From Ruaniaceae bacterium KH17 (lineage in GTDB: Bacteria > Actinomycetota > Actinomycetes > Actinomycetales > Actinomycetaceae): a stretch of DNA of 64,000 bases. Shown one piece after another: positions 1-64,000 of the stretch (its first letter is position 1; the number at the start of each line of letters is the position of its first letter). Location of the stretch: the NCBI GenBank assembly GCA_900199505.1, contig FZQV01000003.1, positions 62,001-126,000 of the forward strand. The letters are read 5' to 3'. The notes below the pieces were generated by a model that saw only the letters and a program-made list of their open reading frames with translations, ran no database searches and had not been told where the DNA came from. The position numbers and the translations under genes are program-made.

Positions 1-150
1 GACTCAAACTCCCGCCTCAGCGCCCGTTCAACCGCGCCGCACCCGCCACGCACCGTTGCGGCTCGGGATGGTGGCGCAGTCTAGGTCGGCTGGGCCACTG
101 CGCACGGCCGGGGATGGACGCATTGGCTCTGACTTTCGTCACCTTGCGCG
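1..150. other. left-edge intergenic stretch, no gene recognised
   Basis: No supported gene, tRNA or repeat is visible here. Short open frames cross the region, but they run through the palindrome at 151-199 and resemble no known protein. The 3' end of an unseen gene to the left could reach into it. Confidence 0.5.
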
Positions 151-199
151 TGATCTTGGCAGTCAGTGAACGCATAGCGTTCAGCCACTGCCAAGATCA
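151..199. repeat. 49-bp imperfect palindrome, copy 1
   Basis: Two 13-bp outer arms (151-163 and 187-199) are perfect reverse complements. Next come a 3x3 mismatch, then 7-bp inner arms (167-173 TGAACGC and 177-183 GCGTTCA) around a 3-nt loop. Near-identical copies lie at 1293-1341 and 3072-3120, all in the same orientation. The right end (TCA at 197-199) supplies the TGA stop of the minus-strand gene ending at 197. It could be a REP-like element, a small non-autonomous mobile unit or a bidirectional terminator. Confidence 0.9.
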
Positions 200-1174
200 G
201 GCGGCGGTTGGCTTCAACTGAAGCTGGGTGAGGTATCGCGGCATTGTGCAGTTGGGTCCGCAGGTGCGAGGGGTACCAGTCCACCCGCGCTTCGCTAGTG
301 CGGTCACGACTTGCGCGGCAACCCTGCACGGATCGAGAGTGACGTGCGGCCAGCGGAACCTCAGCGTGATCTCGTCGAGAACGATCCGAACCTCGTTATC
401 ACGCATCACGTCGTCATCGGTGGCCCTCCCAGGGTGGGCGAGTTCGCCGTCGAGCTCGATTCGGACCTTGTGCGACTTGTGCCAACGATCGGATCGGATC
501 CAGCGCCCGGCGATGCGTTCGCGCTTCTGGCCCTCAGAATGCGGTAGCCCGTGTGCGCGTTCGACCTGCCGCAGATAGGCGAGTTCGAGATGGGACTCCA
601 CTCCGAGCTCAGTGATCTCAAGCATTCCTGTGAGATAGCGCCGGTGTTTGAGGCGCTTGCGCTTGTTCATCTTCCCGATGAACTTGTCGATATCCATGCG
701 GATCTGGATCGCCTTGATGAGGAGTTCCAGGACGTGGGCCCGAGTTGCGACTGTGTCGATGAGGTCCAGAACGGTGTCAGTGAGCGGTGGTCGACGTGGG
801 TCGCCAAAGCCACTGAGAGGTCGGGTCGTTCTCCGCACGGAAACATACTCGTTGGACCTCAGTCCCGAAGCCGCTGGGACGATGACATCGAGCCGATCTG
901 GCGGCTTCGTCCGCAGACCATGGAGATACGCGGCGGTCTCACCGGCGAAGATGATGTTGTGATCGCCAGACCACTTCCGGACGAGTGTGACTCTCTGACC
1001 GAAGCTCGGGTTGCCCGGCCACACGAGGTACACGCCTGGAAGTGGGCGACTCCACTCGCCATCTGCGATCTTGTGGGCAATCGTGCTACTTCGCACACCC
1101 AGAGCGGAGAGTTCCGTGCGGGAGAGCACGCCGTTGTGTCGTCGCGATGCTGATGCAAGCCTTGTCTTGTCCAT
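197..1174 (-). CDS. AbiEi-type winged-helix protein with DUF559/Vsr-like endonuclease domain
   Basis: A 325-aa protein. The first ~90 residues resemble the AbiEi winged-helix domain of type IV toxin-antitoxin systems (GVLSRTELSALGV, then AYLHGL). The C-terminal half looks like the DUF559/Vsr endonuclease fold common in actinobacteria: a GVESHLE glutamate, IELDGE, DDDVMRDNE, DPCRVAAQVV and an RGWTGTP...CGPNC tail. The family is often annotated as an AbiEi antitoxin although no AbiEii toxin is adjacent, as here. The ATG at 1174 is chosen because the upstream extension has no family likeness and runs through a palindrome. Two DnaA-box matches lie in its upstream region. The stop codon lies inside palindrome copy 1. 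The function is not established; an orphan nuclease or regulator is plausible. Confidence 0.7.
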   Translation of the reverse strand: MDKTRLASASRRHNGVLSRTELSALGVRSSTIAHKIADGEWSRPLPGVYLVWPGNPSFGQRVTLVRKWSGDHNIIFAGETAAYLHGLRTKPPDRLDVIVPAASGLRSNEYVSVRRTTRPLSGFGDPRRPPLTDTVLDLIDTVATRAHVLELLIKAIQIRMDIDKFIGKMNKRKRLKHRRYLTGMLEITELGVESHLELAYLRQVERAHGLPHSEGQKRERIAGRWIRSDRWHKSHKVRIELDGELAHPGRATDDDVMRDNEVRIVLDEITLRFRWPHVTLDPCRVAAQVVTALAKRGWTGTPRTCGPNCTMPRYLTQLQLKPTAA

Positions 1175-1216
1175 CCCACGAGTCTGGTCGCAGTGTGCTG
1201 TGCGCGGTAGGTGGCC

Positions 1217-1257
1217 TGTGGATAGAGACACACTTGCCGTTCGGGGTCTGTGGATAA
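1217..1257 (-). promoter_or_regulatory. two DnaA-box-like sites upstream of the AbiEi-type gene
   Basis: On the minus strand the sequence reads TTATCCACA (1257-1249), a perfect match to the strong DnaA box, and CTATCCACA (1225-1217), one base off. The sites are 32 bp apart, about three helical turns, in the same orientation, and lie 43-83 bp upstream of the start codon at 1174. They may link expression of the gene to DnaA or replication state; binding is inferred only from the motif. Confidence 0.5.
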
Positions 1258-1292
1258 CCTGGCGAAGGTGGCCCCCTCGGCGCCCCGACCCG

Positions 1293-1341
1293 AGATCTTG
1301 GCACTCAGTGAACGCATGGCGTTCACCCACTGCCACGATCA
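1293..1341. repeat. 49-bp imperfect palindrome, copy 2
   Basis: Same length and orientation as copies 1 and 3, with a few substitutions (for example GCATGGCG in place of GCATAGCG, and a CACGATCA right end). It sits between the 3' end of the zinc-finger gene at 1415 and the upstream region of the AbiEi-type gene, so it could terminate the former. Confidence 0.88.
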
Positions 1342-1414
1342 TGTTGCGGCGAGATCGTCACTGCTACCGTCCTGGCCCTGATCTCAATCCGAAGTGTGGG
1401 CAAGGGTGGCGAGA

Positions 1415-1789
1415 CTATTCTGGCTTTGTGAAGCGCTCCCACGCGGACTGGCGTGTCATCCCGAGCGCTTCGCCGATGCGTGCCCAGCTAATCCCGCGTT
1501 CGCGTGCCGCCACCACCCACGTGCGCAGGTGCGTCTCCACCAGGGTGCCCGCGGCCGCAACGTGGGGGAGTTGGGCGAGGAGAGCATCGTCATCGAGACG
1601 CTGCCACGGAGTCACGGGGCCATCGACGTCGTCGTCGCGGTTCGCACTCGCGAAGAGCGTTACGGCACTCTCGGCGCAGTCTCTGCAGATCGCGGCGAGT
1701 GGGCTCGAAACCAGACGGCCCGTCTCCGCACGGGAGCGAAGGCAGTAGCTGCACATCACATCGGTGGTCACGTCACCAGTATTGCGCAT
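1415..1789 (-). CDS. ClpX C4-type zinc-finger protein with C-terminal helix-turn-helix
   Basis: A 124-aa protein. Residues ~13-40 carry CSYC...CRDC, matching the four-cysteine zinc-binding module of ClpX but without any AAA+ ATPase. The C-terminus (RERGISWARIGEALGMTRQSA) looks like a helix-turn-helix of the kind seen in small actinobacterial regulators. The start at 1789 has no obvious Shine-Dalgarno and may be leaderless; an in-frame ATG at 1756, just before CSYC, is an alternative. It is divergent from the MFS gene across a short interval containing an inverted-repeat operator, so it may regulate that exporter (inference). It resembles unnamed actinobacterial ClpX-C4 zinc-finger proteins. 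Confidence 0.65.
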   Translation of the reverse strand: MRNTGDVTTDVMCSYCLRSRAETGRLVSSPLAAICRDCAESAVTLFASANRDDDVDGPVTPWQRLDDDALLAQLPHVAAAGTLVETHLRTWVVAARERGISWARIGEALGMTRQSAWERFTKPE

Positions 1790-1830
1790 GGCAGGTGTAG
1801 CCTGACAATATGTCAGGGCGGACCTGACAG
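1782..1830 (+). promoter_or_regulatory. MFS promoter with CCTGAC inverted-repeat operator
   Basis: A perfect inverted repeat CCTGAC-N5-GTCAGG lies at 1801-1817, and a third half-site CCTGACA at 1823-1829. A plausible -35 (TTGCGC, 1782-1787) and -10 (CAATAT, 1806-1811), 18 bp apart, place the operator over the -10. The element lies between the divergent zinc-finger and MFS genes, as expected for a local repressor site. Confidence 0.55.
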
Positions 1831-1844
1831 TGAGGAGTCGCTCT

Positions 1845-3074
1845 ATGCCATCTGCGCAGGCACCGGCCGTCCGATGGTTCACGAATACTTCCATCCTGGA
1901 AAGCATCGGAGATTCGGTGGCAAGAAACCTGCTTCCAATCGTGGCCGTGACGATCCTGGGAGCCGGGATTGGGACAGTTGGGTTGCTGAACTCGCTCGGC
2001 CTGGTGGCGTTTCTGGTGCTTGGCCTGCCGATCGGAGTCCTTGCCGACCGATGGCCATTGCCGACGTGGATCATGACAGTCAGCACCACGGTTCGGGCAG
2101 CGGTGGTGCTGGGAGCGGTGGGCGCGTGGGCTTCCGGGCTGTTCGACGGCGTCGTCGGGCTCGGGATCTTGATCGCGGTTGCGCTGATCGTTGGAGTCGC
2201 AGACGTTGCCTACACAAGTGGGCAAGGACTACTTGTGCCGCGCATTGTCGAGCCGGACGAGATCCGCCCACTCTTTGGTCGAGCCCAGGCCGCCGGGCAA
2301 GTGGGAGGGGTAGTGGGTTCACTCCTCCTCTCCGGTGGTTTGGCTGTGGTTGCGGCCCCGTTGCTCTGGTGCGTGTCGGGTGCGTCGTATCTTGGCTCGG
2401 TGGTGACGCAGCGGCGGATTCGTCCGATCCAACCGGCTGTTGCGCGAGTGCCTCGCGAATCGATGTGGCGGCAGGCTCGCAATGGGTTGGGACTACTGGT
2501 GCGCGAGCCAACGCTGCGCAGAATCACGATTGCGAATACCTTGCACAACGCGGCCGTGATGGCCGCAAACACGCTCGTCCCGGTGGTCGCTCTCTCGAGC
2601 TTGAGCATCGCGCCGAGCGTGTACGCCTTGCTGGGTATTGCCTCGGCACTCGCCGGCATTGGTGGTGCCGCGAGCGCGGCGACGATCACGGCGCGGCTGG
2701 GTCTACGGATGACGCGAGCATTGTGTGGGCTCGGCATCATCACAGGCGTGCTTGCCGTCATGAGCGTCGACTTCTTGCCCGGACCGGCCGAACTCTGGAT
2801 CGGTATTCAGATCGCGCTGGCTGCCGTGTGTGGGCCGATCGCACTTGTGGCGGGCGCCGATCTTCCGGCCAAGCTGTCTCCGCCCGAGCGACTCGGCGCC
2901 GTGATGGGTGCACAACGGACTGTGGTGCTGGGCATCATGCCGATCGCCGCCGTTGCAATTGGTGCGCTGGGATCGGCGGCCGGAGTCGACTCTGCGCTGC
3001 GGACGTGGCTTGCACTCGCAGTAGCTGCAGTGATTCCATGCCTGTTTCTCGGCCGCGAGCCAGCTACGGAATGA
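1845..3074 (+). CDS. MFS family efflux transporter
   Basis: A 409-aa protein with about 12 predicted hydrophobic segments and the MFS loop motif between TM2 and TM3 (GLPIGVLADRWPLP). It resembles the EntS/MFS_3-type exporters that move small molecules out of the cell by proton antiport; the substrate is unknown. The ATG at 1845 is preferred over the in-frame GTG at 1830 because AGGAG at 1833-1837 sits 7 nt upstream. It is divergent from the zinc-finger gene, with an operator overlapping its promoter. Its TGA stop (3072-3074) is the first base triplet of palindrome copy 3. Confidence 0.82.
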   Translation: MPSAQAPAVRWFTNTSILESIGDSVARNLLPIVAVTILGAGIGTVGLLNSLGLVAFLVLGLPIGVLADRWPLPTWIMTVSTTVRAAVVLGAVGAWASGLFDGVVGLGILIAVALIVGVADVAYTSGQGLLVPRIVEPDEIRPLFGRAQAAGQVGGVVGSLLLSGGLAVVAAPLLWCVSGASYLGSVVTQRRIRPIQPAVARVPRESMWRQARNGLGLLVREPTLRRITIANTLHNAAVMAANTLVPVVALSSLSIAPSVYALLGIASALAGIGGAASAATITARLGLRMTRALCGLGIITGVLAVMSVDFLPGPAELWIGIQIALAAVCGPIALVAGADLPAKLSPPERLGAVMGAQRTVVLGIMPIAAVAIGALGSAAGVDSALRTWLALAVAAVIPCLFLGREPATE

Positions 3075-3120
3075 TCTTGGCACTCGGTGACCGCATAGCG
3101 TTCAGCCACTGCCAAGATCA
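3072..3120. repeat. 49-bp imperfect palindrome, copy 3
   Basis: The outer ten bases match copy 1 on both sides (TGATCTTGGC and GCCAAGATCA). It differs from copy 1 mainly at CACTCGGTGACC. It supplies the stop codon of the MFS gene and, as a long hairpin, could serve as its terminator. Confidence 0.9.
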
Positions 3121-3404
3121 TGTCTAGTGTGAGCCGCCGAGTAAGGGACTTGTTCTATCTAGACTGTCGACGTGCGCTCACTAGACACGGGCGGCACGGC
3201 CCCACCGCCGTCCCCAGCCTTGTGGGTGCGCCCGCGTGCGGCGCGAGATATCGGCTCACCGGGTCCGTCACCGTCGCCAGCCTTACGCCGTGCGCCCTAG
3301 GGTAAGGGATCCGGGCCGTCCCGGGCCGTCCCGGTGGTCCGTCTTCACGCACAATCGGGGATGGTGCAGCTCATGAGCCGTCGGTCCAGGGCATGGCCGT
3401 GACC
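3121..3404. other. intergenic region between accessory genes and the polA cluster
   Basis: No credible gene is present. A perfect 9-bp inverted repeat (TGTCTAGTG at 3121-3129, CACTAGACA at 3179-3187) directly abuts palindrome copy 3. A GC-rich 10-bp unit (CCGGGCCGTC) is repeated in tandem at 3311-3330. The stretch separates the accessory block from core genes. Confidence 0.6.
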
Positions 3405-3803
3405 TCAGCGCGGCTGGCGGATTGCGCAGGTGAGGCGCGAGGTGGCGGCCAGGCGGCCAGCGTCGTCGCGGATCTCGATCTGGTAGCTCGCGATCGAGCG
3501 GCCCTCAATGATCGGGGTGGCGGTTGCAGTCACGAACCCCTCGGTCACGGAGCGGTGATGCGTAATGTTCAGTTCGATCCCCACGGCCTGTGCCGGTGCC
3601 GCGTGCATGTTCGCGGCGAACGATCCCACGGTCTCGGCGAGCGCCGCAGAGGCGCCGCCGTGCAGCAGCCCGGCGGGCTGAGTATTGTGCGCCACGGGCA
3701 TCCGGGCGACAACGCGGCCGTCCGCCACGTCGAGGAATTCCATCTCCATTCGCTCAAGAAGGGTTCCGGCTGCCATCGCTTGCGCTTCACTCGTGTGGGT
3801 CAT
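3405..3803 (-). CDS. PaaI-family hotdog-fold thioesterase
   Basis: A 132-aa hotdog-fold protein of the PaaI/YbgC type, expected to hydrolyse acyl-CoA thioesters. The signature is AHNTQPAGLLHGGASAALAE, in which the HGG loop and following helix form the active site; IELNITHHRSV and IASYQIEIRDDAGRLAATSR are also typical. The start at 3803 gives the usual family length; the longer frame adds 45 unlike residues running over polA. It is divergent from polA with only 19 bp between start codons, so the promoters must overlap the opposite genes. The natural substrate is not predictable. Confidence 0.85.
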   Translation of the reverse strand: MTHTSEAQAMAAGTLLERMEMEFLDVADGRVVARMPVAHNTQPAGLLHGGASAALAETVGSFAANMHAAPAQAVGIELNITHHRSVTEGFVTATATPIIEGRSIASYQIEIRDDAGRLAATSRLTCAIRQPR

Positions 3804-3822
3804 GCCCTCTAGGGTGGCAGGT

Positions 3823-6426
3823 GTGAGCACCACACCGCGACTTATGTTGATTGACGGACACTCGATGGCCTTCCGCGCGTTCTTTGCGCTCCCGGTCGAT
3901 AACTTCGTGACGGCTAACGGCGTCCACACGAATGCCATCTACGGATTCCTCTCGATGCTGGTTCGGCTGATCCAGGCGGAGGAGCCAACCCACCTCGCGA
4001 TCGCCTTCGACGAATCGGGCGGCACGTTCCGCACGGAGGAGTACTCGGACTACAAGGCCACGCGTGACGCCACTCCCGAGCCGTTCAAGCCGCAGGTCCC
4101 GCTGATCTGCGAGGCGCTCGATGCGATGGGCGTGCCGTGGCTCTCGAAGGAGAACTACGAGGCGGATGACATCCTCGCCACGCTCGCCCACCAGGGCTAC
4201 GAGCAGGGCATGGAGGTGCTCGTGGTCTCCGGTGACCGCGATTCCTTCCAGTTCGTCAACGATCGCGTGACGGTGCTGTACCCGGTGAAGGGCGTCAGCG
4301 AGCTCGCGCGGATGACCCCGGAGGCCGTCGAGGCGAAGTACGGTGTGCTTCCCGATCGCTATCCCGAACTCGCCGCGCTCGTGGGGGAGACCTCGGATAA
4401 CCTCCCGGGCGTGCCCGGCGTGGGACCGAAGACGGCCGCGAAGTGGCTCGCGCAGTACGACGGCCTCGAGAACCTGATCTCCCGTGTGGACGAGGTGACC
4501 GGTAAGGCGGGGGAGTCGCTCCGCGCGCATCTCGACGATGTGCTGCGGAACCGCAAGCTCAACCACCTGCTCACGGATCTGGACCTCCCCGTGGGGCCGA
4601 AGGACCTGGTCCGCGGCCCCGGTGACCGCGCCGCGGTTGCCGATCTCTTCGGAGTGCTCGAGTTCAACCAACTCCGCGAACGCGTCAACTCGATCATGGG
4701 GGAGGCGGAGGAGAGTGCCGCGCCCGATCCCGCGGCGGAGCGCACACTCACCACGAACCCGGAGGCGTGGCTCGCGGCCGTCACGCACGCCGTCGCCGTC
4801 GATGTGGAAGGGAACGACGGCGATGCCTGGACGGTCGCTGTTGCGGACAGCCAGACCGTGGCCGCCTGGGATCTCACGGAAGATGCATCCGGCCTGGCCG
4901 AGTTCTTGGCCTCGGATCGCCCCAAGATCCTGCACGATGCCAAGGCCGCCGCGCACCGGCTCGCCGCGCGCGGGATCGAGCTGAACGGCGTCGTCTTCGA
5001 CACCCAGCTCGCCGCATACCTGGCGATGCCCGGGCAGCGTTCGTACGCTCTCGGGGATCTCGTGGCGAGATTCGTGGGCCGCGAACTCGCAGAAGGTGGG
5101 GACACGCTGCTCGATCTCGGCACCGAGGGCTCGCAGGCTCGTGCCGAGGGCGTCTATGACCTGGCGGCCCCGCTGGCCCGCACGCTCGACGAGCGCGAGG
5201 CCTCGCGGCTCCTCACCGAGTTGGAACTCCCGGTACAGCGCAGCCTGATCACGATGGAGGCGGTGGGCATCGCCGTCGACTCCGCGTTCTTCGAGCAACT
5301 CGAAGGCGAGTTTGCGGCGCGTGTGCGCGATGCGCAGGACGAGGCCTGGCGGGTGATCGGCCGCGAAGTGAACCTCGCCAGCCCGAAGCAGTTGCAAGAG
5401 GTGCTGTTCGACGAGCTGGACATGCCCAAGACCAAGAAGACCAAGACCGGCTACACCACCGACGCCGAGGCACTCAACGAACTCTTCGCGCAGACCGGGC
5501 ATCCGTTCCTCGAGCAGCTCCTGATCCACCGAGATCAGAACAAGCTGCGCCAAACCGTCGAAACGCTCCGCAAGACCATCGCGGACGATGGCCGTATCCA
5601 CACCACCTTCGCCCAAACCGTCGCGGCGACTGGGCGGCTCTCCTCGCTCGACCCCAACCTGCAGAACATCCCTGCCCGCACCCAGGAGGGCTTGCGGATT
5701 CGGGAGGGCTTCGTCGTCGGGCAGGGGTACGAGAACCTGATGACAGCGGACTATTCGCAGATCGAGATGCGGATCATGGCGCACCTCTCGGGCGATGAGG
5801 GGCTGATCGAGGCATTCCGTGGGGGCGAGGACCTGCACCGTTACGTGGGTTCGCGCGTGTTCGGGGTGGCGACCGACGACGTCACGCCCGAGATGCGCTC
5901 GAAGGTCAAGGCGATGAGTTACGGCCTCGCGTATGGCCTCTCGGCGTTCGGCCTCTCACGGCAGTTGCATATCGACGTGGCCGAGGCACGCACGCTCATG
6001 GACGACTACTATGAGCGGTTCGGGGGCGTGAAACGCTACTTGGCGGGCGTCGTCGACCAGGCGCGGAGAACCGGATACACCGAGACGATCATGGGCCGGC
6101 GCAGGTACCTTCCCGATCTCAACTCGGATAACCGGCAGCGGCGTGATATCGCCGAGCGGATCGCACTCAACGCGCCGATTCAGGGGAGCGCGGCGGACAT
6201 CATCAAGGTGGCGATGATCCGGCTCGACGAGCTGATCGCCGAGCGCGGCCTGGCCTCGCGGATGCTACTCCAGGTGCACGACGAACTCGTGCTCGAAGTG
6301 GCTCCCGGTGAGCAGGAATCGATCACCGATGCCGTGCGCGAGGCGATGGATGGCGCCGCCGATCTCGCCGTGCCGCTAGACGTGGGCGTGGGGATCGGTC
6401 AGAACTGGCGGGCCGCCGCCCACTGA
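3823..6426 (+). CDS. polA: DNA polymerase I
   Basis: An 867-aa family A DNA polymerase used in repair and Okazaki-fragment maturation. The N-terminal ~300 residues are the 5'-3' exonuclease (MLIDGHSMAFRAFFALP, DNLPGVPGVGPKTAAKWLAQ helix-hairpin-helix). A divergent 3'-5' exonuclease-like region follows (~320-480). The polymerase domain carries ATGRLSSLDPNLQNIPAR, motif A DYSQIEMRIMAHLSGD, motif B RRDIAERIALNAPIQGSAAD and motif C QVHDELVLEV. The GTG at 3823 keeps the exonuclease N-terminus; the ATG at 3844 is an alternative. The gene is followed by rpsA, a common actinobacterial order. Confidence 0.97.
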   Translation: MSTTPRLMLIDGHSMAFRAFFALPVDNFVTANGVHTNAIYGFLSMLVRLIQAEEPTHLAIAFDESGGTFRTEEYSDYKATRDATPEPFKPQVPLICEALDAMGVPWLSKENYEADDILATLAHQGYEQGMEVLVVSGDRDSFQFVNDRVTVLYPVKGVSELARMTPEAVEAKYGVLPDRYPELAALVGETSDNLPGVPGVGPKTAAKWLAQYDGLENLISRVDEVTGKAGESLRAHLDDVLRNRKLNHLLTDLDLPVGPKDLVRGPGDRAAVADLFGVLEFNQLRERVNSIMGEAEESAAPDPAAERTLTTNPEAWLAAVTHAVAVDVEGNDGDAWTVAVADSQTVAAWDLTEDASGLAEFLASDRPKILHDAKAAAHRLAARGIELNGVVFDTQLAAYLAMPGQRSYALGDLVARFVGRELAEGGDTLLDLGTEGSQARAEGVYDLAAPLARTLDEREASRLLTELELPVQRSLITMEAVGIAVDSAFFEQLEGEFAARVRDAQDEAWRVIGREVNLASPKQLQEVLFDELDMPKTKKTKTGYTTDAEALNELFAQTGHPFLEQLLIHRDQNKLRQTVETLRKTIADDGRIHTTFAQTVAATGRLSSLDPNLQNIPARTQEGLRIREGFVVGQGYENLMTADYSQIEMRIMAHLSGDEGLIEAFRGGEDLHRYVGSRVFGVATDDVTPEMRSKVKAMSYGLAYGLSAFGLSRQLHIDVAEARTLMDDYYERFGGVKRYLAGVVDQARRTGYTETIMGRRRYLPDLNSDNRQRRDIAERIALNAPIQGSAADIIKVAMIRLDELIAERGLASRMLLQVHDELVLEVAPGEQESITDAVREAMDGAADLAVPLDVGVGIGQNWRAAAH

Positions 6427-6436
6427 GTCGGAGGCA

Positions 6437-6523
6437 TTGGCTCCAGGTGGTGAGGTGTAGTAGGCTCGCCTGCGGCGACGTATGTCGTCACATCACCACA
6501 TCACTACGATTAACTGTCCGGAG
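6437..6523 (+). promoter_or_regulatory. rpsA promoter and ribosome binding site
   Basis: A -35-like TTGGCT (6437-6442) and a -10 TAGGCT (6461-6466), 18 bp apart, lie in the polA-rpsA gap. A GGAG at 6520-6523 is 11 nt before the ATG at 6535. The ~60-nt leader shows no known regulatory motif. Confidence 0.5.
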
Positions 6524-6534
6524 TCAACTTCTCA

Positions 6535-7968
6535 ATGACAACTACTAGCCCCCAGGTCGCCATCAACGATATCGGCACCGACGAGGAAATCCTCGAAGCC
6601 ATCGAAGCGACCATCAAGAACTTCAACGATGGCGACATCGTCGAAGGCACTGTCGTCAAGGTCGACCGGGATGAGGTCCTGCTCGACATCGGTTACAAGA
6701 CCGAAGGCGTCATCCTCTCCCGCGAGCTTTCGATCAAGCACGACGTCGATCCCGACGACGTGGTCGCACTCGGCGACAAGGTCGAAGCCCTCGTCCTCAC
6801 CAAGGAGGACAAGGAAGGCCGCCTACTCCTGTCCAAGAAGCGCGCCCAGTACGAGCGCGCCTGGGGCGACATTGAGAAGGTCAAGGAAGAAGACGGCGTC
6901 GTGACCGGTACCGTCATCGAGGTCGTCAAGGGCGGCCTGATCCTGGACATCGGCCTGCGCGGCTTCCTGCCCGCGTCCCTCGTCGAGATGCGCCGCGTGC
7001 GCGATCTGCAGCCGTACCTCGGCAAGCAGCTCGAGGCCAAGATCATCGAACTCGACAAGAACCGCAACAACGTGGTGCTCTCCCGCCGCTCCTGGCTCGA
7101 GCAGACGCAGTCCGAGGTCCGCTCGACCTTCCTGCAGACCCTCGCCAAGGGCCAGGTGCGCCCCGGTGTGGTCTCTTCGATCGTCAACTTCGGTGCGTTC
7201 GTGGACCTCGGCGGCGTGGATGGTCTCGTGCACGTCTCGGAACTGTCCTGGAAGCACATCGACCACCCGAACGAGGTTGTCGAGGTTGGCCAGGAAGTCA
7301 CTGTCGAGGTGCTCGAGGTGGACATGGACCGCGAGCGCGTGTCGCTCTCGCTGAAGGCCACCCAGGAAGACCCGTGGCGCGCCTTCGCCCGCACCCACGC
7401 CATTGGCCAGGTCGTGCCCGGTAAGGTCACCAAGCTCGTTCCGTTCGGTGCGTTCGTGCGTGTCGAGGACGGCATCGAGGGCCTCGTCCACATCTCCGAG
7501 CTGGCGATCCGCCACGTTGAGGTTCCGGACCAGGTCGCGAAGGTGGGCGACTCGGTGTTCGTCAAGGTCATCGACATCGACCTCGAGCGTCGCCGCATCT
7601 CGCTCTCGATCAAGCAGGCCAACGAGGGCGTGGACCCGAGCTCGGACGACTTCGACCCGTCGCTGTACGGCATGGGCACGGAGTACGACGAGGACGGCAA
7701 CTACAAGTACCCCGAGGGCTTCGACCCGGAGACCAACGAGTGGATGGAGGGCTTCGAGGCCCAGCGCGAGGCTTGGGAAGCGCAGTACGCGCTCGCCCAG
7801 GAGCGTTGGCTCGCCCACAAGGCTCAGGTCGCCGAGGCGCTCGAGGCGGACGCCGAGACGCTCCCCGAGGACGCCGCGACCTTCGCGAGCACTTCGGAAC
7901 CGTCTGAAGGCACCCTCGCCTCGGACGAGGCGCTGGCCGCTCTCCGCGAGAAGCTGACTGGCAACTGA
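6535..7968 (+). CDS. rpsA: 30S ribosomal protein S1
   Basis: A 477-aa protein with four S1 RNA-binding repeats, the usual actinobacterial form (E. coli has six). Repeats begin around residues 36 (GDIVEGTVVKVDRDEVLLDI), 121 (GVVTGTVIEVVKGGLILDI), 207 (GQVRPGVVSSIVNFGAFVDL) and 294 (GQVVPGKVTKLVPFGAFVRV). The C-terminus is acidic and low complexity. It binds mRNA on the small subunit and helps initiation. It has its own promoter after polA and a strong hairpin after its stop. Confidence 0.97.
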   Translation: MTTTSPQVAINDIGTDEEILEAIEATIKNFNDGDIVEGTVVKVDRDEVLLDIGYKTEGVILSRELSIKHDVDPDDVVALGDKVEALVLTKEDKEGRLLLSKKRAQYERAWGDIEKVKEEDGVVTGTVIEVVKGGLILDIGLRGFLPASLVEMRRVRDLQPYLGKQLEAKIIELDKNRNNVVLSRRSWLEQTQSEVRSTFLQTLAKGQVRPGVVSSIVNFGAFVDLGGVDGLVHVSELSWKHIDHPNEVVEVGQEVTVEVLEVDMDRERVSLSLKATQEDPWRAFARTHAIGQVVPGKVTKLVPFGAFVRVEDGIEGLVHISELAIRHVEVPDQVAKVGDSVFVKVIDIDLERRRISLSIKQANEGVDPSSDDFDPSLYGMGTEYDEDGNYKYPEGFDPETNEWMEGFEAQREAWEAQYALAQERWLAHKAQVAEALEADAETLPEDAATFASTSEPSEGTLASDEALAALREKLTGN

Positions 7969-7980
7969 CACCAGCCGGAA

Positions 7981-8016
7981 TGAGGAAAGGGATCCCGAAT
8001 GGGGTCCCTTTCCTCA
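7981..8016 (+). terminator. hairpin terminator after rpsA
   Basis: Arms TGAGGAAAGGGATCCC (7981-7996) and GGGGTCCCTTTCCTCA (8001-8016) pair over 16 positions with one G-U, around a GAAT loop, 13 nt after the rpsA stop. No U-tract follows. From 8017 to 8193 there is no convincing gene; a -10-like TAAGGT (8182-8187) lies 6 nt before the coaE ATG, so that transcript may be nearly leaderless. Confidence 0.75.
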
Positions 8017-8193
8017 CCTCTTGGCGGCGACATCCTGCGCGTAGAGAGCGTTGCGAACGAAGTCGCAGGATCCAGGCCTCGGTTCCAACGTCAGTTCCTG
8101 GAATCCGCGATACTTCGACTCGCACTCGGCGCGCTCAGCACATCGCTTCGCGCACAATGACGAAGTGCGCGGGATGACGAATAAGGTGGATCT

Positions 8194-8769
8194 ATGACTG
8201 TTCTCGGGCTCACCGGCGGGATCGGCTCCGGCAAGTCCACCGTGGCAGCGCTGTTTGCGGCGCGTGGCGTGGCCGTGATCGACGCCGATCAGATCGCGCG
8301 CGAGGTCACTGCCCCAGGCACGCCCGGCCATGAGGCCGTGGCGGAGGCATTCCCCGAGGCGGTGTCCGACGGCGTCCTTGACCGAAGCAGGCTGGCCCAG
8401 ATTGTCTTCGCGGACCATGCGGCGAAAGCACTCCTCGAGAGCATCGTCCACCCCCTCGTTTACGCCGAATCCGCGCGCCGGGCTGCGGGCCATGAGCTCG
8501 TCCTCCACGACGTCCCACTGATTGTGGAGAAGGGGCTTGCCGAACGCTATGACGCGGTGATCGTCGTCGGCGCTAGCCACGAGACGCGGCGCAGGCGGCT
8601 CATCCAGCGGGGGATGGACGAGGCCGATATCGAGGCACGGATAGCCACCCAGGCCACCGACGAGCAGCGCCGTGCGATCGCCGATTACTGGATCGACAAC
8701 GACGGCGATCTCCCCGAGCTGGACCGCGCAGTCGAATCGGTCTTCGAGCGTGTCAGTGGGGCGGTTTAG
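8194..8769 (+). CDS. coaE: dephospho-CoA kinase
   Basis: A 191-aa cytosolic kinase catalysing the last step of coenzyme A synthesis, phosphorylation of the ribose 3'-OH of dephospho-CoA. The P-loop is [17 protein letters not shown] at the N-terminus, followed by [11 protein letters not shown] (substrate-binding aspartate), [22 protein letters not shown] and the R-rich lid [23 protein letters not shown]. Length and motifs are standard. The stop is 10 bp before uvrB, so the two genes are probably cotranscribed, a common actinobacterial pair. Confidence 0.95.
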
Positions 8770-8779
8770 GCTGGACGGC

Positions 8780-10834
8780 ATGCAACGCGTCATCCAAGCG
8801 AACCATCCTTTCGAGGTGATCTCGGAGTATCAGCCGAGTGGCGACCAGCCGCAGGCGATCTCGGAGCTCGAGCAACGCATCACGGCGGGGGAGAAGGACG
8901 TGGTCCTGCTTGGAGCCACGGGAACCGGCAAGTCCGCCACCACGGCATGGCTCATCGAGAAGCTGCAGCGGCCCACGCTCGTGATGGCGCACAACAAGAC
9001 GCTCGCGGCGCAGCTCGCCGCCGAGTTCCGCGAACTCTTGCCGAACAACGCGGTCGAGTACTTCGTCTCGTACTACGACTACTACCAGCCCGAGGCATAC
9101 GTCCCGCAGACCGACACGTACATCGAGAAGGACTCCTCGATCAACGATGAGGTGGAGCGGCTCCGGCACTCGGCCACGAACTCGTTGCTCACGCGCCGCG
9201 ACGTCGTCGTGGTTGCCTCCGTCTCCTGCATCTACGGTCTCGGCACGCCGGAAGAGTATGTGGAACGGATGATGCCGCTCGAGGTGGGCATGACCATCGA
9301 GCGCAACGATCTGCTGCGTGCCTTCGTCAATATGCAGTACGCCCGCAACGATCTCGCCTTCACGCGGGGGACATTCCGGGTGCGCGGCGACACCATCGAG
9401 ATCATCCCGGTCTATGAGGAACTCGCCGTTCGCATCGAGATGTTTGGAGACGAGATCGATTCGCTCACGATGCTCAACCCACTCACGGGACAGCCGATTC
9501 GGTCCGAGGAGCGGGTCTACGTGTTTCCGGCCTCGCACTATGTGGCGGGCGAGGAACGGATGGAGCGGGCGATCTCGAGCATTGAAGCGGAGCTCGAGGA
9601 GCGACTCGACGAGCTGCAGCGCCAGAACAAGCTACTCGAGGCGCAACGGCTCCGGCTACGCACCACACACGACATCGAGTCGATGCGCACGATCGGTACC
9701 ACGGCCGGCATCGAGAACTACTCGAGGCACATCGATGGCCGCGGCCCGGGCACGCCACCCCACACGTTGCTGGACTACTTCCCGGACGATTTCCTCCTCG
9801 TGATCGACGAATCACACGTGACCGTGCCGCAGATCGGCGCCATGTTCGAGGGGGACTCCTCCCGTAAGCGCACACTCGTGGATCACGGCTTCCGGCTACC
9901 GTCCGCGCTCGATAACCGCCCGCTCACCTGGGACGAGTTCCTCGAACGGACGGGCCAGACCGTGTTTCTCTCGGCCACGCCCGGTTCGTACGAGCTCTCC
10001 CAGTCCGACGGCGTCGTCGAACAGATCATTCGGCCCACCGGCCTCGTCGATCCCAAGGTGGTCGTTAAGCCGCCCACCGGGCAGATCGATGATCTGCTCC
10101 ACGAGATCACACAACGCGTGGATCGCAACGAGCGCGTCCTCGTCACCACTCTCACAAAGAAGATGGCCGAAGACCTCACCGACTACCTCCTAGAGCGGGG
10201 GGTCAAGGTACAGTACCTGCACTCCGATGTCGATACCCTCCGCCGCGTGGAGCTCCTGCGCGAGCTGAGGATGGGGGTCTGCGACGTCATTGTGGGCATC
10301 AATCTGCTCCGTGAGGGCCTGGACTTGCCCGAGGTCTCGCTCGTCGCGATCTTGGACGCCGACAAGCAAGGCTTCCTGCGCTCCGCCACCTCGCTGATCC
10401 AAACCATCGGCCGTGCGGCTCGTAACGTTTCGGGCGAAGTGCATATGTACGCGGATACGATCACGCCCGCCATGAAGCAGGCGATCGAGGAGACGGAGCG
10501 GCGCCGCGAGAAGCAGATCCGCTACAACGAAGAGCACGGCATCGATCCCACGCCGCTTCGCAAAAAGATTAATGACATCACCGAGATGCTCGCGCGCGAA
10601 GAACTCGATACCGAAGAGCTACTCAAGGGCGGCTACCGGAACGTGCGAGCGCCGGATCGTCCGCGTGACAGCAGTGCGCTTTCGGGTGCCGCGCTGATGG
10701 ATCTCGGCTCGCTGATCGACGATCTCACCTCCCAGATGCACGCGGCGGCCGAGGACCTTCAGTTTGAGCTGGCGGCGCGGTTACGTGACGAGATCCACGA
10801 TCTGAAGAGCGAGTATCGTGAAATGAGTGATTGA
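8780..10834 (+). CDS. uvrB: UvrABC excision nuclease subunit B
   Basis: A 684-aa helicase-like damage-verification subunit of nucleotide excision repair. Visible are Walker [10 protein letters not shown], the DNA-clamping beta-hairpin region around [12 protein letters not shown] and IEKDSSIN, the DEAH-equivalent VIDESHVT, helicase motifs V/VI ([26 protein letters not shown]) and the C-terminal UVR motif ([20 protein letters not shown]) that contacts UvrC. The ATG at 8780 follows coaE by 10 bp. No LexA box is obvious upstream, unlike uvrA. uvrA and uvrC follow nearby at 12.4-17.1 kb. Confidence 0.97.
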
Positions 10835-10887
10835 TCGCACGAGACTGATAGACGCCCTGGGCGCGCCGGTTCGGTATTGTTTACCGC

Positions 10888-10978
10888 TGAGGGCAGTATT
10901 CCTTCGCTTCTCGGTCGTCATCACGGTGGACTAGTTGCCCACTCGGTCGGGTGGGCGCGTTAGCGCGGAAGAGACCTC
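10888..10978 (+). promoter_or_regulatory. yybP-ykoY manganese riboswitch upstream of terC
   Basis: The leader fits the yybP-ykoY architecture: P1 GAGG (10889-10892) with CCTC (10975-10978); junction GCAGTA (10893-10898), corresponding to the conserved GGAGUAG; P2 TTCC (10899-10902) with GGAA (10967-10970); junction GAGA (10971-10974). The conserved GTCGTCA loop is at 10914-10920. The Shine-Dalgarno AGGAAAGG follows at 10987-10994. The class senses Mn2+ and is typically found upstream of TerC-family genes, as here. Identified by eye from motif order, not by a covariance-model search. Confidence 0.75.
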
Positions 10979-10999
10979 GTAGCTTCAGGAAAGGCCTAA

Positions 11000-11998
11000 A
11001 TGGGCTCCCCTCACTTGAATCCCACGTTCGAGGTCATTGCGCTTTCGGTGGTGGTGCTGATCATCGTCGTCGATCTGCTGCTGGTCTTCAAGAGGCCACA
11101 TGTGCCCTCCTTCAGGGAGTGCGTGGCGTGGGTGTCGCTCTACGTCTCGCTCGCGCTGATCTTCGGCCTCGTGCTCTACTTCGTCACCCAAAACGGCGAA
11201 GTGGTCACGCAGTTCTATACCGGCTGGCTGGTCGAGTACAGCATGTCGGTGGATAACCTCTTCATCTTCATCGTGATTCTCACGCGCTTCAAGGTGCCGC
11301 CGAAGGACCAACAAACCGTTCTGATGATTGGCATCATCATCGCCCTCATCCTGCGTGCGGGAATGATCCTCATTGGCGCGGCCGTGATCGAGCGATTCTC
11401 GCCGATCTTCTACGTGTTCGGTGCGTTCCTGATCTGGACCGCATGGACCCAAGTGAAGCCCGGTGGTGGGCATGGCGAGGACAAGGGCGAGGGCAAGCTG
11501 ATCGGTGCGATCCGCACGCGGCTCGCGATTCACGAAGAGTACGACGACAACAAGTTCCGCACGGTCGTCGACGGCAAGAAGGTGTGGACGCCGATGATCT
11601 TGGTCGTTGTGGCCCTCGGCACCACGGACTTGATGTTCGCGCTGGACTCGATCCCCGCGATCTTCGGAATCACGAAGGACCCATTCATCGTCTTCTCGAC
11701 GAACCTCTTCGCGTTGATGGGCCTGAGGCAGTTGTACTTCCTGCTCGGGGGCCTGATCGATCGCCTGGTCTATCTGCCATACGGGCTCGCGGGCATCCTG
11801 CTCTTCATTGGTATCAAGCTCATCCTAGAAGCGATGCACCTGAACGAGATCTCGTGGCTGAACAACGGTGAGCCGTTCCACGTTCCGCACATCACGCCGC
11901 TGCAATCATTGATCGTGATCGCCTCGATACTCATCGCGACAACGCTCCTCTCACTGACCGTTGGGAAGAGGAGGTTCGACCAGGAGCACGCGCACTAG
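11000..11998 (+). CDS. TerC family integral membrane protein (Alx/MeeF-like, probable Mn2+ exporter)
   Basis: A 332-aa polytopic membrane protein of the TerC family. Characteristic stretches are YSMSVDNLFIFIVILTRFKVP and GTTDLMFALDSIPAIFGI, whose membrane acidic residues are thought to bind metal, plus FALMGLRQLYFLLGGLIDRL. About nine hydrophobic segments are visible, with a cytosolic loop near residues 150-190. Members under Mn2+ riboswitches act in manganese efflux or metalation of exported enzymes; the riboswitch in its leader supports that role rather than tellurite resistance. It is convergent with the yciI-like gene, with 13 bp between the ends. Confidence 0.9.
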   Translation: MGSPHLNPTFEVIALSVVVLIIVVDLLLVFKRPHVPSFRECVAWVSLYVSLALIFGLVLYFVTQNGEVVTQFYTGWLVEYSMSVDNLFIFIVILTRFKVPPKDQQTVLMIGIIIALILRAGMILIGAAVIERFSPIFYVFGAFLIWTAWTQVKPGGGHGEDKGEGKLIGAIRTRLAIHEEYDDNKFRTVVDGKKVWTPMILVVVALGTTDLMFALDSIPAIFGITKDPFIVFSTNLFALMGLRQLYFLLGGLIDRLVYLPYGLAGILLFIGIKLILEAMHLNEISWLNNGEPFHVPHITPLQSLIVIASILIATTLLSLTVGKRRFDQEHAH

Positions 11999-12011
11999 GC
12001 GCCTTCGCGAG

Positions 12012-12296
12012 CTACTGCGCGTACTGCTTCAGCACACCGATCACGGGCAGCCACTCTTCGGCGGTCCGCTCGGCGATGCAGTTCTCGATGTAGAACGGGT
12101 CCGCCTCGAGAATCCGCAGCGCCTTGTCGGGCGAGTCCGCCGAGACGATCAAGAGAGCGCCATTCGCGGTGGTGAGCGGTCCCGACGCAACGATCACGCC
12201 GTCGTCGGCCAGTCCCCCCAGATACTCGCGGTGGGCGGGCCGAATCTCGGCAAGGGGAGCGTCGGTTGCGTAGCTGTACTGAACTGCGATGATCAT
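12012..12296 (-). CDS. YciI family protein
   Basis: A 94-aa dimeric alpha/beta-barrel protein of the YciI (YCII) family, related to ferredoxin-like enzymes such as muconolactone isomerase and dehydrochlorinases. The family's conserved region is [23 protein letters not shown], with the His-Asp pair, and [19 protein letters not shown] follows. The start at 12296 (MIIAVQYS) gives family length; the longer frame reaches back across uvrA. It is divergent from uvrA and shares the 61-bp interval containing the LexA box. The biochemical function is unknown. Confidence 0.85.
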
Positions 12297-12320
12297 GTCG
12301 CTATCGTAGCGGCGCGCCGT

Positions 12321-12336
12321 TCGAACAGTTGTACGA
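12321..12336 (+). promoter_or_regulatory. LexA (SOS) box upstream of uvrA
   Basis: TCGAAC-AGTT-GTACGA matches the actinobacterial/Gram-positive LexA site TCGAAC-N4-GTTCGA at 11 of 12 positions. It is 21 bp upstream of the uvrA start and 24 bp upstream of the divergent yciI-like gene, so LexA could repress both. Confidence 0.8.
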
Positions 12337-12357
12337 TAAGCACCCAATGGAACTAGC

Positions 12358-15219
12358 ATGGCATTTGTGAATGAACGTCTTATCGTCTCCGGCGCCCGCG
12401 AGCACAACCTGAAGAATGTCTCGCTGGACCTGCCACGAGACACCTTCATCGTTTTCACCGGGCTTTCCGGGTCCGGGAAGTCCTCGCTTGCCTTCGACAC
12501 GATCTTCGCTGAAGGCCAGCGCCGCTACGTGGAGTCGTTGTCCTCGTACGCCCGCCAGTTCCTTGGGCAGATGGACAAGCCACACGTGGACTTCATCGAG
12601 GGGCTTTCGCCGGCGGTCTCGATCGATCAGAAGGGCACCAACCGAAACCCGCGTTCCACGGTGGGGACGATCACCGAGGTCTACGACTACCTCCGGCTCC
12701 TCTATGCGCGTGCCGGCACCGCGACCTGTCCTGTCTGTGGCGCGGAGATCATCTCGCAAACCCCCCAACAGATGGTTGATCGCCTGATGGCGCTCCCAGA
12801 GGGCACCCGTTTCCAGGTCCTCGCGCCCGTCGTACGCGGCCGCAAAGGCGAGTATGCCGATCTCTTCGCCGATCTTCAGTCGCAGGGGTTCGCCAGGGCC
12901 AAGGTCGACGGCGAAACGGTCCCGTTGGCGGAGGCACCGGCCCTCGAGAAGAACCTCAAGCATTCCATCGAGGTGGTGGTCGATCGCTTGGTCGTGAAGG
13001 ACACGATGCGGGTGCGTCTGACCGACTCGGTGGAGACGGCGCTCCGCCTCGCCGAAGGTCAAATGATCGCCGATTTCGTGGATGTGGACGAAGGCTCGCC
13101 GGAACGCACCATGCGCTTTTCGGCACACCGCGCGTGCCCCAACGATCACCCGCTACAGCTCGCCGAGATCGAGCCGCGTTCGTTCTCGTTCAACGCGCCG
13201 TACGGTGCCTGCCCAGATTGCTCGGGCCTCGGCACACACCTCGAAGTGGATCCCGATCTCGTCGTTCCGGACACCACCAAGACTCTCGCCGAGGGAGCGA
13301 TCGCTCCCTGGCCGGGCGAGAACTCGAAGTACTACTTCCGCATCATCCAGGGGCTCGCCAAGGAGCTCGGCTTCTCGACTGAGGTGCCGTGGGAGGAACT
13401 CCCAGCCGAGGCGAGGGAGGCGCTGCTCTTTGGCAAGGACTACGAAGTTCATGTCAGTTACAAGAACCGCTTCGGACGGATGCGCAGCTACACCTCGGGC
13501 TTCGAGGGAGCGGTGCACTACATCAACCGCAAGCACGGCGAAACGGAATCGGAGTACTCCCGCGAAAAGTACCGGGGCTTCATGCGTGAGGTGCCGTGTT
13601 CCGTGTGCCACGGCGCGCGGCTGCGCCCCGAGGTGCTCGCCGTCAAGCTTGGCGGTCTCTCGATCGCCGAGCTCTGCGATCTGTCGATCGCCGAGGCCGA
13701 GGCCTTCCTCGCCGGGGTGTCGCTCACCCCACGACAGGCAGCGATTGCCGATCAGGTGATGAAAGAGATTCATGCGCGCCTGGGGTTCCTGCTCGACGTC
13801 GGGCTCGATTACCTCACGCTCTCGCGCGCGGCGGGAACGCTCTCGGGTGGTGAGGCACAGCGGATCCGCCTGGCAACCCAGATCGGCTCAGGCCTAGTGG
13901 GCGTGCTGTATGTGCTCGATGAGCCTTCGATCGGTCTGCACCAGCGGGACAATCGCCGCCTGATCGAGACCCTCACCAGGCTGCGGGATATCGGCAACAC
14001 GCTGATCGTCGTCGAACATGACGAGGACACGATCCGGACCGCCGACTGGATCGTGGACATCGGGCCGCGCGCGGGGGAGCACGGCGGGGAGATTGTGCAC
14101 TCGGGAGACTATGCGGGCCTGCTCGCGCAGAAGCGTTCGATTACCGGCGATTACCTCGCCGGGCGGCGCTCGATCCCGACTCCCGCGATGCGGCGCCCGG
14201 TCGATCCTGAGCGCGTGGTGACAGTCCGGGGCGCGAGTGAAAACAACCTTCAGGACGTCACGGTCGAGTTTCCGCTGGGCTGCCTGATCGCCGTCACGGG
14301 CGTCTCGGGTTCGGGAAAGTCGACGCTCGTGAACTCGGTGCTCTACACCGTGCTGGCGCGTGAACTGAACCGTTCACGATCGCAGGTCCCAGGCCGACAC
14401 CGCTCTGTCAGCGGGCTGGAACACCTCGACAAGGTGGTGCACGTGGATCAGTCGCCGATTGGCCGCACCCCACGTTCGAACCCGGCGACCTATACGGGCG
14501 TGTGGGATCACATGCGGAAGCTGTTTGCGTCCACGCCCGAGGCGAAGGTGCGCGGCTACGGGCCGGGCCGGTTCTCGTTCAACGTCAAGGGCGGGCGGTG
14601 CGAGGCGTGCAAGGGCGATGGCACGCTGAAGATTGAGATGAACTTCCTTCCGGACGTCTACGTCCAGTGCGAAGAGTGCCATGGCGCGAGGTACAACCGC
14701 GAAACGCTTGAGGTGCACTACAAGGGCAAGTCCGTGGCCGATGTGCTGGACATGCCCATCGACGAGGCGGCTGAGTTCTTCTCCTCGGTTCCGGCGATCT
14801 CGCGGCACCTTCGGACTCTCACGGATGTGGGCCTCGGTTATGTGCGGCTCGGGCAGAGCGCACCCACCCTCTCCGGTGGCGAGGCGCAGCGCGTGAAGCT
14901 CGCCTCGGAGCTACACAAACGCTCGAATGGCCGAACGGTGTATGTGCTCGATGAGCCCACCACGGGGCTGCACTTCGAGGACATCAGGAAGCTCTTGGAG
15001 GTGCTTCAGGGGCTCGTGGAGAAGGGCAACACCGTGATCGTCATCGAGCACAACCTCGACGTGATCAAGTCCTCCGACTGGGTGATCGATCTCGGCCCCG
15101 AGGGTGGTTCCGGCGGTGGCCAGGTGGTTGCCGAGGGAACTCCGGAGCAGGTGAGCGAGGTCGCGGAATCTCACACCGGCACGTTCCTCAAGGGAATCCT
15201 CGATGGCGGATCCCGCTAG
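12358..15219 (+). CDS. uvrA: UvrABC excision nuclease subunit A
   Basis: A 953-aa ABC-type ATPase that searches for bulky DNA lesions and loads UvrB. Two nucleotide-binding domains are seen: Walker [21 protein letters not shown] near the N-terminus and [16 protein letters not shown] near residue 650, each with an ABC signature ([26 protein letters not shown]). The C-terminal zinc finger is CEACKGDG...CEECHG. The first zinc module reads ACPNDH...CPDC, with one expected CxxC pair altered, as is recalled for actinobacterial UvrA. The LexA box in front predicts SOS induction. The 3' end overlaps uvrC by 17 nt. Confidence 0.98.
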
Positions 15220-17089
15220 CTATCGGCCGCAACGCATCCCCACCGATCCCGGCGTCTACCGATTCCGGGACCCCGAGGGGCGCGTGCTGTACGTGGGCAA
15301 GGCGCGCAATTTACGGGCTCGGCTGGCGAACTACTTCGCGGATCCCGCACGGCTCAATCCGCGCATCAACCTCATGGTGCATACGGCCAACAGAGTCGAA
15401 TGGACGGTGGTTGCCACCGAGGTCGAGGCGCTCACTCTCGAGTACACCTGGATCAAGGAGTTCCAGCCACGGTTCAACATCGTCTTTCGCGATGACAAGT
15501 CCTACCCGTATCTCGCGCTGAGCCTCTCCGAGGAGTTCCCACGCGCCTTCGTGACCCGCTCGGCGCACCAGACGGGGAACCGCTACTTCGGCCCGTACAC
15601 GCACGCGTGGGCGATTCGCGAGGTGCTCGATCTGCTCTTGCGGGTGTTCCCGGTGCGCTCCTGCTCCAAGGGTGTCTTCCAGCGCGCGGCGCGGCAGGGC
15701 CGGCCGTGCCTGCTCGGCTACATTGACAAGTGCTCCGCACCTTGCGTGGGCCGGGTTTCCGCAGCGGAGCACCGGGAGCTCGTGGACCGGCTTGCCGCCT
15801 TCCTAGCGGGCGACTCCAAGCGGTTCATCGCCGAGGTCGAGTCTCGCATGCGCGAGGCGGCGTCCCGCGAAGACTACGAGCTCGCTGCCAAGTTGCGGGA
15901 CGACGTCGTGGCGTTGCGACGGGTGGGGGAGCGGAACGCCGTCGTCCTGCCGCCTGGGACGAGCTGTGACATCTTTGCGCTTGCCACGGATGAGCTGCAC
16001 GCGTCAGTGCAGGTGTTCACGGTGCGCGATGGCCAGATCGTGGCGCAGCGCGGGTGGGTGACGGATCGCTCCGACGACGCGGAAGATGGGGAGCTGGTGT
16101 CGCGTCTTCTCATGCAGGCGTATGGGCCCATCGTGGATGGGGCGGACGAAGCGACCGGGATTCCGCGCGAGGTGCTCGTTCCGGCGAGCGTGGATCCTTC
16201 GATCGGACCCTGGCTGAGCAAGGCGCGTAGGGCAAAGGTCACCGTCCGGATTCCGCAGCGCGGCGAGAAGCGCCAGCTCATGGAGACGGCGAAGCTCGGC
16301 GCGCAGAAGGCGCTCCTGGCCGAGAAGCTGCGCCGGGGGAGCGACTTGACCGCGCGCTCGCAGGCGCTCACGGATCTGGCAGAGCACCTCGAGCTTGAGG
16401 ACGCGCCGCTCCGGATCGAGTGCTACGACATCTCGCATACTCAAGGCACCTACCAGGTGGGCTCGATGGTGGTCTTCGAGGACGGCATTCCGAAGAAACG
16501 GGACTATCGGCATTTCAATGTGAAGGGACCCGACGGCGAAGGGGAACGCGACGATACCGCGGCACTTTCGGAGGTGCTGCGCAGGCGGTTCGCAAAGTCC
16601 ACCGAGAAGCCCGAGGAACCCGTAACGGGCGAGTTGGAGAAAGGCGAGCCGACCTCTTTCGCCTACGAACCCGGTCTGCTCCTGATCGATGGTGGCTTGC
16701 CACAAGTGAACGCGGCAGCCGCGACCCTCTCCGAGTTGGGGATCGACGTGCCGGTGGCCGCACTCGCCAAGCGGTTGGAAGAGCTCTGGCTACCGGATGA
16801 CGAGTTCCCGGTGATCATTCCGCGCGGCTCTGAGGCGCTCCATCTTGTCCAGCGAGTGCGCGATGAGGCGCACCGTGTCGCGATTACCCGGCATCGTGCG
16901 CGGCGCTCGGCGGGAATGACCGCGTCCGTGTTGGATACCATCCCGGGAGTGGGTCCCGGCCGCCAGAAGGCGCTCCTCGCGCGTTTTCGGACCGTGGCCG
17001 CAATGCGTGACGCCACCGAGGCGCAGATCGCCGAGGTGCCCGGGATCGGACCCACCCTCGCGAGCGTCATCGTGGAGCATCTCAAGTAG
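15203..17089 (+). CDS. uvrC: UvrABC excision nuclease subunit C
   Basis: A 628-aa dual-incision endonuclease of nucleotide excision repair. The N-terminal GIY-YIG domain ([39 protein letters not shown]) makes the 3' cut. A central cysteine cluster ([13 protein letters not shown]), a UVR motif ([13 protein letters not shown]), the RNase H-like domain ([34 protein letters not shown]) and C-terminal tandem helix-hairpin-helix ([27 protein letters not shown]) follow. It overlaps uvrA, so the two are translationally coupled and share the SOS promoter. Confidence 0.97.
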
Positions 17090-17109
17090 CGAAGTGGCAT
17101 ATTGGACTC

Positions 17110-18033
17110 ATGAGCGAGCCACTAACTGTGCCCGACGGTATTCCGAGCAGAGACGAGCAAGCAGAGCTACCTGCCAACGAACGGCCCGAACTCCTGATCG
17201 TCACGGGAATGTCCGGGGCGGGCAAGACTCGCGCGGTGGCCGCATTGGAGGACCTGAACTGGTATGTGGTGGACAACCTGCCCCCTCAGCTCCTGGTGAC
17301 GCTGGCTCGGATACTCGAAGGCGGCGGTGCCGTCACTCGTATGGCGGTAGTGGTGGATGCCCGTACCCGGGAGTTCTTCGACCAGATCATCTCGGTTGTC
17401 GATCAGCTACGAGGTGGCGGACTGAACTATCGAATCTTGTACCTTGACGCCTCCAATGAGGTGCTCGTGCGGCGCTTCGATTCGGTGCGCAGGCCGCATC
17501 CGATGCAAGGCGATGGCATCCTGCTTGATGGAATCTTGCGGGAGCGTGAGCGGTTAGCCGAGCTACGCAACCGCGCGGACGTGGTGATCGATACGTCCGA
17601 TCTCACGGTTCACGATCTCGCACGGCAGATCCGCGTGGCCGTGGGCAACCCCACGGACGCCCCGATCCATGTAAATGTCATGTCCTTCGGCTTCAAGTAC
17701 GGGATCCCACTGGATGCCGATCATGTGGTGGATGTGCGCTTCCTCGCCAACCCCTACTGGGTGAGCGAGCTCCGGCACCTCACGGGACACGATGAGGAGG
17801 TGCGTTCGTACGTCCTCGCCCAGGAGGGCGCTCGCGAGTTCATCGAACGATACGTGGCGGCGATCAAGCCGATCCTCGGCGGGTATGTCCGGGAACTGAA
17901 GCCCTACGTGACGATCGCAGTGGGCTGCACGGGCGGCAAGCACCGTTCGGTCGCCATCGCCGAAGCAATCGCACAAGAGCTGCGAGACGTGGCCCCCGTG
18001 CGCACACTGCACCGTGACCTGGGGATGGAATGA
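17110..18033 (+). CDS. rapZ: RapZ/YvcJ family nucleotide-binding protein
   Basis: A 307-aa P-loop protein (Walker A VTGMSGAGKTRAVAALEDL; YVVDNLPPQLL; C-terminal GCTGGKHRSVAIAEAIAQEL). In E. coli RapZ is an RNase adapter controlling GlmS synthesis; in B. subtilis YvcJ binds and hydrolyses nucleotides. In actinobacteria it forms the conserved rapZ-yvcK-whiA group seen here downstream of uvrC. The actual RNA partner is unknown. Start ATG at 17110, 20 bp after uvrC; the 3' end overlaps yvcK by 4 nt (ATGA). Confidence 0.93.
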   Translation: MSEPLTVPDGIPSRDEQAELPANERPELLIVTGMSGAGKTRAVAALEDLNWYVVDNLPPQLLVTLARILEGGGAVTRMAVVVDARTREFFDQIISVVDQLRGGGLNYRILYLDASNEVLVRRFDSVRRPHPMQGDGILLDGILRERERLAELRNRADVVIDTSDLTVHDLARQIRVAVGNPTDAPIHVNVMSFGFKYGIPLDADHVVDVRFLANPYWVSELRHLTGHDEEVRSYVLAQEGAREFIERYVAAIKPILGGYVRELKPYVTIAVGCTGGKHRSVAIAEAIAQELRDVAPVRTLHRDLGME

Positions 18034-18995
18034 TGGCGGATCTCAAAGTCGTCGCGCTCGGCGGCGGCCATGGACTGTATGCGTCGCTGAGCGCGATGCG
18101 CTACGTAACGCGAAATCTCACTGCGGTCGTGACAGTGGCCGACGACGGCGGCTCCTCCGGCCGGTTGCGGGAGGAACTCGGGTGCCTCCCCCCAGGTGAT
18201 CTCCGGATGGCTCTCGCTGCACTCTGCGATGACTCGGAGTGGGGTCACACGTGGCGAGACTTGCTCCAGTACCGCTTCGAGACGGATGGCCCACTGGACC
18301 ACCACGCCGTCGGGAACCTCCTGATCTCGGCATTGTGGGAGCAGCTGGATGATCCCGTTGCCGGGCTCGATCTGGTGGCCCGGCTCCTTCAGGCGCGCGG
18401 TCGCGTTCTGCCCATGGCGCTGCAGCCGCTCGAGATCGCGGCGCTGATGGAGCGTGACGGTGTTGTGACCGAGGTTCACGGTCAGGTGAACGTCGCGGTC
18501 GCCCCCGGGAACGTGCGGAAGATTTGGCTGACGCCGTCCGATCCGGTCGTCTGTCCGGAAGCCGTGGCGGCGATTGCTGAGGCAGACGCCGTCGTCCTTG
18601 GCCCTGGCTCCTGGTACACCTCGGTGCTGCCGCACCTGATGCTGCCCGAACTGCGCGCCGCGATCGTGAACTCGCCGGCCCAGAAAATCGTGACCATGAA
18701 CCTCGTGCCGCAGGCGGCAGAGACCGAGGGAATGACGGCGCTGGATCACTTGGCGGCGCTCTCGGACGTTGCGCCGGAGCTGCGCGTGACAACGGTGATT
18801 GGGGACCCGATGTCGATCGAGGATCTTGATGAGGTGGAGGCCGCCGTCGCGCGATTGGACGGCAGGTTGCTGCTCCGCCAGGTGCACGGGCATCCCGTGG
18901 CCGTGCATGACCCGCTACGCTTAGCTGCGGCATATCGGGACGCGCTGGAGGGCAGCTTGGGAGATGTAGGGAGGCGCCATGTCACTCACCCTTGA
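18030..18995 (+). CDS. yvcK: YvcK/CofD-like gluconeogenesis factor
   Basis: A 321-aa protein related to CofD (2-phospho-L-lactate transferase) but belonging to the YvcK clade, which binds UDP-sugars and influences cell shape, peptidoglycan precursor flow and growth on gluconeogenic carbon. The N-terminus [17 protein letters not shown] and [25 protein letters not shown] are diagnostic; [15 protein letters not shown] is a second family motif. Second gene of the rapZ-yvcK-whiA operon: it overlaps rapZ by 4 nt and whiA by 17 nt. Confidence 0.93.
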
Positions 18996-19962
18996 TGTGA
19001 AAGACGAGCTCGCACGCATACGGGTGGACAAGCCCTCGGTTCGGCGCGCCGAGGCTGCTGCGACCCTGCGCTTCGCCGGAGGGCTGCACATCATCTCCGG
19101 CCACGTGGTGGTCGAGGCCGAACTCGATACGGCGATTGCCGCACGGCGATTGCGGCAGACCATCGCCGAGGTGTTCGGGCACACCAGCGAGCTCATCGTG
19201 GTGTCGTCGGGCGGGATTCGTAAGGGCAATCGCTACGTTGTCCGCGTGATCAAGCAGGGCGATGATCTGGCACGGCAGGTGGGGCTGATCGATCTTCGTG
19301 GGCGACCCGTGCGTGGGCTGCCGACGTTCGTGGTCTCGTCGTCGCTCCTCGAATCCGCCGCTGCCTGGAGAGGCGCGTTTCTTGCGCATGGCTCGCTCAC
19401 CGAGCCGGGGCGCTCGGGTTCGCTCGAGGTGACGTGTCCGGGGCCGGAGGCGGCCTTGGCGTTGGCCGGCGCCGCACGGCGGTTGGGAGCGACCGCGAAG
19501 GCCCGTGAGGTGCGTGGAGTCGATCGCGTGGTGGTCCGGGAGAGCGAGTCGATCGGCATCTTGCTCGAGAAGATGGGGGCGGACGAGACGCTCAGTGAGT
19601 GGCAGAAGCGCCGCCTCAAGCGTGAGAACCGCGGCACCGCGAACCGGTTGGCGAACTTCGATGACGCGAATCTGCGCCGCTCGGCGCGAGCCGCCGTCGT
19701 GGCGGGTGCACGTGTTGAGCGAGCGCTGGAGATCCTCGGTGAGTCCAATGTTCCGGAACACCTGCTCGAGGCCGGGCGGCTTCGCGTGGCGCATAAGGAG
19801 TCTTCCCTCGAGGAACTTGGTGCGCTCTCGGTACCGCCGCTCACGAAGGATGCCGTTGCCGGCCGAATCCGGCGGCTCCTCGCGATGGCGGACAAGGCGG
19901 CGAGAGATCAGGGGATCGATGACACCTCGGCGGTGCTCACCGAAGAAATGCTCGACGACTGA
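18979..19962 (+). CDS. whiA: DNA-binding protein WhiA
   Basis: A 327-aa WhiA-family regulator with an N-terminal degenerate LAGLIDADG homing-endonuclease fold ([20 protein letters not shown], then [20 protein letters not shown]) and a C-terminal helix-turn-helix ([34 protein letters not shown]). In Streptomyces it controls sporulation septation and fts genes with WhiB; in non-sporulating actinobacteria it is retained in cell-division control. Last gene of the rapZ-yvcK-whiA operon. Confidence 0.95.
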
Positions 19963-20000
19963 ACCGTGTCCCACGTGACGATATGGGGGACTATCGGCCT

Positions 20001-20030
20001 TTCCAACTGGGCTCCAGTCGGTGGTAGATT
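20001..20030 (+). promoter_or_regulatory. gap promoter
   Basis: A -10 TAGATT at 20025-20030 with a -35-like TTCCAA at 20001-20006 (18-bp spacing) precedes gap. The ~65-nt leader ends with GGAGG at 20090-20094, 6 nt before the GTG start. No known riboswitch is seen in the leader. Confidence 0.45.
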
Positions 20031-20058
20031 TGTGGTGTTCCACCCAACAAAAAGGTAA

Positions 20059-21105
<1,047 letters not shown>

Positions 21106-21118
21106 GTCAGTGACTGAG

Positions 21119-21145
21119 AAGGGGCGTCCCTATGGGGCGCCCCTT
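21119..21145 (+). terminator. hairpin between gap and pgk
   Basis: AAGGGGCGTCCC (21119-21130) pairs with GGGGCGCCCCTT (21134-21145) over 12 positions with one G-U, around a TAT loop, 13 nt after the gap stop. pgk follows in the same direction with only 19 bp after the hairpin, so this is probably a partial terminator or processing site giving gap a higher transcript level. Confidence 0.7.
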
Positions 21146-21164
21146 ACTCTTCGTTAGGAGAATC

Positions 21165-22355
21165 ATGCGCACAATCGAAACCCTCGGCGACCTGCGCGGC
21201 AAGCGCGTCCTCGTCCGCTCCGACTTCAACGTTCCTCTTGATGGCCAGACCATCACCGATGACGGCCGTATCCGCGCGGCGCTTCCGACTCTCTCCACGC
21301 TGGTAAACGCCGGTGCGAAGGTGATCGTGATGGCGCACCTTGGCCGGCCTAAGGGCGAAGTTGACCCCAGGTACTCTCTCGCACCCGTAGCCGTTCGCCT
21401 CGGCGAGCTACTCGGTGCCCCGGTGACCCTCGCGGCCGACGTCGTCGGCCCGAGTGCACACGAGGCCGTCGCGGCGCTCGGTGAGGGCGAAGTCGTTCTC
21501 CTCGAGAATGTTCGCTTCGACCCCCGTGAGACCTCGAAGGATGACGCCGAGCGCCAGTCGCTGGCGAATGAGCTCGCCGATCTCGCCGACGCCTACGTCT
21601 CCGATGGTTTCGGAGTTGTGCACCGCAAGCAAGCCTCGGTCTACGACATCGCCCAGATTCTCCCCAGCGCCGCCGGTTCGCTCGTGTTCAAGGAGATCGA
21701 CTCGCTCCGGAAGGCGACCGACAACCCGGAGCGCCCGTATACGGTGATCTTGGGTGGCGCGAAGGTGGCCGACAAGCTCGGCGTCATCGCGAACCTGCTC
21801 AATAAGGCGGACATCCTGCTGATCGGTGGCGGCATGGGCTTCACGTTCCTGAAGGCCCAGGGCAAGGAGATCGGCAACTCACTCCTCGACGCGGACCAGC
21901 TCGAGACAGTGAAGGGCTTCCTGGCGACCGCCGCGGAGAAGGGCGTCGAGCTCGTTCTGCCCGTGGACGTCATCGTCGCCCCCGAGTTCGACAAGGACGC
22001 CACCCCGACGGTTGTGAGCGTGGATGAGATCCCCGCCGACCAGATGGGCATGGACCTTGGCCCGGAGAGCCGCGCGCTCTTCGCCGAGAAGATCGCCGCA
22101 TCGAAGACGGTTGTCTGGAACGGCCCGATGGGCGTGTTCGAGTTCCCGGCGTTCGCAGAGGGCACCAAGGTCGTGGCCAGGGCGCTTTCGGAGGCGGATG
22201 CCTTCACGATCGTCGGTGGTGGCGACTCCGCCGCTGCCGTCCGGATCCTCGGCTTTGACGAGGACACCTTCTCTCACATTTCCACCGGTGGCGGCGCCTC
22301 CCTCGAGTTCCTCGAGGGTAAGGAGCTGCCCGGTATCGCAGTTTTGGAGGACTGA
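21165..22355 (+). CDS. pgk: phosphoglycerate kinase
   Basis: A 396-aa two-domain glycolytic kinase making ATP from 1,3-bisphosphoglycerate. Motifs: [20 protein letters not shown] with the substrate-binding arginine and [13 protein letters not shown], the hinge region [32 protein letters not shown], and the nucleotide-binding [14 protein letters not shown] and [19 protein letters not shown]. The ATG at 21165 has TTAGGAG just upstream. The stop overlaps the tpiA start by 1 nt. Confidence 0.97.
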
Positions 22356-23140
22356 TGAACGCACGCACCCCGCTGATGGCGGGTAACTGGAAGATGAACC
22401 TCGATCACCACGAGGCGATCGCGCTTGTGCAGAAGCTTGCCTGGGTCCTCAAGGACGCCAAGCACGACTATGACGATGTCGCGGTGGCGGTGATCCCGCC
22501 GTACACCAATCTGCGTTCCGTGCAGACTCTGGTGGATGGCGACAAGCTCGAGATCGCATACGGCGCGCAGGACGTCTCCGTACACGAATCGGGCGCCTAC
22601 ACCGGTGAGATCTCCGGTGCCATGCTCAAGAAGCTCGGTTGCAGCTACGTGGTCGTGGGGCACTCGGAGCGCCGGGAGTACCACGGCGAGTCGGACGAAC
22701 TGATTGGCCAGAAAGCCGCTGTTGCGCTTGCCAAGGAGATGACTCCGATCATCTGCGTGGGCGAGGGCCTGGACATCCGCAAGGCGGGGGAGCACGTGGC
22801 ATACACCCTCGCGCAGGTGGAGGGTTGCTATGCCGGCCTTTCGGCTGAGGATGCCGTCAAGACCGTCATCGCCTACGAGCCCGTCTGGGCGATCGGCACC
22901 GGCGAGGTGGCGACCCCAGAGGACGCGCAGGAGGTCTGTGGTGCGATCCGTGGCAAGCTGAATGAGCTGTATGGCGCGGAGGTTGCCGACGCCGTGCGCG
23001 TGCTCTACGGTGGTTCGGTCAAGTCCTCGAACGTGGCCGCCATCATGGCGAAAGATGACATCGACGGCGCGCTCGTGGGCGGTGCCTCGCTCCAGGCCGA
23101 AGAGTTCGCGGCGATCGCGCGTTACAAGGTCGTCTCGTAA
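22355..23140 (+). CDS. tpiA: triose-phosphate isomerase
   Basis: A 261-aa TIM-barrel glycolytic enzyme interconverting dihydroxyacetone phosphate and glyceraldehyde 3-phosphate. Substrate-binding Asn-Lys in GNWKMNL, catalytic His in [14 protein letters not shown], catalytic Glu and flexible loop in [17 protein letters not shown], and the phosphate-binding YGGSVK and GALVGGASL. The start overlaps the pgk stop (TGATG), so the two are translationally coupled. A hairpin follows the stop. Confidence 0.97.
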
Positions 23141-23154
23141 GACACGCACGAATG

Positions 23155-23184
23155 GCCGATGGTGAGGCTTTGCCCGCCATCGGC
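23155..23184 (+). terminator. hairpin after tpiA
   Basis: GCCGATGG (23155-23162) and CCATCGGC (23177-23184) are perfect inverted repeats, with an inner GGC/GCC pair in the loop. It begins 15 nt after the tpiA stop and ends just before a -10-like TATTCT (23185-23190) that probably serves secG. Confidence 0.65.
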
Positions 23185-23224
23185 TATTCTGTGTGAGGAC
23201 ATTCCACCAGTTAAGGAAACTCTC

Positions 23225-23470
23225 GTGCTAGTTCTGAAGATCATCCTCGAGGTGCTCCTCGTGCTCACTTCGTTCTTCCTTGTGATGACAATTCTCATGC
23301 ACAAGGGCAAGGGCGGTGGTCTCTCTGACATGTTCGGCGGCGGTCTCTCCTCCGCCGTTGGCTCATCCGGTGTTGCCGAGCGGAACCTGAACCGCATCAC
23401 GGTTGGCGTGGCCCTTCTGTGGACCGCATCGATCGTGTTGCTCGGTCTGCTCGCCCGCTTCGGCTTCTAG
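23225..23470 (+). CDS. secG: preprotein translocase subunit SecG
   Basis: An 81-aa inner-membrane protein of the SecYEG channel. It has two transmembrane segments (residues ~1-20 and ~57-77) joined by a glycine-rich cytosolic loop HKGKGGGLSDMFGGGLSSAV, the SecG hallmark. The GTG at 23225 has AAGGAA 6 nt upstream; the longer frame lacks family likeness. Placement right after tpiA is typical of actinobacteria. Confidence 0.93.
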   Translation: MLVLKIILEVLLVLTSFFLVMTILMHKGKGGGLSDMFGGGLSSAVGSSGVAERNLNRITVGVALLWTASIVLLGLLARFGF

Positions 23471-23481
23471 CGAGTCCCGCG

Positions 23482-23829
23482 ATGGCGTCTGGAAATGCGA
23501 TTCGCGGTACCCGAGTGGGTTCCGGCCCCATGGGCGAGTCCGTGCGCGGTGAACTTGCCCCGCGTGTCCGCGTCTCCTACTGGTGCGCCGCGGGCCACGA
23601 GACTGAGGCGCTCTTTGCCACCGATCCGGACACCGAAGTCCCGCTGGAGTGGGAGTGCCACGACTGCGGTCTACCCGTCGGCCTCGACAAGGACGATCCG
23701 CCGGAGGCGGCGAAGACCGCTCCGTACAAGACACATCTCGCCTACGTGAAAGAGCGCCGCACGGACGAGGACGGTCAGGCCCTCCTCGACGAAGCGCTGT
23801 CACACCTCCGCGAGCGCCGCGGCGGCTAG
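23482..23829 (+). CDS. rbpA: RNA polymerase-binding protein RbpA
   Basis: A 115-aa actinobacteria-specific transcription factor that binds RNA polymerase and group 1/2 sigma factors and stabilises open complexes. Visible are the N-terminal tail and core beta-barrel zinc domain (VSYWCAAGHETEALFA...WECHDCGLPVG; two cysteines in CHDC plus CAAGH) and the basic linker and sigma-interacting helix (THLAYVKERRTDEDGQALLDEALSHLR). Only 11 bp separate it from secG. Its last 30 nt overlap the convergent opcA 3' end. Confidence 0.95.
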   Translation: MASGNAIRGTRVGSGPMGESVRGELAPRVRVSYWCAAGHETEALFATDPDTEVPLEWECHDCGLPVGLDKDDPPEAAKTAPYKTHLAYVKERRTDEDGQALLDEALSHLRERRGG

Positions 23830-24705
23830 GGCGGCGGCGTAGGTCACGTCGGCGTCGAGCCGGCGCAGGTCCTCCATCAGGCAGTCGCCCAGCGTGCGCA
23901 CTGCGAGAGACGTGCTCTGCGCGATGCCGCCGGGCCGCGAGATCGTCGCCGTGGCCGAGCCCGGTTCACGATCGATCACGAGATGATCGTTCTCGAAGTC
24001 AACTCGGACGGTGCGCAACTCCACCGCCTCGATCGGGGCAATCTCCACAGGAACGTTCAGCCGGTCCCGCAGCCACCCGGCCAACAAATGGGTAGCCGGG
24101 CGTTCGGAGTTACCGGTGATTGTGACGCTCACCGGTGTGGGAAGCGGCTGATCGAACTGTGCGGCAAGGAGCGCGCGCCACAGCGTGATTCGCGCCCACG
24201 AGAGATCGGTATCGCCGGGCTGATAGTGCGTGGCGAGCTCGCGTAGCGCGGGAAGCCCATTGTTCACAGCCTCGGTGATTCGCCGTGTCGCCATCTGGCC
24301 GATCAGGCTTGCTGCTGGGTTCGCCGGGGTGTCACCCAACCACAATGCGACGATCGGCGTGTCAGGCAGCAGCAGGGGAGTGATCAACGTATCGAGCTCG
24401 CGGCCGGCGTCTCCGCGCGGCTTGAGGACAACCACCTCGGACGCGCCGGCGTCCGCTCCCACGCGAATCTCGGCGTCGAGCCCGTCATCCGCGCTGTTTC
24501 GACAGTCCTCGATCACGATGACACGTGCGGGATGCTCACGCGAGGCATTATTGGCGAGCTCAATCGCGTCTTCGACCCCACCATGATCGGTCATCACGAT
24601 GAGAGTGAGGACGCGCCCGAGCGCAACGACGCCGCCTTCCTCACGGACCTCGTTCAAGCGGTTCGCCACCTGTGCTGCGGTACAGGATTCAAGTGGAATG
24701 ATCAT
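23800..24705 (-). CDS. opcA: glucose-6-phosphate dehydrogenase assembly protein OpcA
   Basis: A 301-aa OpcA-family protein needed for full activity or assembly of glucose-6-phosphate dehydrogenase in cyanobacteria and actinobacteria. Family blocks: GRVLTLIVMTD, SREHPARVIVIEDC, RVGADAGASEVVVL, TPLLLPDTPIVALWLGDTP and YQPGDTDLSWARITLWRALLA. The ATG at 24705 overlaps the zwf stop (ATGA) and gives the typical MII- start; an ATG at 24717 is possible. Third gene of tkt-zwf-opcA. The 3' end overlaps rbpA by 30 bp, tail to tail. Confidence 0.94.
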   Translation of the reverse strand: MIIPLESCTAAQVANRLNEVREEGGVVALGRVLTLIVMTDHGGVEDAIELANNASREHPARVIVIEDCRNSADDGLDAEIRVGADAGASEVVVLKPRGDAGRELDTLITPLLLPDTPIVALWLGDTPANPAASLIGQMATRRITEAVNNGLPALRELATHYQPGDTDLSWARITLWRALLAAQFDQPLPTPVSVTITGNSERPATHLLAGWLRDRLNVPVEIAPIEAVELRTVRVDFENDHLVIDREPGSATATISRPGGIAQSTSLAVRTLGDCLMEDLRRLDADVTYAAALAAAALAEV

Positions 24706-26213
24706 GGTCTCCGCCACTCCCTGCCGTCCACGGCCATCATTCGCTCGGCACTATCGGGGCCCCAGGAACCTGGGCGGTACTGCTCGATGGGTTGTCCGTC
24801 CCAGTGTTCAAGGATCGGATCGAGGATCTGCCACGACAGCTCCACTTCACGCTGCAGGGGGAAGAGCGGGGGATCCCCGATTAGCACGTCCAGCAGGAGG
24901 CGTTCATAGGCTTCAGGCGAGTTCTCGGTGAAGGCGTGGCCGTAGCCGAAGTCCATCGTCACGTCGCGCACCTCCATCTTGGTGCCGGGCGTCTTCGCGC
25001 CAAACCGAATCGTGACCCCTTCATCCGGCTGGACCCGGATCACGAGAGCGTTGAGGCCCAGCTGCGATGTGGAGACCGGATCGAACGGAAGGTGCGGTGC
25101 TCTCTTGAAGACGACCGCAATCTCGGTGACGCGGCGGCCCAGCCGCTTGCCTGCGCGTAGGTAGAACGGCACGCCCGCCCACCGTCGGTTCTCGATATCG
25201 AGCCGGATGGCGGCAAACGTCTCGGTCGTCGAGTTCGGATTCATTCCGTCCTCGTCCAGGAAGCCATTGACGGGTGCGCCACCCTGCCATCCGGCGCCGT
25301 ATTGACCTCGCGCGGTGTGCAGATCGATGTCCCTCGGGCCACGGACTGCCGAGAGCACCTTGATCTTCTCGGCGCGCAGGGCAGCGGCCTCGAACGATGC
25401 GGGCTCTTCCATTGCCGTCAGGGCGAGAAGCTGCAGGAGGTGGTTCTGGATGACGTCTCGGGCGGCGCCGATTCCGTCGTAGTAGCCGGCGCGCGTCCCG
25501 ATTCCGATGTCCTCGGCCATCGTGATCTGTACGTGGTCCACCCAGTGCGAGTTCCAGAGCGGCTCGAAAAGCTGGTTCGCAAACCGCAACGCCATGAGGT
25601 TCTGAACGGTCTCCTTGCCGAGGTAGTGATCGATCCGGAACACGTCCTCGGGGGCGAAGACGGCCGAGAGGACTTCGTCGAGCTCCTTGGCGGTCTGAAG
25701 ATCCGAGCCGAAAGGCTTCTCGATCACCACTCGCCGCCAGCTGCCATTGGCGGACTTTGAGAGCCCCGATTGCGAGAGCCGCGAGAGCACCACGGGGAAC
25801 GAGCTGGGTGGCACGGAGAGGTAGAAGGCGTGATTCCCTTCCGTGCCGATCTCTTCGTCGAGTTCGCGGACGGTGTCCGCGAGCCGATCGAAAGCGTCCT
25901 GATCGTCAAAGGAACCCGAGACGAAGCGGATCCGCCGTGCGAGCTCCTGCCAGGTGCTCTCTACGTAGGGTGTACGCGCCCCTTTCACGACGGACTCGTG
26001 GACCACGTCGACAAAGTGCTCCAACGTCCAATCGCGCCGAGCAAAGCCGGTCAGGGCGAACGAGGGCGGTAACAAGCCGCGGTTGGCGAGGTCATAGATC
26101 GCAGGCAACAACTTGTTGCGGGCGAGATCGCCCGTCACTCCGAAGAGGACGAGTCCTGCCGGTCCTGCGATGCGTGGAAGGCGCCGATCGTGTGGGTCGC
26201 GAAGTGGATTCAC
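24702..26213 (-). CDS. zwf: glucose-6-phosphate 1-dehydrogenase
   Basis: A 503-aa enzyme opening the oxidative pentose phosphate pathway and producing NADPH. NADP-binding GVTGDLARNKLLPAIYDLA, catalytic RIDHYLGKETVQNLMALRFAN and a C-terminal block with RLLLDVLIGDPPLFP are present. GTG at 26213 (NPLRDPHDRRLPRIAGPAG) is preferred: it matches actinobacterial Zwf N-termini and has GGGTGA 10 nt upstream. The longest frame starts at TTG 26234, inside tkt, without a ribosome site. With the GTG start there are 10 nt between the tkt stop and zwf. Confidence 0.95.
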   Translation of the reverse strand: MNPLRDPHDRRLPRIAGPAGLVLFGVTGDLARNKLLPAIYDLANRGLLPPSFALTGFARRDWTLEHFVDVVHESVVKGARTPYVESTWQELARRIRFVSGSFDDQDAFDRLADTVRELDEEIGTEGNHAFYLSVPPSSFPVVLSRLSQSGLSKSANGSWRRVVIEKPFGSDLQTAKELDEVLSAVFAPEDVFRIDHYLGKETVQNLMALRFANQLFEPLWNSHWVDHVQITMAEDIGIGTRAGYYDGIGAARDVIQNHLLQLLALTAMEEPASFEAAALRAEKIKVLSAVRGPRDIDLHTARGQYGAGWQGGAPVNGFLDEDGMNPNSTTETFAAIRLDIENRRWAGVPFYLRAGKRLGRRVTEIAVVFKRAPHLPFDPVSTSQLGLNALVIRVQPDEGVTIRFGAKTPGTKMEVRDVTMDFGYGHAFTENSPEAYERLLLDVLIGDPPLFPLQREVELSWQILDPILEHWDGQPIEQYRPGSWGPDSAERMMAVDGREWRRP

Positions 26214-26223
26214 CTGGCGATTA

Positions 26224-28278
26224 TCACCCAGCAAGGACGGTGCGCGCGGCAGCGGCCACGTTTTCGGGATTCATGCCGTACTCCTTGAGGAGGAGCACGC
26301 CGTCGGCCGACTCGCCGAAGTGGTCGATTCCGACGCGCCCCTTCGGGTCGTTGACGTACTTCGCCCAGTAGTCCGGGATGCCCGCCTCGACGGAGACGCG
26401 CGTCTGCACGGCTTCCGGCAGGACCGACTCCTTGTACTCGTCCGACTGCTGCTCGAACCACTCCACACACGGCATGGAGACGACTCGCACGCCGACACCC
26501 TCGGCCGCGAGGAGCTCACGTGCTTCGAGTGCGACGGAGACCTCGGATCCCGTTGCAATGATGATCAGATCGAGCGTCTCGGAATCGGCGAGGACGTATC
26601 CGCCCTTCGTCACGTTCTCGGCGCCGGCAAGGCCGGTGCGATCGATCACGGGGACGTTCTGGCGGGTCAGAATGAGTCCGGCCGGACCATCGGTGCGTTC
26701 GAGTATGCCGCGCCACGCGTGAGCCGTCTCATTCGCGTCCGCCGGGCGCACGATCGAGAGCCCGGGAATCGCGCGGTAAGCGGCGAGATGCTCGATCGGC
26801 TGGTGCGTGGGGCCGTCTTCGCCCACACCCACGGAATCGTGCGTCCAGACGAAAATCGAGGGCACACCCATCACCGCCGCGAGGCGCACCGCGCCACGCA
26901 TGTAATCGGCAAACACGAAGAAGGTGCCGCCGTACGGGCGGGTAAGGCCGAGAGCCATGCCGTTGACGATCGCGCCCATGCCGTGTTCGCGTACACCGAA
27001 GTGCAAGGTGCGGCCGTAGAGGTTGCCCTGGAACATGTCCGACTGGCGGTCCTCGGGAAGGAAGGACGGCTCACCCTTCATGGTCGTGTTGTTCGAACCG
27101 GCGAGGTCCGCGGAACCACCCCAGAGCTCGGGGAGGACCGGGGCGAGCGCGCCCAGCACCTGGCCGGAGGCGGCGCGAGTGGCAACGGCCTTGCCCGGCT
27201 CAAACTCGGGGAGTGCCGCCTCCCATCCCTCCGGCAGTTCACCCGCCACGAGGCGGTCGAGCAGGGCGGCGCCGTCAGCGTTGGCGGCGCGCCAGGCCTC
27301 GTAGCCGGTCGTCCACTCGGCCCGATCGGCGGCTGTACGCTCGATGACCTGTGCGCGGCTCTCCTCCGCGATCGGTGCCGCATAGTCGAAGTCCACGTCC
27401 GGATCGATCCCGATCCGTTCCTTCAGCCCGCGAATCTCCTCCGCGCCGAGGGCCGAACCGTGTGCGGCACCGGTGTTCTGCTTCGTGGGGGAGGGCCAGG
27501 CCATGATCGTGGTGAGGCGGATGAACGACGGCCTGTCCGTGACCGCCTTCGCCGCTTCGATCGCGGCCTCGAGCGCGTCCACGTCCTCGACGTACTCGCT
27601 CCCGCCGTTCGTCCAGTCCACGTGCTGGGTGTGCCATCCGTACGCCTCGTATCGCGCGAGTACGTCTTCGGTGAACGCGATGTTGGTGTCATCCTCGATC
27701 GAGATCCGGTTGTCGTCATAGATCACCACGAGGCGGCCGAGGTGCTGCGTGCCCGCGAGTGAGGAGGCCTCACTGGTGACGCCTTCCTGCAAGCAACCAT
27801 CGCCCACCAGCGCGAACACGTAGTGATCGAACGGCGACTCTCCCTCGGGCGTGTGCGGGTCGAAGAGCCCACGCTCACGGCGCGCGGCCATGGCCATCCC
27901 GACGGCGGAGGCGAGGCCCTGGCCGAGCGGCCCGGTGGTCATCTCCACGCCAGCGGTATGGCGGTACTCCGGGTGGCCTGGGGTGAGCGAGCCGCGGGTC
28001 CGCAGCGCCTTGAGGTCATCGAGCGCGAGGTCGTAGCCCGAGAGGTAGAGCTGGTTGTACAGCGTCAGCGATGAGTGCCCGATCGAGAGAATGAAACGGT
28101 CGCGGCCGAGCCAGTGCGGATCCGTCGGATCGTGGCGAAGCACCTTGTGGAACAGCAGGTGCGCGGCGGGCGCAAGCGAGATGGCCGTGCCGGGGTGGCC
28201 GTTACCCACCTTCTGGACGGCGTCCGCGGCGAGCGCGCGGGCGGCATTGATGGCGCGGGTATCGAGGTCATTCAGCAC
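26224..28278 (-). CDS. tkt: transketolase
   Basis: A 684-aa thiamine-diphosphate enzyme of the non-oxidative pentose phosphate pathway. Visible are GNGHPGTAISLAPAAHLLF, the cofactor-binding VGDGCLQEGVTSEASSLAG with YDDNRISIEDDT, the pyrimidine domain VREHGMGAIVNGMAL with FVFADYMRGAVRLAAVM, and WTHDSVGVGEDGPTHQPIE. The GTG at 28278 has GGAAGGA upstream. It leads the minus-strand tkt-zwf-opcA unit; transaldolase and 6-phosphogluconolactonase, often in this cluster, are absent. Divergent from ctaB. Confidence 0.97.
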   Translation of the reverse strand: MLNDLDTRAINAARALAADAVQKVGNGHPGTAISLAPAAHLLFHKVLRHDPTDPHWLGRDRFILSIGHSSLTLYNQLYLSGYDLALDDLKALRTRGSLTPGHPEYRHTAGVEMTTGPLGQGLASAVGMAMAARRERGLFDPHTPEGESPFDHYVFALVGDGCLQEGVTSEASSLAGTQHLGRLVVIYDDNRISIEDDTNIAFTEDVLARYEAYGWHTQHVDWTNGGSEYVEDVDALEAAIEAAKAVTDRPSFIRLTTIMAWPSPTKQNTGAAHGSALGAEEIRGLKERIGIDPDVDFDYAAPIAEESRAQVIERTAADRAEWTTGYEAWRAANADGAALLDRLVAGELPEGWEAALPEFEPGKAVATRAASGQVLGALAPVLPELWGGSADLAGSNNTTMKGEPSFLPEDRQSDMFQGNLYGRTLHFGVREHGMGAIVNGMALGLTRPYGGTFFVFADYMRGAVRLAAVMGVPSIFVWTHDSVGVGEDGPTHQPIEHLAAYRAIPGLSIVRPADANETAHAWRGILERTDGPAGLILTRQNVPVIDRTGLAGAENVTKGGYVLADSETLDLIIIATGSEVSVALEARELLAAEGVGVRVVSMPCVEWFEQQSDEYKESVLPEAVQTRVSVEAGIPDYWAKYVNDPKGRVGIDHFGESADGVLLLKEYGMNPENVAAAARTVLAG

Positions 28279-28333
28279 TGATGTGTTCCTTCCGGGGCGG
28301 TTACCTAGGCCAACCCTATCGCTGGGAGCGGGG

Positions 28334-28358
28334 TATTCTGGAGCGGAAAGCTGAGGAG
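28334..28358 (+). promoter_or_regulatory. ctaB -10 and ribosome binding site
   Basis: TATTCT at 28334-28339 fits a -10 box, and GAGGAG at 28353-28358 a strong Shine-Dalgarno. A transcript from this -10 would begin near 28346 and could not include the ATG at 28281, which argues for an initiation codon near 28365. The -35 is weak. Confidence 0.5.
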
Positions 28359-28364
28359 TTCATC

Positions 28365-29270
28365 ATCACCACCGCCACCCGCGCCGAAAAGGTCAAGAAC
28401 GGGGTTGCCCCGTATATCGCGCTCATGAAGCTGAGAGTCGTCGAACTGCTCCTGGTGACGACTCTTCCCACGATGATTCTCGCCGCCAGGGGCTGGCCCG
28501 GCACTTGGCTGGTGATCATTGTGCTGATCGGTGGCACGGCAGCAGCCGGCGCCGCGAACGCGTACAACATGATCTACGACCGGGACATCGACGCCAAGAT
28601 GAACCGCACACGGAAGCGCCCCCTTGTGACCGGTCAGATCTCGGTTCGGGCCGCGACGATCTTCGCCACCGCCCTCGCCGTGGGTTCGGTGCTGTGGTTT
28701 GGCCTCTTGGTGAACTGGCTCTCCGCCATCCTGACCGTCATTGCGATCGTCTGGTACGCCGTCGGCTACACGATGATCCTGAAGCGGCGCACCACCCAGA
28801 ACATTGTGTGGGGCGGCATCGCTGGCTGTATGCAGGTGCTGATCGGCTGGTCCGCCGTGACTGGTTCGCTCGCGTGGCCCGCCTGGATCCTGTTCGGGAT
28901 CATCTTCTTTTGGACTCCTCCGCACTACTGGCCGCTCTCGATGAAGTTCAAGGCGGACTACGCGCGTGCCGACGTTCCGATGGCGCCGGTCGTCCAGAAG
29001 GACACAACGGTCGCCTGGCACATGATCGTGCACGCCGTGGCGATGTTCGGTCTCTCACTTCTGCTCATCCCAGTAGCAGGTATGACGTGGCTGTACTCGA
29101 TCGCGGCCGTGGTCTCCGGTGCGTGGTTCCTGTGGCTGTGTATCGATCTTTACCGGCGTGCGCTCCACCCCGAGCGGGGCAAACTCGCCGCGATGAAGGT
29201 ATTCCACGGCTCGATCTACTATCTGAGCATCCTGTTCATCGCGTTGGCGATCGATCCCTTCCTGCAATGA
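28365..29270 (+). CDS. ctaB: protoheme IX farnesyltransferase (heme O synthase)
   Basis: About 301 aa. A UbiA-family membrane prenyltransferase that adds farnesyl to heme B for heme-copper oxidases. The first Asp-rich motif [20 protein letters not shown] is clear, with [40 protein letters not shown] and about eight to nine membrane spans. The start is uncertain: no ATG/GTG/TTG lies between 28281 and the conserved N-terminus. An ATC at 28365 has GAGGAG 6 nt upstream and gives the usual family length. The ATG at 28281 would add 28 unlike residues and leave only 2 bp to the divergent tkt; ATG 28425 would cut conserved sequence. The stop overlaps xerD (ATGA). Confidence 0.9.
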
Positions 29271-30172
29271 ACGTCGCCCAGAGCGTCCAGGGCTACCTCA
29301 CGCACCTGGCCGTTGAGCGCGGTCTCGCAGCGCACACCGTGGCGGCGTATCGCCGCGATTTGGAGCGGTATCAGGACTACCTCAGAGGGATCGAGAGGTT
29401 CACGCTTTCCGCCGTGACCGAGGACGACGTCGCGAGCTACTTAGGTGCGGTCCGGAGCGGTTCGGATGGCGGAGCCCCGCTCGCACCGTCATCGGTGGCG
29501 CGGGCCCTCGCCGCGGTACGTGGGCTTCATGGCTTTGCGTTGGCCGAAGGTGAGGTGCCGCGTGACGTGGCTGCCGAGGTGACGCCGCCCAAGGGAGCCG
29601 ATCGGCTCCCGCACGCGTTGAGTATCGCCGAGGTCACGGCACTCATTGAGGGGACCGGTGGTGAGACACCCGTGGAGTTGCGGGATCGCGCGCTTCTGGA
29701 GCTCCTCTATGGCACGGGTGCCCGCATTTCCGAGGCGGTGAGCCTCGATGTGGATGACGTCTCTGACGCCAGCATCACCGTGACCGGTAAGGGCAACAAG
29801 ATGCGTATGGTTCCCGTGGGCCGGTATGCGCGCGGCGCGATCGACGCCTATCTGGTGCGTGCTCGACCGGCGCTTGCCGCTGGCGGCAAAGGTACGTCGA
29901 AGCTCTTCCTGAACACGCGTGGTGGAACGCTCAGCCGGCAGAGCGCCTATGCGATCGTCTCGAAGGCTGCGCAGCGCGCCCAGATTGAGGGCGTCTCGCC
30001 TCATACGTTGCGACATTCCTACGCCACCCATCTCTTGCAGGGCGGGGCGGACGTGCGTGCGGTGCAGGAGCTGCTGGGGCATTCGTCCGTGACAACCACG
30101 CAGATCTACACCCACGTCACCATCGATACGTTGCGCGAGAGCTATGCGTTGTCTCACCCCCGCGCCAGATAG
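29267..30172 (+). CDS. xerD: site-specific tyrosine recombinase XerD
   Basis: A 301-aa tyrosine recombinase, expected to resolve chromosome dimers at dif with XerC. An N-terminal SAM-like core-binding domain ([22 protein letters not shown]) precedes the catalytic domain with Arg in [19 protein letters not shown], Lys in [31 protein letters not shown], and [16 protein letters not shown] with the nucleophilic Tyr. Placement between core genes and full length argue for XerD rather than a phage integrase. It overlaps ctaB by 4 nt and is followed by rarA after 9 nt. Confidence 0.9.
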
Positions 30173-30181
30173 TCTGGCGTG

Positions 30182-31504
30182 ATGGATCTGTTCGAGGCGA
30201 TGGGAGTGGACGGCTCCGGCGTCCCTGAGGTGGCGGATCCGCCGCTGGCCGTGCGGATGCGCCCGCGCACCCTCGACGAACTGGTGGGGCAAGATCATCT
30301 CCTAGCACCCGGCTCCCCACTGCGGCGACTTGTGGACGATACAGCGGCGCCGTCGTCCGTGATTCTGTGGGGGCCGCCCGGCACGGGGAAGACCACGATT
30401 GCCTATCTGGTGGCCCGCTCGGCAGGCCGGCGCTTCGCGGAACTCTCGGCGGTCTCCGCGGGCGTGAAGGACGTACGTGCCGTGGTGTCCGAGGCACAGC
30501 GCGCGCTCGTCACCTCCGGAACCCGCACCATCCTGTTCATCGACGAGGTGCACCGTTTCTCCAAGGCACAACAAGACTCGCTTCTTCCAGCAGTCGAGAA
30601 CCGGACCGTGACGCTCGTGGCCGCCACCACGGAGAACCCACACTTCTCCGTGATCTCCCCCCTCCTTTCGCGGTCGCTCCTACTGACGCTTCGGCCCTTG
30701 GACGAGGAGGCGATTGGCGCGCTGATCGACCGGGCGATGACGGACGAGCGAGGTGTGGGCACAGACCTCAGCCTTGCCCAGGATGCCAAAGAGCAGATCG
30801 TGCGCCTCGCGGGGGCGGATGCGCGCAAGGCGTTGACGATCCTCGAAGCGGCAGCCGAAGCCGTGGGCGAGGGCGAGATCGGCCTGCGTGAGATCGAGAA
30901 CGCGATTGACGTGGCGGCAGTGCGGTACGACCGCGCGGGCGATCAGCACTACGACGTGATCAGCGCCTTCATTAAGTCCATGCGCGGTTCGGACGTGGAT
31001 GCGGCGTTGCATTACCTCGCGCGCATGATCGTGGCGGGGGAGGACCCGCGGTTCATCGCCCGCCGCGTCATGATCGCCGCGAGTGAAGACGTGGGGATGG
31101 CCGATCCGTCCGCGCTCCAGACCGCCGTCGCCGCCGCGCACGCCGTTGCTCTGATTGGCATGCCCGAGGCGCGCATCATTCTGGCGGAGGCCGTGGTGCA
31201 TGTGGCGACCGCACCGAAGTCTAATGCCGCCTACACCGGCATCGATGCAGCGATTGCCGATGTGAAGGCGGGCAAGGCCGGCCCGGTTCCGGCGCATCTG
31301 CGGGATGCGCACTATTCCGGGGCCGAGTCGCTCGGACACGGCACGGAGTACCGCTATCCGCACAACGATCCGCGGGGTGTGTTGGGGCAGAACTACCTGC
31401 CCGAAGGCCTCGAGGACGCCCGGTACTACACGCCCACAGAGCACGGTTATGAGCGCCAAATCACGCAGCGACTCACCACCATCCGCGAGATCCTGAGCGA
31501 ATAG
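30182..31504 (+). CDS. rarA: replication-associated recombination protein A (RarA/MgsA)
   Basis: A 440-aa AAA+ ATPase of the RarA/WRNIP1 family acting at stalled replication forks. Walker A is [20 protein letters not shown], Walker B is [20 protein letters not shown], and [19 protein letters not shown] is sensor 1. The C-terminal oligomerisation domain includes [20 protein letters not shown] and [18 protein letters not shown]. The ATG at 30182 is used; a GTG immediately before it (30179) is equally possible. Confidence 0.95.
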
Positions 31505-31513
31505 CTGGTACTC

Positions 31514-31612
31514 TATTCTGGTTGTCTGCGCATCGGCGCAGTCCCTGGAGCCTTAGCCCACAAGTTGGCTGGCTCCGCCCCGGCACACGGCCGGGACGTT
31601 ACATGACAGGAG
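31514..31612 (+). promoter_or_regulatory. rpsD promoter and structured leader
   Basis: After a -10-like TATTCT (31514-31519) come three consecutive hairpins: CTGCGC/GCGCAG (31526-31531, 31536-31541); GGAGCC and AGCC paired with GGCT and GGCTCC (31547-31558, 31567-31576); CCCGGC/GCCGGG (31579-31584, 31590-31595). AGGAG at 31608-31612 then precedes the ATG at 31621. S4 is a known autoregulator in other bacteria, so this could be an S4-binding leader; it matches no leader class I can name. Confidence 0.5.
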
Positions 31613-31620
31613 AAAGAACA

Positions 31621-32241
31621 ATGGCGAATCAGTCACGCCGTCAGGTCCGGCAGTCCCGTGCACTTGGGATTCCGCTGACCCCCAAGGCCGTCAAGTACTT
31701 CGAGAAGCGCCCCTATGGCCCCGGTGAGCACGGCCGTGCGCGCCGCCGCTCCGAATCGGACTACGCGGTGCGCCTCAAGGAGAAGCAGCGTTTGCGCGCG
31801 CAGTACGGAATCCGTGAGGCGCAGATGCGCCGCGCCTTCGAGGAAGCCACCAAGGGCTCCGGCCTCACCGGTGAGAACCTGGTCGAGATCCTCGAGATGC
31901 GTCTCGACGCCGTCGTGCTCCGCTCGGGCTTCGCTCGCACCATGGCGCAGGCCCGCCAGGCCGTTGTGCACCGCCACATCCTCGTTGATGGCAAGCTCGT
32001 TGACCGCCCCTCGTTCCGCGTGAAGCCGGGCCAGGTCATCCAGGTCAAGCCGAAGAGCCAGGTCATGGTTCCGTTCCAGGTGGCCGCCGCTGGCGCCCAC
32101 CGCGACGTGCTCGGTGAGCTGCCCCCGTACCTCGACGTCTCGCTCGAGAAGCTCCGCGCCGAGCTCGTGCGCCGCCCGAAGCGCTCCGAGATCCCCGTGA
32201 TCTGCGACGAGCAGCTCGTCGTCGAGCACTACTCCCGCTAA
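31621..32241 (+). CDS. rpsD: 30S ribosomal protein S4
   Basis: A 206-aa primary 16S rRNA-binding protein that nucleates small-subunit assembly. It has the N-terminal RRQVRQSRALGIPLTPKA, KRPYGPGEHGRARRRSESDY, and the S4 RNA-binding domain (EMRLDAVVLRSGFARTMAQA, HRHILVDGKLVDRPSFRVKP). It lacks the N-terminal zinc-binding cysteines of zinc-type S4. The ATG at 31621 follows AGGAG by 8 nt; upstream frame residues are spurious. The stop immediately precedes the alaS ATG. Confidence 0.96.
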   Translation: MANQSRRQVRQSRALGIPLTPKAVKYFEKRPYGPGEHGRARRRSESDYAVRLKEKQRLRAQYGIREAQMRRAFEEATKGSGLTGENLVEILEMRLDAVVLRSGFARTMAQARQAVVHRHILVDGKLVDRPSFRVKPGQVIQVKPKSQVMVPFQVAAAGAHRDVLGELPPYLDVSLEKLRAELVRRPKRSEIPVICDEQLVVEHYSR

Positions 32242-34896
32242 ATGCGCACCAGCGAGATCGCGTCGCGCTGGCTGGAGTACTTCGGAAAGAACGGTCACCA
32301 CACGGCACCTTCGGTGTCGCTGGTGTCGCCGGACCCTTCCGTTCTCTTCACCATCGCTGGAATGGTGCCCTTCGTGGACTACATCCTCGGCACGGAGCCC
32401 GCTCCGTGGCCGAGGGCGGCGTCCGTGCAGAAGTGCATCCGCACCAATGACATCGAGGAAGTGGGCCGTACCACTCGGCACGGCACCTTCTTCCAGATGT
32501 GTGGAAACTTCTCCTTCGGCGATTACTTCAAGGAAGGCGCGATCAACTTTGCACACGAGCTGCTGACCACGCCCCAGTCTGAGGGTGGATACGGGCTCGA
32601 CGCGGACCGGCTGTGGTACACGGTCTGGGAGAAGGACGAGGAGTCGGAGGGTTACCTCCTGAACCTCGGAATCGACCGTGAGCACATCCAGTCGCTGCCC
32701 ATGGAAGAGATATTCTGGGACACCGGCCAGCCGGGCCCAGCTGGTCCCTGCTGCGAGATCCACTACGACCGCGGCCCGGACTACGGTCCCGAGGGTGGTC
32801 CCGCCGTTGATACGAAGGGGGATCGCTTCCTCGAGCTCTGGAACCTGGTCTTCGACCAGTACATCCGTGGCGAGGGACAGGGAAAGAATTACCCGCTCCT
32901 CGGCGAGCTCGAGTTTCAGTCGATCGACACCGGCCTCGGCCTCGAGCGGCTCGCGTTCCTCCTACAGGAGAAGCAGAACTTCTACGAGATCGATGAGGTC
33001 TACCCGGTCCTCTCGCGCGCCTCGGAGCTGTCCGGCCGAGAGTACGGCGCCGATTCGACAGACGACGTGCGCCTGCGTGTGGTGGCGGATCACGTTCGCT
33101 CCTCGCTGATGCTCATTGGCGACGGCGTTCGCCCGGGCAACGACGGCCGCGGCTACGTGCTACGCCGGCTGATCCGCCGCGCGGTGCGCTCGATGCGGCT
33201 GCTCGGCGTGAACGAGCCGGTCATGCCGTTGCTCCTGCCCGAGTCGATGACCGTGATGAGGGGGACCTACCCCGAGCTCGAGACCGAGTTCGAGCGGATC
33301 AGCGAGGTTGCCTACACGGAGGAAGACGCGTTCCGGCGCACGCTCACCTCTGGAACCACGATCCTGGACACGGCGATCTCCGCTGCCCGTACCGATAACC
33401 GCGCGGTCACCGGTAGCGAGGCATTCACGCTCCACGACACCTATGGCTTCCCCATCGATCTCACGCTCGAGATTGCGGCGGAACAGGGCGTGGATGTGGA
33501 CACCGATTCGTTCCGCACCCTCATGACCGAGCAGCGCGAGCGCGCCCGCGCCGATGCGCTCGCCCGGAAGAAGGGCCACGTCGACGCAACCGTTTTCAAC
33601 GAGATTCGGCAGCGCCTTGACGGTGACACGGCCTTCGCCGGCTACACCGATGACACCACCCGTTCGCGCGTGGTCGGCATATTGGTCGACGGCGCTCCCG
33701 TCCCCGCGATCTCGGCGCCCGCCGACGTAGACGTGGTCCTGGACGTGACCCCGTTCTACGCCGAAAGCGGCGGTCAGTTGGGTGACCGTGGGACTCTCGC
33801 GTTCGCCTCGGGCGCGACGGTGGACGTGCTCGATACGCAGGCTCCGGTGAAGGGCGTGACCGTGCACCGCGGCACCCTCACCGAGGGGACGCTCGCGCTA
33901 GATGACACGGGCGTTGCGAAGATCGACACCAGTCGGCGACACGCCATCGCTCAAGCGCACACGGCGACGCACATGGTGCACCAGGTGCTGTTGGACCACC
34001 TCGGTAGCGGCGCGACTCAGGCGGGAAGCGAGAACTCGCCCTCCCGCATGCGCTTCGACTTCCAGCACGGCTCGGCGCTCTCAGGAGAGTTCGTGGACGA
34101 GCTCGAGGGCGAGGTGAACGAGCGGCTCTCGGACAATCTCTCGGTCACCGATTCGCAGATGCCGATCGACGAGGCCCGAGCGCTGGGTGCCCAAGCGATC
34201 TTCGGCGAGAAGTACGGCAACATCGTGCGTGTCGTCGAGATCGGCGAGGGCTGGTCCCGCGAACTCTGCGGCGGCACTCACGTGCCGCTGACGGGCAACA
34301 TCGGCCGCATCTCCGTGCTCGGCGAGTCTTCCATCGGCTCAGGCGTGCGCCGCATCGAGGCCCTCGTGGGCACCGGTGCGTACACGCACGAGGCGAAGGA
34401 AGGCGCTCTGGTCTCGCAGATCTCGCAACTTGTGGGCGCGCAGCCGGACGAGGTGCCGGGACGGATTAGCCAGCTCATGAGCCGCTTGAAGCAGGCCGAG
34501 AAGGAACTCTCCGCGATCCGCTCTCAAGCGTTGCTCTCGCGTGCCGGCGAACTCGCTAGAAGCGCGCAACGTGGTCAGAAGGCGCTGGCAGTCGTCGAGA
34601 GCATTGGGGAGGCGGCATCGGCTGATGACATCCGGACGCTCGCCCTGGACATCCGCGATCGCCTCGGCGCAGATGCGGCGGTCGCACTGATCGGCGTCGT
34701 GTCCGGTAAACCGATGCTCGTTGCGGCCACCGGTGTGGGTGCTCGTGAGGCGGGCGTGAAGGCCGGGCAACTCGTCCGTACCGCCGCACCACTCCTCGGT
34801 GGTGGCGGGGGCGGGAAGGACGACATCGCCCAAGGCGGTGGCACCGATCCCGGCGCGGTTCCCGCTGCGCTCGAGGCCATCCGAGCGGCTCTGTGA
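32242..34896 (+). CDS. alaS: alanyl-tRNA synthetase
   Basis: An 884-aa class II tRNA synthetase. The catalytic domain starts MRTSEIASRWLEYFGKNGHH and includes CIRTNDIEEVGRTTRHGTFF and GNFSFGDYFKEGAINFAHEL. The editing domain has the zinc-binding HTATH and CGGTH motifs that clear mischarged Ser/Gly-tRNA(Ala). A C-terminal glycine-rich DHHA1/C-Ala domain ends the protein (GVKAGQLVRTAAPLLGGGGG). It abuts rpsD with no gap and overlaps ruvX by 4 nt, so it is translated from the rpsD transcript. Confidence 0.97.
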   Translation: MRTSEIASRWLEYFGKNGHHTAPSVSLVSPDPSVLFTIAGMVPFVDYILGTEPAPWPRAASVQKCIRTNDIEEVGRTTRHGTFFQMCGNFSFGDYFKEGAINFAHELLTTPQSEGGYGLDADRLWYTVWEKDEESEGYLLNLGIDREHIQSLPMEEIFWDTGQPGPAGPCCEIHYDRGPDYGPEGGPAVDTKGDRFLELWNLVFDQYIRGEGQGKNYPLLGELEFQSIDTGLGLERLAFLLQEKQNFYEIDEVYPVLSRASELSGREYGADSTDDVRLRVVADHVRSSLMLIGDGVRPGNDGRGYVLRRLIRRAVRSMRLLGVNEPVMPLLLPESMTVMRGTYPELETEFERISEVAYTEEDAFRRTLTSGTTILDTAISAARTDNRAVTGSEAFTLHDTYGFPIDLTLEIAAEQGVDVDTDSFRTLMTEQRERARADALARKKGHVDATVFNEIRQRLDGDTAFAGYTDDTTRSRVVGILVDGAPVPAISAPADVDVVLDVTPFYAESGGQLGDRGTLAFASGATVDVLDTQAPVKGVTVHRGTLTEGTLALDDTGVAKIDTSRRHAIAQAHTATHMVHQVLLDHLGSGATQAGSENSPSRMRFDFQHGSALSGEFVDELEGEVNERLSDNLSVTDSQMPIDEARALGAQAIFGEKYGNIVRVVEIGEGWSRELCGGTHVPLTGNIGRISVLGESSIGSGVRRIEALVGTGAYTHEAKEGALVSQISQLVGAQPDEVPGRISQLMSRLKQAEKELSAIRSQALLSRAGELARSAQRGQKALAVVESIGEAASADDIRTLALDIRDRLGADAAVALIGVVSGKPMLVAATGVGAREAGVKAGQLVRTAAPLLGGGGGGKDDIAQGGGTDPGAVPAALEAIRAAL

Positions 34897-35348
34897 GGTT
34901 CGGGGTCCGGCTCGGGATCGACGTCGGGCAGGCGCGCATTGGTGTCGCCCGCTCGGATGCGTCGGGTTCCGTTGTTGTGCCCGTCTCGACGATTCGGCGT
35001 GATGGCCGCGATCTCGCGCGGATTGCAGGGGTCGCTCGGCAGCATGAGGCATTCGAGATCATCGTGGGTCTCCCGCTAGGACTCTCCGGTGACGAAGGAC
35101 AGGCCGCGCAGCGTGCGCGCCATTATGCTGGGTTGGTGGCGGGTCGTACCGGGATTCCGGTGCGGCTTGTGGACGAACGGTTGAGTACCGTGACTGCCCA
35201 CTCGGCGCTGCATGAGGCGGGTCTCGACTCGCGGAAGCATCGCGCCGTGGTGGACCAAGTGGCGGCGACCGTGATCCTCGAGCAGGCCCTGGCAATTGAG
35301 CGCTCGACCGGCGATGCTCCGGGCGAACCGTGGAAGGAACAGACGTGA
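34893..35348 (+). CDS. ruvX: YqgF/RuvX family putative Holliday junction resolvase
   Basis: A 151-aa RNase H-fold nuclease. The conserved acidic motif is LGIDVGQARIGVARSD, followed by IVGLPLGLSGDEG and the LVDERLSTVTAHSAL catalytic Asp/Glu region; D-Q near VVDQVAATVILEQAL is also typical. In E. coli YqgF processes pre-16S rRNA 5' ends; the Holliday junction role is from homology. GTG start at 34893 within the alaS end; overlaps mltG by 4 nt. The alaS-ruvX-mltG order is conserved in actinobacteria. Confidence 0.92.
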   Translation: MRFGVRLGIDVGQARIGVARSDASGSVVVPVSTIRRDGRDLARIAGVARQHEAFEIIVGLPLGLSGDEGQAAQRARHYAGLVAGRTGIPVRLVDERLSTVTAHSALHEAGLDSRKHRAVVDQVAATVILEQALAIERSTGDAPGEPWKEQT

Positions 35349-36457
35349 CCGATTTCTTCGATCAGCCGAGCCGGCGATCGGCCCGGAAGAAGAAGAAGGG
35401 CGCGAAGCGCCTGCGTACTGCGATCATCTTGCTCGTGGGCCTCGGCCTCGCGACGGCGGCGGGCATGTGGGCCGTGCCGCTGGTTAAGGATCTGTTCGAC
35501 ACGGCCCCGGATGACTATCCCGGTCCCGGTGCAGGCGAAGTCATCATCGAGATCAGCTCGGGGTCGTCTGGCGGGGACATAGCAGATTTGCTCGTCGATG
35601 GTGGCGTTGTCGCCTCCCGTGAAGCAGCCCTGAATGCACTGAACTCCAGCGTGGAGTCGTCGCGAATCCAGGCGGGCGCCTACTCGATGCTGAAGGAGAT
35701 GAACTCCGAGGAGGCAGTGGCGTGGTTGCTGCTCCCGAGCAAGCGGGTTGAGGTGTCGATTACGGTTCCCGAGGGCTTCACCTATTGGCAGGTCTATGAC
35801 CGGATGGTCGAGATCTTCGGATTCGATCTGGACGAGGTCAAAGAGGCGGCCGCAGATACGGACGCACTCGGATTGCCGGCCGAGGCCGGCGGCGAGATCG
35901 AGGGCTGGCTCGCCCCCGACACCTACATGTTCATGCCCTCGGCAACGCCGACAGACGTACTGAAGCGGATGGTCTCGCAGACGGTCTCGAACCTGAACGC
36001 CGCAGAGGTTCCCGCCGACAAGTGGGAGGAGACGCTGAACGCCGCCTCGATCGTCGAGAAGGAAGGCTTGCCCGAGTTCTTCGGTGAAGTGGCGCGAGTG
36101 ATCTCCAACCGGATTACCCTCGAGAACACCGGCGTGAACGGTTTGCTCCAAATGGACTCGACGGTGAACTACGGCCTGGGCATCAACGGTGGCGTGCCGA
36201 CTCGAGAGCAGATCGAGGAAGACACCCCCTGGAACACCTACATCCACCCGGGCCTTCCCAAGACGCCGATTGGTGCACCGCGACTGGCGGCGATTCAGGC
36301 GGTGATCGATCCGCCGGAAGGCCCGTGGCTGTACTTCGTGACCGTCGACCTGTGCACCGGCGAGACGCTTTTCGAAGAGGACTACAAGAAGCATCAGCAG
36401 AACATCGAGCTGCTGCGCGAATGGCGCGAAGAGAACCCTGGGAATGAGTGTTCATGA
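35345..36457 (+). CDS. mltG: endolytic murein transglycosylase MltG
   Basis: A 370-aa membrane-anchored YceG/MltG protein that cleaves nascent peptidoglycan strands and sets their length. A short basic cytosolic tail ([15 protein letters not shown]) is followed by one transmembrane helix (~residues 22-43), then LysM-like and catalytic regions; the catalytic Glu is in [15 protein letters not shown], with [13 protein letters not shown] and [19 protein letters not shown]. The GTG at 35345 overlaps the ruvX stop (GTGA) with GGAAGGA upstream. Confidence 0.93.
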
Positions 36458-37653
36458 CGTTTAGCTGGAAGACGGCGGGGGAGTCCCATGGCCCCGCACT
36501 GATGGCTTTCGCCGACGGCGTGCCGGCGGGCGTTACCCTGACCACCGCCGAACTCCAAGATGCCTTGGCGCGGCGCAGGCTCGGCTACGGCCGCGGCGCA
36601 CGGATGGCCTTCGAGCAGGACGAGGTCACGATTATCGGGGGCATCCGCCACGGCGTGACCATGGGGTCACCCGTCGCCGTCATGATCGGCAACACCGAGT
36701 GGCCAAAATGGACCGAGGTCATGAGCGCGGACCCCGTTCCTGGACCGCCGAAGGTCACCGGCCGTGGCGCACCGCTCACGCGACCGCGCCCGGGCCACGC
36801 CGATCTCGCCGGGATGCTGAAGTTTGGGCATGCGGACGTCAGGCCGATCCTCGAGCGTGCGTCGGCACGCGAAACTGCCGCTCGTGTTGTGGTCGGGACT
36901 CTCGCCGAAGCCATCTGCCGCCAGATTGCGGGCATTGAGTTCGTCTCGCACGTGGTCGAGGTGGGCTCGGTTGCACTGCCACGTGGAGCGGCCCGGCCCG
37001 TTCCCGGCGATACTGCAGCACTTGATGCGAGCCAGGTCCGCTGCCTCGATCCCGAGACGGACGTGGCATTCGCGGCCGAGATCGACGCCGCACACGCCGA
37101 CGCCGACACGCTTGGCGGGATCGTCGAGGTGCTGGCCTACGGAGTCCCACCGGGGCTCGGCAGTTACGTACATGGACCCGATCGCCTCGACGCACGGCTG
37201 GCTGGTGCTGTGATGGGCATTCAAGCGATCAAAGGCGTCGAGATCGGCGATGGCTTCGAGACCGCGCGGCGCCGCGGCTCGGCCGCACACGACGAGATCA
37301 CGCACGATGGCCGCTCGACGAACCGCGCCGGTGGCATTGAGGGTGGCATGTCGAACGGGCTCCCCATCGTAGTGCGCGCCGCGCTCAAGCCCATTTCCTC
37401 GATCCCGCGGGCCCTGCAGACCGTGGACCTCGAGTCGGGTGAGTCGACCACAGCGATCAATCAGCGCTCGGACACCTGCGCGGCCGCACCCGCTGCAGTC
37501 GTGGCCCAGACCATGGTGGCGATCGAGATCGCTCGCGCGCTACTGGAGAAGACCGGGGGCGACTCGGTTCCTGAGGCGCGCCGGAACCTGGAGGGTTACC
37601 TGGCCTCCTTCCCCGAAACCGCAGAGGGCACATGGCAACAGTCGCTCTCATAG
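36454..37653 (+). CDS. aroC: chorismate synthase
   Basis: A 399-aa FMN-dependent enzyme converting EPSP to chorismate, the last shikimate-pathway step. Motifs: [58 protein letters not shown] and [20 protein letters not shown]. The ATG at 36454 overlaps the mltG stop (ATGA); a GTG at 36448 is an alternative. The 3' end overlaps the shikimate-kinase-like gene by 22 nt. aroE is not between mltG and aroC and no aroB follows. Confidence 0.96.
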
Positions 37654-38084
37654 GCGTACCAGGCTCCGGCAAGTCCGCTGTGGGCGCCGCTCTGGCCGAT
37701 CTCCTTGGGGCAGAGTTCCTCGACGTGGCCGAACAGCTGGGGGGAGAGAACGCCGTCGTCCAACTGGGAATGGCCGAGGCGACGAGACGTGCCCTCGACC
37801 TCGCCACGGCCCAGCAGGATGCCGTCATCGCGATGCCCTCGTGGGCGACTCGCGGCCCCGATGAGAGTCGCGTGGTGTACCTTCTTTCGACCGCTGGGGA
37901 GAGCTTCGCGCGTTCCGGAATGAACAGGGCAGGCCCCGTGGGGCTGATCAACCCCCGCAGCCTCTGGGCACAGATGCTCCGCGAACGCGACCCCGAGTAT
38001 CGCGCAGGGGCAGAGCTCGTGGTCGAGGTCGCAGGCAAGACTGTGGCGGATATCGCCGCCGAGATCGACACGCTCCTGGGGTAG
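37632..38084 (+). CDS. degenerate shikimate-kinase-like P-loop protein
   Basis: 150 aa, shorter than typical AroK (~170). The N-terminal P-loop [19 protein letters not shown] and the C-terminal block (VVYLLS..., [20 protein letters not shown]) match shikimate kinase. In between, the family motifs are gone: the LDTD aspartate that binds shikimate is LDVAE, the FRxxE segment is deleted, and the GGG loop is replaced by MPSWATRGP; the RPLL region reads AGPVGL. It sits in the aroK position after aroC. It is probably a decayed or repurposed AroK rather than an active shikimate kinase; ATP binding may persist. Confidence 0.7.
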
Positions 38085-38138
38085 CTCCCGGGTCACCTGC
38101 GGTAAGATTCTGGCGCACCCTAACGAAAGAAGAGATCT

Positions 38139-38699
38139 GTGGCGTCTACGAACGATCTGAAAAACGGAATGGTCCTTGTGATCGACGGCCAGCTATGGAG
38201 CGTTGTTGAGTTCCAACACGTGAAGCCTGGAAAGGGACCGGCGTTCGTTCGTACCAAGCTCAAGAACGTGCTCTCGGGCAAGGGCGTCGATAAGACGTTC
38301 AACGCGGGCGTCAAGGTGGAGACCGCAACCGTCGACAAGCGCGACATGCAATACCTCTACAAGGACGGTGCCGACTTCGTATTCATGGACACCGACACCT
38401 ACGACCAGGTCCATGTCGCGCCTGAGACGGTGGGCGATGCGGCCAACTTCCTCCTCGAAGGCCAGGAGGCCGTCGTGGCGACGCATGATGGCCAGGTGCT
38501 CTACGTGGAGCTCCCCGCTTCCGTGGTGCTCGAAGTGACCTACACGGAGCCGGGACTGCAGGGCGACCGCTCGTCCGCCGGTACCAAGCCCGCCACGGTC
38601 GAGACCGGATACGAGATTCAGGTCCCGCTGTTCCTCGAGCAGGGCACCAAGGTCAAGGTCGACACGCGCTCCGGGGATTACCTCGGCCGAGTCAACTAA
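38139..38699 (+). CDS. efp: elongation factor P
   Basis: A 186-aa translation factor rescuing ribosomes stalled at polyproline. It has three beta-barrel domains; the domain I loop reads [10 protein letters not shown] with Lys32 at the tip, the PGKGP form of the actinobacterial EF-P subfamily reported to work with an unmodified lysine. The C-terminal signature [22 protein letters not shown] is intact. GTG start at 38139 with AAAGAAGAGA upstream. It is followed directly by nusB. Confidence 0.96.
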
Positions 38700-39158
38700 G
38701 TGACAACGCATCGCACCACAGCACGGACGAAGGCACGCCGCCGCGCGGTGGACGTGATCTTTGAGGCCGATCAGAGGGGTGTGTTCACGCCTCTCGGCCT
38801 GTCCGATCTCTTGCAGGAGCGGCTTGCCGTGACGGCGGCCCAGACCGAGTTACCGGAATACTCTGCCGATATCGTCGACGGCGTTGCGACGCACCTTGAC
38901 GACATCGATCGGGTTCTTGGTACATACATTCAGGGCCGTACCCTCGACCGCCTTCCCTCGGTTGATCGTGCGATCCTGCGGATGGCGGTGTGGGAGATGT
39001 TCTACAACCCGGAGATCGATCTGCCCATCACGATTTCGGAAGCGACGACACTGGCCGCGGACCTCTCCACGGATGGCTCGCCGGCGTTCGTGAACGCCGT
39101 TCTCGATCGCTTGCGCAACGCTGAGACGGCGATCGCCGCGGACCTCGGCGTGCACTAG
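38700..39158 (+). CDS. nusB: transcription antitermination factor NusB
   Basis: A 152-aa all-helical protein that binds boxA RNA with S10 in rRNA antitermination. Start TARTKARRRAVDVIFEADQR, then RTLDRLPSVDRAILRMAVWE and PITISEATTLAADLSTDGSPAFVNAVLDRL (family core, residues ~80-140). The GTG at 38700 directly follows the efp stop, so efp-nusB is one unit. The pyr promoter region begins right after the stop. Confidence 0.95.
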   Translation: MTTHRTTARTKARRRAVDVIFEADQRGVFTPLGLSDLLQERLAVTAAQTELPEYSADIVDGVATHLDDIDRVLGTYIQGRTLDRLPSVDRAILRMAVWEMFYNPEIDLPITISEATTLAADLSTDGSPAFVNAVLDRLRNAETAIAADLGVH

Positions 39159-39161
39159 GCT

Positions 39162-39178
39162 TAGGTCTGACCTAGATT
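39162..39178 (+). promoter_or_regulatory. pyr operon promoter region with palindrome
   Basis: A perfect palindrome TAGGTC-T-GACCTA (39162-39174) overlaps a -10-like TAGATT (39173-39178). No good -35 is evident. It could be an operator for a DNA-binding regulator, in addition to the RNA-level PyrR site downstream. Confidence 0.4.
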
Positions 39179-39185
39179 CCTTTAA

Positions 39186-39212
39186 CTCCGTCCTGTGAGG
39201 CGGCTAAGGAGG
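39186..39212 (+). promoter_or_regulatory. PyrR-binding RNA motif overlapping the pyrR ribosome binding site
   Basis: UCCUGUGAGG at 39191-39200 fits the PyrR-recognised loop consensus UCCNGNGAGG. It sits in a hairpin (CCG-U-CC with GGCGG), 6 nt before the pyrR Shine-Dalgarno AAGGAGG (39206-39212). An upstream CCTT could extend pairing to the AAGG of the ribosome site. This predicts translational repression by PyrR with UMP, as described for mycobacteria, rather than transcription attenuation. Confidence 0.7.
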
Positions 39213-39218
39213 CTTAAG

Positions 39219-39752
39219 ATGTCACGAGACATCATGGACGCGGGAGATATTTCCCGGTCGCTCACCCGGATCTCGCACGAGATCCTCGAGAAGAACCACG
39301 GGGCAGCGGGCCTCGTGATTCTAGGAATCCTTCGCAGAGGCGCACCACTGGCCACGCGGATCGCGGCGAATATCGCGGCGACCGGCGCGGATGTGGCGGT
39401 CGGTAGCCTCGACATCACTCCCTATCGGGACGATCTGCGCACCTCGCCCACCCGCGCAATGACGCCGTCCCAGCTCCCGCTCGATGGCGTGGACGGAAAG
39501 GTGGTGGTCCTGGTCGATGACGTGCTCTACTCGGGCCGGACTGTCCGGGCCGCGCTGGACGCCGTTTTGGACATTGGCCGACCGGAGCGCATCCAACTGG
39601 CTGTGCTGGTGGATCGCGGGCATCGCGAGTTGCCGATCCGGCCGGACTTCGTGGGTAAGAACATCCCCACCGCACGTGCCGAGCGGGTCACCGTGTCCCT
39701 CTCGGAACTCGACGGCGCGGACGCAGTCGTGATCGAGGAGGTGGCACCGTGA
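39219..39752 (+). CDS. pyrR: bifunctional PyrR regulator/uracil phosphoribosyltransferase
   Basis: A 177-aa PRTase-fold protein that binds pyr mRNA in response to UMP/UTP and may have uracil phosphoribosyltransferase activity. Motifs: [29 protein letters not shown], the PRPP loop [20 protein letters not shown] and [22 protein letters not shown] (basic RNA-binding side). The ATG at 39219 has AAGGAGG 6 nt upstream. It is first in the pyr operon and overlaps pyrB by 4 nt. Confidence 0.96.
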
Positions 39753-40711
39753 AGCATCTGCTGAACACGAAGGACTTACGTCTCGACGAGGCGCTGCTGA
39801 TCCTGGACACCGCCGAGGCGATGGCCGAGACCCAGTCGCGGCAGATGAAGAAACTACCCGCACTGCGCGGCCGCACCGTGGTGAACCTGTTCTTCGAGGA
39901 CTCCACCCGAACCCGTATCTCGTTCGAGGCGGCCGCTAAGCGCCTCTCGGCGGACGTCATCAACTTCTCCGGTAAAGGTTCCTCGGTCTCCAAGGGCGAA
40001 TCGCTCAAGGACACGGCCCAGACCCTGAATGCGATGGGAATCGACGCCGTCGTCATTCGACACTCTGCCTCGGGAGCGCCACAGCGGCTCGCCGAAACGG
40101 ACTGGATCGACGTGCCGATTCTCAACGCCGGGGACGGCGCGCATCAGCATCCCACGCAGGCACTGCTTGACGCCTTCACGATGCGCCGCTGGCTACTCGG
40201 TGGGGGAGCCGCTGTCCCGGCCGGCACCGATCTTGCTGGTAAGAAAGTGGCGATCGTCGGCGACATTCTGCACTCGCGCGTGGTTCGCTCGAACGTGGAC
40301 CTGCTCACCACACTGGGCGCCGAGGTGACCGTGGTTGGCCCGCCCACGCTGATGCCGGTGGGCGCCGAGTCCTGGCCCGCCACGATCACCTACGATCTGG
40401 ACGGCGTGATCGAGGATCTCGACGCGTTGATGATGTTGCGCGTCCAGTACGAGCGGATGGCCGGTGGTGGCTATTTCCCCTCGCCCGCGGAATACTCACG
40501 CATCTACGGGCTCGACGCCGATCGACTGGCACGTCTACCCGAACACGCCATTGTGATGCACCCCGGGCCGATGAACCGCGGCCTGGAAATCTCGTCCGAG
40601 GCCGCAGATTCGGTGCGCTCGGTGGTGCTCGATCAGGTCGCCAACGGCGTCTACGTGCGCATGGCCGCACTCTACTTGCTACTCGCCTCGGACGAAGGAT
40701 CCCTCTCATGA
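39749..40711 (+). CDS. pyrB: aspartate carbamoyltransferase catalytic subunit
   Basis: A 320-aa enzyme forming carbamoyl-aspartate in pyrimidine synthesis. The carbamoyl-phosphate site [51 protein letters not shown] and [12 protein letters not shown] are all present. No regulatory pyrI subunit is adjacent. The GTG at 39749 overlaps the pyrR stop (GTGA), and the stop overlaps pyrC (ATGA). Confidence 0.97.
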
Positions 40712-41994
40712 AGTACGCGATCACCGGCGCGCGCATCCTCGACGATGCGACGCCCACAACGATTGAGGTCACGGACGGGGTGATTACCGCGCTCGGTGCG
40801 CCCGCAGCCGCTGACGCCGAGGTGATCGACGCGGGGGGCACCGTTGCATTGCCCGGCCTCGTGGATATCCACACGCATCTGCGTGAGCCCGGCCGTGAAG
40901 ACGCCGAGACGGTGCTGACTGGATCGCGCGCCGCGGCAAAGGGCGGCTTCACCGCCGTGCACGCGATGGCGAACACGAGTCCGGTGCAGGACACCGCGGG
41001 CGTAGTGGAGCAGGTCTACCAGCTCGGCCAGGAGGCCGGCTACGTGGACGTGCACCCGGTGGGTGCCGTCTCTGTGGGGCTCGCGGGGGAGCAGCTCGCC
41101 GAACTCGGCGCCATGGCCTCGTCCCGCGCCCAGGTCCGCGTGTTCTCAGACGACGGAATCTGCGTCTCCGATCCGGTGCTGATGCGCCGGGCCCTCGAGT
41201 ACGTGAAGTCCTTCGATGGCGTGATCGCGCAGCACGCGCAGGATCCCCGAATGACCAAGGGCGCCCAGATGCACGAGGGCATCGTTTCCGCGGAGCTCGG
41301 ACTGACCGGTTGGCCGGCCGCCGCCGAAGAGTCGATCATCGCCCGGGACGTGCTCCTCGCCGAGCACGTCGGTTCCCGGCTGCATGTCTGCCATCTCTCC
41401 ACCGCCGGCGCCGTGGACATCATCCGCTGGGCCAAGGAGCGCGGCATCCAGGTCACCGCGGAGGCCACGCCGCACCACCTTCTGCTGACCGACGAGCGTG
41501 TACGCTCCTACGATCCGGTGTTCAAGGTGAATCCGCCGCTGCGCACACAGGACGACGCCGAAGCGGTCCGCCAGGGCCTCGCAGACGGCACCATCGACGT
41601 GGTCGGTACGGACCACGCGCCGCATCCCGCGGAGGACAAGGACTGTGAGTGGGCGGCCGGTGCGCACGGCATGCTCGGGCTCGAGACCGCGCTCTCGATC
41701 GTCATCAAGACGATGGTCCAGCCGGGCCTACTCGACTGGGCAGGCGTGGCGCGCGTCCTCTCCGAGACCCCCGCACAGATCGGGCGAGTCGCCGACCAGG
41801 GCCGGCCGATCGCCGTCGGCGAGGTCGCCAACTTGTGCTTCGTGAACCCGGATGTCACCTGGACGGTGGACCGGAACGCGTTGCAGTCGAAGTCGAAGAA
41901 CACGCCATACCACGGCATGGAGTTGCCCGGCCGGGTGGAGGCCGTACTCTTCCGCGGCCGCCCGACCGTTCTGAATGGAGAGGTGATCGCGTGA
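40708..41994 (+). CDS. pyrC: dihydroorotase
   Basis: A 428-aa zinc-dependent amidohydrolase closing carbamoyl-aspartate to dihydroorotate. The metal-binding [19 protein letters not shown], the substrate Asn in [12 protein letters not shown], the metal histidines of [10 protein letters not shown] and [15 protein letters not shown], and the catalytic Asp in [15 protein letters not shown] are visible. It overlaps pyrB and carA by 4 nt each. Class I type, as usual in actinobacteria. Confidence 0.97.
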
Positions 41995-43147
41995 GCCGCG
42001 AACCCGCAGTAATCGTGCTCGAGGACGGGCTGTTCCTGGTGGGGCAGGCCTACGGTGCCACCGGCCGTACCGTGGGGGAGATCGTGTTCTCCACCGGCAT
42101 GACCGGCTACCAGGAGACGCTCACCGATCCCTCGTACCACCGCCAGATCGTGGTGATGACTGCCCCGCACATCGGCAACACCGGTGTCAACGACGAGGAC
42201 CCCGAATCCAGCCGCATCTGGGTGGCCGGCTATGTGGTTCGTGACCCAGCCCGCCGCGCCTCGAACTGGCGTTCCCGGCGCGAGCTGGAGGACGAGCTGG
42301 TCGAGCAAGAGATCGTGGGGATCAGCGACGTGGACACGCGTGCGCTCACCCGCCACCTGCGCGAACGCGGCGTGATGCGCGGTGGCATCTTCTCCGGCTC
42401 GGCACTGCCTGCCGGTGCGATCGAGGGCAGCGCCCAGGCGATCGATGTACTCCTCGAGATCGTGCGCGGTGCCCCCGCGATGAGTGGTGCGGATCTCGCC
42501 CGCGAAGTCACTACTCCCGAACACTACACCGTGGAGCCCGAGGGGGAGCCGATCGCGACCATCGTTGCCGTGGACCTCGGCATCAAGTGGCGCACCCCGC
42601 AGCAGCTCGCGGAGCGCGGCGTGCGGGTCCACGTGGTGCCGCAGAGTGTCAACCTCGCCGAGATTCTCGCCTATGAGCCCGACGGCGTGTTCTACTCCAA
42701 TGGTCCCGGCGACCCCGAGGCGGCCACACACGAAATCGACGTGTTGCGCGGAGTGCTCGATGCGGGAATCCCATTCTTCGGGATCTGCTTGGGCAACCAA
42801 CTCCTCGGGCGCGCGCTCGGATACGGTACCTACAAGCTGGAGTATGGTCACCGCGGCGTCAACCAGCCCGTGCTCGATCGCGCCACCGGCAAAGTGGAGA
42901 TCACCGCGCACAACCACGGGTTTGCCGTGGACATGCCCACGGAGGAGCCCTCAACCGCACCGTACGACGGAGGCCGGTTCGGCCGCGCCGAGGTGACGCA
43001 CCTTGGCCTCAATGACGGCGTCGTGGAGGGCCTTCGCGCCCTCGACATCCCCGCGTTCTCCGTCCAGTACCACCCCGAAGCCGCCGCGGGACCGCATGAC
43101 GGCGAACACCTCTTCGATCGCTTCATCGCGATGATGAAAGGAATCTG

Positions 43148-43148
<1 letters not shown>
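41991..43148 (+). CDS. carA: carbamoyl-phosphate synthase small subunit
   Basis: A 385-aa glutaminase subunit supplying ammonia to CarB for pyrimidines and arginine. N-terminal [20 protein letters not shown] and [17 protein letters not shown]. The C-terminal class I glutamine amidotransferase has the nucleophile Cys in [16 protein letters not shown] and the His/Glu in [13 protein letters not shown]. The GTG at 41991 overlaps the pyrC stop (GTGA); the long frame upstream is a shadow of pyrC. Confidence 0.96.
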
Positions 43149-46428
<3,280 letters not shown>

Positions 46429-46429
<1 letters not shown>

Positions 46430-47220
46430 TGCAGGCACTGATCCAGGCGATGCAGCGGTCGCGGGTGTGTGTGGGGATCGACCCCCACTCGGGACTGCTG
46501 ACCTCGTGGGGCTTGCCGGATACGGCGGAGGGGGTGCGCGAGTTCTCGCTCCGCGTGGTCGATGAGCTGGCCGGATCGGTGGCGGCACTCAAGCCGCAGT
46601 CCGCGTTCTACGAGCGCTTCGGCGCCGCCGGGATCACGGTTCTTGAGGAGACCCTGCGGCTCGCCCGGGCGCGCGGCGTGTACACGATTCTCGATGTGAA
46701 GCGTGGCGACATCGGCTCGACTATGGGCGCCTATGCGGAGGCCTACCTCCGCCCCGGCGCGCCGCTTGAGGCCGATGCGATCACGGTGAGTCCGTTTCTC
46801 GGGCCGGGCTCGCTCGCGCCGGCCGTGGACCTGGCGCGGGAGCACGGCAAGGGCGTCTTCGCGCTCTGCCTCACCTCGAATCCGGATGGGCCGTCCGTGC
46901 AGCACGCGCAGCGTGACGGTGTGAGCGTGGCGAAAGAGATCTGCGACTGGGCGGCCACCGCAAACGCCAAGGCGCCCACCGTGGGACTCGTGATCGGAGC
47001 GACGGTGGGGGACGCCGTCGTCGGCAACGGGCTCGATCTTGTGAGCTCACAATCCATCATCCTGGCGCCCGGCCTCGGCGCCCAAGGAGCGCAGGCAAGC
47101 GATCTTCCCGGGATTTTCGGGGACGCCCTGCCACAGGTACTTGGCTCGGTCTCGCGGGCGATCCTCAAGCTCGGCCCCGGAAAGATGGCCTCGGCGGTGG
47201 CGGAGTTCGAGGCGAAGTGA
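46429..47220 (+). CDS. pyrF: orotidine 5'-phosphate decarboxylase (type 2)
   Basis: A 263-aa TIM-barrel enzyme making UMP. The catalytic Lys-Asp array is in LDVKRGDIGSTMGAYAEAYL; CVGIDPHSGLL at the N-terminus and SIILAPGLGAQGAQASDL near the C-terminus are typical of the longer type 2 form. It closes the pyr set. The stop overlaps the gmk GTG by 4 nt, so the mihF gene usually found between pyrF and gmk in actinobacteria is absent here. Confidence 0.95.
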
Positions 47221-47777
47221 CCGGGAAGATCGTGATGGTGATCGGTCCCTCCGGAGTGGGTAAGGGCACCGTGGTACGTGAGTTGCGCGCGCGCTACCCC
47301 GAGATCTGGTTCTCGATCTCGGCCACTACGCGGGCGCCACGGCCGGGGGAGACCAACGGTGTGGATTACTACTACCTGACGGATGACGAGTTTACGGAAC
47401 TGGAAGAGTCCGGGGGGATGCTCGAGACGGCTGAGGTCTTTGGCATGAACCGATACGGCACCATGGCCGCGCCCGTGGACCAGGCCGTGGCTGATGGCAA
47501 GATCGCGCTCCTTGAGATCGATCTCGATGGCGCGCGGCAGGTGAAGGCCGCCCGGCCGGATGCGTTCGGCGTGTTCATCGCCCCGCCCAGCTTTGAGGAG
47601 CTCTCGCGGCGGCTCGTCGGCCGTGGCACCGAGGATCCCGCGGCCATCGCTGCACGGCTCGAGACCGCGCGAAACGAGCTCCTCGCAATCGACGAATTCG
47701 ATGCCTATGTGGTGAACGACTCAGTAGAATCTGCGGCCCGGCAGCTTGCGGAATTGATCGGTCTTCCGCCACGGTAG
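47217..47777 (+). CDS. gmk: guanylate kinase
   Basis: A 186-aa kinase phosphorylating GMP to GDP. P-loop VIGPSGVGKGTVVREL, GMP-binding SISATTRAPRPGETNGVDYYYL and FGMNRYGT, and lid RLVGRGTEDPAAIAARLETA. GTG start at 47217 inside the pyrF end. It is followed after 33 bp by rpoZ, a gene pair conserved in most bacteria. Confidence 0.96.
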   Translation: MTGKIVMVIGPSGVGKGTVVRELRARYPEIWFSISATTRAPRPGETNGVDYYYLTDDEFTELEESGGMLETAEVFGMNRYGTMAAPVDQAVADGKIALLEIDLDGARQVKAARPDAFGVFIAPPSFEELSRRLVGRGTEDPAAIAARLETARNELLAIDEFDAYVVNDSVESAARQLAELIGLPPR

Positions 47778-47810
47778 ACTGGTACAAGAATCTTCAACGA
47801 AAGGCACCAC

Positions 47811-48074
47811 GTGTCCGGCACCGTTGCGCAGCCCACTGGCATCACCAACCCGCCCATCGACGACCTCCTTGCAAAGGTCGAATCGAAGTACAGCCTGGTA
47901 ATCTACGCCGCCAAGCGCGCCCGCCAAATTAACTCCTACAACTCGCAGCTCCAAGAGGGACTGCTTGAGCACGTTGGACCGCTCGTGCCGTCCGCGCAGG
48001 AGGACAAGGCGCTCTCGATCGCCATGCGCGAGATCAACGAGGGCATGCTCACGATGGAATCCACGGACGCCTGA
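47811..48074 (+). CDS. rpoZ: DNA-directed RNA polymerase omega subunit
   Basis: An 87-aa omega subunit that helps assemble the beta' subunit of RNA polymerase. [20 protein letters not shown] and [17 protein letters not shown] are the conserved core. The GTG at 47811 has CGAAAGG just upstream. It overlaps coaBC by 1 nt. The 33-bp gap after gmk could hold little more than a ribosome site, so it is probably cotranscribed. Confidence 0.95.
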
Positions 48075-49246
48075 TGCTTGTTCTCCTCGGAGTCTCCGGG
48101 GGGATCGCCGCGTATAAAGCGGTTCACATCGCACGCGGACTCCTCGCCGCAGGTCACGATGTGCGGGTGCTTCCCACACGCGGCGCGCTCACAATGGTGG
48201 GTTCCGCGACCTGGGAAGGAATCACCGGTCATCCGGTGACGGATGGCGTCTTTGACGCTCCGAGTGCCCACGTGGAGCTCGGACGTTCCGCCGATCTGTT
48301 CATCCTCGCCCCCGCCACCGCACACACGCTCGCGCGCCTCGCACACGGCTTTGCCGATGACTTGCTCACGGCCACCGCGCTGATGGCGACCTGCCCCGTT
48401 CTGGTGGCGCCCGCGATGCACACGCAGATGTGGCAGAACCCCGCCACTCAGGCCAACCTTGCCACGCTTATCTCGCGCGGTGTCCACGTGATCGGGCCCG
48501 AAGCCGGGCCCCTGGCCGGTGGTGATAGCGGGCTCGGCCGGATGAGCGAGCCCGACGACGTCCTGGCCCGAGCGCAAGAATTGCTCAGTCCCGTGCCCCA
48601 GGACTTGGCCGGTGTGCGCGTGTTGATCACTGCAGGTGGCACCCGCGAGCCGATCGATCCCGTGCGGTTCCTTGGCAACCGCTCCTCGGGACGCCAGGGT
48701 TTCGCCCTCGCGCGCGCCTCGCAACGCCGGGGCGCCGAGGTGACCGTGGTGGCCGCCCACGTCGATGTCAGTGCTCCGGTGGAGACTATTCCGGTGGAGA
48801 GTACTGCTCAGATGCGCGCGGCCGTCCTTGAACGCCAAGAGCGTAGTGATGTCATCATCATGGCGGCGGCTGTCGCCGATTACCGTGTTGCCGCGATCAG
48901 CGACTCCAAGATGAAGAAGCAGGACTCCTTGAGTATCGAACTCGAGAAGAACCCGGACATTCTTCGCGAACTTGTTGAGCGCCGTCGGGACGGCCAGATA
49001 CTGGTTGGATTCGCCGCCGAGACCGGCGATAAGGATGCCAGCGCTGCGGAGCATGCGGCGGCAAAGGCTCGGCGCAAAGGTGCCGATCTGCTGGCCTTCA
49101 ATGAGGTCTCGCAGACCAAAGGTTTTGGTGACGTGCCGAACGCCGTCACCCTGCTCGATTCCGAGGGTGCGGCCGTCAGTAGCGCATCCGGAACCAAGGA
49201 TGAGGTCGCCGAGGCGATCCTCGACGAGATTGTGAGGATGAGATGA
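48074..49246 (+). CDS. coaBC: bifunctional phosphopantothenoylcysteine decarboxylase/phosphopantothenate-cysteine ligase
   Basis: A 390-aa flavoprotein for two steps of coenzyme A synthesis. CoaC half: [20 protein letters not shown] (FMN site), the catalytic His in [29 protein letters not shown] and [13 protein letters not shown]. CoaB half from ~residue 185: [54 protein letters not shown], and [11 protein letters not shown]. It overlaps rpoZ by 1 nt and metK by 4 nt. Confidence 0.96.
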
Positions 49247-50430
49247 CCCTTCGCCCGTTCACTTCCGAGAGCGTGACGGAGGGGCACCCGGATAAGGTCT
49301 GCGACCGGATTTCGGATGCCATCCTCGACGAGCTGTTGCGGCAGGACCCGCAGGCGCGTGTGGCGGTCGAGACTGTTGTCACCACGGGGCTCGTCCACGT
49401 GGTCGGTGAGGTCACGACCGAGGACGCCTACGCAGACATTCCGGGGATCGTTCGACGCGAGGTTACTCAGATCGGCTACACGTCCTCGGACATCGGCTTC
49501 GATGGTCATTCCTGTGGCGTGCTGGTCTCGATCGGCGAACAGTCCCCAGATATCAGTGGGGGAGTGGACAAGTCGTTGGAGGCCCGCAGCGGCACCGCTG
49601 TGGACGAGCTCGACACGCAGGGTGCCGGCGATCAAGGCACCATGTTTGGGTTCGCCTGCACGGAATCGGACGCGCTGATGCCGATGCCGATCTTCCTCGC
49701 GCACCGTCTGGCCGAGCGGCTGACGGACGTACGCAAGCGCGGCGTCGTCGAAGGGCTGCGGCCGGATGGCAAAACTCAAGTCACACTCGGTTACGAGGGG
49801 CTTGTGCCGCGTTCGATCGAGGCTCTCGTGGTGTCCACGCAGCACGAGGCGGAGTTCCGGGACTTGGCCGGAACGCTCCGCGCACACGTGATCGAGCCCG
49901 TCCTCGACCAGTACGCTCCGGAGCTGGATCGCACGGACATGGAGGTTTTCGTGAACCCCGCTGGCGATTTCATCATCGGCGGTCCGATGGGCGATGCGGG
50001 CCTGACCGGTCGCAAGCTGATCGTCGACACCTATGGCGGTTCAGCCCGTCACGGTGGTGGCGCGTTCTCGGGGAAGGATCCCTCGAAGGTGGACCGTTCG
50101 GCGTCGTATGCGATGCGGTGGGTCGCCAAGAACGTGGTGGCTGCCGGGCTCGCCGATCGGGTGGAGTTGCAGGTGGCATACGCGATTGGCAAGGCCCACC
50201 CGGTGGGGCTCTTTGTGGACACGTTTGGCACGCACCACGTGGACCCGGCGCGCATCGAGAAGGCCGTGGATGAGGTCTTCGACCTGCGCCCGGCCGCGAT
50301 CATCCGCGATCTCGATCTGCTGCGTCCGATCTACAAGGCGACCTCAAGCTACGGCCACTTTGGACGGGACGGCTTCCCCTGGGAGTCCACAGATCGTGCA
50401 GAAGCACTTCGCGCGGCCGCCGGCCTATGA
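49243..50430 (+). CDS. metK: S-adenosylmethionine synthetase
   Basis: A 395-aa enzyme forming SAM from methionine and ATP. The N-terminal ATP/Mg site is [59 protein letters not shown], and [20 protein letters not shown] (P-loop-like region) are present. The start overlaps the coaBC stop (ATGA); priA begins 8 nt after the end. No separate promoter or SAM riboswitch is visible. Confidence 0.97.
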
Positions 50431-50438
50431 TTCGATGA

Positions 50439-52337
50439 ATGGACGAGCTTCCCGGACTTGAGATCCCGCGCCACGAGGCGCGCGCGGTCCAGGTGTTGCT
50501 CGAAACCCCGCTACCGCACCTCGACCAGCACTTCGATTACGCCCTGCCCGACGGCGTCGAAGCGCCACTCGGTTGCCGGGTCAAGGTCCGTTTCGGTGGC
50601 CGCCAGCAGGATGCGTTCGTGGTGGGGCATGCGCCGTCGCAACACGCGGGACGATTGCTTCCGATCACCAAGGTGGTCTCGCCTCTCAGCGTGCTGACGC
50701 CCGAGATCCTGGAACTCTGTGCAGACGTTGCCCACGCCATGGCGGGATCGACTCCCGATGTGGTTCGGCTGGCGGTGCCCGCTCGTGCTGCACGAGTTGA
50801 GCTCGCCGCGAATCTCGAGCCGGGACCGATGCCGGTCGCCCCGGAGGCCGATCTGCCCACGTGGGGTGATTACGAGGGAGGCGAGAGGTTCCTGGAACAC
50901 GTCCGCCGTGGCGAATTACCGCGCGCGGTGTGGAGTGCCTTGCCGGGTGTCGTGGGGGAGATCCCGCGCTGGCAGCACGATCTACGTGCGGCTGTGGGTG
51001 CGTGCCTGGCCTCCGGGCGGCGGGTTCTGATTGTGGTCCCAACGATTTCTGCGGTCGAGTCCGTGAGTGCCGTCCTGGGTGATCTCGGGAGCGTGGTGCA
51101 GCAACACGGCGAGCTCACACCTCCGGATCGGTATCGGGTGTTCCTGCGAGCTCTCTCCGGGCAGTGCGACATCGTCGTGGGCACCCGCAGTGCGGTGTAT
51201 GCGCCGGTGCCAGATCTCGGCCTCATCGTGATCTGGGACTGTGATGACGAGAATCTCTTCGAGCAGCATGCGCCGTATCCCACCGCGCTCCATGCAGTGG
51301 TGCGCCGGCGCGAAACGGCCGTTCTGATTGGCTCCCTGTCACGCCCCGTGCGCGCTCAGTTACTGGTCCACGACGCTTGGGCGAAGGATATCTCGCCTGC
51401 TCGCGCCACCTTCCGAGCCGCGGCGGCACGAGTCGACGCACCGGATGAGAGTGCGCTCCGTGGCGACCGTTCGCGGCTCCCCGAGGCGGCGTTCCGGATG
51501 TTGCGGGGCGCCCTTGAGCACGGCCCGGTGCTGATTCACACGCCGCGAAGCGGATACCTGCATGCGATCCGTTGCGCCGAATGCGGCGAGAGTGTGCGGT
51601 GCCCGCACTGCAACGGCCCGATCACGATCACGCCAGGTGGCACGGCCTGCACGTGGTGCGGTCGGCTCGTTCATGTCCGGTGCGCTGAATGCGGTGGCAC
51701 GGCCGTGAAGGCGTATCGCGTGGGTGCCGAACGAACGTGGGAGGAGATTGGGCGGCAATTCCCCTCCGTTCCCGTGGTGCTCTCGAATGCACGTGCCGGA
51801 ATCACACGGGTGGTGGGGCCGCAGCCGCGCGTAGTGATCGCCACGCCAGGCTCGGAGCCGGTTGCCGAAGGTGGCTATGCCGCCGCCGCAATTCTTGACG
51901 CGGCTGTTGCGACTGCCCGCCCGGACCTCGATGCCGGTCTCACCGCCGTCGGACGCTGGTTCCACGTGGCTGGTCTGGTGCGGAGTGCAGGCGACGGCGG
52001 CAGAGTGATGATCCTCGGAGGCCCGGAGCGCAGGGCGGCGGACGCCGTCGTGCGCTGGGACGCCGCGGGCTACGCCGCACGAGAGCTCGAGGAGCGCGAG
52101 GAACTCCATTTCCCGCCTGCCTGGCGGACTGCAAAGCTCACGGGCGAGGCGACCGATCTGGACGCCGTCGGGGCAAAGCTCGAGGCGGAGCTCCTGGGCC
52201 CGGTCGATGGCGCATTGATCGTCCGCGTGCCGCGGCGCGAGGGCCGCGAGTTGCTCGATCAGTTGCGTGCGATCACCCGCGAGCGCAGCGCAAAGAAGCT
52301 CGCGAAGGTCAACGTCCGCGTCGACGCCCCGCTTTAG
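50439..52337 (+). CDS. priA: primosomal protein N' (PriA), helicase motifs degenerate
   Basis: A 632-aa PriA-like protein for replication restart. The DNA-binding N-terminus (VLLETPLPHLDQHFDYALPD) and the cysteine zinc-binding region (CAECGESVRCPHCNG...CTWCGRLVHVRCAECGG) are present. The Walker A position reads LPGVVGEIPRW without GKT, and the DEAH box is replaced by WDCDDENLF, so ATP-driven unwinding is unlikely. This is the usual actinobacterial form. Last gene of the long pyr-gmk-rpoZ-coaBC-metK unit. Confidence 0.92.
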   Translation: MDELPGLEIPRHEARAVQVLLETPLPHLDQHFDYALPDGVEAPLGCRVKVRFGGRQQDAFVVGHAPSQHAGRLLPITKVVSPLSVLTPEILELCADVAHAMAGSTPDVVRLAVPARAARVELAANLEPGPMPVAPEADLPTWGDYEGGERFLEHVRRGELPRAVWSALPGVVGEIPRWQHDLRAAVGACLASGRRVLIVVPTISAVESVSAVLGDLGSVVQQHGELTPPDRYRVFLRALSGQCDIVVGTRSAVYAPVPDLGLIVIWDCDDENLFEQHAPYPTALHAVVRRRETAVLIGSLSRPVRAQLLVHDAWAKDISPARATFRAAAARVDAPDESALRGDRSRLPEAAFRMLRGALEHGPVLIHTPRSGYLHAIRCAECGESVRCPHCNGPITITPGGTACTWCGRLVHVRCAECGGTAVKAYRVGAERTWEEIGRQFPSVPVVLSNARAGITRVVGPQPRVVIATPGSEPVAEGGYAAAAILDAAVATARPDLDAGLTAVGRWFHVAGLVRSAGDGGRVMILGGPERRAADAVVRWDAAGYAARELEEREELHFPPAWRTAKLTGEATDLDAVGAKLEAELLGPVDGALIVRVPRREGRELLDQLRAITRERSAKKLAKVNVRVDAPL

Positions 52338-52360
52338 GATCGAGACCGAGGAGGCCACTG

Positions 52361-53845
52361 ATGGCAAGTGATGATTTCGTCGTTGTAGCAACGCGAGCTG
52401 GAGCTGTACGAGGACGCTGGCGCCCGACGACGGGAGGCCGCGGAAATCCACGATCGGCAGCATTCGAAGGCATTCCATTCGCGCAGGCCCCGGTAGGGGA
52501 GCTGCGTTTCCAGGCGCCGGTGCCCACTGCGCCGTGGGAGGGCGTGCGTGATGCACTCGCGTTCGGCCCCACCGCTCAGCGCGGTGATCCCGGGACTACG
52601 CTCATCCCGGAGCCGAGCGTGCCGGGGGAGAGCACCCTCAATGTGAACGTCTACACGCCGTCCCCCGAGGCTCCGCGCAACGGCTCTGGGCTTCCGGTTC
52701 TCGTCTGGATTCACGGTGGCGGATTCACGGCGGGATCCCCGGCGAGCCCGTGGTATGACGGCCGCAACTTCAACCGCGATGACGTCGTGACGGTCACGAT
52801 CTCCTACCGGCTCGGTTTTGATGGCTTTGGCTACATCGACGGTGCACCGACGAACCGTGTCGTGCGGGACTGGCTCTTAGCGTTGGAATGGGTTCAGGAG
52901 AACATTGCCGCTTTCGGCGGTGATCCAGGCCGCGTGGTGATCGCCGGGCAGTCGGCAGGCGGCGGCGCTGTGTTAACGCTCCTCGGTATGGAGCAGGCAC
53001 AGCACCTGTTCCATGGCGTGTTTGCGATCTCCGGGGCCCTCGCGGATGTGAAGGAGGAGAAGGCGCGCGCGCTGAGTGAGAAGCTTGCCGGCGCGCTCGG
53101 CGTCCCGGCAACCCTGGACGGCTTTCGTTCGGTCTCGGAGGAGCGCGTGCTCGAAGCACAGCAGGAGGCAACGAAGCTCGATCCGTCGAACCTCGAAGAG
53201 ATGCTCACGGAGGGTCTCGGCCTCGGTCCTCAGATCGATGGCGAGCTCATTCACCGCGCCACGCCCGAGTCGCTTCGTGCCGGGGTGGGAGCGGACAAGC
53301 CGCTCGTCCTTGGTTCCACGAATGACGAGTTCACGATGGCATTAGACGGGGCGAAGCAGGTGTTGCGGCTGATGCCTCGCGGCGCGGTACTCGCCAGATT
53401 CGGAGTCCCGAAGCCCGCGCAGCGTGCCTATCTAGGTGCCAACCCAGAACTCGCAGAGCGCCCGAAGCACCTCATCGCCGGCCGGGTGCTCTCGGACCGC
53501 ATGTTCCGGGTGCCGCTGGTGGGCATCATCGCGGCGCGCGGCTCGGCACCCACCTGGCTCTACCAATTCACGTGGCCCTCGGGGAACTTTGGGTTCGCCG
53601 AGCACTGCCTGGACGTGCCGTTCTTCTTCGACTGCCTCGATGGTCCTGAGGTCGAGCCGCTCGCTGGGCCGAACCCGCCGCAACATCTCGCGGATTCGTT
53701 ACACATGTGTGCCGTGAACTTCATCGAACGTGGCGATCCCGGTTGGCCGCGGTATGAGGAGCCGAAGAAACTGGCGCGGATATGGGACATCCCGGTGCGT
53801 GACGCCTCGGACCCATTGAGGGCGATTGCCGCCCTTCTCACGTAG
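52361..53845 (+). CDS. type B carboxylesterase/lipase family protein
   Basis: A 494-aa alpha/beta-hydrolase of the carboxylesterase B family. N-terminal AFEGIPFAQAPVGELRFQAP, oxyanion hole VWIHGGGFTAGSP, nucleophile serine in VVIAGQSAGGGAVLTLLG, probable acid in LVLGSTNDEFTMA and catalytic His in FGFAEHCLDVPFFFD. No signal peptide, so cytosolic. The substrate is unknown (esters of drugs, p-nitrobenzyl esters or acylated sugars in relatives). It lies between priA and fmt, which are neighbours in many actinobacteria, so it may be a later insertion. Two inverted repeats follow the stop. Confidence 0.9.
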   Translation: MASDDFVVVATRAGAVRGRWRPTTGGRGNPRSAAFEGIPFAQAPVGELRFQAPVPTAPWEGVRDALAFGPTAQRGDPGTTLIPEPSVPGESTLNVNVYTPSPEAPRNGSGLPVLVWIHGGGFTAGSPASPWYDGRNFNRDDVVTVTISYRLGFDGFGYIDGAPTNRVVRDWLLALEWVQENIAAFGGDPGRVVIAGQSAGGGAVLTLLGMEQAQHLFHGVFAISGALADVKEEKARALSEKLAGALGVPATLDGFRSVSEERVLEAQQEATKLDPSNLEEMLTEGLGLGPQIDGELIHRATPESLRAGVGADKPLVLGSTNDEFTMALDGAKQVLRLMPRGAVLARFGVPKPAQRAYLGANPELAERPKHLIAGRVLSDRMFRVPLVGIIAARGSAPTWLYQFTWPSGNFGFAEHCLDVPFFFDCLDGPEVEPLAGPNPPQHLADSLHMCAVNFIERGDPGWPRYEEPKKLARIWDIPVRDASDPLRAIAALLT

Positions 53846-53847
53846 AA

Positions 53848-53899
53848 GTGGTTGCCGTGTTGGCGTCCCAGCCGGTTGGCACACCAACAGCACAACCAC
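53848..53899 (+). terminator. hairpin after the carboxylesterase gene
   Basis: GTGGTTG (53848-53854) pairs with CAACCAC (53893-53899); after a 3x3 mismatch, inner TGTTGG/CCAACA arms continue the stem. It begins 2 nt after the stop codon, so it is a likely terminator for the esterase gene. Confidence 0.55.
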
Positions 53900-53916
53900 T
53901 CCGCGGAGTCTTGTCC

Positions 53917-53954
53917 GATGTGGTACGGCTCAGGCGCGTGGGACGTACCACATC
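53917..53954. repeat. perfect 11-bp inverted repeat upstream of fmt
   Basis: GATGTGGTACG (53917-53927) and CGTACCACATC (53944-53954) are exact reverse complements with a 16-bp spacer. It could be a second terminator or a regulator site for fmt, whose -10-like TAAGAT (53995-54000) is 41 bp downstream. Confidence 0.6.
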
Positions 53955-54007
53955 ACGCACAACTCCGCCGTGTGCGCATCCAGGTGGCGCTCCGTAAGAT
54001 TGGGGCC

Positions 54008-54910
54008 GTGCGTATTCTCTTTGCCGGTACCCCCGACGTCGCCCTCCCGTCTTTACGAGCCCTCGTCGAGTCGGAGCACGAGGTGGTAGGCGTCGTCACG
54101 CGAGCGCCCGCCCCAAAGGGCCGCTCGAAGAAGCTGGTGCCCTCGCCAGTCCAGCAACTCGCCGAGGAACTCGGCCTGCCGGTGCTCACGCCGCACCGGA
54201 TCGGTGAAGCCACGGCCGAGATTCTGGCGCTCGGGCCCGAGGCCGCGGCGGTGGTTGCGTATGGCGGGTTGATCCGCGAGCCGCTGCTCAGTGCATTCCC
54301 GTGGCTCAACCTGCACTTCTCGTTGCTCCCGCGCTGGCGTGGCGCCGCGCCGGTGCAGCGCGCCATCGAGGCGGGGGACCATCTCACGGGCGCGAGCGTG
54401 TTCCAACTGGAGGTGGGCCTGGATACGGGACCGGTGTTCGGAAGCATTGAGGCAGAGCTGGATGGCACTGAAACCAGCGAGAGTCTGCTCGCTGATCTCG
54501 CCGAGCGCGGCGCCCCGTTACTCGTGGAGATCTTCGATTCGTTAGCGCGCGGAGAGGCATCCAGTCTGCCGCAGGTGGGCGAGCCGACCCACGCAGCGCG
54601 CCTCCTTCCAGAAGAGGGGCGAATCGATTGGACCGCCGCAGCGGAGCTGATCTCGCGGCACACCCGCGCCTTCTGGAGTTCCCCGGGAACGTGGACCACA
54701 CTTGGTGGCGCGCGGATGAAGATCGGCCCGGCACAGTCCGACGGCGTTCAGCCGGGTGAGCCCGGCGCGGTCATCCTAGACGGCATGCGTGTCCTCGTCG
54801 GCACGGGCGCTGGCGCGCTTGTTCTCGATCGCGTGGCCCCACCGGGCAAGCAGTGGATGGATGCCTCGGCCTGGGCTCGTGGACTGCGTGAGGCTGTGGT
54901 CTTCGAATGA
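54008..54910 (+). CDS. fmt: methionyl-tRNA formyltransferase
   Basis: A 300-aa enzyme formylating initiator Met-tRNA. VRILFAGTPDVALPSLRALV, LNLHFSLLPRWRGAAPVQRA (catalytic Asn/His; the HxSLLPxxRG signature) and GASVFQLEVGLDTGPVF are diagnostic. The C-terminal OB-like tRNA-binding domain follows. The GTG at 54008 starts 7 nt after a -10-like TAAGAT, so the mRNA may be leaderless. The 3' end overlaps rsmB by 4 nt. Confidence 0.95.
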   Translation: MRILFAGTPDVALPSLRALVESEHEVVGVVTRAPAPKGRSKKLVPSPVQQLAEELGLPVLTPHRIGEATAEILALGPEAAAVVAYGGLIREPLLSAFPWLNLHFSLLPRWRGAAPVQRAIEAGDHLTGASVFQLEVGLDTGPVFGSIEAELDGTETSESLLADLAERGAPLLVEIFDSLARGEASSLPQVGEPTHAARLLPEEGRIDWTAAAELISRHTRAFWSSPGTWTTLGGARMKIGPAQSDGVQPGEPGAVILDGMRVLVGTGAGALVLDRVAPPGKQWMDASAWARGLREAVVFE

Positions 54911-56220
54911 GCGCCAGCCCTCGCGAGATCGCCTTCGACGTCCTGAACGCCGTCGAACGCGATGACGCGTTTGCAAACCTGCTCCTGCCGAAGGCCACGT
55001 TCCCGCTGAACAAGCGTGATGCCGGGTTCGTGACCGAGCTCGTCTATGGCACACTCCGCCTGCAGGGCCGATACGACGCGATGATCGACGAATGCGCCAC
55101 CGGACGCCTGCAACCCGAGGTGCGGATCGCGCTCCGGCTCGGCGCGCACCAGATTCACGCCATGCGGGTCCCGGCCCGCGCTGCAGTCTTCGAGACCGTT
55201 GACCTCGTGGCTCAAGTCGCGGGGCGGGCGCCAACCGGACTCGCGAACGCGGTGCTCCGCAAGATCGCGGCCGAGCCGGATTGGCAGGAGCGCATCCTCG
55301 ACCGGCCCGAGGGCTACTACGAGTGGTACTCGCACCCCGAATGGGTGGTGCGAGGCTTCCGCCAGGCCCTGGCGCTCGAAGGGGCGGCGGGGGAACTCGA
55401 AGATCTGCTCGATCGAGACAACGAGGCAGCCGATCTCACTCTCGTGGCGCGCCCGGGCGTGGCGGAGCGCCCCGCCGATGCCGAACCCACGCCACTGTCG
55501 CCTTACGGCTACTACTGGCACGGGAACCCGGGCAAGCTCGCCGAAGTACGTGATGGCCGCGTGGCCGCGCAAGATGAGGGCTCGCAGCTCGTGGCGATCA
55601 TGGCGGCTGACGCCGTTCTGGAGGGCCGCGACGAGCAGTGGCTCGATTTGTGCGCAGGACCCGGTGGAAAGGCGGCACTCCTCGCCGCCATTGCTCAGCA
55701 ACGGGGATCATTCCTGACCGCGAACGAGATCCAACCGCACCGCGCCGAGCTCGTCGCCACGGCAGTACAGCAGTTCGCCGATTCCGTGGAGGTCATTTGT
55801 GACGACGGCCGCGCGGTGGGGGAGGCCGCACCGGGCGCCTTCGATCGCATCCTCGTGGACGCACCCTGTACCGGAACCGGCTCGCTCCGCCGCCGGCCCG
55901 AGGCGCGCTGGCGGCGCCAAGCGAGCGATCTTGCCACGCTCACGAAGCTTCAGGCCGAGCTGATCGACTCTGCGGTGGCCGCACTTCGGCCCGGCGGCAT
56001 CCTGACCTATGCCACGTGCTCGCCTCATCCTGCTGAGACGGTCACCCAGGTCACCGAGGCGTTGCGTCGGCACCCACTTGAGATCGCCCCGGCACCCGCG
56101 CCGCTGGCGGGGCGGGCGGTCCGCGCCGAGGGCTACCCCGTGCCCGGTGCCATGCAGCTCTGGCCGCACCGCGACAATACAGACGCCATGTTCGCCGTCT
56201 GCCTGCGCCGCACCACATAA
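54907..56220 (+). CDS. rsmB: 16S rRNA m5C967 methyltransferase RsmB
   Basis: A 437-aa SAM-dependent RNA methyltransferase. An N-terminal NusB-like helical domain (SPREIAFDVLNAVERDDAFA, DAGFVTELVYGTLRLQGRYD) precedes the catalytic domain: SAM motif WLDLCAGPGGKAALLAAI, and the two catalytic cysteines in LVDAPCTGTGSLRRRPEARW and LTYATCSPHPAETVTQV. It overlaps fmt by 4 nt and is followed by rpe after 9 nt. Confidence 0.94.
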   Translation: MSASPREIAFDVLNAVERDDAFANLLLPKATFPLNKRDAGFVTELVYGTLRLQGRYDAMIDECATGRLQPEVRIALRLGAHQIHAMRVPARAAVFETVDLVAQVAGRAPTGLANAVLRKIAAEPDWQERILDRPEGYYEWYSHPEWVVRGFRQALALEGAAGELEDLLDRDNEAADLTLVARPGVAERPADAEPTPLSPYGYYWHGNPGKLAEVRDGRVAAQDEGSQLVAIMAADAVLEGRDEQWLDLCAGPGGKAALLAAIAQQRGSFLTANEIQPHRAELVATAVQQFADSVEVICDDGRAVGEAAPGAFDRILVDAPCTGTGSLRRRPEARWRRQASDLATLTKLQAELIDSAVAALRPGGILTYATCSPHPAETVTQVTEALRRHPLEIAPAPAPLAGRAVRAEGYPVPGAMQLWPHRDNTDAMFAVCLRRTT

Positions 56221-56229
56221 GGTTGGCAC

Positions 56230-56895
56230 ATGGGAATCCAGATTGCACCGTCGATTCTGACGGCCGACTTCCTCAACCTCAGCTCCGAACTGGAGCGCAT
56301 CAAGAGCGCCGATCTCGTGCACGTGGACGTGATGGACAACCAGTTCGTGACGAACCTGACGATCGGCCCGATGGTCGTGGAGCGGATCGTGAAAGAGGGG
56401 CCGCTTCCCGTCGACGCGCATCTGATGATCGCGGACGCCGACCGGTGGGCTCCGCAATACGCCGAGATGGGGTGTGCCTCCGTCACCTTCCACGCCGAGG
56501 CCGCGATCGCACCGGTGAAGCTCGCTCGTGAGCTACGGGCGCTTGGTTCCAAAGCCGCGCTCGCATTACGGCCGGGCACGGACATCGCGCCATATGTTGA
56601 TCTGTTGCCGGAGTTCGACATGATCCTGTTGATGACTGTTGAACCCGGCTTCGGCGGGCAGAAGTTCCTCGATGTGGTGCTCCCGAAGATCGAGCGCACT
56701 CGAGCCGCGATCGCGGCCTCGGGCCTCGAGGTGCGGCTGCAGATCGACGGCGGGGTCTCGGTCGAGACGATTGAACGGGCTTCCGCGGCGGGCGCCGATG
56801 TGTTCGTGGCCGGTTCGGCCGTGTACAACGCCGAGGATGCGGCCGCGGAGATCGCCACGCTCCGCGAACTCGCACGCAACTCCCACCGCCACTGA
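56230..56895 (+). CDS. rpe: ribulose-phosphate 3-epimerase
   Basis: A 221-aa TIM-barrel epimerase interconverting ribulose 5-phosphate and xylulose 5-phosphate. [52 protein letters not shown] (metal His), [14 protein letters not shown] and [20 protein letters not shown] are present. It is a partner of tkt at 26-28 kb in the pentose phosphate pathway. The fmt-rsmB-rpe order is conserved in actinobacteria. A promoter-like -10 and an FMN riboswitch start right after its stop. Confidence 0.96.
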
Positions 56896-56897
56896 GC

Positions 56898-56903
56898 TAG
56901 ACT
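56898..56903 (+). promoter_or_regulatory. -10 box for the ribXY-hisEG transcript
   Basis: TAGACT at 56898-56903 lies about 7 nt before the first base of the FMN riboswitch P1 helix (56910), which is the expected spacing for a dedicated start site. The -35 is not clear. Confidence 0.5.
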
Positions 56904-56909
56904 GAGACC

Positions 56910-57042
56910 GTCTTCGGGGTCGATGAAATTTCGAACCGGCGGTGAAGCGGTCACCAGGCCGCACAGCCCGCGACCCGCGCACCTGCGCGGCTGATCTGGT
57001 GAAACTCCAGGGCCGACGGTCACAGTCCGGATGGGAGAAGAC
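56910..57042 (+). promoter_or_regulatory. FMN riboswitch (RFN element)
   Basis: All landmarks of the FMN aptamer are present: P1 GTCTTC (56910-56915) with GAAGAC (57037-57042); CGGGGTCGATGAAATTTCG; ACCGGCGGTGAAG; AGCCCGCGAC; TGGTGAAACTCCAG; GGGCCGACGGTCACAGTC; CGGATGGGAGAAGA. Downstream, a GTGTGCGC/GCGCACGC hairpin and then GCCCC (57074-57078) facing GGGGC (57087-57091) could hide the Shine-Dalgarno AAGGGG 5 nt before the GTG at 57096, suggesting translational control by FMN. Confidence 0.96.
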
Positions 57043-57095
57043 GCGCGGCGCACGCGTGTGCGCTTTTGCGCACGCCCCGGGGAGAAGGGGCATCC

Positions 57096-57824
57096 GTGTC
57101 GCGTTGGTCGCCGTTAGGCTTCGCGCTTGCCGTGCTCGCGCTGTGGGAACTCGCGAGCCGCACGGTAATCGACCCCTACTTCCTGCCCACGCCGACGGCG
57201 ATCATCGCCCGGGCGGTCACCTCACTTCCCACCATGCTGCCGTACTTTGCGGTCACGTTGGGCGAGGCGCTGCTCGGTGCCCTGATCGGCGCCGCCGTGG
57301 CGATTCCGCTCGGCTACGCCATCGCGAAGTCACGAACGGTGGCGCGCACGATTGAGCCATACACGGCAATGTCACAGGCCATCCCGGCCGTGGCGATCGC
57401 GCCCGTGTTGGCGCTCTGGCTTGGATACGGCACCGCGCCGATCTTGGCGCTGTGTGCCGTCATGGTGTTCTTTCCCATCTCGCTGACGACCACGTACGGT
57501 CTTGGCCACATCGACCCCGATGTCATCGCGGCCGCCCGCTTGGACGGCGCGCACGGCTGGAGTCTGCTCCGGTCCATCGAATTCCCCCTCGCGTTGCCGG
57601 CGATTCTCACCGGTCTTCGTAACGGCCTCACGCTCGCGATGACGGGTGCCGTGGTGGGGGAGTTCGTGATCGGAGGCAACGGCCTCGGCCAACTCTTGAC
57701 CGCACAGCAGCGCAACAACGACACCGAGGGACTCTTCGCCACGGTGGCCGCGCTGGCGGTCGTGGCAATAGCGATGTACGGCACGGTTCGTGCCGTGGAG
57801 TCAATGGTGGAGGAACGATTATGA
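57096..57824 (+). CDS. ribX: riboflavin ABC transporter permease RibX
   Basis: A 242-aa inner-membrane permease of the SsuC/TauC/ThiX type with about six transmembrane segments. The cytosolic EAA loop is AARLDGAHGWSLLRSIEFPL followed by ALPAILTGLRNGL. The role in riboflavin uptake is inferred from the FMN riboswitch in its leader and the adjacent NMT1-like binding protein, the arrangement described for RibXY. No ATPase gene is in the operon, so an ATPase encoded elsewhere must energise it. GTG start at 57096; overlaps ribY by 4 nt. Confidence 0.85.
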   Translation: MSRWSPLGFALAVLALWELASRTVIDPYFLPTPTAIIARAVTSLPTMLPYFAVTLGEALLGALIGAAVAIPLGYAIAKSRTVARTIEPYTAMSQAIPAVAIAPVLALWLGYGTAPILALCAVMVFFPISLTTTYGLGHIDPDVIAAARLDGAHGWSLLRSIEFPLALPAILTGLRNGLTLAMTGAVVGEFVIGGNGLGQLLTAQQRNNDTEGLFATVAALAVVAIAMYGTVRAVESMVEERL

Positions 57825-58771
57825 AACGACACGTGGCGGCTGCGGCCGCGGTGGTGCTGGCGGTGCTGAGCGGGTGCGGCAGCGGCGGGGGCCAGGCCCT
57901 CACAATCGGACTGACGTATGTGCCTGATGTCCAGTTTGCGCCCTTCTATGTGGCCGAGCATGAGGGCTACTTTGAGGACGAGGGCGTGACAGTCGAGCTG
58001 CGTCACCACGGCGCCGCCGAGACGCTCTTTGGCGCACTGGCAGCGGGGGAAGAGGACCTGATTGTGGCCGGCGGTGACGAGATGCTCCAGGCCTTCAGCC
58101 AGGGAGTGGACGTCACGACGATCGGCACGCTCTACCAGGAGTACCCGCTGGGAATCGCCGCCAGCGCGGATCTCGGAATCGAGACTGCGGCGGATCTGGC
58201 GGGTCACACGATTGGGCTACCGGGACCGTATGGCGAGAACTGGTTCTCGCTCCTCGCCACGCTCGATGCGGCTGGCCTCAGCCAGGACGATCTGACGATC
58301 GACTACATCGGATACACGGCCCAGTCCGCCATGGTGACCCAGGCCGTGGACGCCGTCGCGATCTTCCTGAACAACGACCTGCTTGGTATCAGAGCGGCCG
58401 GCGTGGAGGTGAATCTGGTCGAGACCCCAGAGCTACCGCTCGTGGGAATCTCCGTGGGCGCCCGTCGTGAAGTTCTCGCGGAGCACGAGGACGATGCGGC
58501 CGCGATCCTGCGCGCCTTGCACCGCGCCATCGAGTTTATCGTCGCCGATCCCGCGGCCACGATCGAGATCGTGGCCGGCTACGTGCCCGAACTCGAGCCC
58601 ACGTTCGCGCGGCAGGTGCTCGATGCGACCATCCCGCTCTACGGCACGGATTGGTTGGCGCTCGATTCCGCCCGCTGGCCGGAGATGTACGAGTTCCTGC
58701 TCGCGCACGATCTCGCGTCACCGGACGCGGACGTGGATAATGCGTTCCAGGTCCTAGACTGGACCCCGTGA
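57821..58771 (+). CDS. ribY: riboflavin ABC transporter substrate-binding lipoprotein RibY
   Basis: A 316-aa NMT1/THI5-like periplasmic-binding-type protein. The N-terminus is a lipoprotein signal ([10 protein letters not shown] lipobox, Cys18), so it is tethered outside the membrane. [56 protein letters not shown] and [20 protein letters not shown] are typical of this family. Under the FMN riboswitch it is predicted to bind riboflavin rather than a thiamine precursor or sulfonate. The 3' end overlaps hisE (GTGA). Confidence 0.87.
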
Positions 58772-59031
58772 AGAGCTTTGACGACCTCTTTGAGGAACTG
58801 ACTGCAAAGGCCGCCGCTGGCGATCCCACCTCCGGCACCGTGCGGGAACTCGCCACGGGCGTGCACGGAGTCGGCAAGAAGCTGGTGGAGGAGGCCGCCG
58901 AGGTCTGGATCGCCGCCGAGTACGAGAGTGATGAGGAGCTCGCCGAGGAGATCAGTCAACTGCTCTACCATCTTCAGGTCATGATGATCGCCCGCAATAT
59001 CCCTCTGGAAAAGGTCTACCGGTACCTCTGA
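58768..59031 (+). CDS. hisE: phosphoribosyl-ATP pyrophosphatase
   Basis: An 87-aa enzyme for the second step of histidine synthesis. [38 protein letters not shown] (MazG-like metal-binding glutamates) and [20 protein letters not shown] are diagnostic. It stands alone, not fused to hisI. The GTG at 58768 overlaps the ribY stop, and the stop overlaps hisG by 1 nt, so histidine genes are translationally coupled to the riboflavin importer. Confidence 0.95.
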
Positions 59032-59879
59032 TGCTTCGAATTGCTGTCCCGAACAAGGGATCCCTCTCTGGCCCTGCCATCGACATGTTGCGCGAGGCAG
59101 GCTACCGCTCCCGCCGTGATGGCGGCCGCGAGCTCGTGATCCGTGATAGCGAGAACGACATCGAGTTCTTCTACCTCCGCCCGCGCGATGTGGCGGTCTA
59201 CGTGGGCTCGGGAACCGTAGACGCGGGCATCACCGGCCGCGATCTTCTCCTCGACTCGGGTGCCGCCGCGCGTGAACACATGGCGCTCGGCTTCGCGCAC
59301 TCGACCTTCCGTTACGCGGCGCAACCCGATACTGCCCGTTCCCTCGCGGGGATCAACGGGAAACGCGTTGCCACCTCGTACGATCGGCTCGTGGCCGATC
59401 ACCTGGCGAGCCACGGCGTCAACGCCACGGTGGTACACCTCGATGGTGCCGTGGAGTCCTCTGTGGAGCTGGGCGTGGCCGACGTCGTCGCCGATGTTGT
59501 GGAGACCGGCTCGACGTTGAAGGCGGCCGGGTTGGAAGTCTTCGGCGACCCGTTGCTCTCCTCGGAGGCCGTGCTGATCGTCCCGCAGAACCGTCCTACC
59601 CCGGCCGGGCTAGAGGTCCTCGAGCGCCGCATCCACGGCGTGATCGTGGCGCGCACATTCGTGCTGATGGACTTCGATGTGCACGCCGATCATTTGGATG
59701 ATGCCGTCGCCATCGCCCCAGGCTTCGAAGCACCGACCGTGTCGCCGTTGCACGATTCCGATTGGTTCGCGGTGCGCGTGCTGATCCCTCGGGAGCAGAC
59801 GAATACCGTGATGGACAAGCTCTACGAGATCGGTGCCCGCGCCATCCTCGTCACGTCGATTCATGCCTGCCGGATATGA
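59031..59879 (+). CDS. hisG: ATP phosphoribosyltransferase (long form)
   Basis: A 282-aa first enzyme of histidine biosynthesis. N-terminal [56 protein letters not shown], and the PRPP loop [20 protein letters not shown]. The C-terminal ~80 residues form the ACT-like histidine-feedback domain ([31 protein letters not shown]) of the long HisG class, so no HisZ is needed. It overlaps the PH-domain gene by 17 nt. Confidence 0.96.
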
Positions 59880-60306
59880 GTTTCGGCCACGCCGCGCAGT
59901 CGTCACCGCGCGGGCACTGCTGGTTGCTGTGTGGTTGGGCGTGGCCGGCCTACTGATCGCGTCCTTCACGATCCTCGAACATTACGGCGCCATTGATCGC
60001 GTCCTCACGGTGGCCTTCGCTGCCGCGGGTAGCTTCATCATCGTGCGCCAGGCCATGGTCCGTGCCGTTCCCACAGATGAGGGACTGACTGTCCGCAACT
60101 TGATGATCACTACCCACGTGACCTGGGAAGAGATCGTTGCGGTCAACTTCTCGCCGCATCGTCCCTGGGTCTCGCTCGATCTTGCCGACGGCGACACACT
60201 CGCGGTGATGGCAATTCAGAGTGCCGACGGCGAGTTTGCGCAACGTGAAGCACAGCGGCTCGCGGATCTCGTGGCCACTCACGAAGGCACAGAGCAGGTA
60301 GATTGA
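59863..60306 (+). CDS. membrane-anchored bacterial PH-domain protein
   Basis: A 147-aa protein with two hydrophobic segments near the N-terminus (about residues 14-33 and 43-58), then a beta-rich bacterial PH domain ([40 protein letters not shown]), resembling the bPH_6 family protein next to ribH in mycobacteria (Rv1417). The function is unknown. The ATG at 59863 lies within hisG; GTG at 59833 would lengthen it by 10 residues. pafB starts 4 nt after its stop. Confidence 0.8.
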
Positions 60307-60310
60307 GAGC

Positions 60311-61234
60311 GTGGACGGCAGTCATCCCGAACGGATTCTGAATCTCTTGATCGCGCTTGGTAACGCGCCCACACGGATGACCAAGCAGCAGATCAGGCGC
60401 CGAGTTGCCGGCTACAGCCACGACGACGATGCGGCGTTCGAGCGGATGTTTGAGCGGGACAAGGAGCTGCTCCGTTCGATCGGCGTCCCGATCGTCGTCG
60501 AACGCGATGCGGTACACGAGGACGATGTGGGGTATCGGATCGATCTCGATGCCTATTCGATGGATCTTGTGCTCAGTCCCGAAGAGATCGGTGCGCTCTC
60601 GCTGGCGCGCGAGGTGCATACGTCCGCTCCCTGGCGGGATGCGGCACGCCGTGGGGTCACCAAGGTCCGCGCGATCGATTCGGCGCTGGATGCCGCTGCG
60701 CCGCCGGTCACGCTCGAGCTCACCGCTCCAGGAGAGACCCTCGACGCGCTCTGCGATGCGATCGCGGCGCGCCGCCGCGTGCGGTTCACCTACACCGGGC
60801 TCTCCTCGCCCACGCGTGAGCGCGAGGTGGAGCCGTGGCGGATCGTGGCGCAGCGGCGCGGCTGGTACCTCCTGGGGCGGGATTGCGAGAGTGGTGAACA
60901 ACGCCGATTCCGGCTGTCTCGGATCGCCGGGGGAGTCCAGGAGAGCGGAGCATCCGGCGCATTCGAGATTCCCGCGCACACGCTCGATGACCCCGCCGGA
61001 GTCGATGTCGTGGCGCTGGTGCGAAAGGGGCGCGCGGCCTCGCTACGGGCACGCGGTACCGTCACGGAGTACGACGCCGATCGCGACCTCCTGCGCTTGA
61101 CGGTGCCGGACCCCATCGAGTTCGGTCGTGAGGTTGCCGGATTTGGCGCCGATGTTGTGGTGCTCGAGCCCGAGCACATCCGGCAGTCGGTGATCGCGCG
61201 GCTACGACGTGCCGTGGAGGTGGCCGATGCCTGA
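60311..61234 (+). CDS. pafB: WYL-domain transcriptional regulator PafB
   Basis: A 307-aa helix-turn-helix plus WYL-domain protein. The N-terminus (HPERILNLLIALGNAPTRMT, KQQIRRRVAGY) is a winged helix; the WYL region includes CDAIAARRRVRFTYTGLSSP, REREVEPWRIVAQRRGWYLL and the C-terminal extension. PafB with PafC forms the activator of the LexA-independent DNA-damage response in mycobacteria. GTG start at 60311; overlaps pafC by 8 nt. The pafA/pup/proteasome genes usual upstream are absent here. Confidence 0.92.
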   Translation: MDGSHPERILNLLIALGNAPTRMTKQQIRRRVAGYSHDDDAAFERMFERDKELLRSIGVPIVVERDAVHEDDVGYRIDLDAYSMDLVLSPEEIGALSLAREVHTSAPWRDAARRGVTKVRAIDSALDAAAPPVTLELTAPGETLDALCDAIAARRRVRFTYTGLSSPTREREVEPWRIVAQRRGWYLLGRDCESGEQRRFRLSRIAGGVQESGASGAFEIPAHTLDDPAGVDVVALVRKGRAASLRARGTVTEYDADRDLLRLTVPDPIEFGREVAGFGADVVVLEPEHIRQSVIARLRRAVEVADA

Positions 61235-62171
61235 GAAGACCATCGATCGCGTCACCCGGCTCCTGGCCCTGCTTGGTTACCTGGCCGATCACGATGACGT
61301 TGCCGTGGGCGAACTCGCGCAGCAGTTTGGCGTGTCGGAGGCGCAGATCCTCAAGGATGTGGACCTGCTGTGGGTCACGGGGACGCCCGGGTACTACCCA
61401 GACGATCTGATCGATTTCAGCTTCAGTGAGTCGGATTCGCGCCTCTCGCTCCGCGAAGCGCGCGGCTTCGATCGAAAGGTCCGGCTCGCCCCCAGTGAGG
61501 CGATCGCGTTGGCGACCGCGGTGCATTGGCTTCGTGCGGCAGGAGAGACCGCCGGCGCAATCGAGTCGCTCGGTGCCAAGCTTGCCGCCCTCGTTCCCGC
61601 CGTTGTGGAGACCGCGGCCGCGCCCGAGGCGCGCGAGGCGCTCGAACGCGCAATCGAGTCTCGTGCGGGTGTGGTGATCGAATACGTCTCGGCCGAGGAC
61701 CACCGCACCGAACGCCTCATCTTCCCCGAGCAGATCTCGACCGACGGCGTTGCGTGGTACGTGCGCGGCTGGTGCGCGCTCGCCCAGGACACGCGGACTT
61801 TTCGGCTCGATCGCATCCTGTCCCTCCGCGCGGCCACGGATGCCGAAGCACAGTCCGCGCGGGACGAGCAGCACGCGGCATCGGCGGCCACCGCGGCACA
61901 ACGCACGGTGCGCTTCGTCGTCGATCCGGCCGCGCGCTACGTTGCCGAGGACCTCCCAGGTGCACGGGTCTCCGACAGTGCGGAGGGCGTCGTCGTCCAG
62001 ATTGATGTGGGGCGGACCGAGTGGCTTGTCCGGTTGGCGCTCTCGGGGACGATTCGCACGATCGATGCGGATCTTGCGGCGGAGGTCCGGCAACGGGCGG
62101 CTCTCGCACTCGATGCATACGAGGATGCCGGTAGGATTGGGGCAGAACCGACTGAAGGGCGCGTGTCATGA
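61227..62171 (+). CDS. pafC: WYL-domain transcriptional regulator PafC
   Basis: A 314-aa partner of PafB with the same architecture: winged helix (TRLLALLGYLADHDDVAVGE, LAQQFGVSEAQILKDVDLLW), WYL core (ALERAIESRAGVVIEYVSAE, GVAWYVRGWCALAQDTRTFR, LDRI) and WCX extension (AQRTVRFVVDPAARYVAEDL). The ATG at 61227 is preferred, overlapping the pafB stop; GTG/ATG at 61209 adds six unlike residues. The 3' end overlaps tatA by 4 nt. Confidence 0.92.
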   Translation: MPEKTIDRVTRLLALLGYLADHDDVAVGELAQQFGVSEAQILKDVDLLWVTGTPGYYPDDLIDFSFSESDSRLSLREARGFDRKVRLAPSEAIALATAVHWLRAAGETAGAIESLGAKLAALVPAVVETAAAPEAREALERAIESRAGVVIEYVSAEDHRTERLIFPEQISTDGVAWYVRGWCALAQDTRTFRLDRILSLRAATDAEAQSARDEQHAASAATAAQRTVRFVVDPAARYVAEDLPGARVSDSAEGVVVQIDVGRTEWLVRLALSGTIRTIDADLAAEVRQRAALALDAYEDAGRIGAEPTEGRVS

Positions 62172-62338
62172 GACCCGTACACATCCTCATCCTGATCATC
62201 GTGGTGCTGATCGTCTTTGGCTCCGCGAAGCTTCCGGATATCGCGAAGTCGATCGGGCAGTCAATGAAGGTCTTCAAGAAGGAAGTCCAGGAACTCAAAG
62301 AGGACGTCCCCGCGGACTCGGAGGAGTCGAAGGACTGA
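62168..62338 (+). CDS. tatA: Sec-independent protein translocase subunit TatA
   Basis: A 56-aa protein: one N-terminal transmembrane helix (VHILILIIVVLIVFGSAKLP) with the FG motif, followed by an amphipathic helix (DIAKSIGQSMKVFKKEVQEL) and a short acidic tail, the complete TatA architecture in a very short version. TatA oligomers form the pore of the twin-arginine pathway. The ATG at 62168 overlaps the pafC stop (ATGA); tatC follows 10 nt after. Confidence 0.93.
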   Translation: MRPVHILILIIVVLIVFGSAKLPDIAKSIGQSMKVFKKEVQELKEDVPADSEESKD

Positions 62339-62348
62339 CGAGTAAGGA

Positions 62349-63116
62349 ATGGCCGCACGCAATCCCGAAGGCCGGATGCGGCTCGTCGAGCACTTCGCCG
62401 AGTTTCGACGCCGGCTGATCTACATCGCCGCTGGGCTTCTTGTGGGCGCTATTGGCGCCTGGTTTTTCGCGGACTACGTATTCGAACTCCTGCAGAGGCC
62501 GCTCGCTGAACTTAGCGATCGAGGTATCACCGCGCAGATGAACTTTGGTGTCGTCACCGGGGCGTTCGATATGCGGTTGCGAGTCTCGTTTTTCATTGCG
62601 CTGATCGTCACCGCGCCGTGGTGGATCTACCAGATCTGGGCATTCGTCGCGCCCGGCCTGAATCGCACCGAGAAGCGGTACGTGTGGCTGTTCCTGGGCC
62701 TCGGCGCACCCCTCTTTCTGATCGGGGCCGCGCTCGGCCTCGCGATCCTGCCACACGCAGTGACGATCCTGATGGGAATGATCCCGGATGGTGGCTCGGG
62801 CATCACGGACGCCCGGCAGTACTTTACGTTTGCGATGCGGCTCATTCTCGCGTTCGGCATCGCATTCCTCTTTCCCCTGGTCATGATCGGGCTCAACCTC
62901 GCCGGTGTGGTGCGCGGAAAGACGCTCCTCAAGGGCTGGCGCTGGGCGATCGTACTGATCTTCACCTTTGGTGCGATCGCGAATCCGCTGCCGGATGCAT
63001 GGAGCATGCTCGTGCTTGGCGCGGCGATGACCCTGATGTATTTCGCGACCGTAGGGATCGCGCTCCTCGTGGATCGCCGCCGAGACAAGAGGCGCGAGAA
63101 GATGCTGGCCACATGA
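62349..63116 (+). CDS. tatC: Sec-independent protein translocase subunit TatC
   Basis: A 255-aa six-helix membrane receptor for twin-arginine signal peptides. GRMRLVEHFAEFRRRLIYIA, with the conserved cytosolic E and RRR signature, starts the protein; WWIYQIWAFVAPGLNRTEKR and FAMRLILAFGIAFLFPLVMI are family blocks. The ATG at 62349 gives family length. The stop overlaps helY (ATGA). No tatB is adjacent. Confidence 0.95.
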   Translation: MAARNPEGRMRLVEHFAEFRRRLIYIAAGLLVGAIGAWFFADYVFELLQRPLAELSDRGITAQMNFGVVTGAFDMRLRVSFFIALIVTAPWWIYQIWAFVAPGLNRTEKRYVWLFLGLGAPLFLIGAALGLAILPHAVTILMGMIPDGGSGITDARQYFTFAMRLILAFGIAFLFPLVMIGLNLAGVVRGKTLLKGWRWAIVLIFTFGAIANPLPDAWSMLVLGAAMTLMYFATVGIALLVDRRRDKRREKMLAT

Positions 63117-64000
63117 GCTTCAGTCAGTTCCTCGCCGCGCTTCCGTTCGAGCTGGATGAGTTCCAAGTCCGCGCGTGCGCCGCGCTCGACGAGGGACGCG
63201 GCGTGCTGGTGGCGGCACCCACGGGCTCCGGCAAGACGATCGTGGCGCAGTATGGCATCGAGGTGGCACTGGAGCGTGGCCAGCGGGCGTTCTACACCAC
63301 GCCGATCAAGGCGCTCTCGAACCAGAAGTATCGCGAGCTGCGCGAGACCCACAATACGGGCCTGCTGACGGGAGACGTTTCGATCAACCCGGGCGCGGAC
63401 GTGGTCGTGATGACCACCGAGGTGCTCCGGAACATGCTCTACAACGCACCCGAGGAGCTTGCGGATGTGGGGCTCGTGGTGATGGACGAGGTGCACTACC
63501 TCGCCGACCGCGAGCGTGGGCCCGTGTGGGAAGAGGTTCTGATTCACCTGCCGGCCAGCGTGCAGGTGGTCTCGCTCTCGGCGACCGTCTCCAACGCTGA
63601 AGAGTTCGGTGCCTGGCTCGGCGTGGTGCGGGGCGAGACCGCCGTGATCGTCTCCGAGGTGCGTCCGGTACCGCTCTGGCAACACGTGATGGTGGGAGGT
63701 GAGCTCTACGATCTCCAGGCCGACGGCGGACTCAACCCCGCGCTTCTCAGTGCGGCACGCTCGGGCCGGCGCAGGAGGGTTCTGCGCAGCGGTGTGATCG
63801 CCGAGCTGGACCGCAATGCGCTACTCCCGGCGATCTACTTCGTGTTCTCGCGGGCGGGATGTGAGGACGCGTTTGGGCAGCTCGCGCACTCCTCGCTGAA
63901 CCTCACCACACCGGACGAGGAGCGCCAGATCCGAGACTTCGTTCGCGCGCAGACGGCACATCTCGATGCCGAGGACCTGGCGGCGCTCGGCTACCACGGC
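63113..64000 (+). CDS. helY: DEAD/DEAH-box helicase HelY (5' part, cut by the window edge)
   Basis: The first 296 codons of a Ski2/Mtr4-like RNA/DNA helicase, which is about 900 aa in actinobacteria. Q-like start FELDEFQVRACAALDEGRGV, Walker A VAAPTGSGKTIVAQYG, motif Ia TTPIKALSNQKYRELR, motif Ib TTEVLRNMLYN, DEVH box VVMDEVHYLADRERGPVWEE, motif III VSLSATVSNAEEFGAWLG and the start of the second RecA domain (AIYFVFSRAGCEDAF). It follows tatC with a 4-nt overlap, as in other actinobacteria. The frame is open to the window end. Confidence 0.94.
   Translation, partial: MSFSQFLAALPFELDEFQVRACAALDEGRGVLVAAPTGSGKTIVAQYGIEVALERGQRAFYTTPIKALSNQKYRELRETHNTGLLTGDVSINPGADVVVMTTEVLRNMLYNAPEELADVGLVVMDEVHYLADRERGPVWEEVLIHLPASVQVVSLSATVSNAEEFGAWLGVVRGETAVIVSEVRPVPLWQHVMVGGELYDLQADGGLNPALLSAARSGRRRRVLRSGVIAELDRNALLPAIYFVFSRAGCEDAFGQLAHSSLNLTTPDEERQIRDFVRAQTAHLDAEDLAALGYHG

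Follow-up and report, generated by a model that had tools for sequence, protein, structure and literature searches.

A dispersed family of REP-like palindromes at gene ends in the genome of Ruaniaceae bacterium KH17

The three 49-bp palindromes found in a 64-kb stretch of the KH17 genome (the window, meaning the whole stretch of DNA that was analysed) belong to a genome-wide repeat family and are not specific to the block of three genes among which they lie; other copies do not confirm any delimiting role. Members of the family are dispersed, fixed in length and sharply bounded, they sit at the 3′ ends of genes and between convergent genes, and junctions that carry them in KH17 are free of them in relatives. 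We think it likely that they are a lineage-specific REP-like family of 49-53-bp hairpins which are spread in trans by an enzyme, survive after stop codons and possibly act as hairpins at mRNA 3′ ends, and that three of them accumulated in a horizontally gained block.

The palindromes of the window

The window lies in contig C66 of an actinobacterial genome of 2.72 Mb (72 contigs, ~65% GC). Its three palindromes (Table 1) share their length and their orientation under a covariance model. In copy 1 the 13-bp arms are followed by a 3x3 mismatch, and 7-bp inner arms enclose a 3-nt loop, with a predicted stability of -19.9 kcal/mol as DNA (z ~ -8.8); copies 2 and 3 are imperfect forms of the same design (z ~ -5.4 to -7.0). 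Arm searches allowing ≤2 mismatches returned the three copies plus one or two chance matches and no fourth palindrome in the 64 kb, where 0.00 chance occurrences of the paired arm pattern are expected. The preliminary description had given these positions, this shared length and orientation and this fold of copy 1, and had seen no further copy in the window; the arm searches and folding bear out all of it. No Rfam family matched at the palindromes.

Table 1 Features of the palindrome-bearing block (positions in the window).
Feature	Position	Strand	Remarks
Palindrome copy 1	151-199	+	Conserved unit ~148-201; right end is the TGA stop of the AbiEi-type gene
AbiEi-type protein gene	197..1174	-	Weak AbiEi_4 N-terminal domain, E 4e-4, below gathering score; outside the repeat
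Palindrome copy 2	1293-1341	+	73 bp downstream of the zinc-finger gene stop; upstream of the AbiEi-type gene
ClpX-type C4 zinc-finger protein gene	1415..1792	-	Neighbour of the repeat, not part of it
MFS transporter gene	1830..3074	+	MFS_1; TIGR00900-like, below cut-off; divergent from the zinc-finger gene
Palindrome copy 3	3072-3120	+	Left end is the TGA stop of the MFS gene

The stop codons that two of the copies had been said to provide were confirmed: the TGA of the AbiEi-type gene is the complement of 197-199, within copy 1, and 3072-3074 in copy 3 is the TGA of the MFS gene. The unit begins and ends with TGA/TCA, and the stops would be a by-product of that. The AbiEi-type reading frame as listed (381 aa, from 1342) begins within copy 2, and its likely start is near 1174. 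Where the preliminary description had the palindromes delimit exactly the three genes, copy 2 is internal to the block, so that one copy stands 3′ of the stop of each gene, and about 30 copies lie elsewhere.

A genome-wide family

Further copies on other contigs were first seen by pattern search, and a covariance model built from 10 copies identified ~33 distinct palindromes in the KH17 genome, on many contigs. All but one align over the full 49 positions of the model, free of indels, the single exception being a decayed copy on C58 with a partial match, and the aligned copies are ~85% alike. The consensus, GC-R-TGATCTTGGCACTCAGTGAACGCWNAGCGTTCACCNACTGCCAAGATCA-TG, describes a discrete unit of 49-53 bp bounded by GC-R to the left and TG to the right; information content falls to background within 2-3 bp of the palindrome's edges. 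One pair of copies on different contigs (C33:33228 and C56:12888) is identical over 49 bp, with flanks that share 3 bp on the left (GCG) and 6 bp on the right (TGGCGG) and then differ. Flanks of copies are otherwise unrelated, and no target duplication was detected, flanking direct repeats being no better than in shuffled pairings (91/500). Of the checks proposed in the preliminary description, the copy count supports a REP-like family (dispersed, extragenic and at 3′ ends), and the search for target duplications came out negative.

Sequence conservation among the KH17 copies exceeds the needs of a stem, yet their pairing shows no covariation in excess of shuffles. RNA hairpins are predicted to be very stable on both strands. 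Comparison of the palindrome with plasmids, phages and viral contigs gave no match, and among the literature matches listed for the arm sequence GATCTTGGCA only other subjects appeared.

Two further kinds of sequence were observed near or resembling the family. Two C55 hairpins, at 22979 and 23504 (L071:2980-3028 and 3505-3553), keep the outer arms ATCTTGGCAC and have a different inner arm; they are near-identical, with a small peptidyl-hydrolase-like (GGQ) gene between them. Intergenic sequence of the type AGCGAGCG-AGCGAG-GAAAC adjoins some palindromes (L064:3401-3640, L066:2990-3030) and is apparently another short repeat.

Placement at gene ends

Genes were called by a codon-usage score and 240 kb sampled from the same genome served as control. 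Convergent gene pairs hold 17/33 copies vs 8.1% of the available 49-bp placements (p ~9e-11), and divergent pairs 3/33 vs 44% (p ~2e-5). Thirty of the 33 lie downstream of at least one gene, nearly all within ~100 bp of a stop; none lies inside a called gene, and one overlaps the end of an open reading frame. Housekeeping neighbours include truA/rplQ, aroQ/uppS (the latter two genes identified by sequence), UDP-glucose pyrophosphorylase and phosphoglucomutase. Most copies outside the block stand singly. Since copies are mostly single and occur next to such housekeeping genes, the palindromes do not define the three-gene block, and the earlier suggestion of a cassette is not supported, no target duplication having been detected either.

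A search of 120 other genomes of the host’s taxonomic family found no convincing copy of the palindrome (one weak match, E 0.058); no second genome of the KH17 genus came up in the searches. Gene order at four palindrome sites was set against that in other genera. The aroQ/uppS and dynamin/DEAD-helicase pairs are convergent in relatives also, with gene order kept and without the palindrome. The truA/rplQ and lplA/cimA pairs are not convergent in relatives; in KH17 a two-gene segment including truA, and lplA alone, are apparently inverted, with a palindrome at one breakpoint (L178:7604-9277, L179:6916-9867). At the opposite ends of these two inversions, no second palindrome was found at meaningful scores. 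This association of palindrome and inversion, seen at two of four junctions compared without control for the background inversion rate, is a lead only.

Strong 3′-end and convergent bias, together with very stable predicted RNA hairpins on both strands, would also be expected of bidirectional transcription terminators of stereotyped sequence that selection retains at gene ends and that are not mobile DNA. We regard this explanation as unlikely. No T run follows the hairpins and a terminator scan flags none of them, more of the sequence is conserved than a stem requires, whereas the pairing lacks covariation, there are only ~33 sites in a 2.7-Mb genome, and the same junctions occur in relatives without the palindrome.

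The three-gene block

Where both flank genes were found nearby in relatives, an ANTAR regulator lies close to a thioesterase-polA pair with no block gene between them; in the closest relative the two matches are ~21 bp apart. The empty sites for which the preliminary description had proposed to look are present in these relatives. It had also named a genome without further copies, together with a block kept at the same place in all relatives, as counting against its reading; instead, ~33 copies exist and these relatives lack the block at this place. GC3 of the block genes is 0.70-0.76 vs 0.82-0.89 in their neighbours. Because of this low GC3 and the absence of the genes from between the flank genes in relatives, the AbiEi/zinc-finger/MFS block was probably acquired horizontally in the KH17 lineage. 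The zinc-finger protein, judged from its C-terminal sequence, is probably a regulator. Searches of the block genes against plasmids and phages returned one weak Streptomyces MFS match and, in a single unannotated phage record, a distantly similar (27%) AbiEi-type protein, and the block encodes neither recombinase nor integrase.

A 131-bp unit is repeated ~2.5 times in tandem (copies ~80% alike) in the gap that separates the ANTAR regulator from palindrome copy 1 (L005:4779-5113); window positions 1-113 are the last part of this array. Elsewhere, in 495 kb of KH17 sequence, this unit has weak partial matches only.

Block absence in the relatives examined, low GC3 and the presence of three copies within 3 kb would suit palindromes that are the ends of a mobile cassette or composite element which brought the three genes into the ANTAR-thioesterase gap. 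We disfavour this reading and consider it very improbable, as ~30 other copies lie elsewhere, many beside housekeeping genes, target duplications are missing, copy 2 is internal and no recombinase accompanies the genes. If the palindromes were bound, as nested double-stranded inverted repeats, by a protein that organises the nucleoid or regulates genes, conserved sequence without covariation and the fixed 49-bp length would be accounted for; this reading is just as improbable, promoters being avoided and the sharp unit edges and identical pair resembling copied DNA.

The reading that we prefer is that of a REP-like family whose copies would be spread by a trans-acting enzyme working on the hairpin (the genome has no Y1/RAYT transposase) and would persist where promoters are undisturbed, i.e. 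after stop codons. Transcribed copies would fold into a stable hairpin on either strand and could serve as marks or as protection at mRNA 3′ ends, and hairpins could limit read-through between convergent genes. Three copies would have built up after the three genes of the probably acquired block. What appeared to be a block boundary is thus part of a genome-wide repeat family, and caution is needed before such palindromes are taken as cassette ends.

Constant-end hairpins in Micromonosporaceae

When 84,980 genomes were scanned for the 10-bp outer arms, 12 stretches of 44-48 nt were found, seven of them in Micromonosporaceae. The genomes concerned carry 7-28 such hairpins each, mostly of 45 or 46 nt between the limits ATCTTGG and CCAAGAT, and the inner arms differ greatly. 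Carriers of many 45-46-nt constant-end hairpins are Micromonospora and Actinoplanes genomes (L128-L147, L155-L167). The inner arms of one Micromonospora genome covary (33 double-changed cells vs 19 in shuffles, 0/500 reaching 33), the outer 7 bp of this set being invariant by construction of the search. Convergent placement there is not significant (6/21, p 0.23), with gene calls that are poor at 73% GC. Among 396 genomes of the phylum, constant-end hairpins occur in number only in KH17 (12) and in one genome of family f23 (14), taken as Micromonosporaceae from the likeness of its hairpins; the remaining matches are single and look like chance.

Micromonosporaceae hairpins resemble those of KH17 in their 8-bp outer arms, GATCTTGG...CCAAGATC, and in overall length (47-48 vs 47 nt), but differ in their inner arms and in their clear covariation. 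Shared ends and length may reflect common descent or a common enzyme, or may be due to chance. It is a rather doubtful proposal that the KH17 family is one local form of a class of actinobacterial mobile hairpins in which the ends (GATCTTGG...CCAAGATC) and the length stay constant and the inner arms change freely; such hairpins would be moved by an enzyme that reads only the ends and would promote small local inversions as at truA/rplQ and lplA/cimA. If such a class were common to KH17 and Micromonosporaceae, it would represent an unrecognised route by which hairpin DNA spreads without a RAYT transposase.

Comparison with known systems

By placement and organisation we file the palindromes as a REP-like extragenic family, outside the GTAG and CGTC super-families and the RAYT-mobilised REPs, because Y1 transposase, tag, T run and attC core are all lacking. 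Searches of the KH17 genome for Y1_Tnp (PF01797) gave no match, with positive controls detected. The preliminary description had named a REP/MITE-like family; dispersal and placement fit REPs, and the target-site duplication expected of a MITE was not found.

Like the KH17 palindromes, integron attC sites follow genes, are imperfectly palindromic and have conserved asymmetric mismatches. Most KH17 copies, however, are single rather than part of a gene-by-gene array, the block has no integrase, and the aligned 33 copies lack the attC core GTTRRRY/RYYYAAC.

REPs described in the literature are found chiefly downstream of genes and between convergent or co-directional open reading frames, and their termini often supply stop codons (PMC3733652). 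The KH17 unit is longer, at 49-53 bp vs 20-40 bp, with a longer stem and conserved internal mismatches, and unlike the GTAG and CGTC super-families it has no unpaired GTAG or CGTC tag at the foot of the hairpin; its conserved flanks read GC-R (left) and TG (right). Generic features of REPs, namely many dispersed and nearly all extragenic copies and a downstream or convergent location, are present. The KH17 palindromes are similar to REPs or palindromic units (PMC3733652) in being short, extragenic and dispersed in tens of copies, with a downstream and convergent bias and termini that supply stops, and they resemble the CGTC families (PMC3733652) in likewise having no dedicated transposase.
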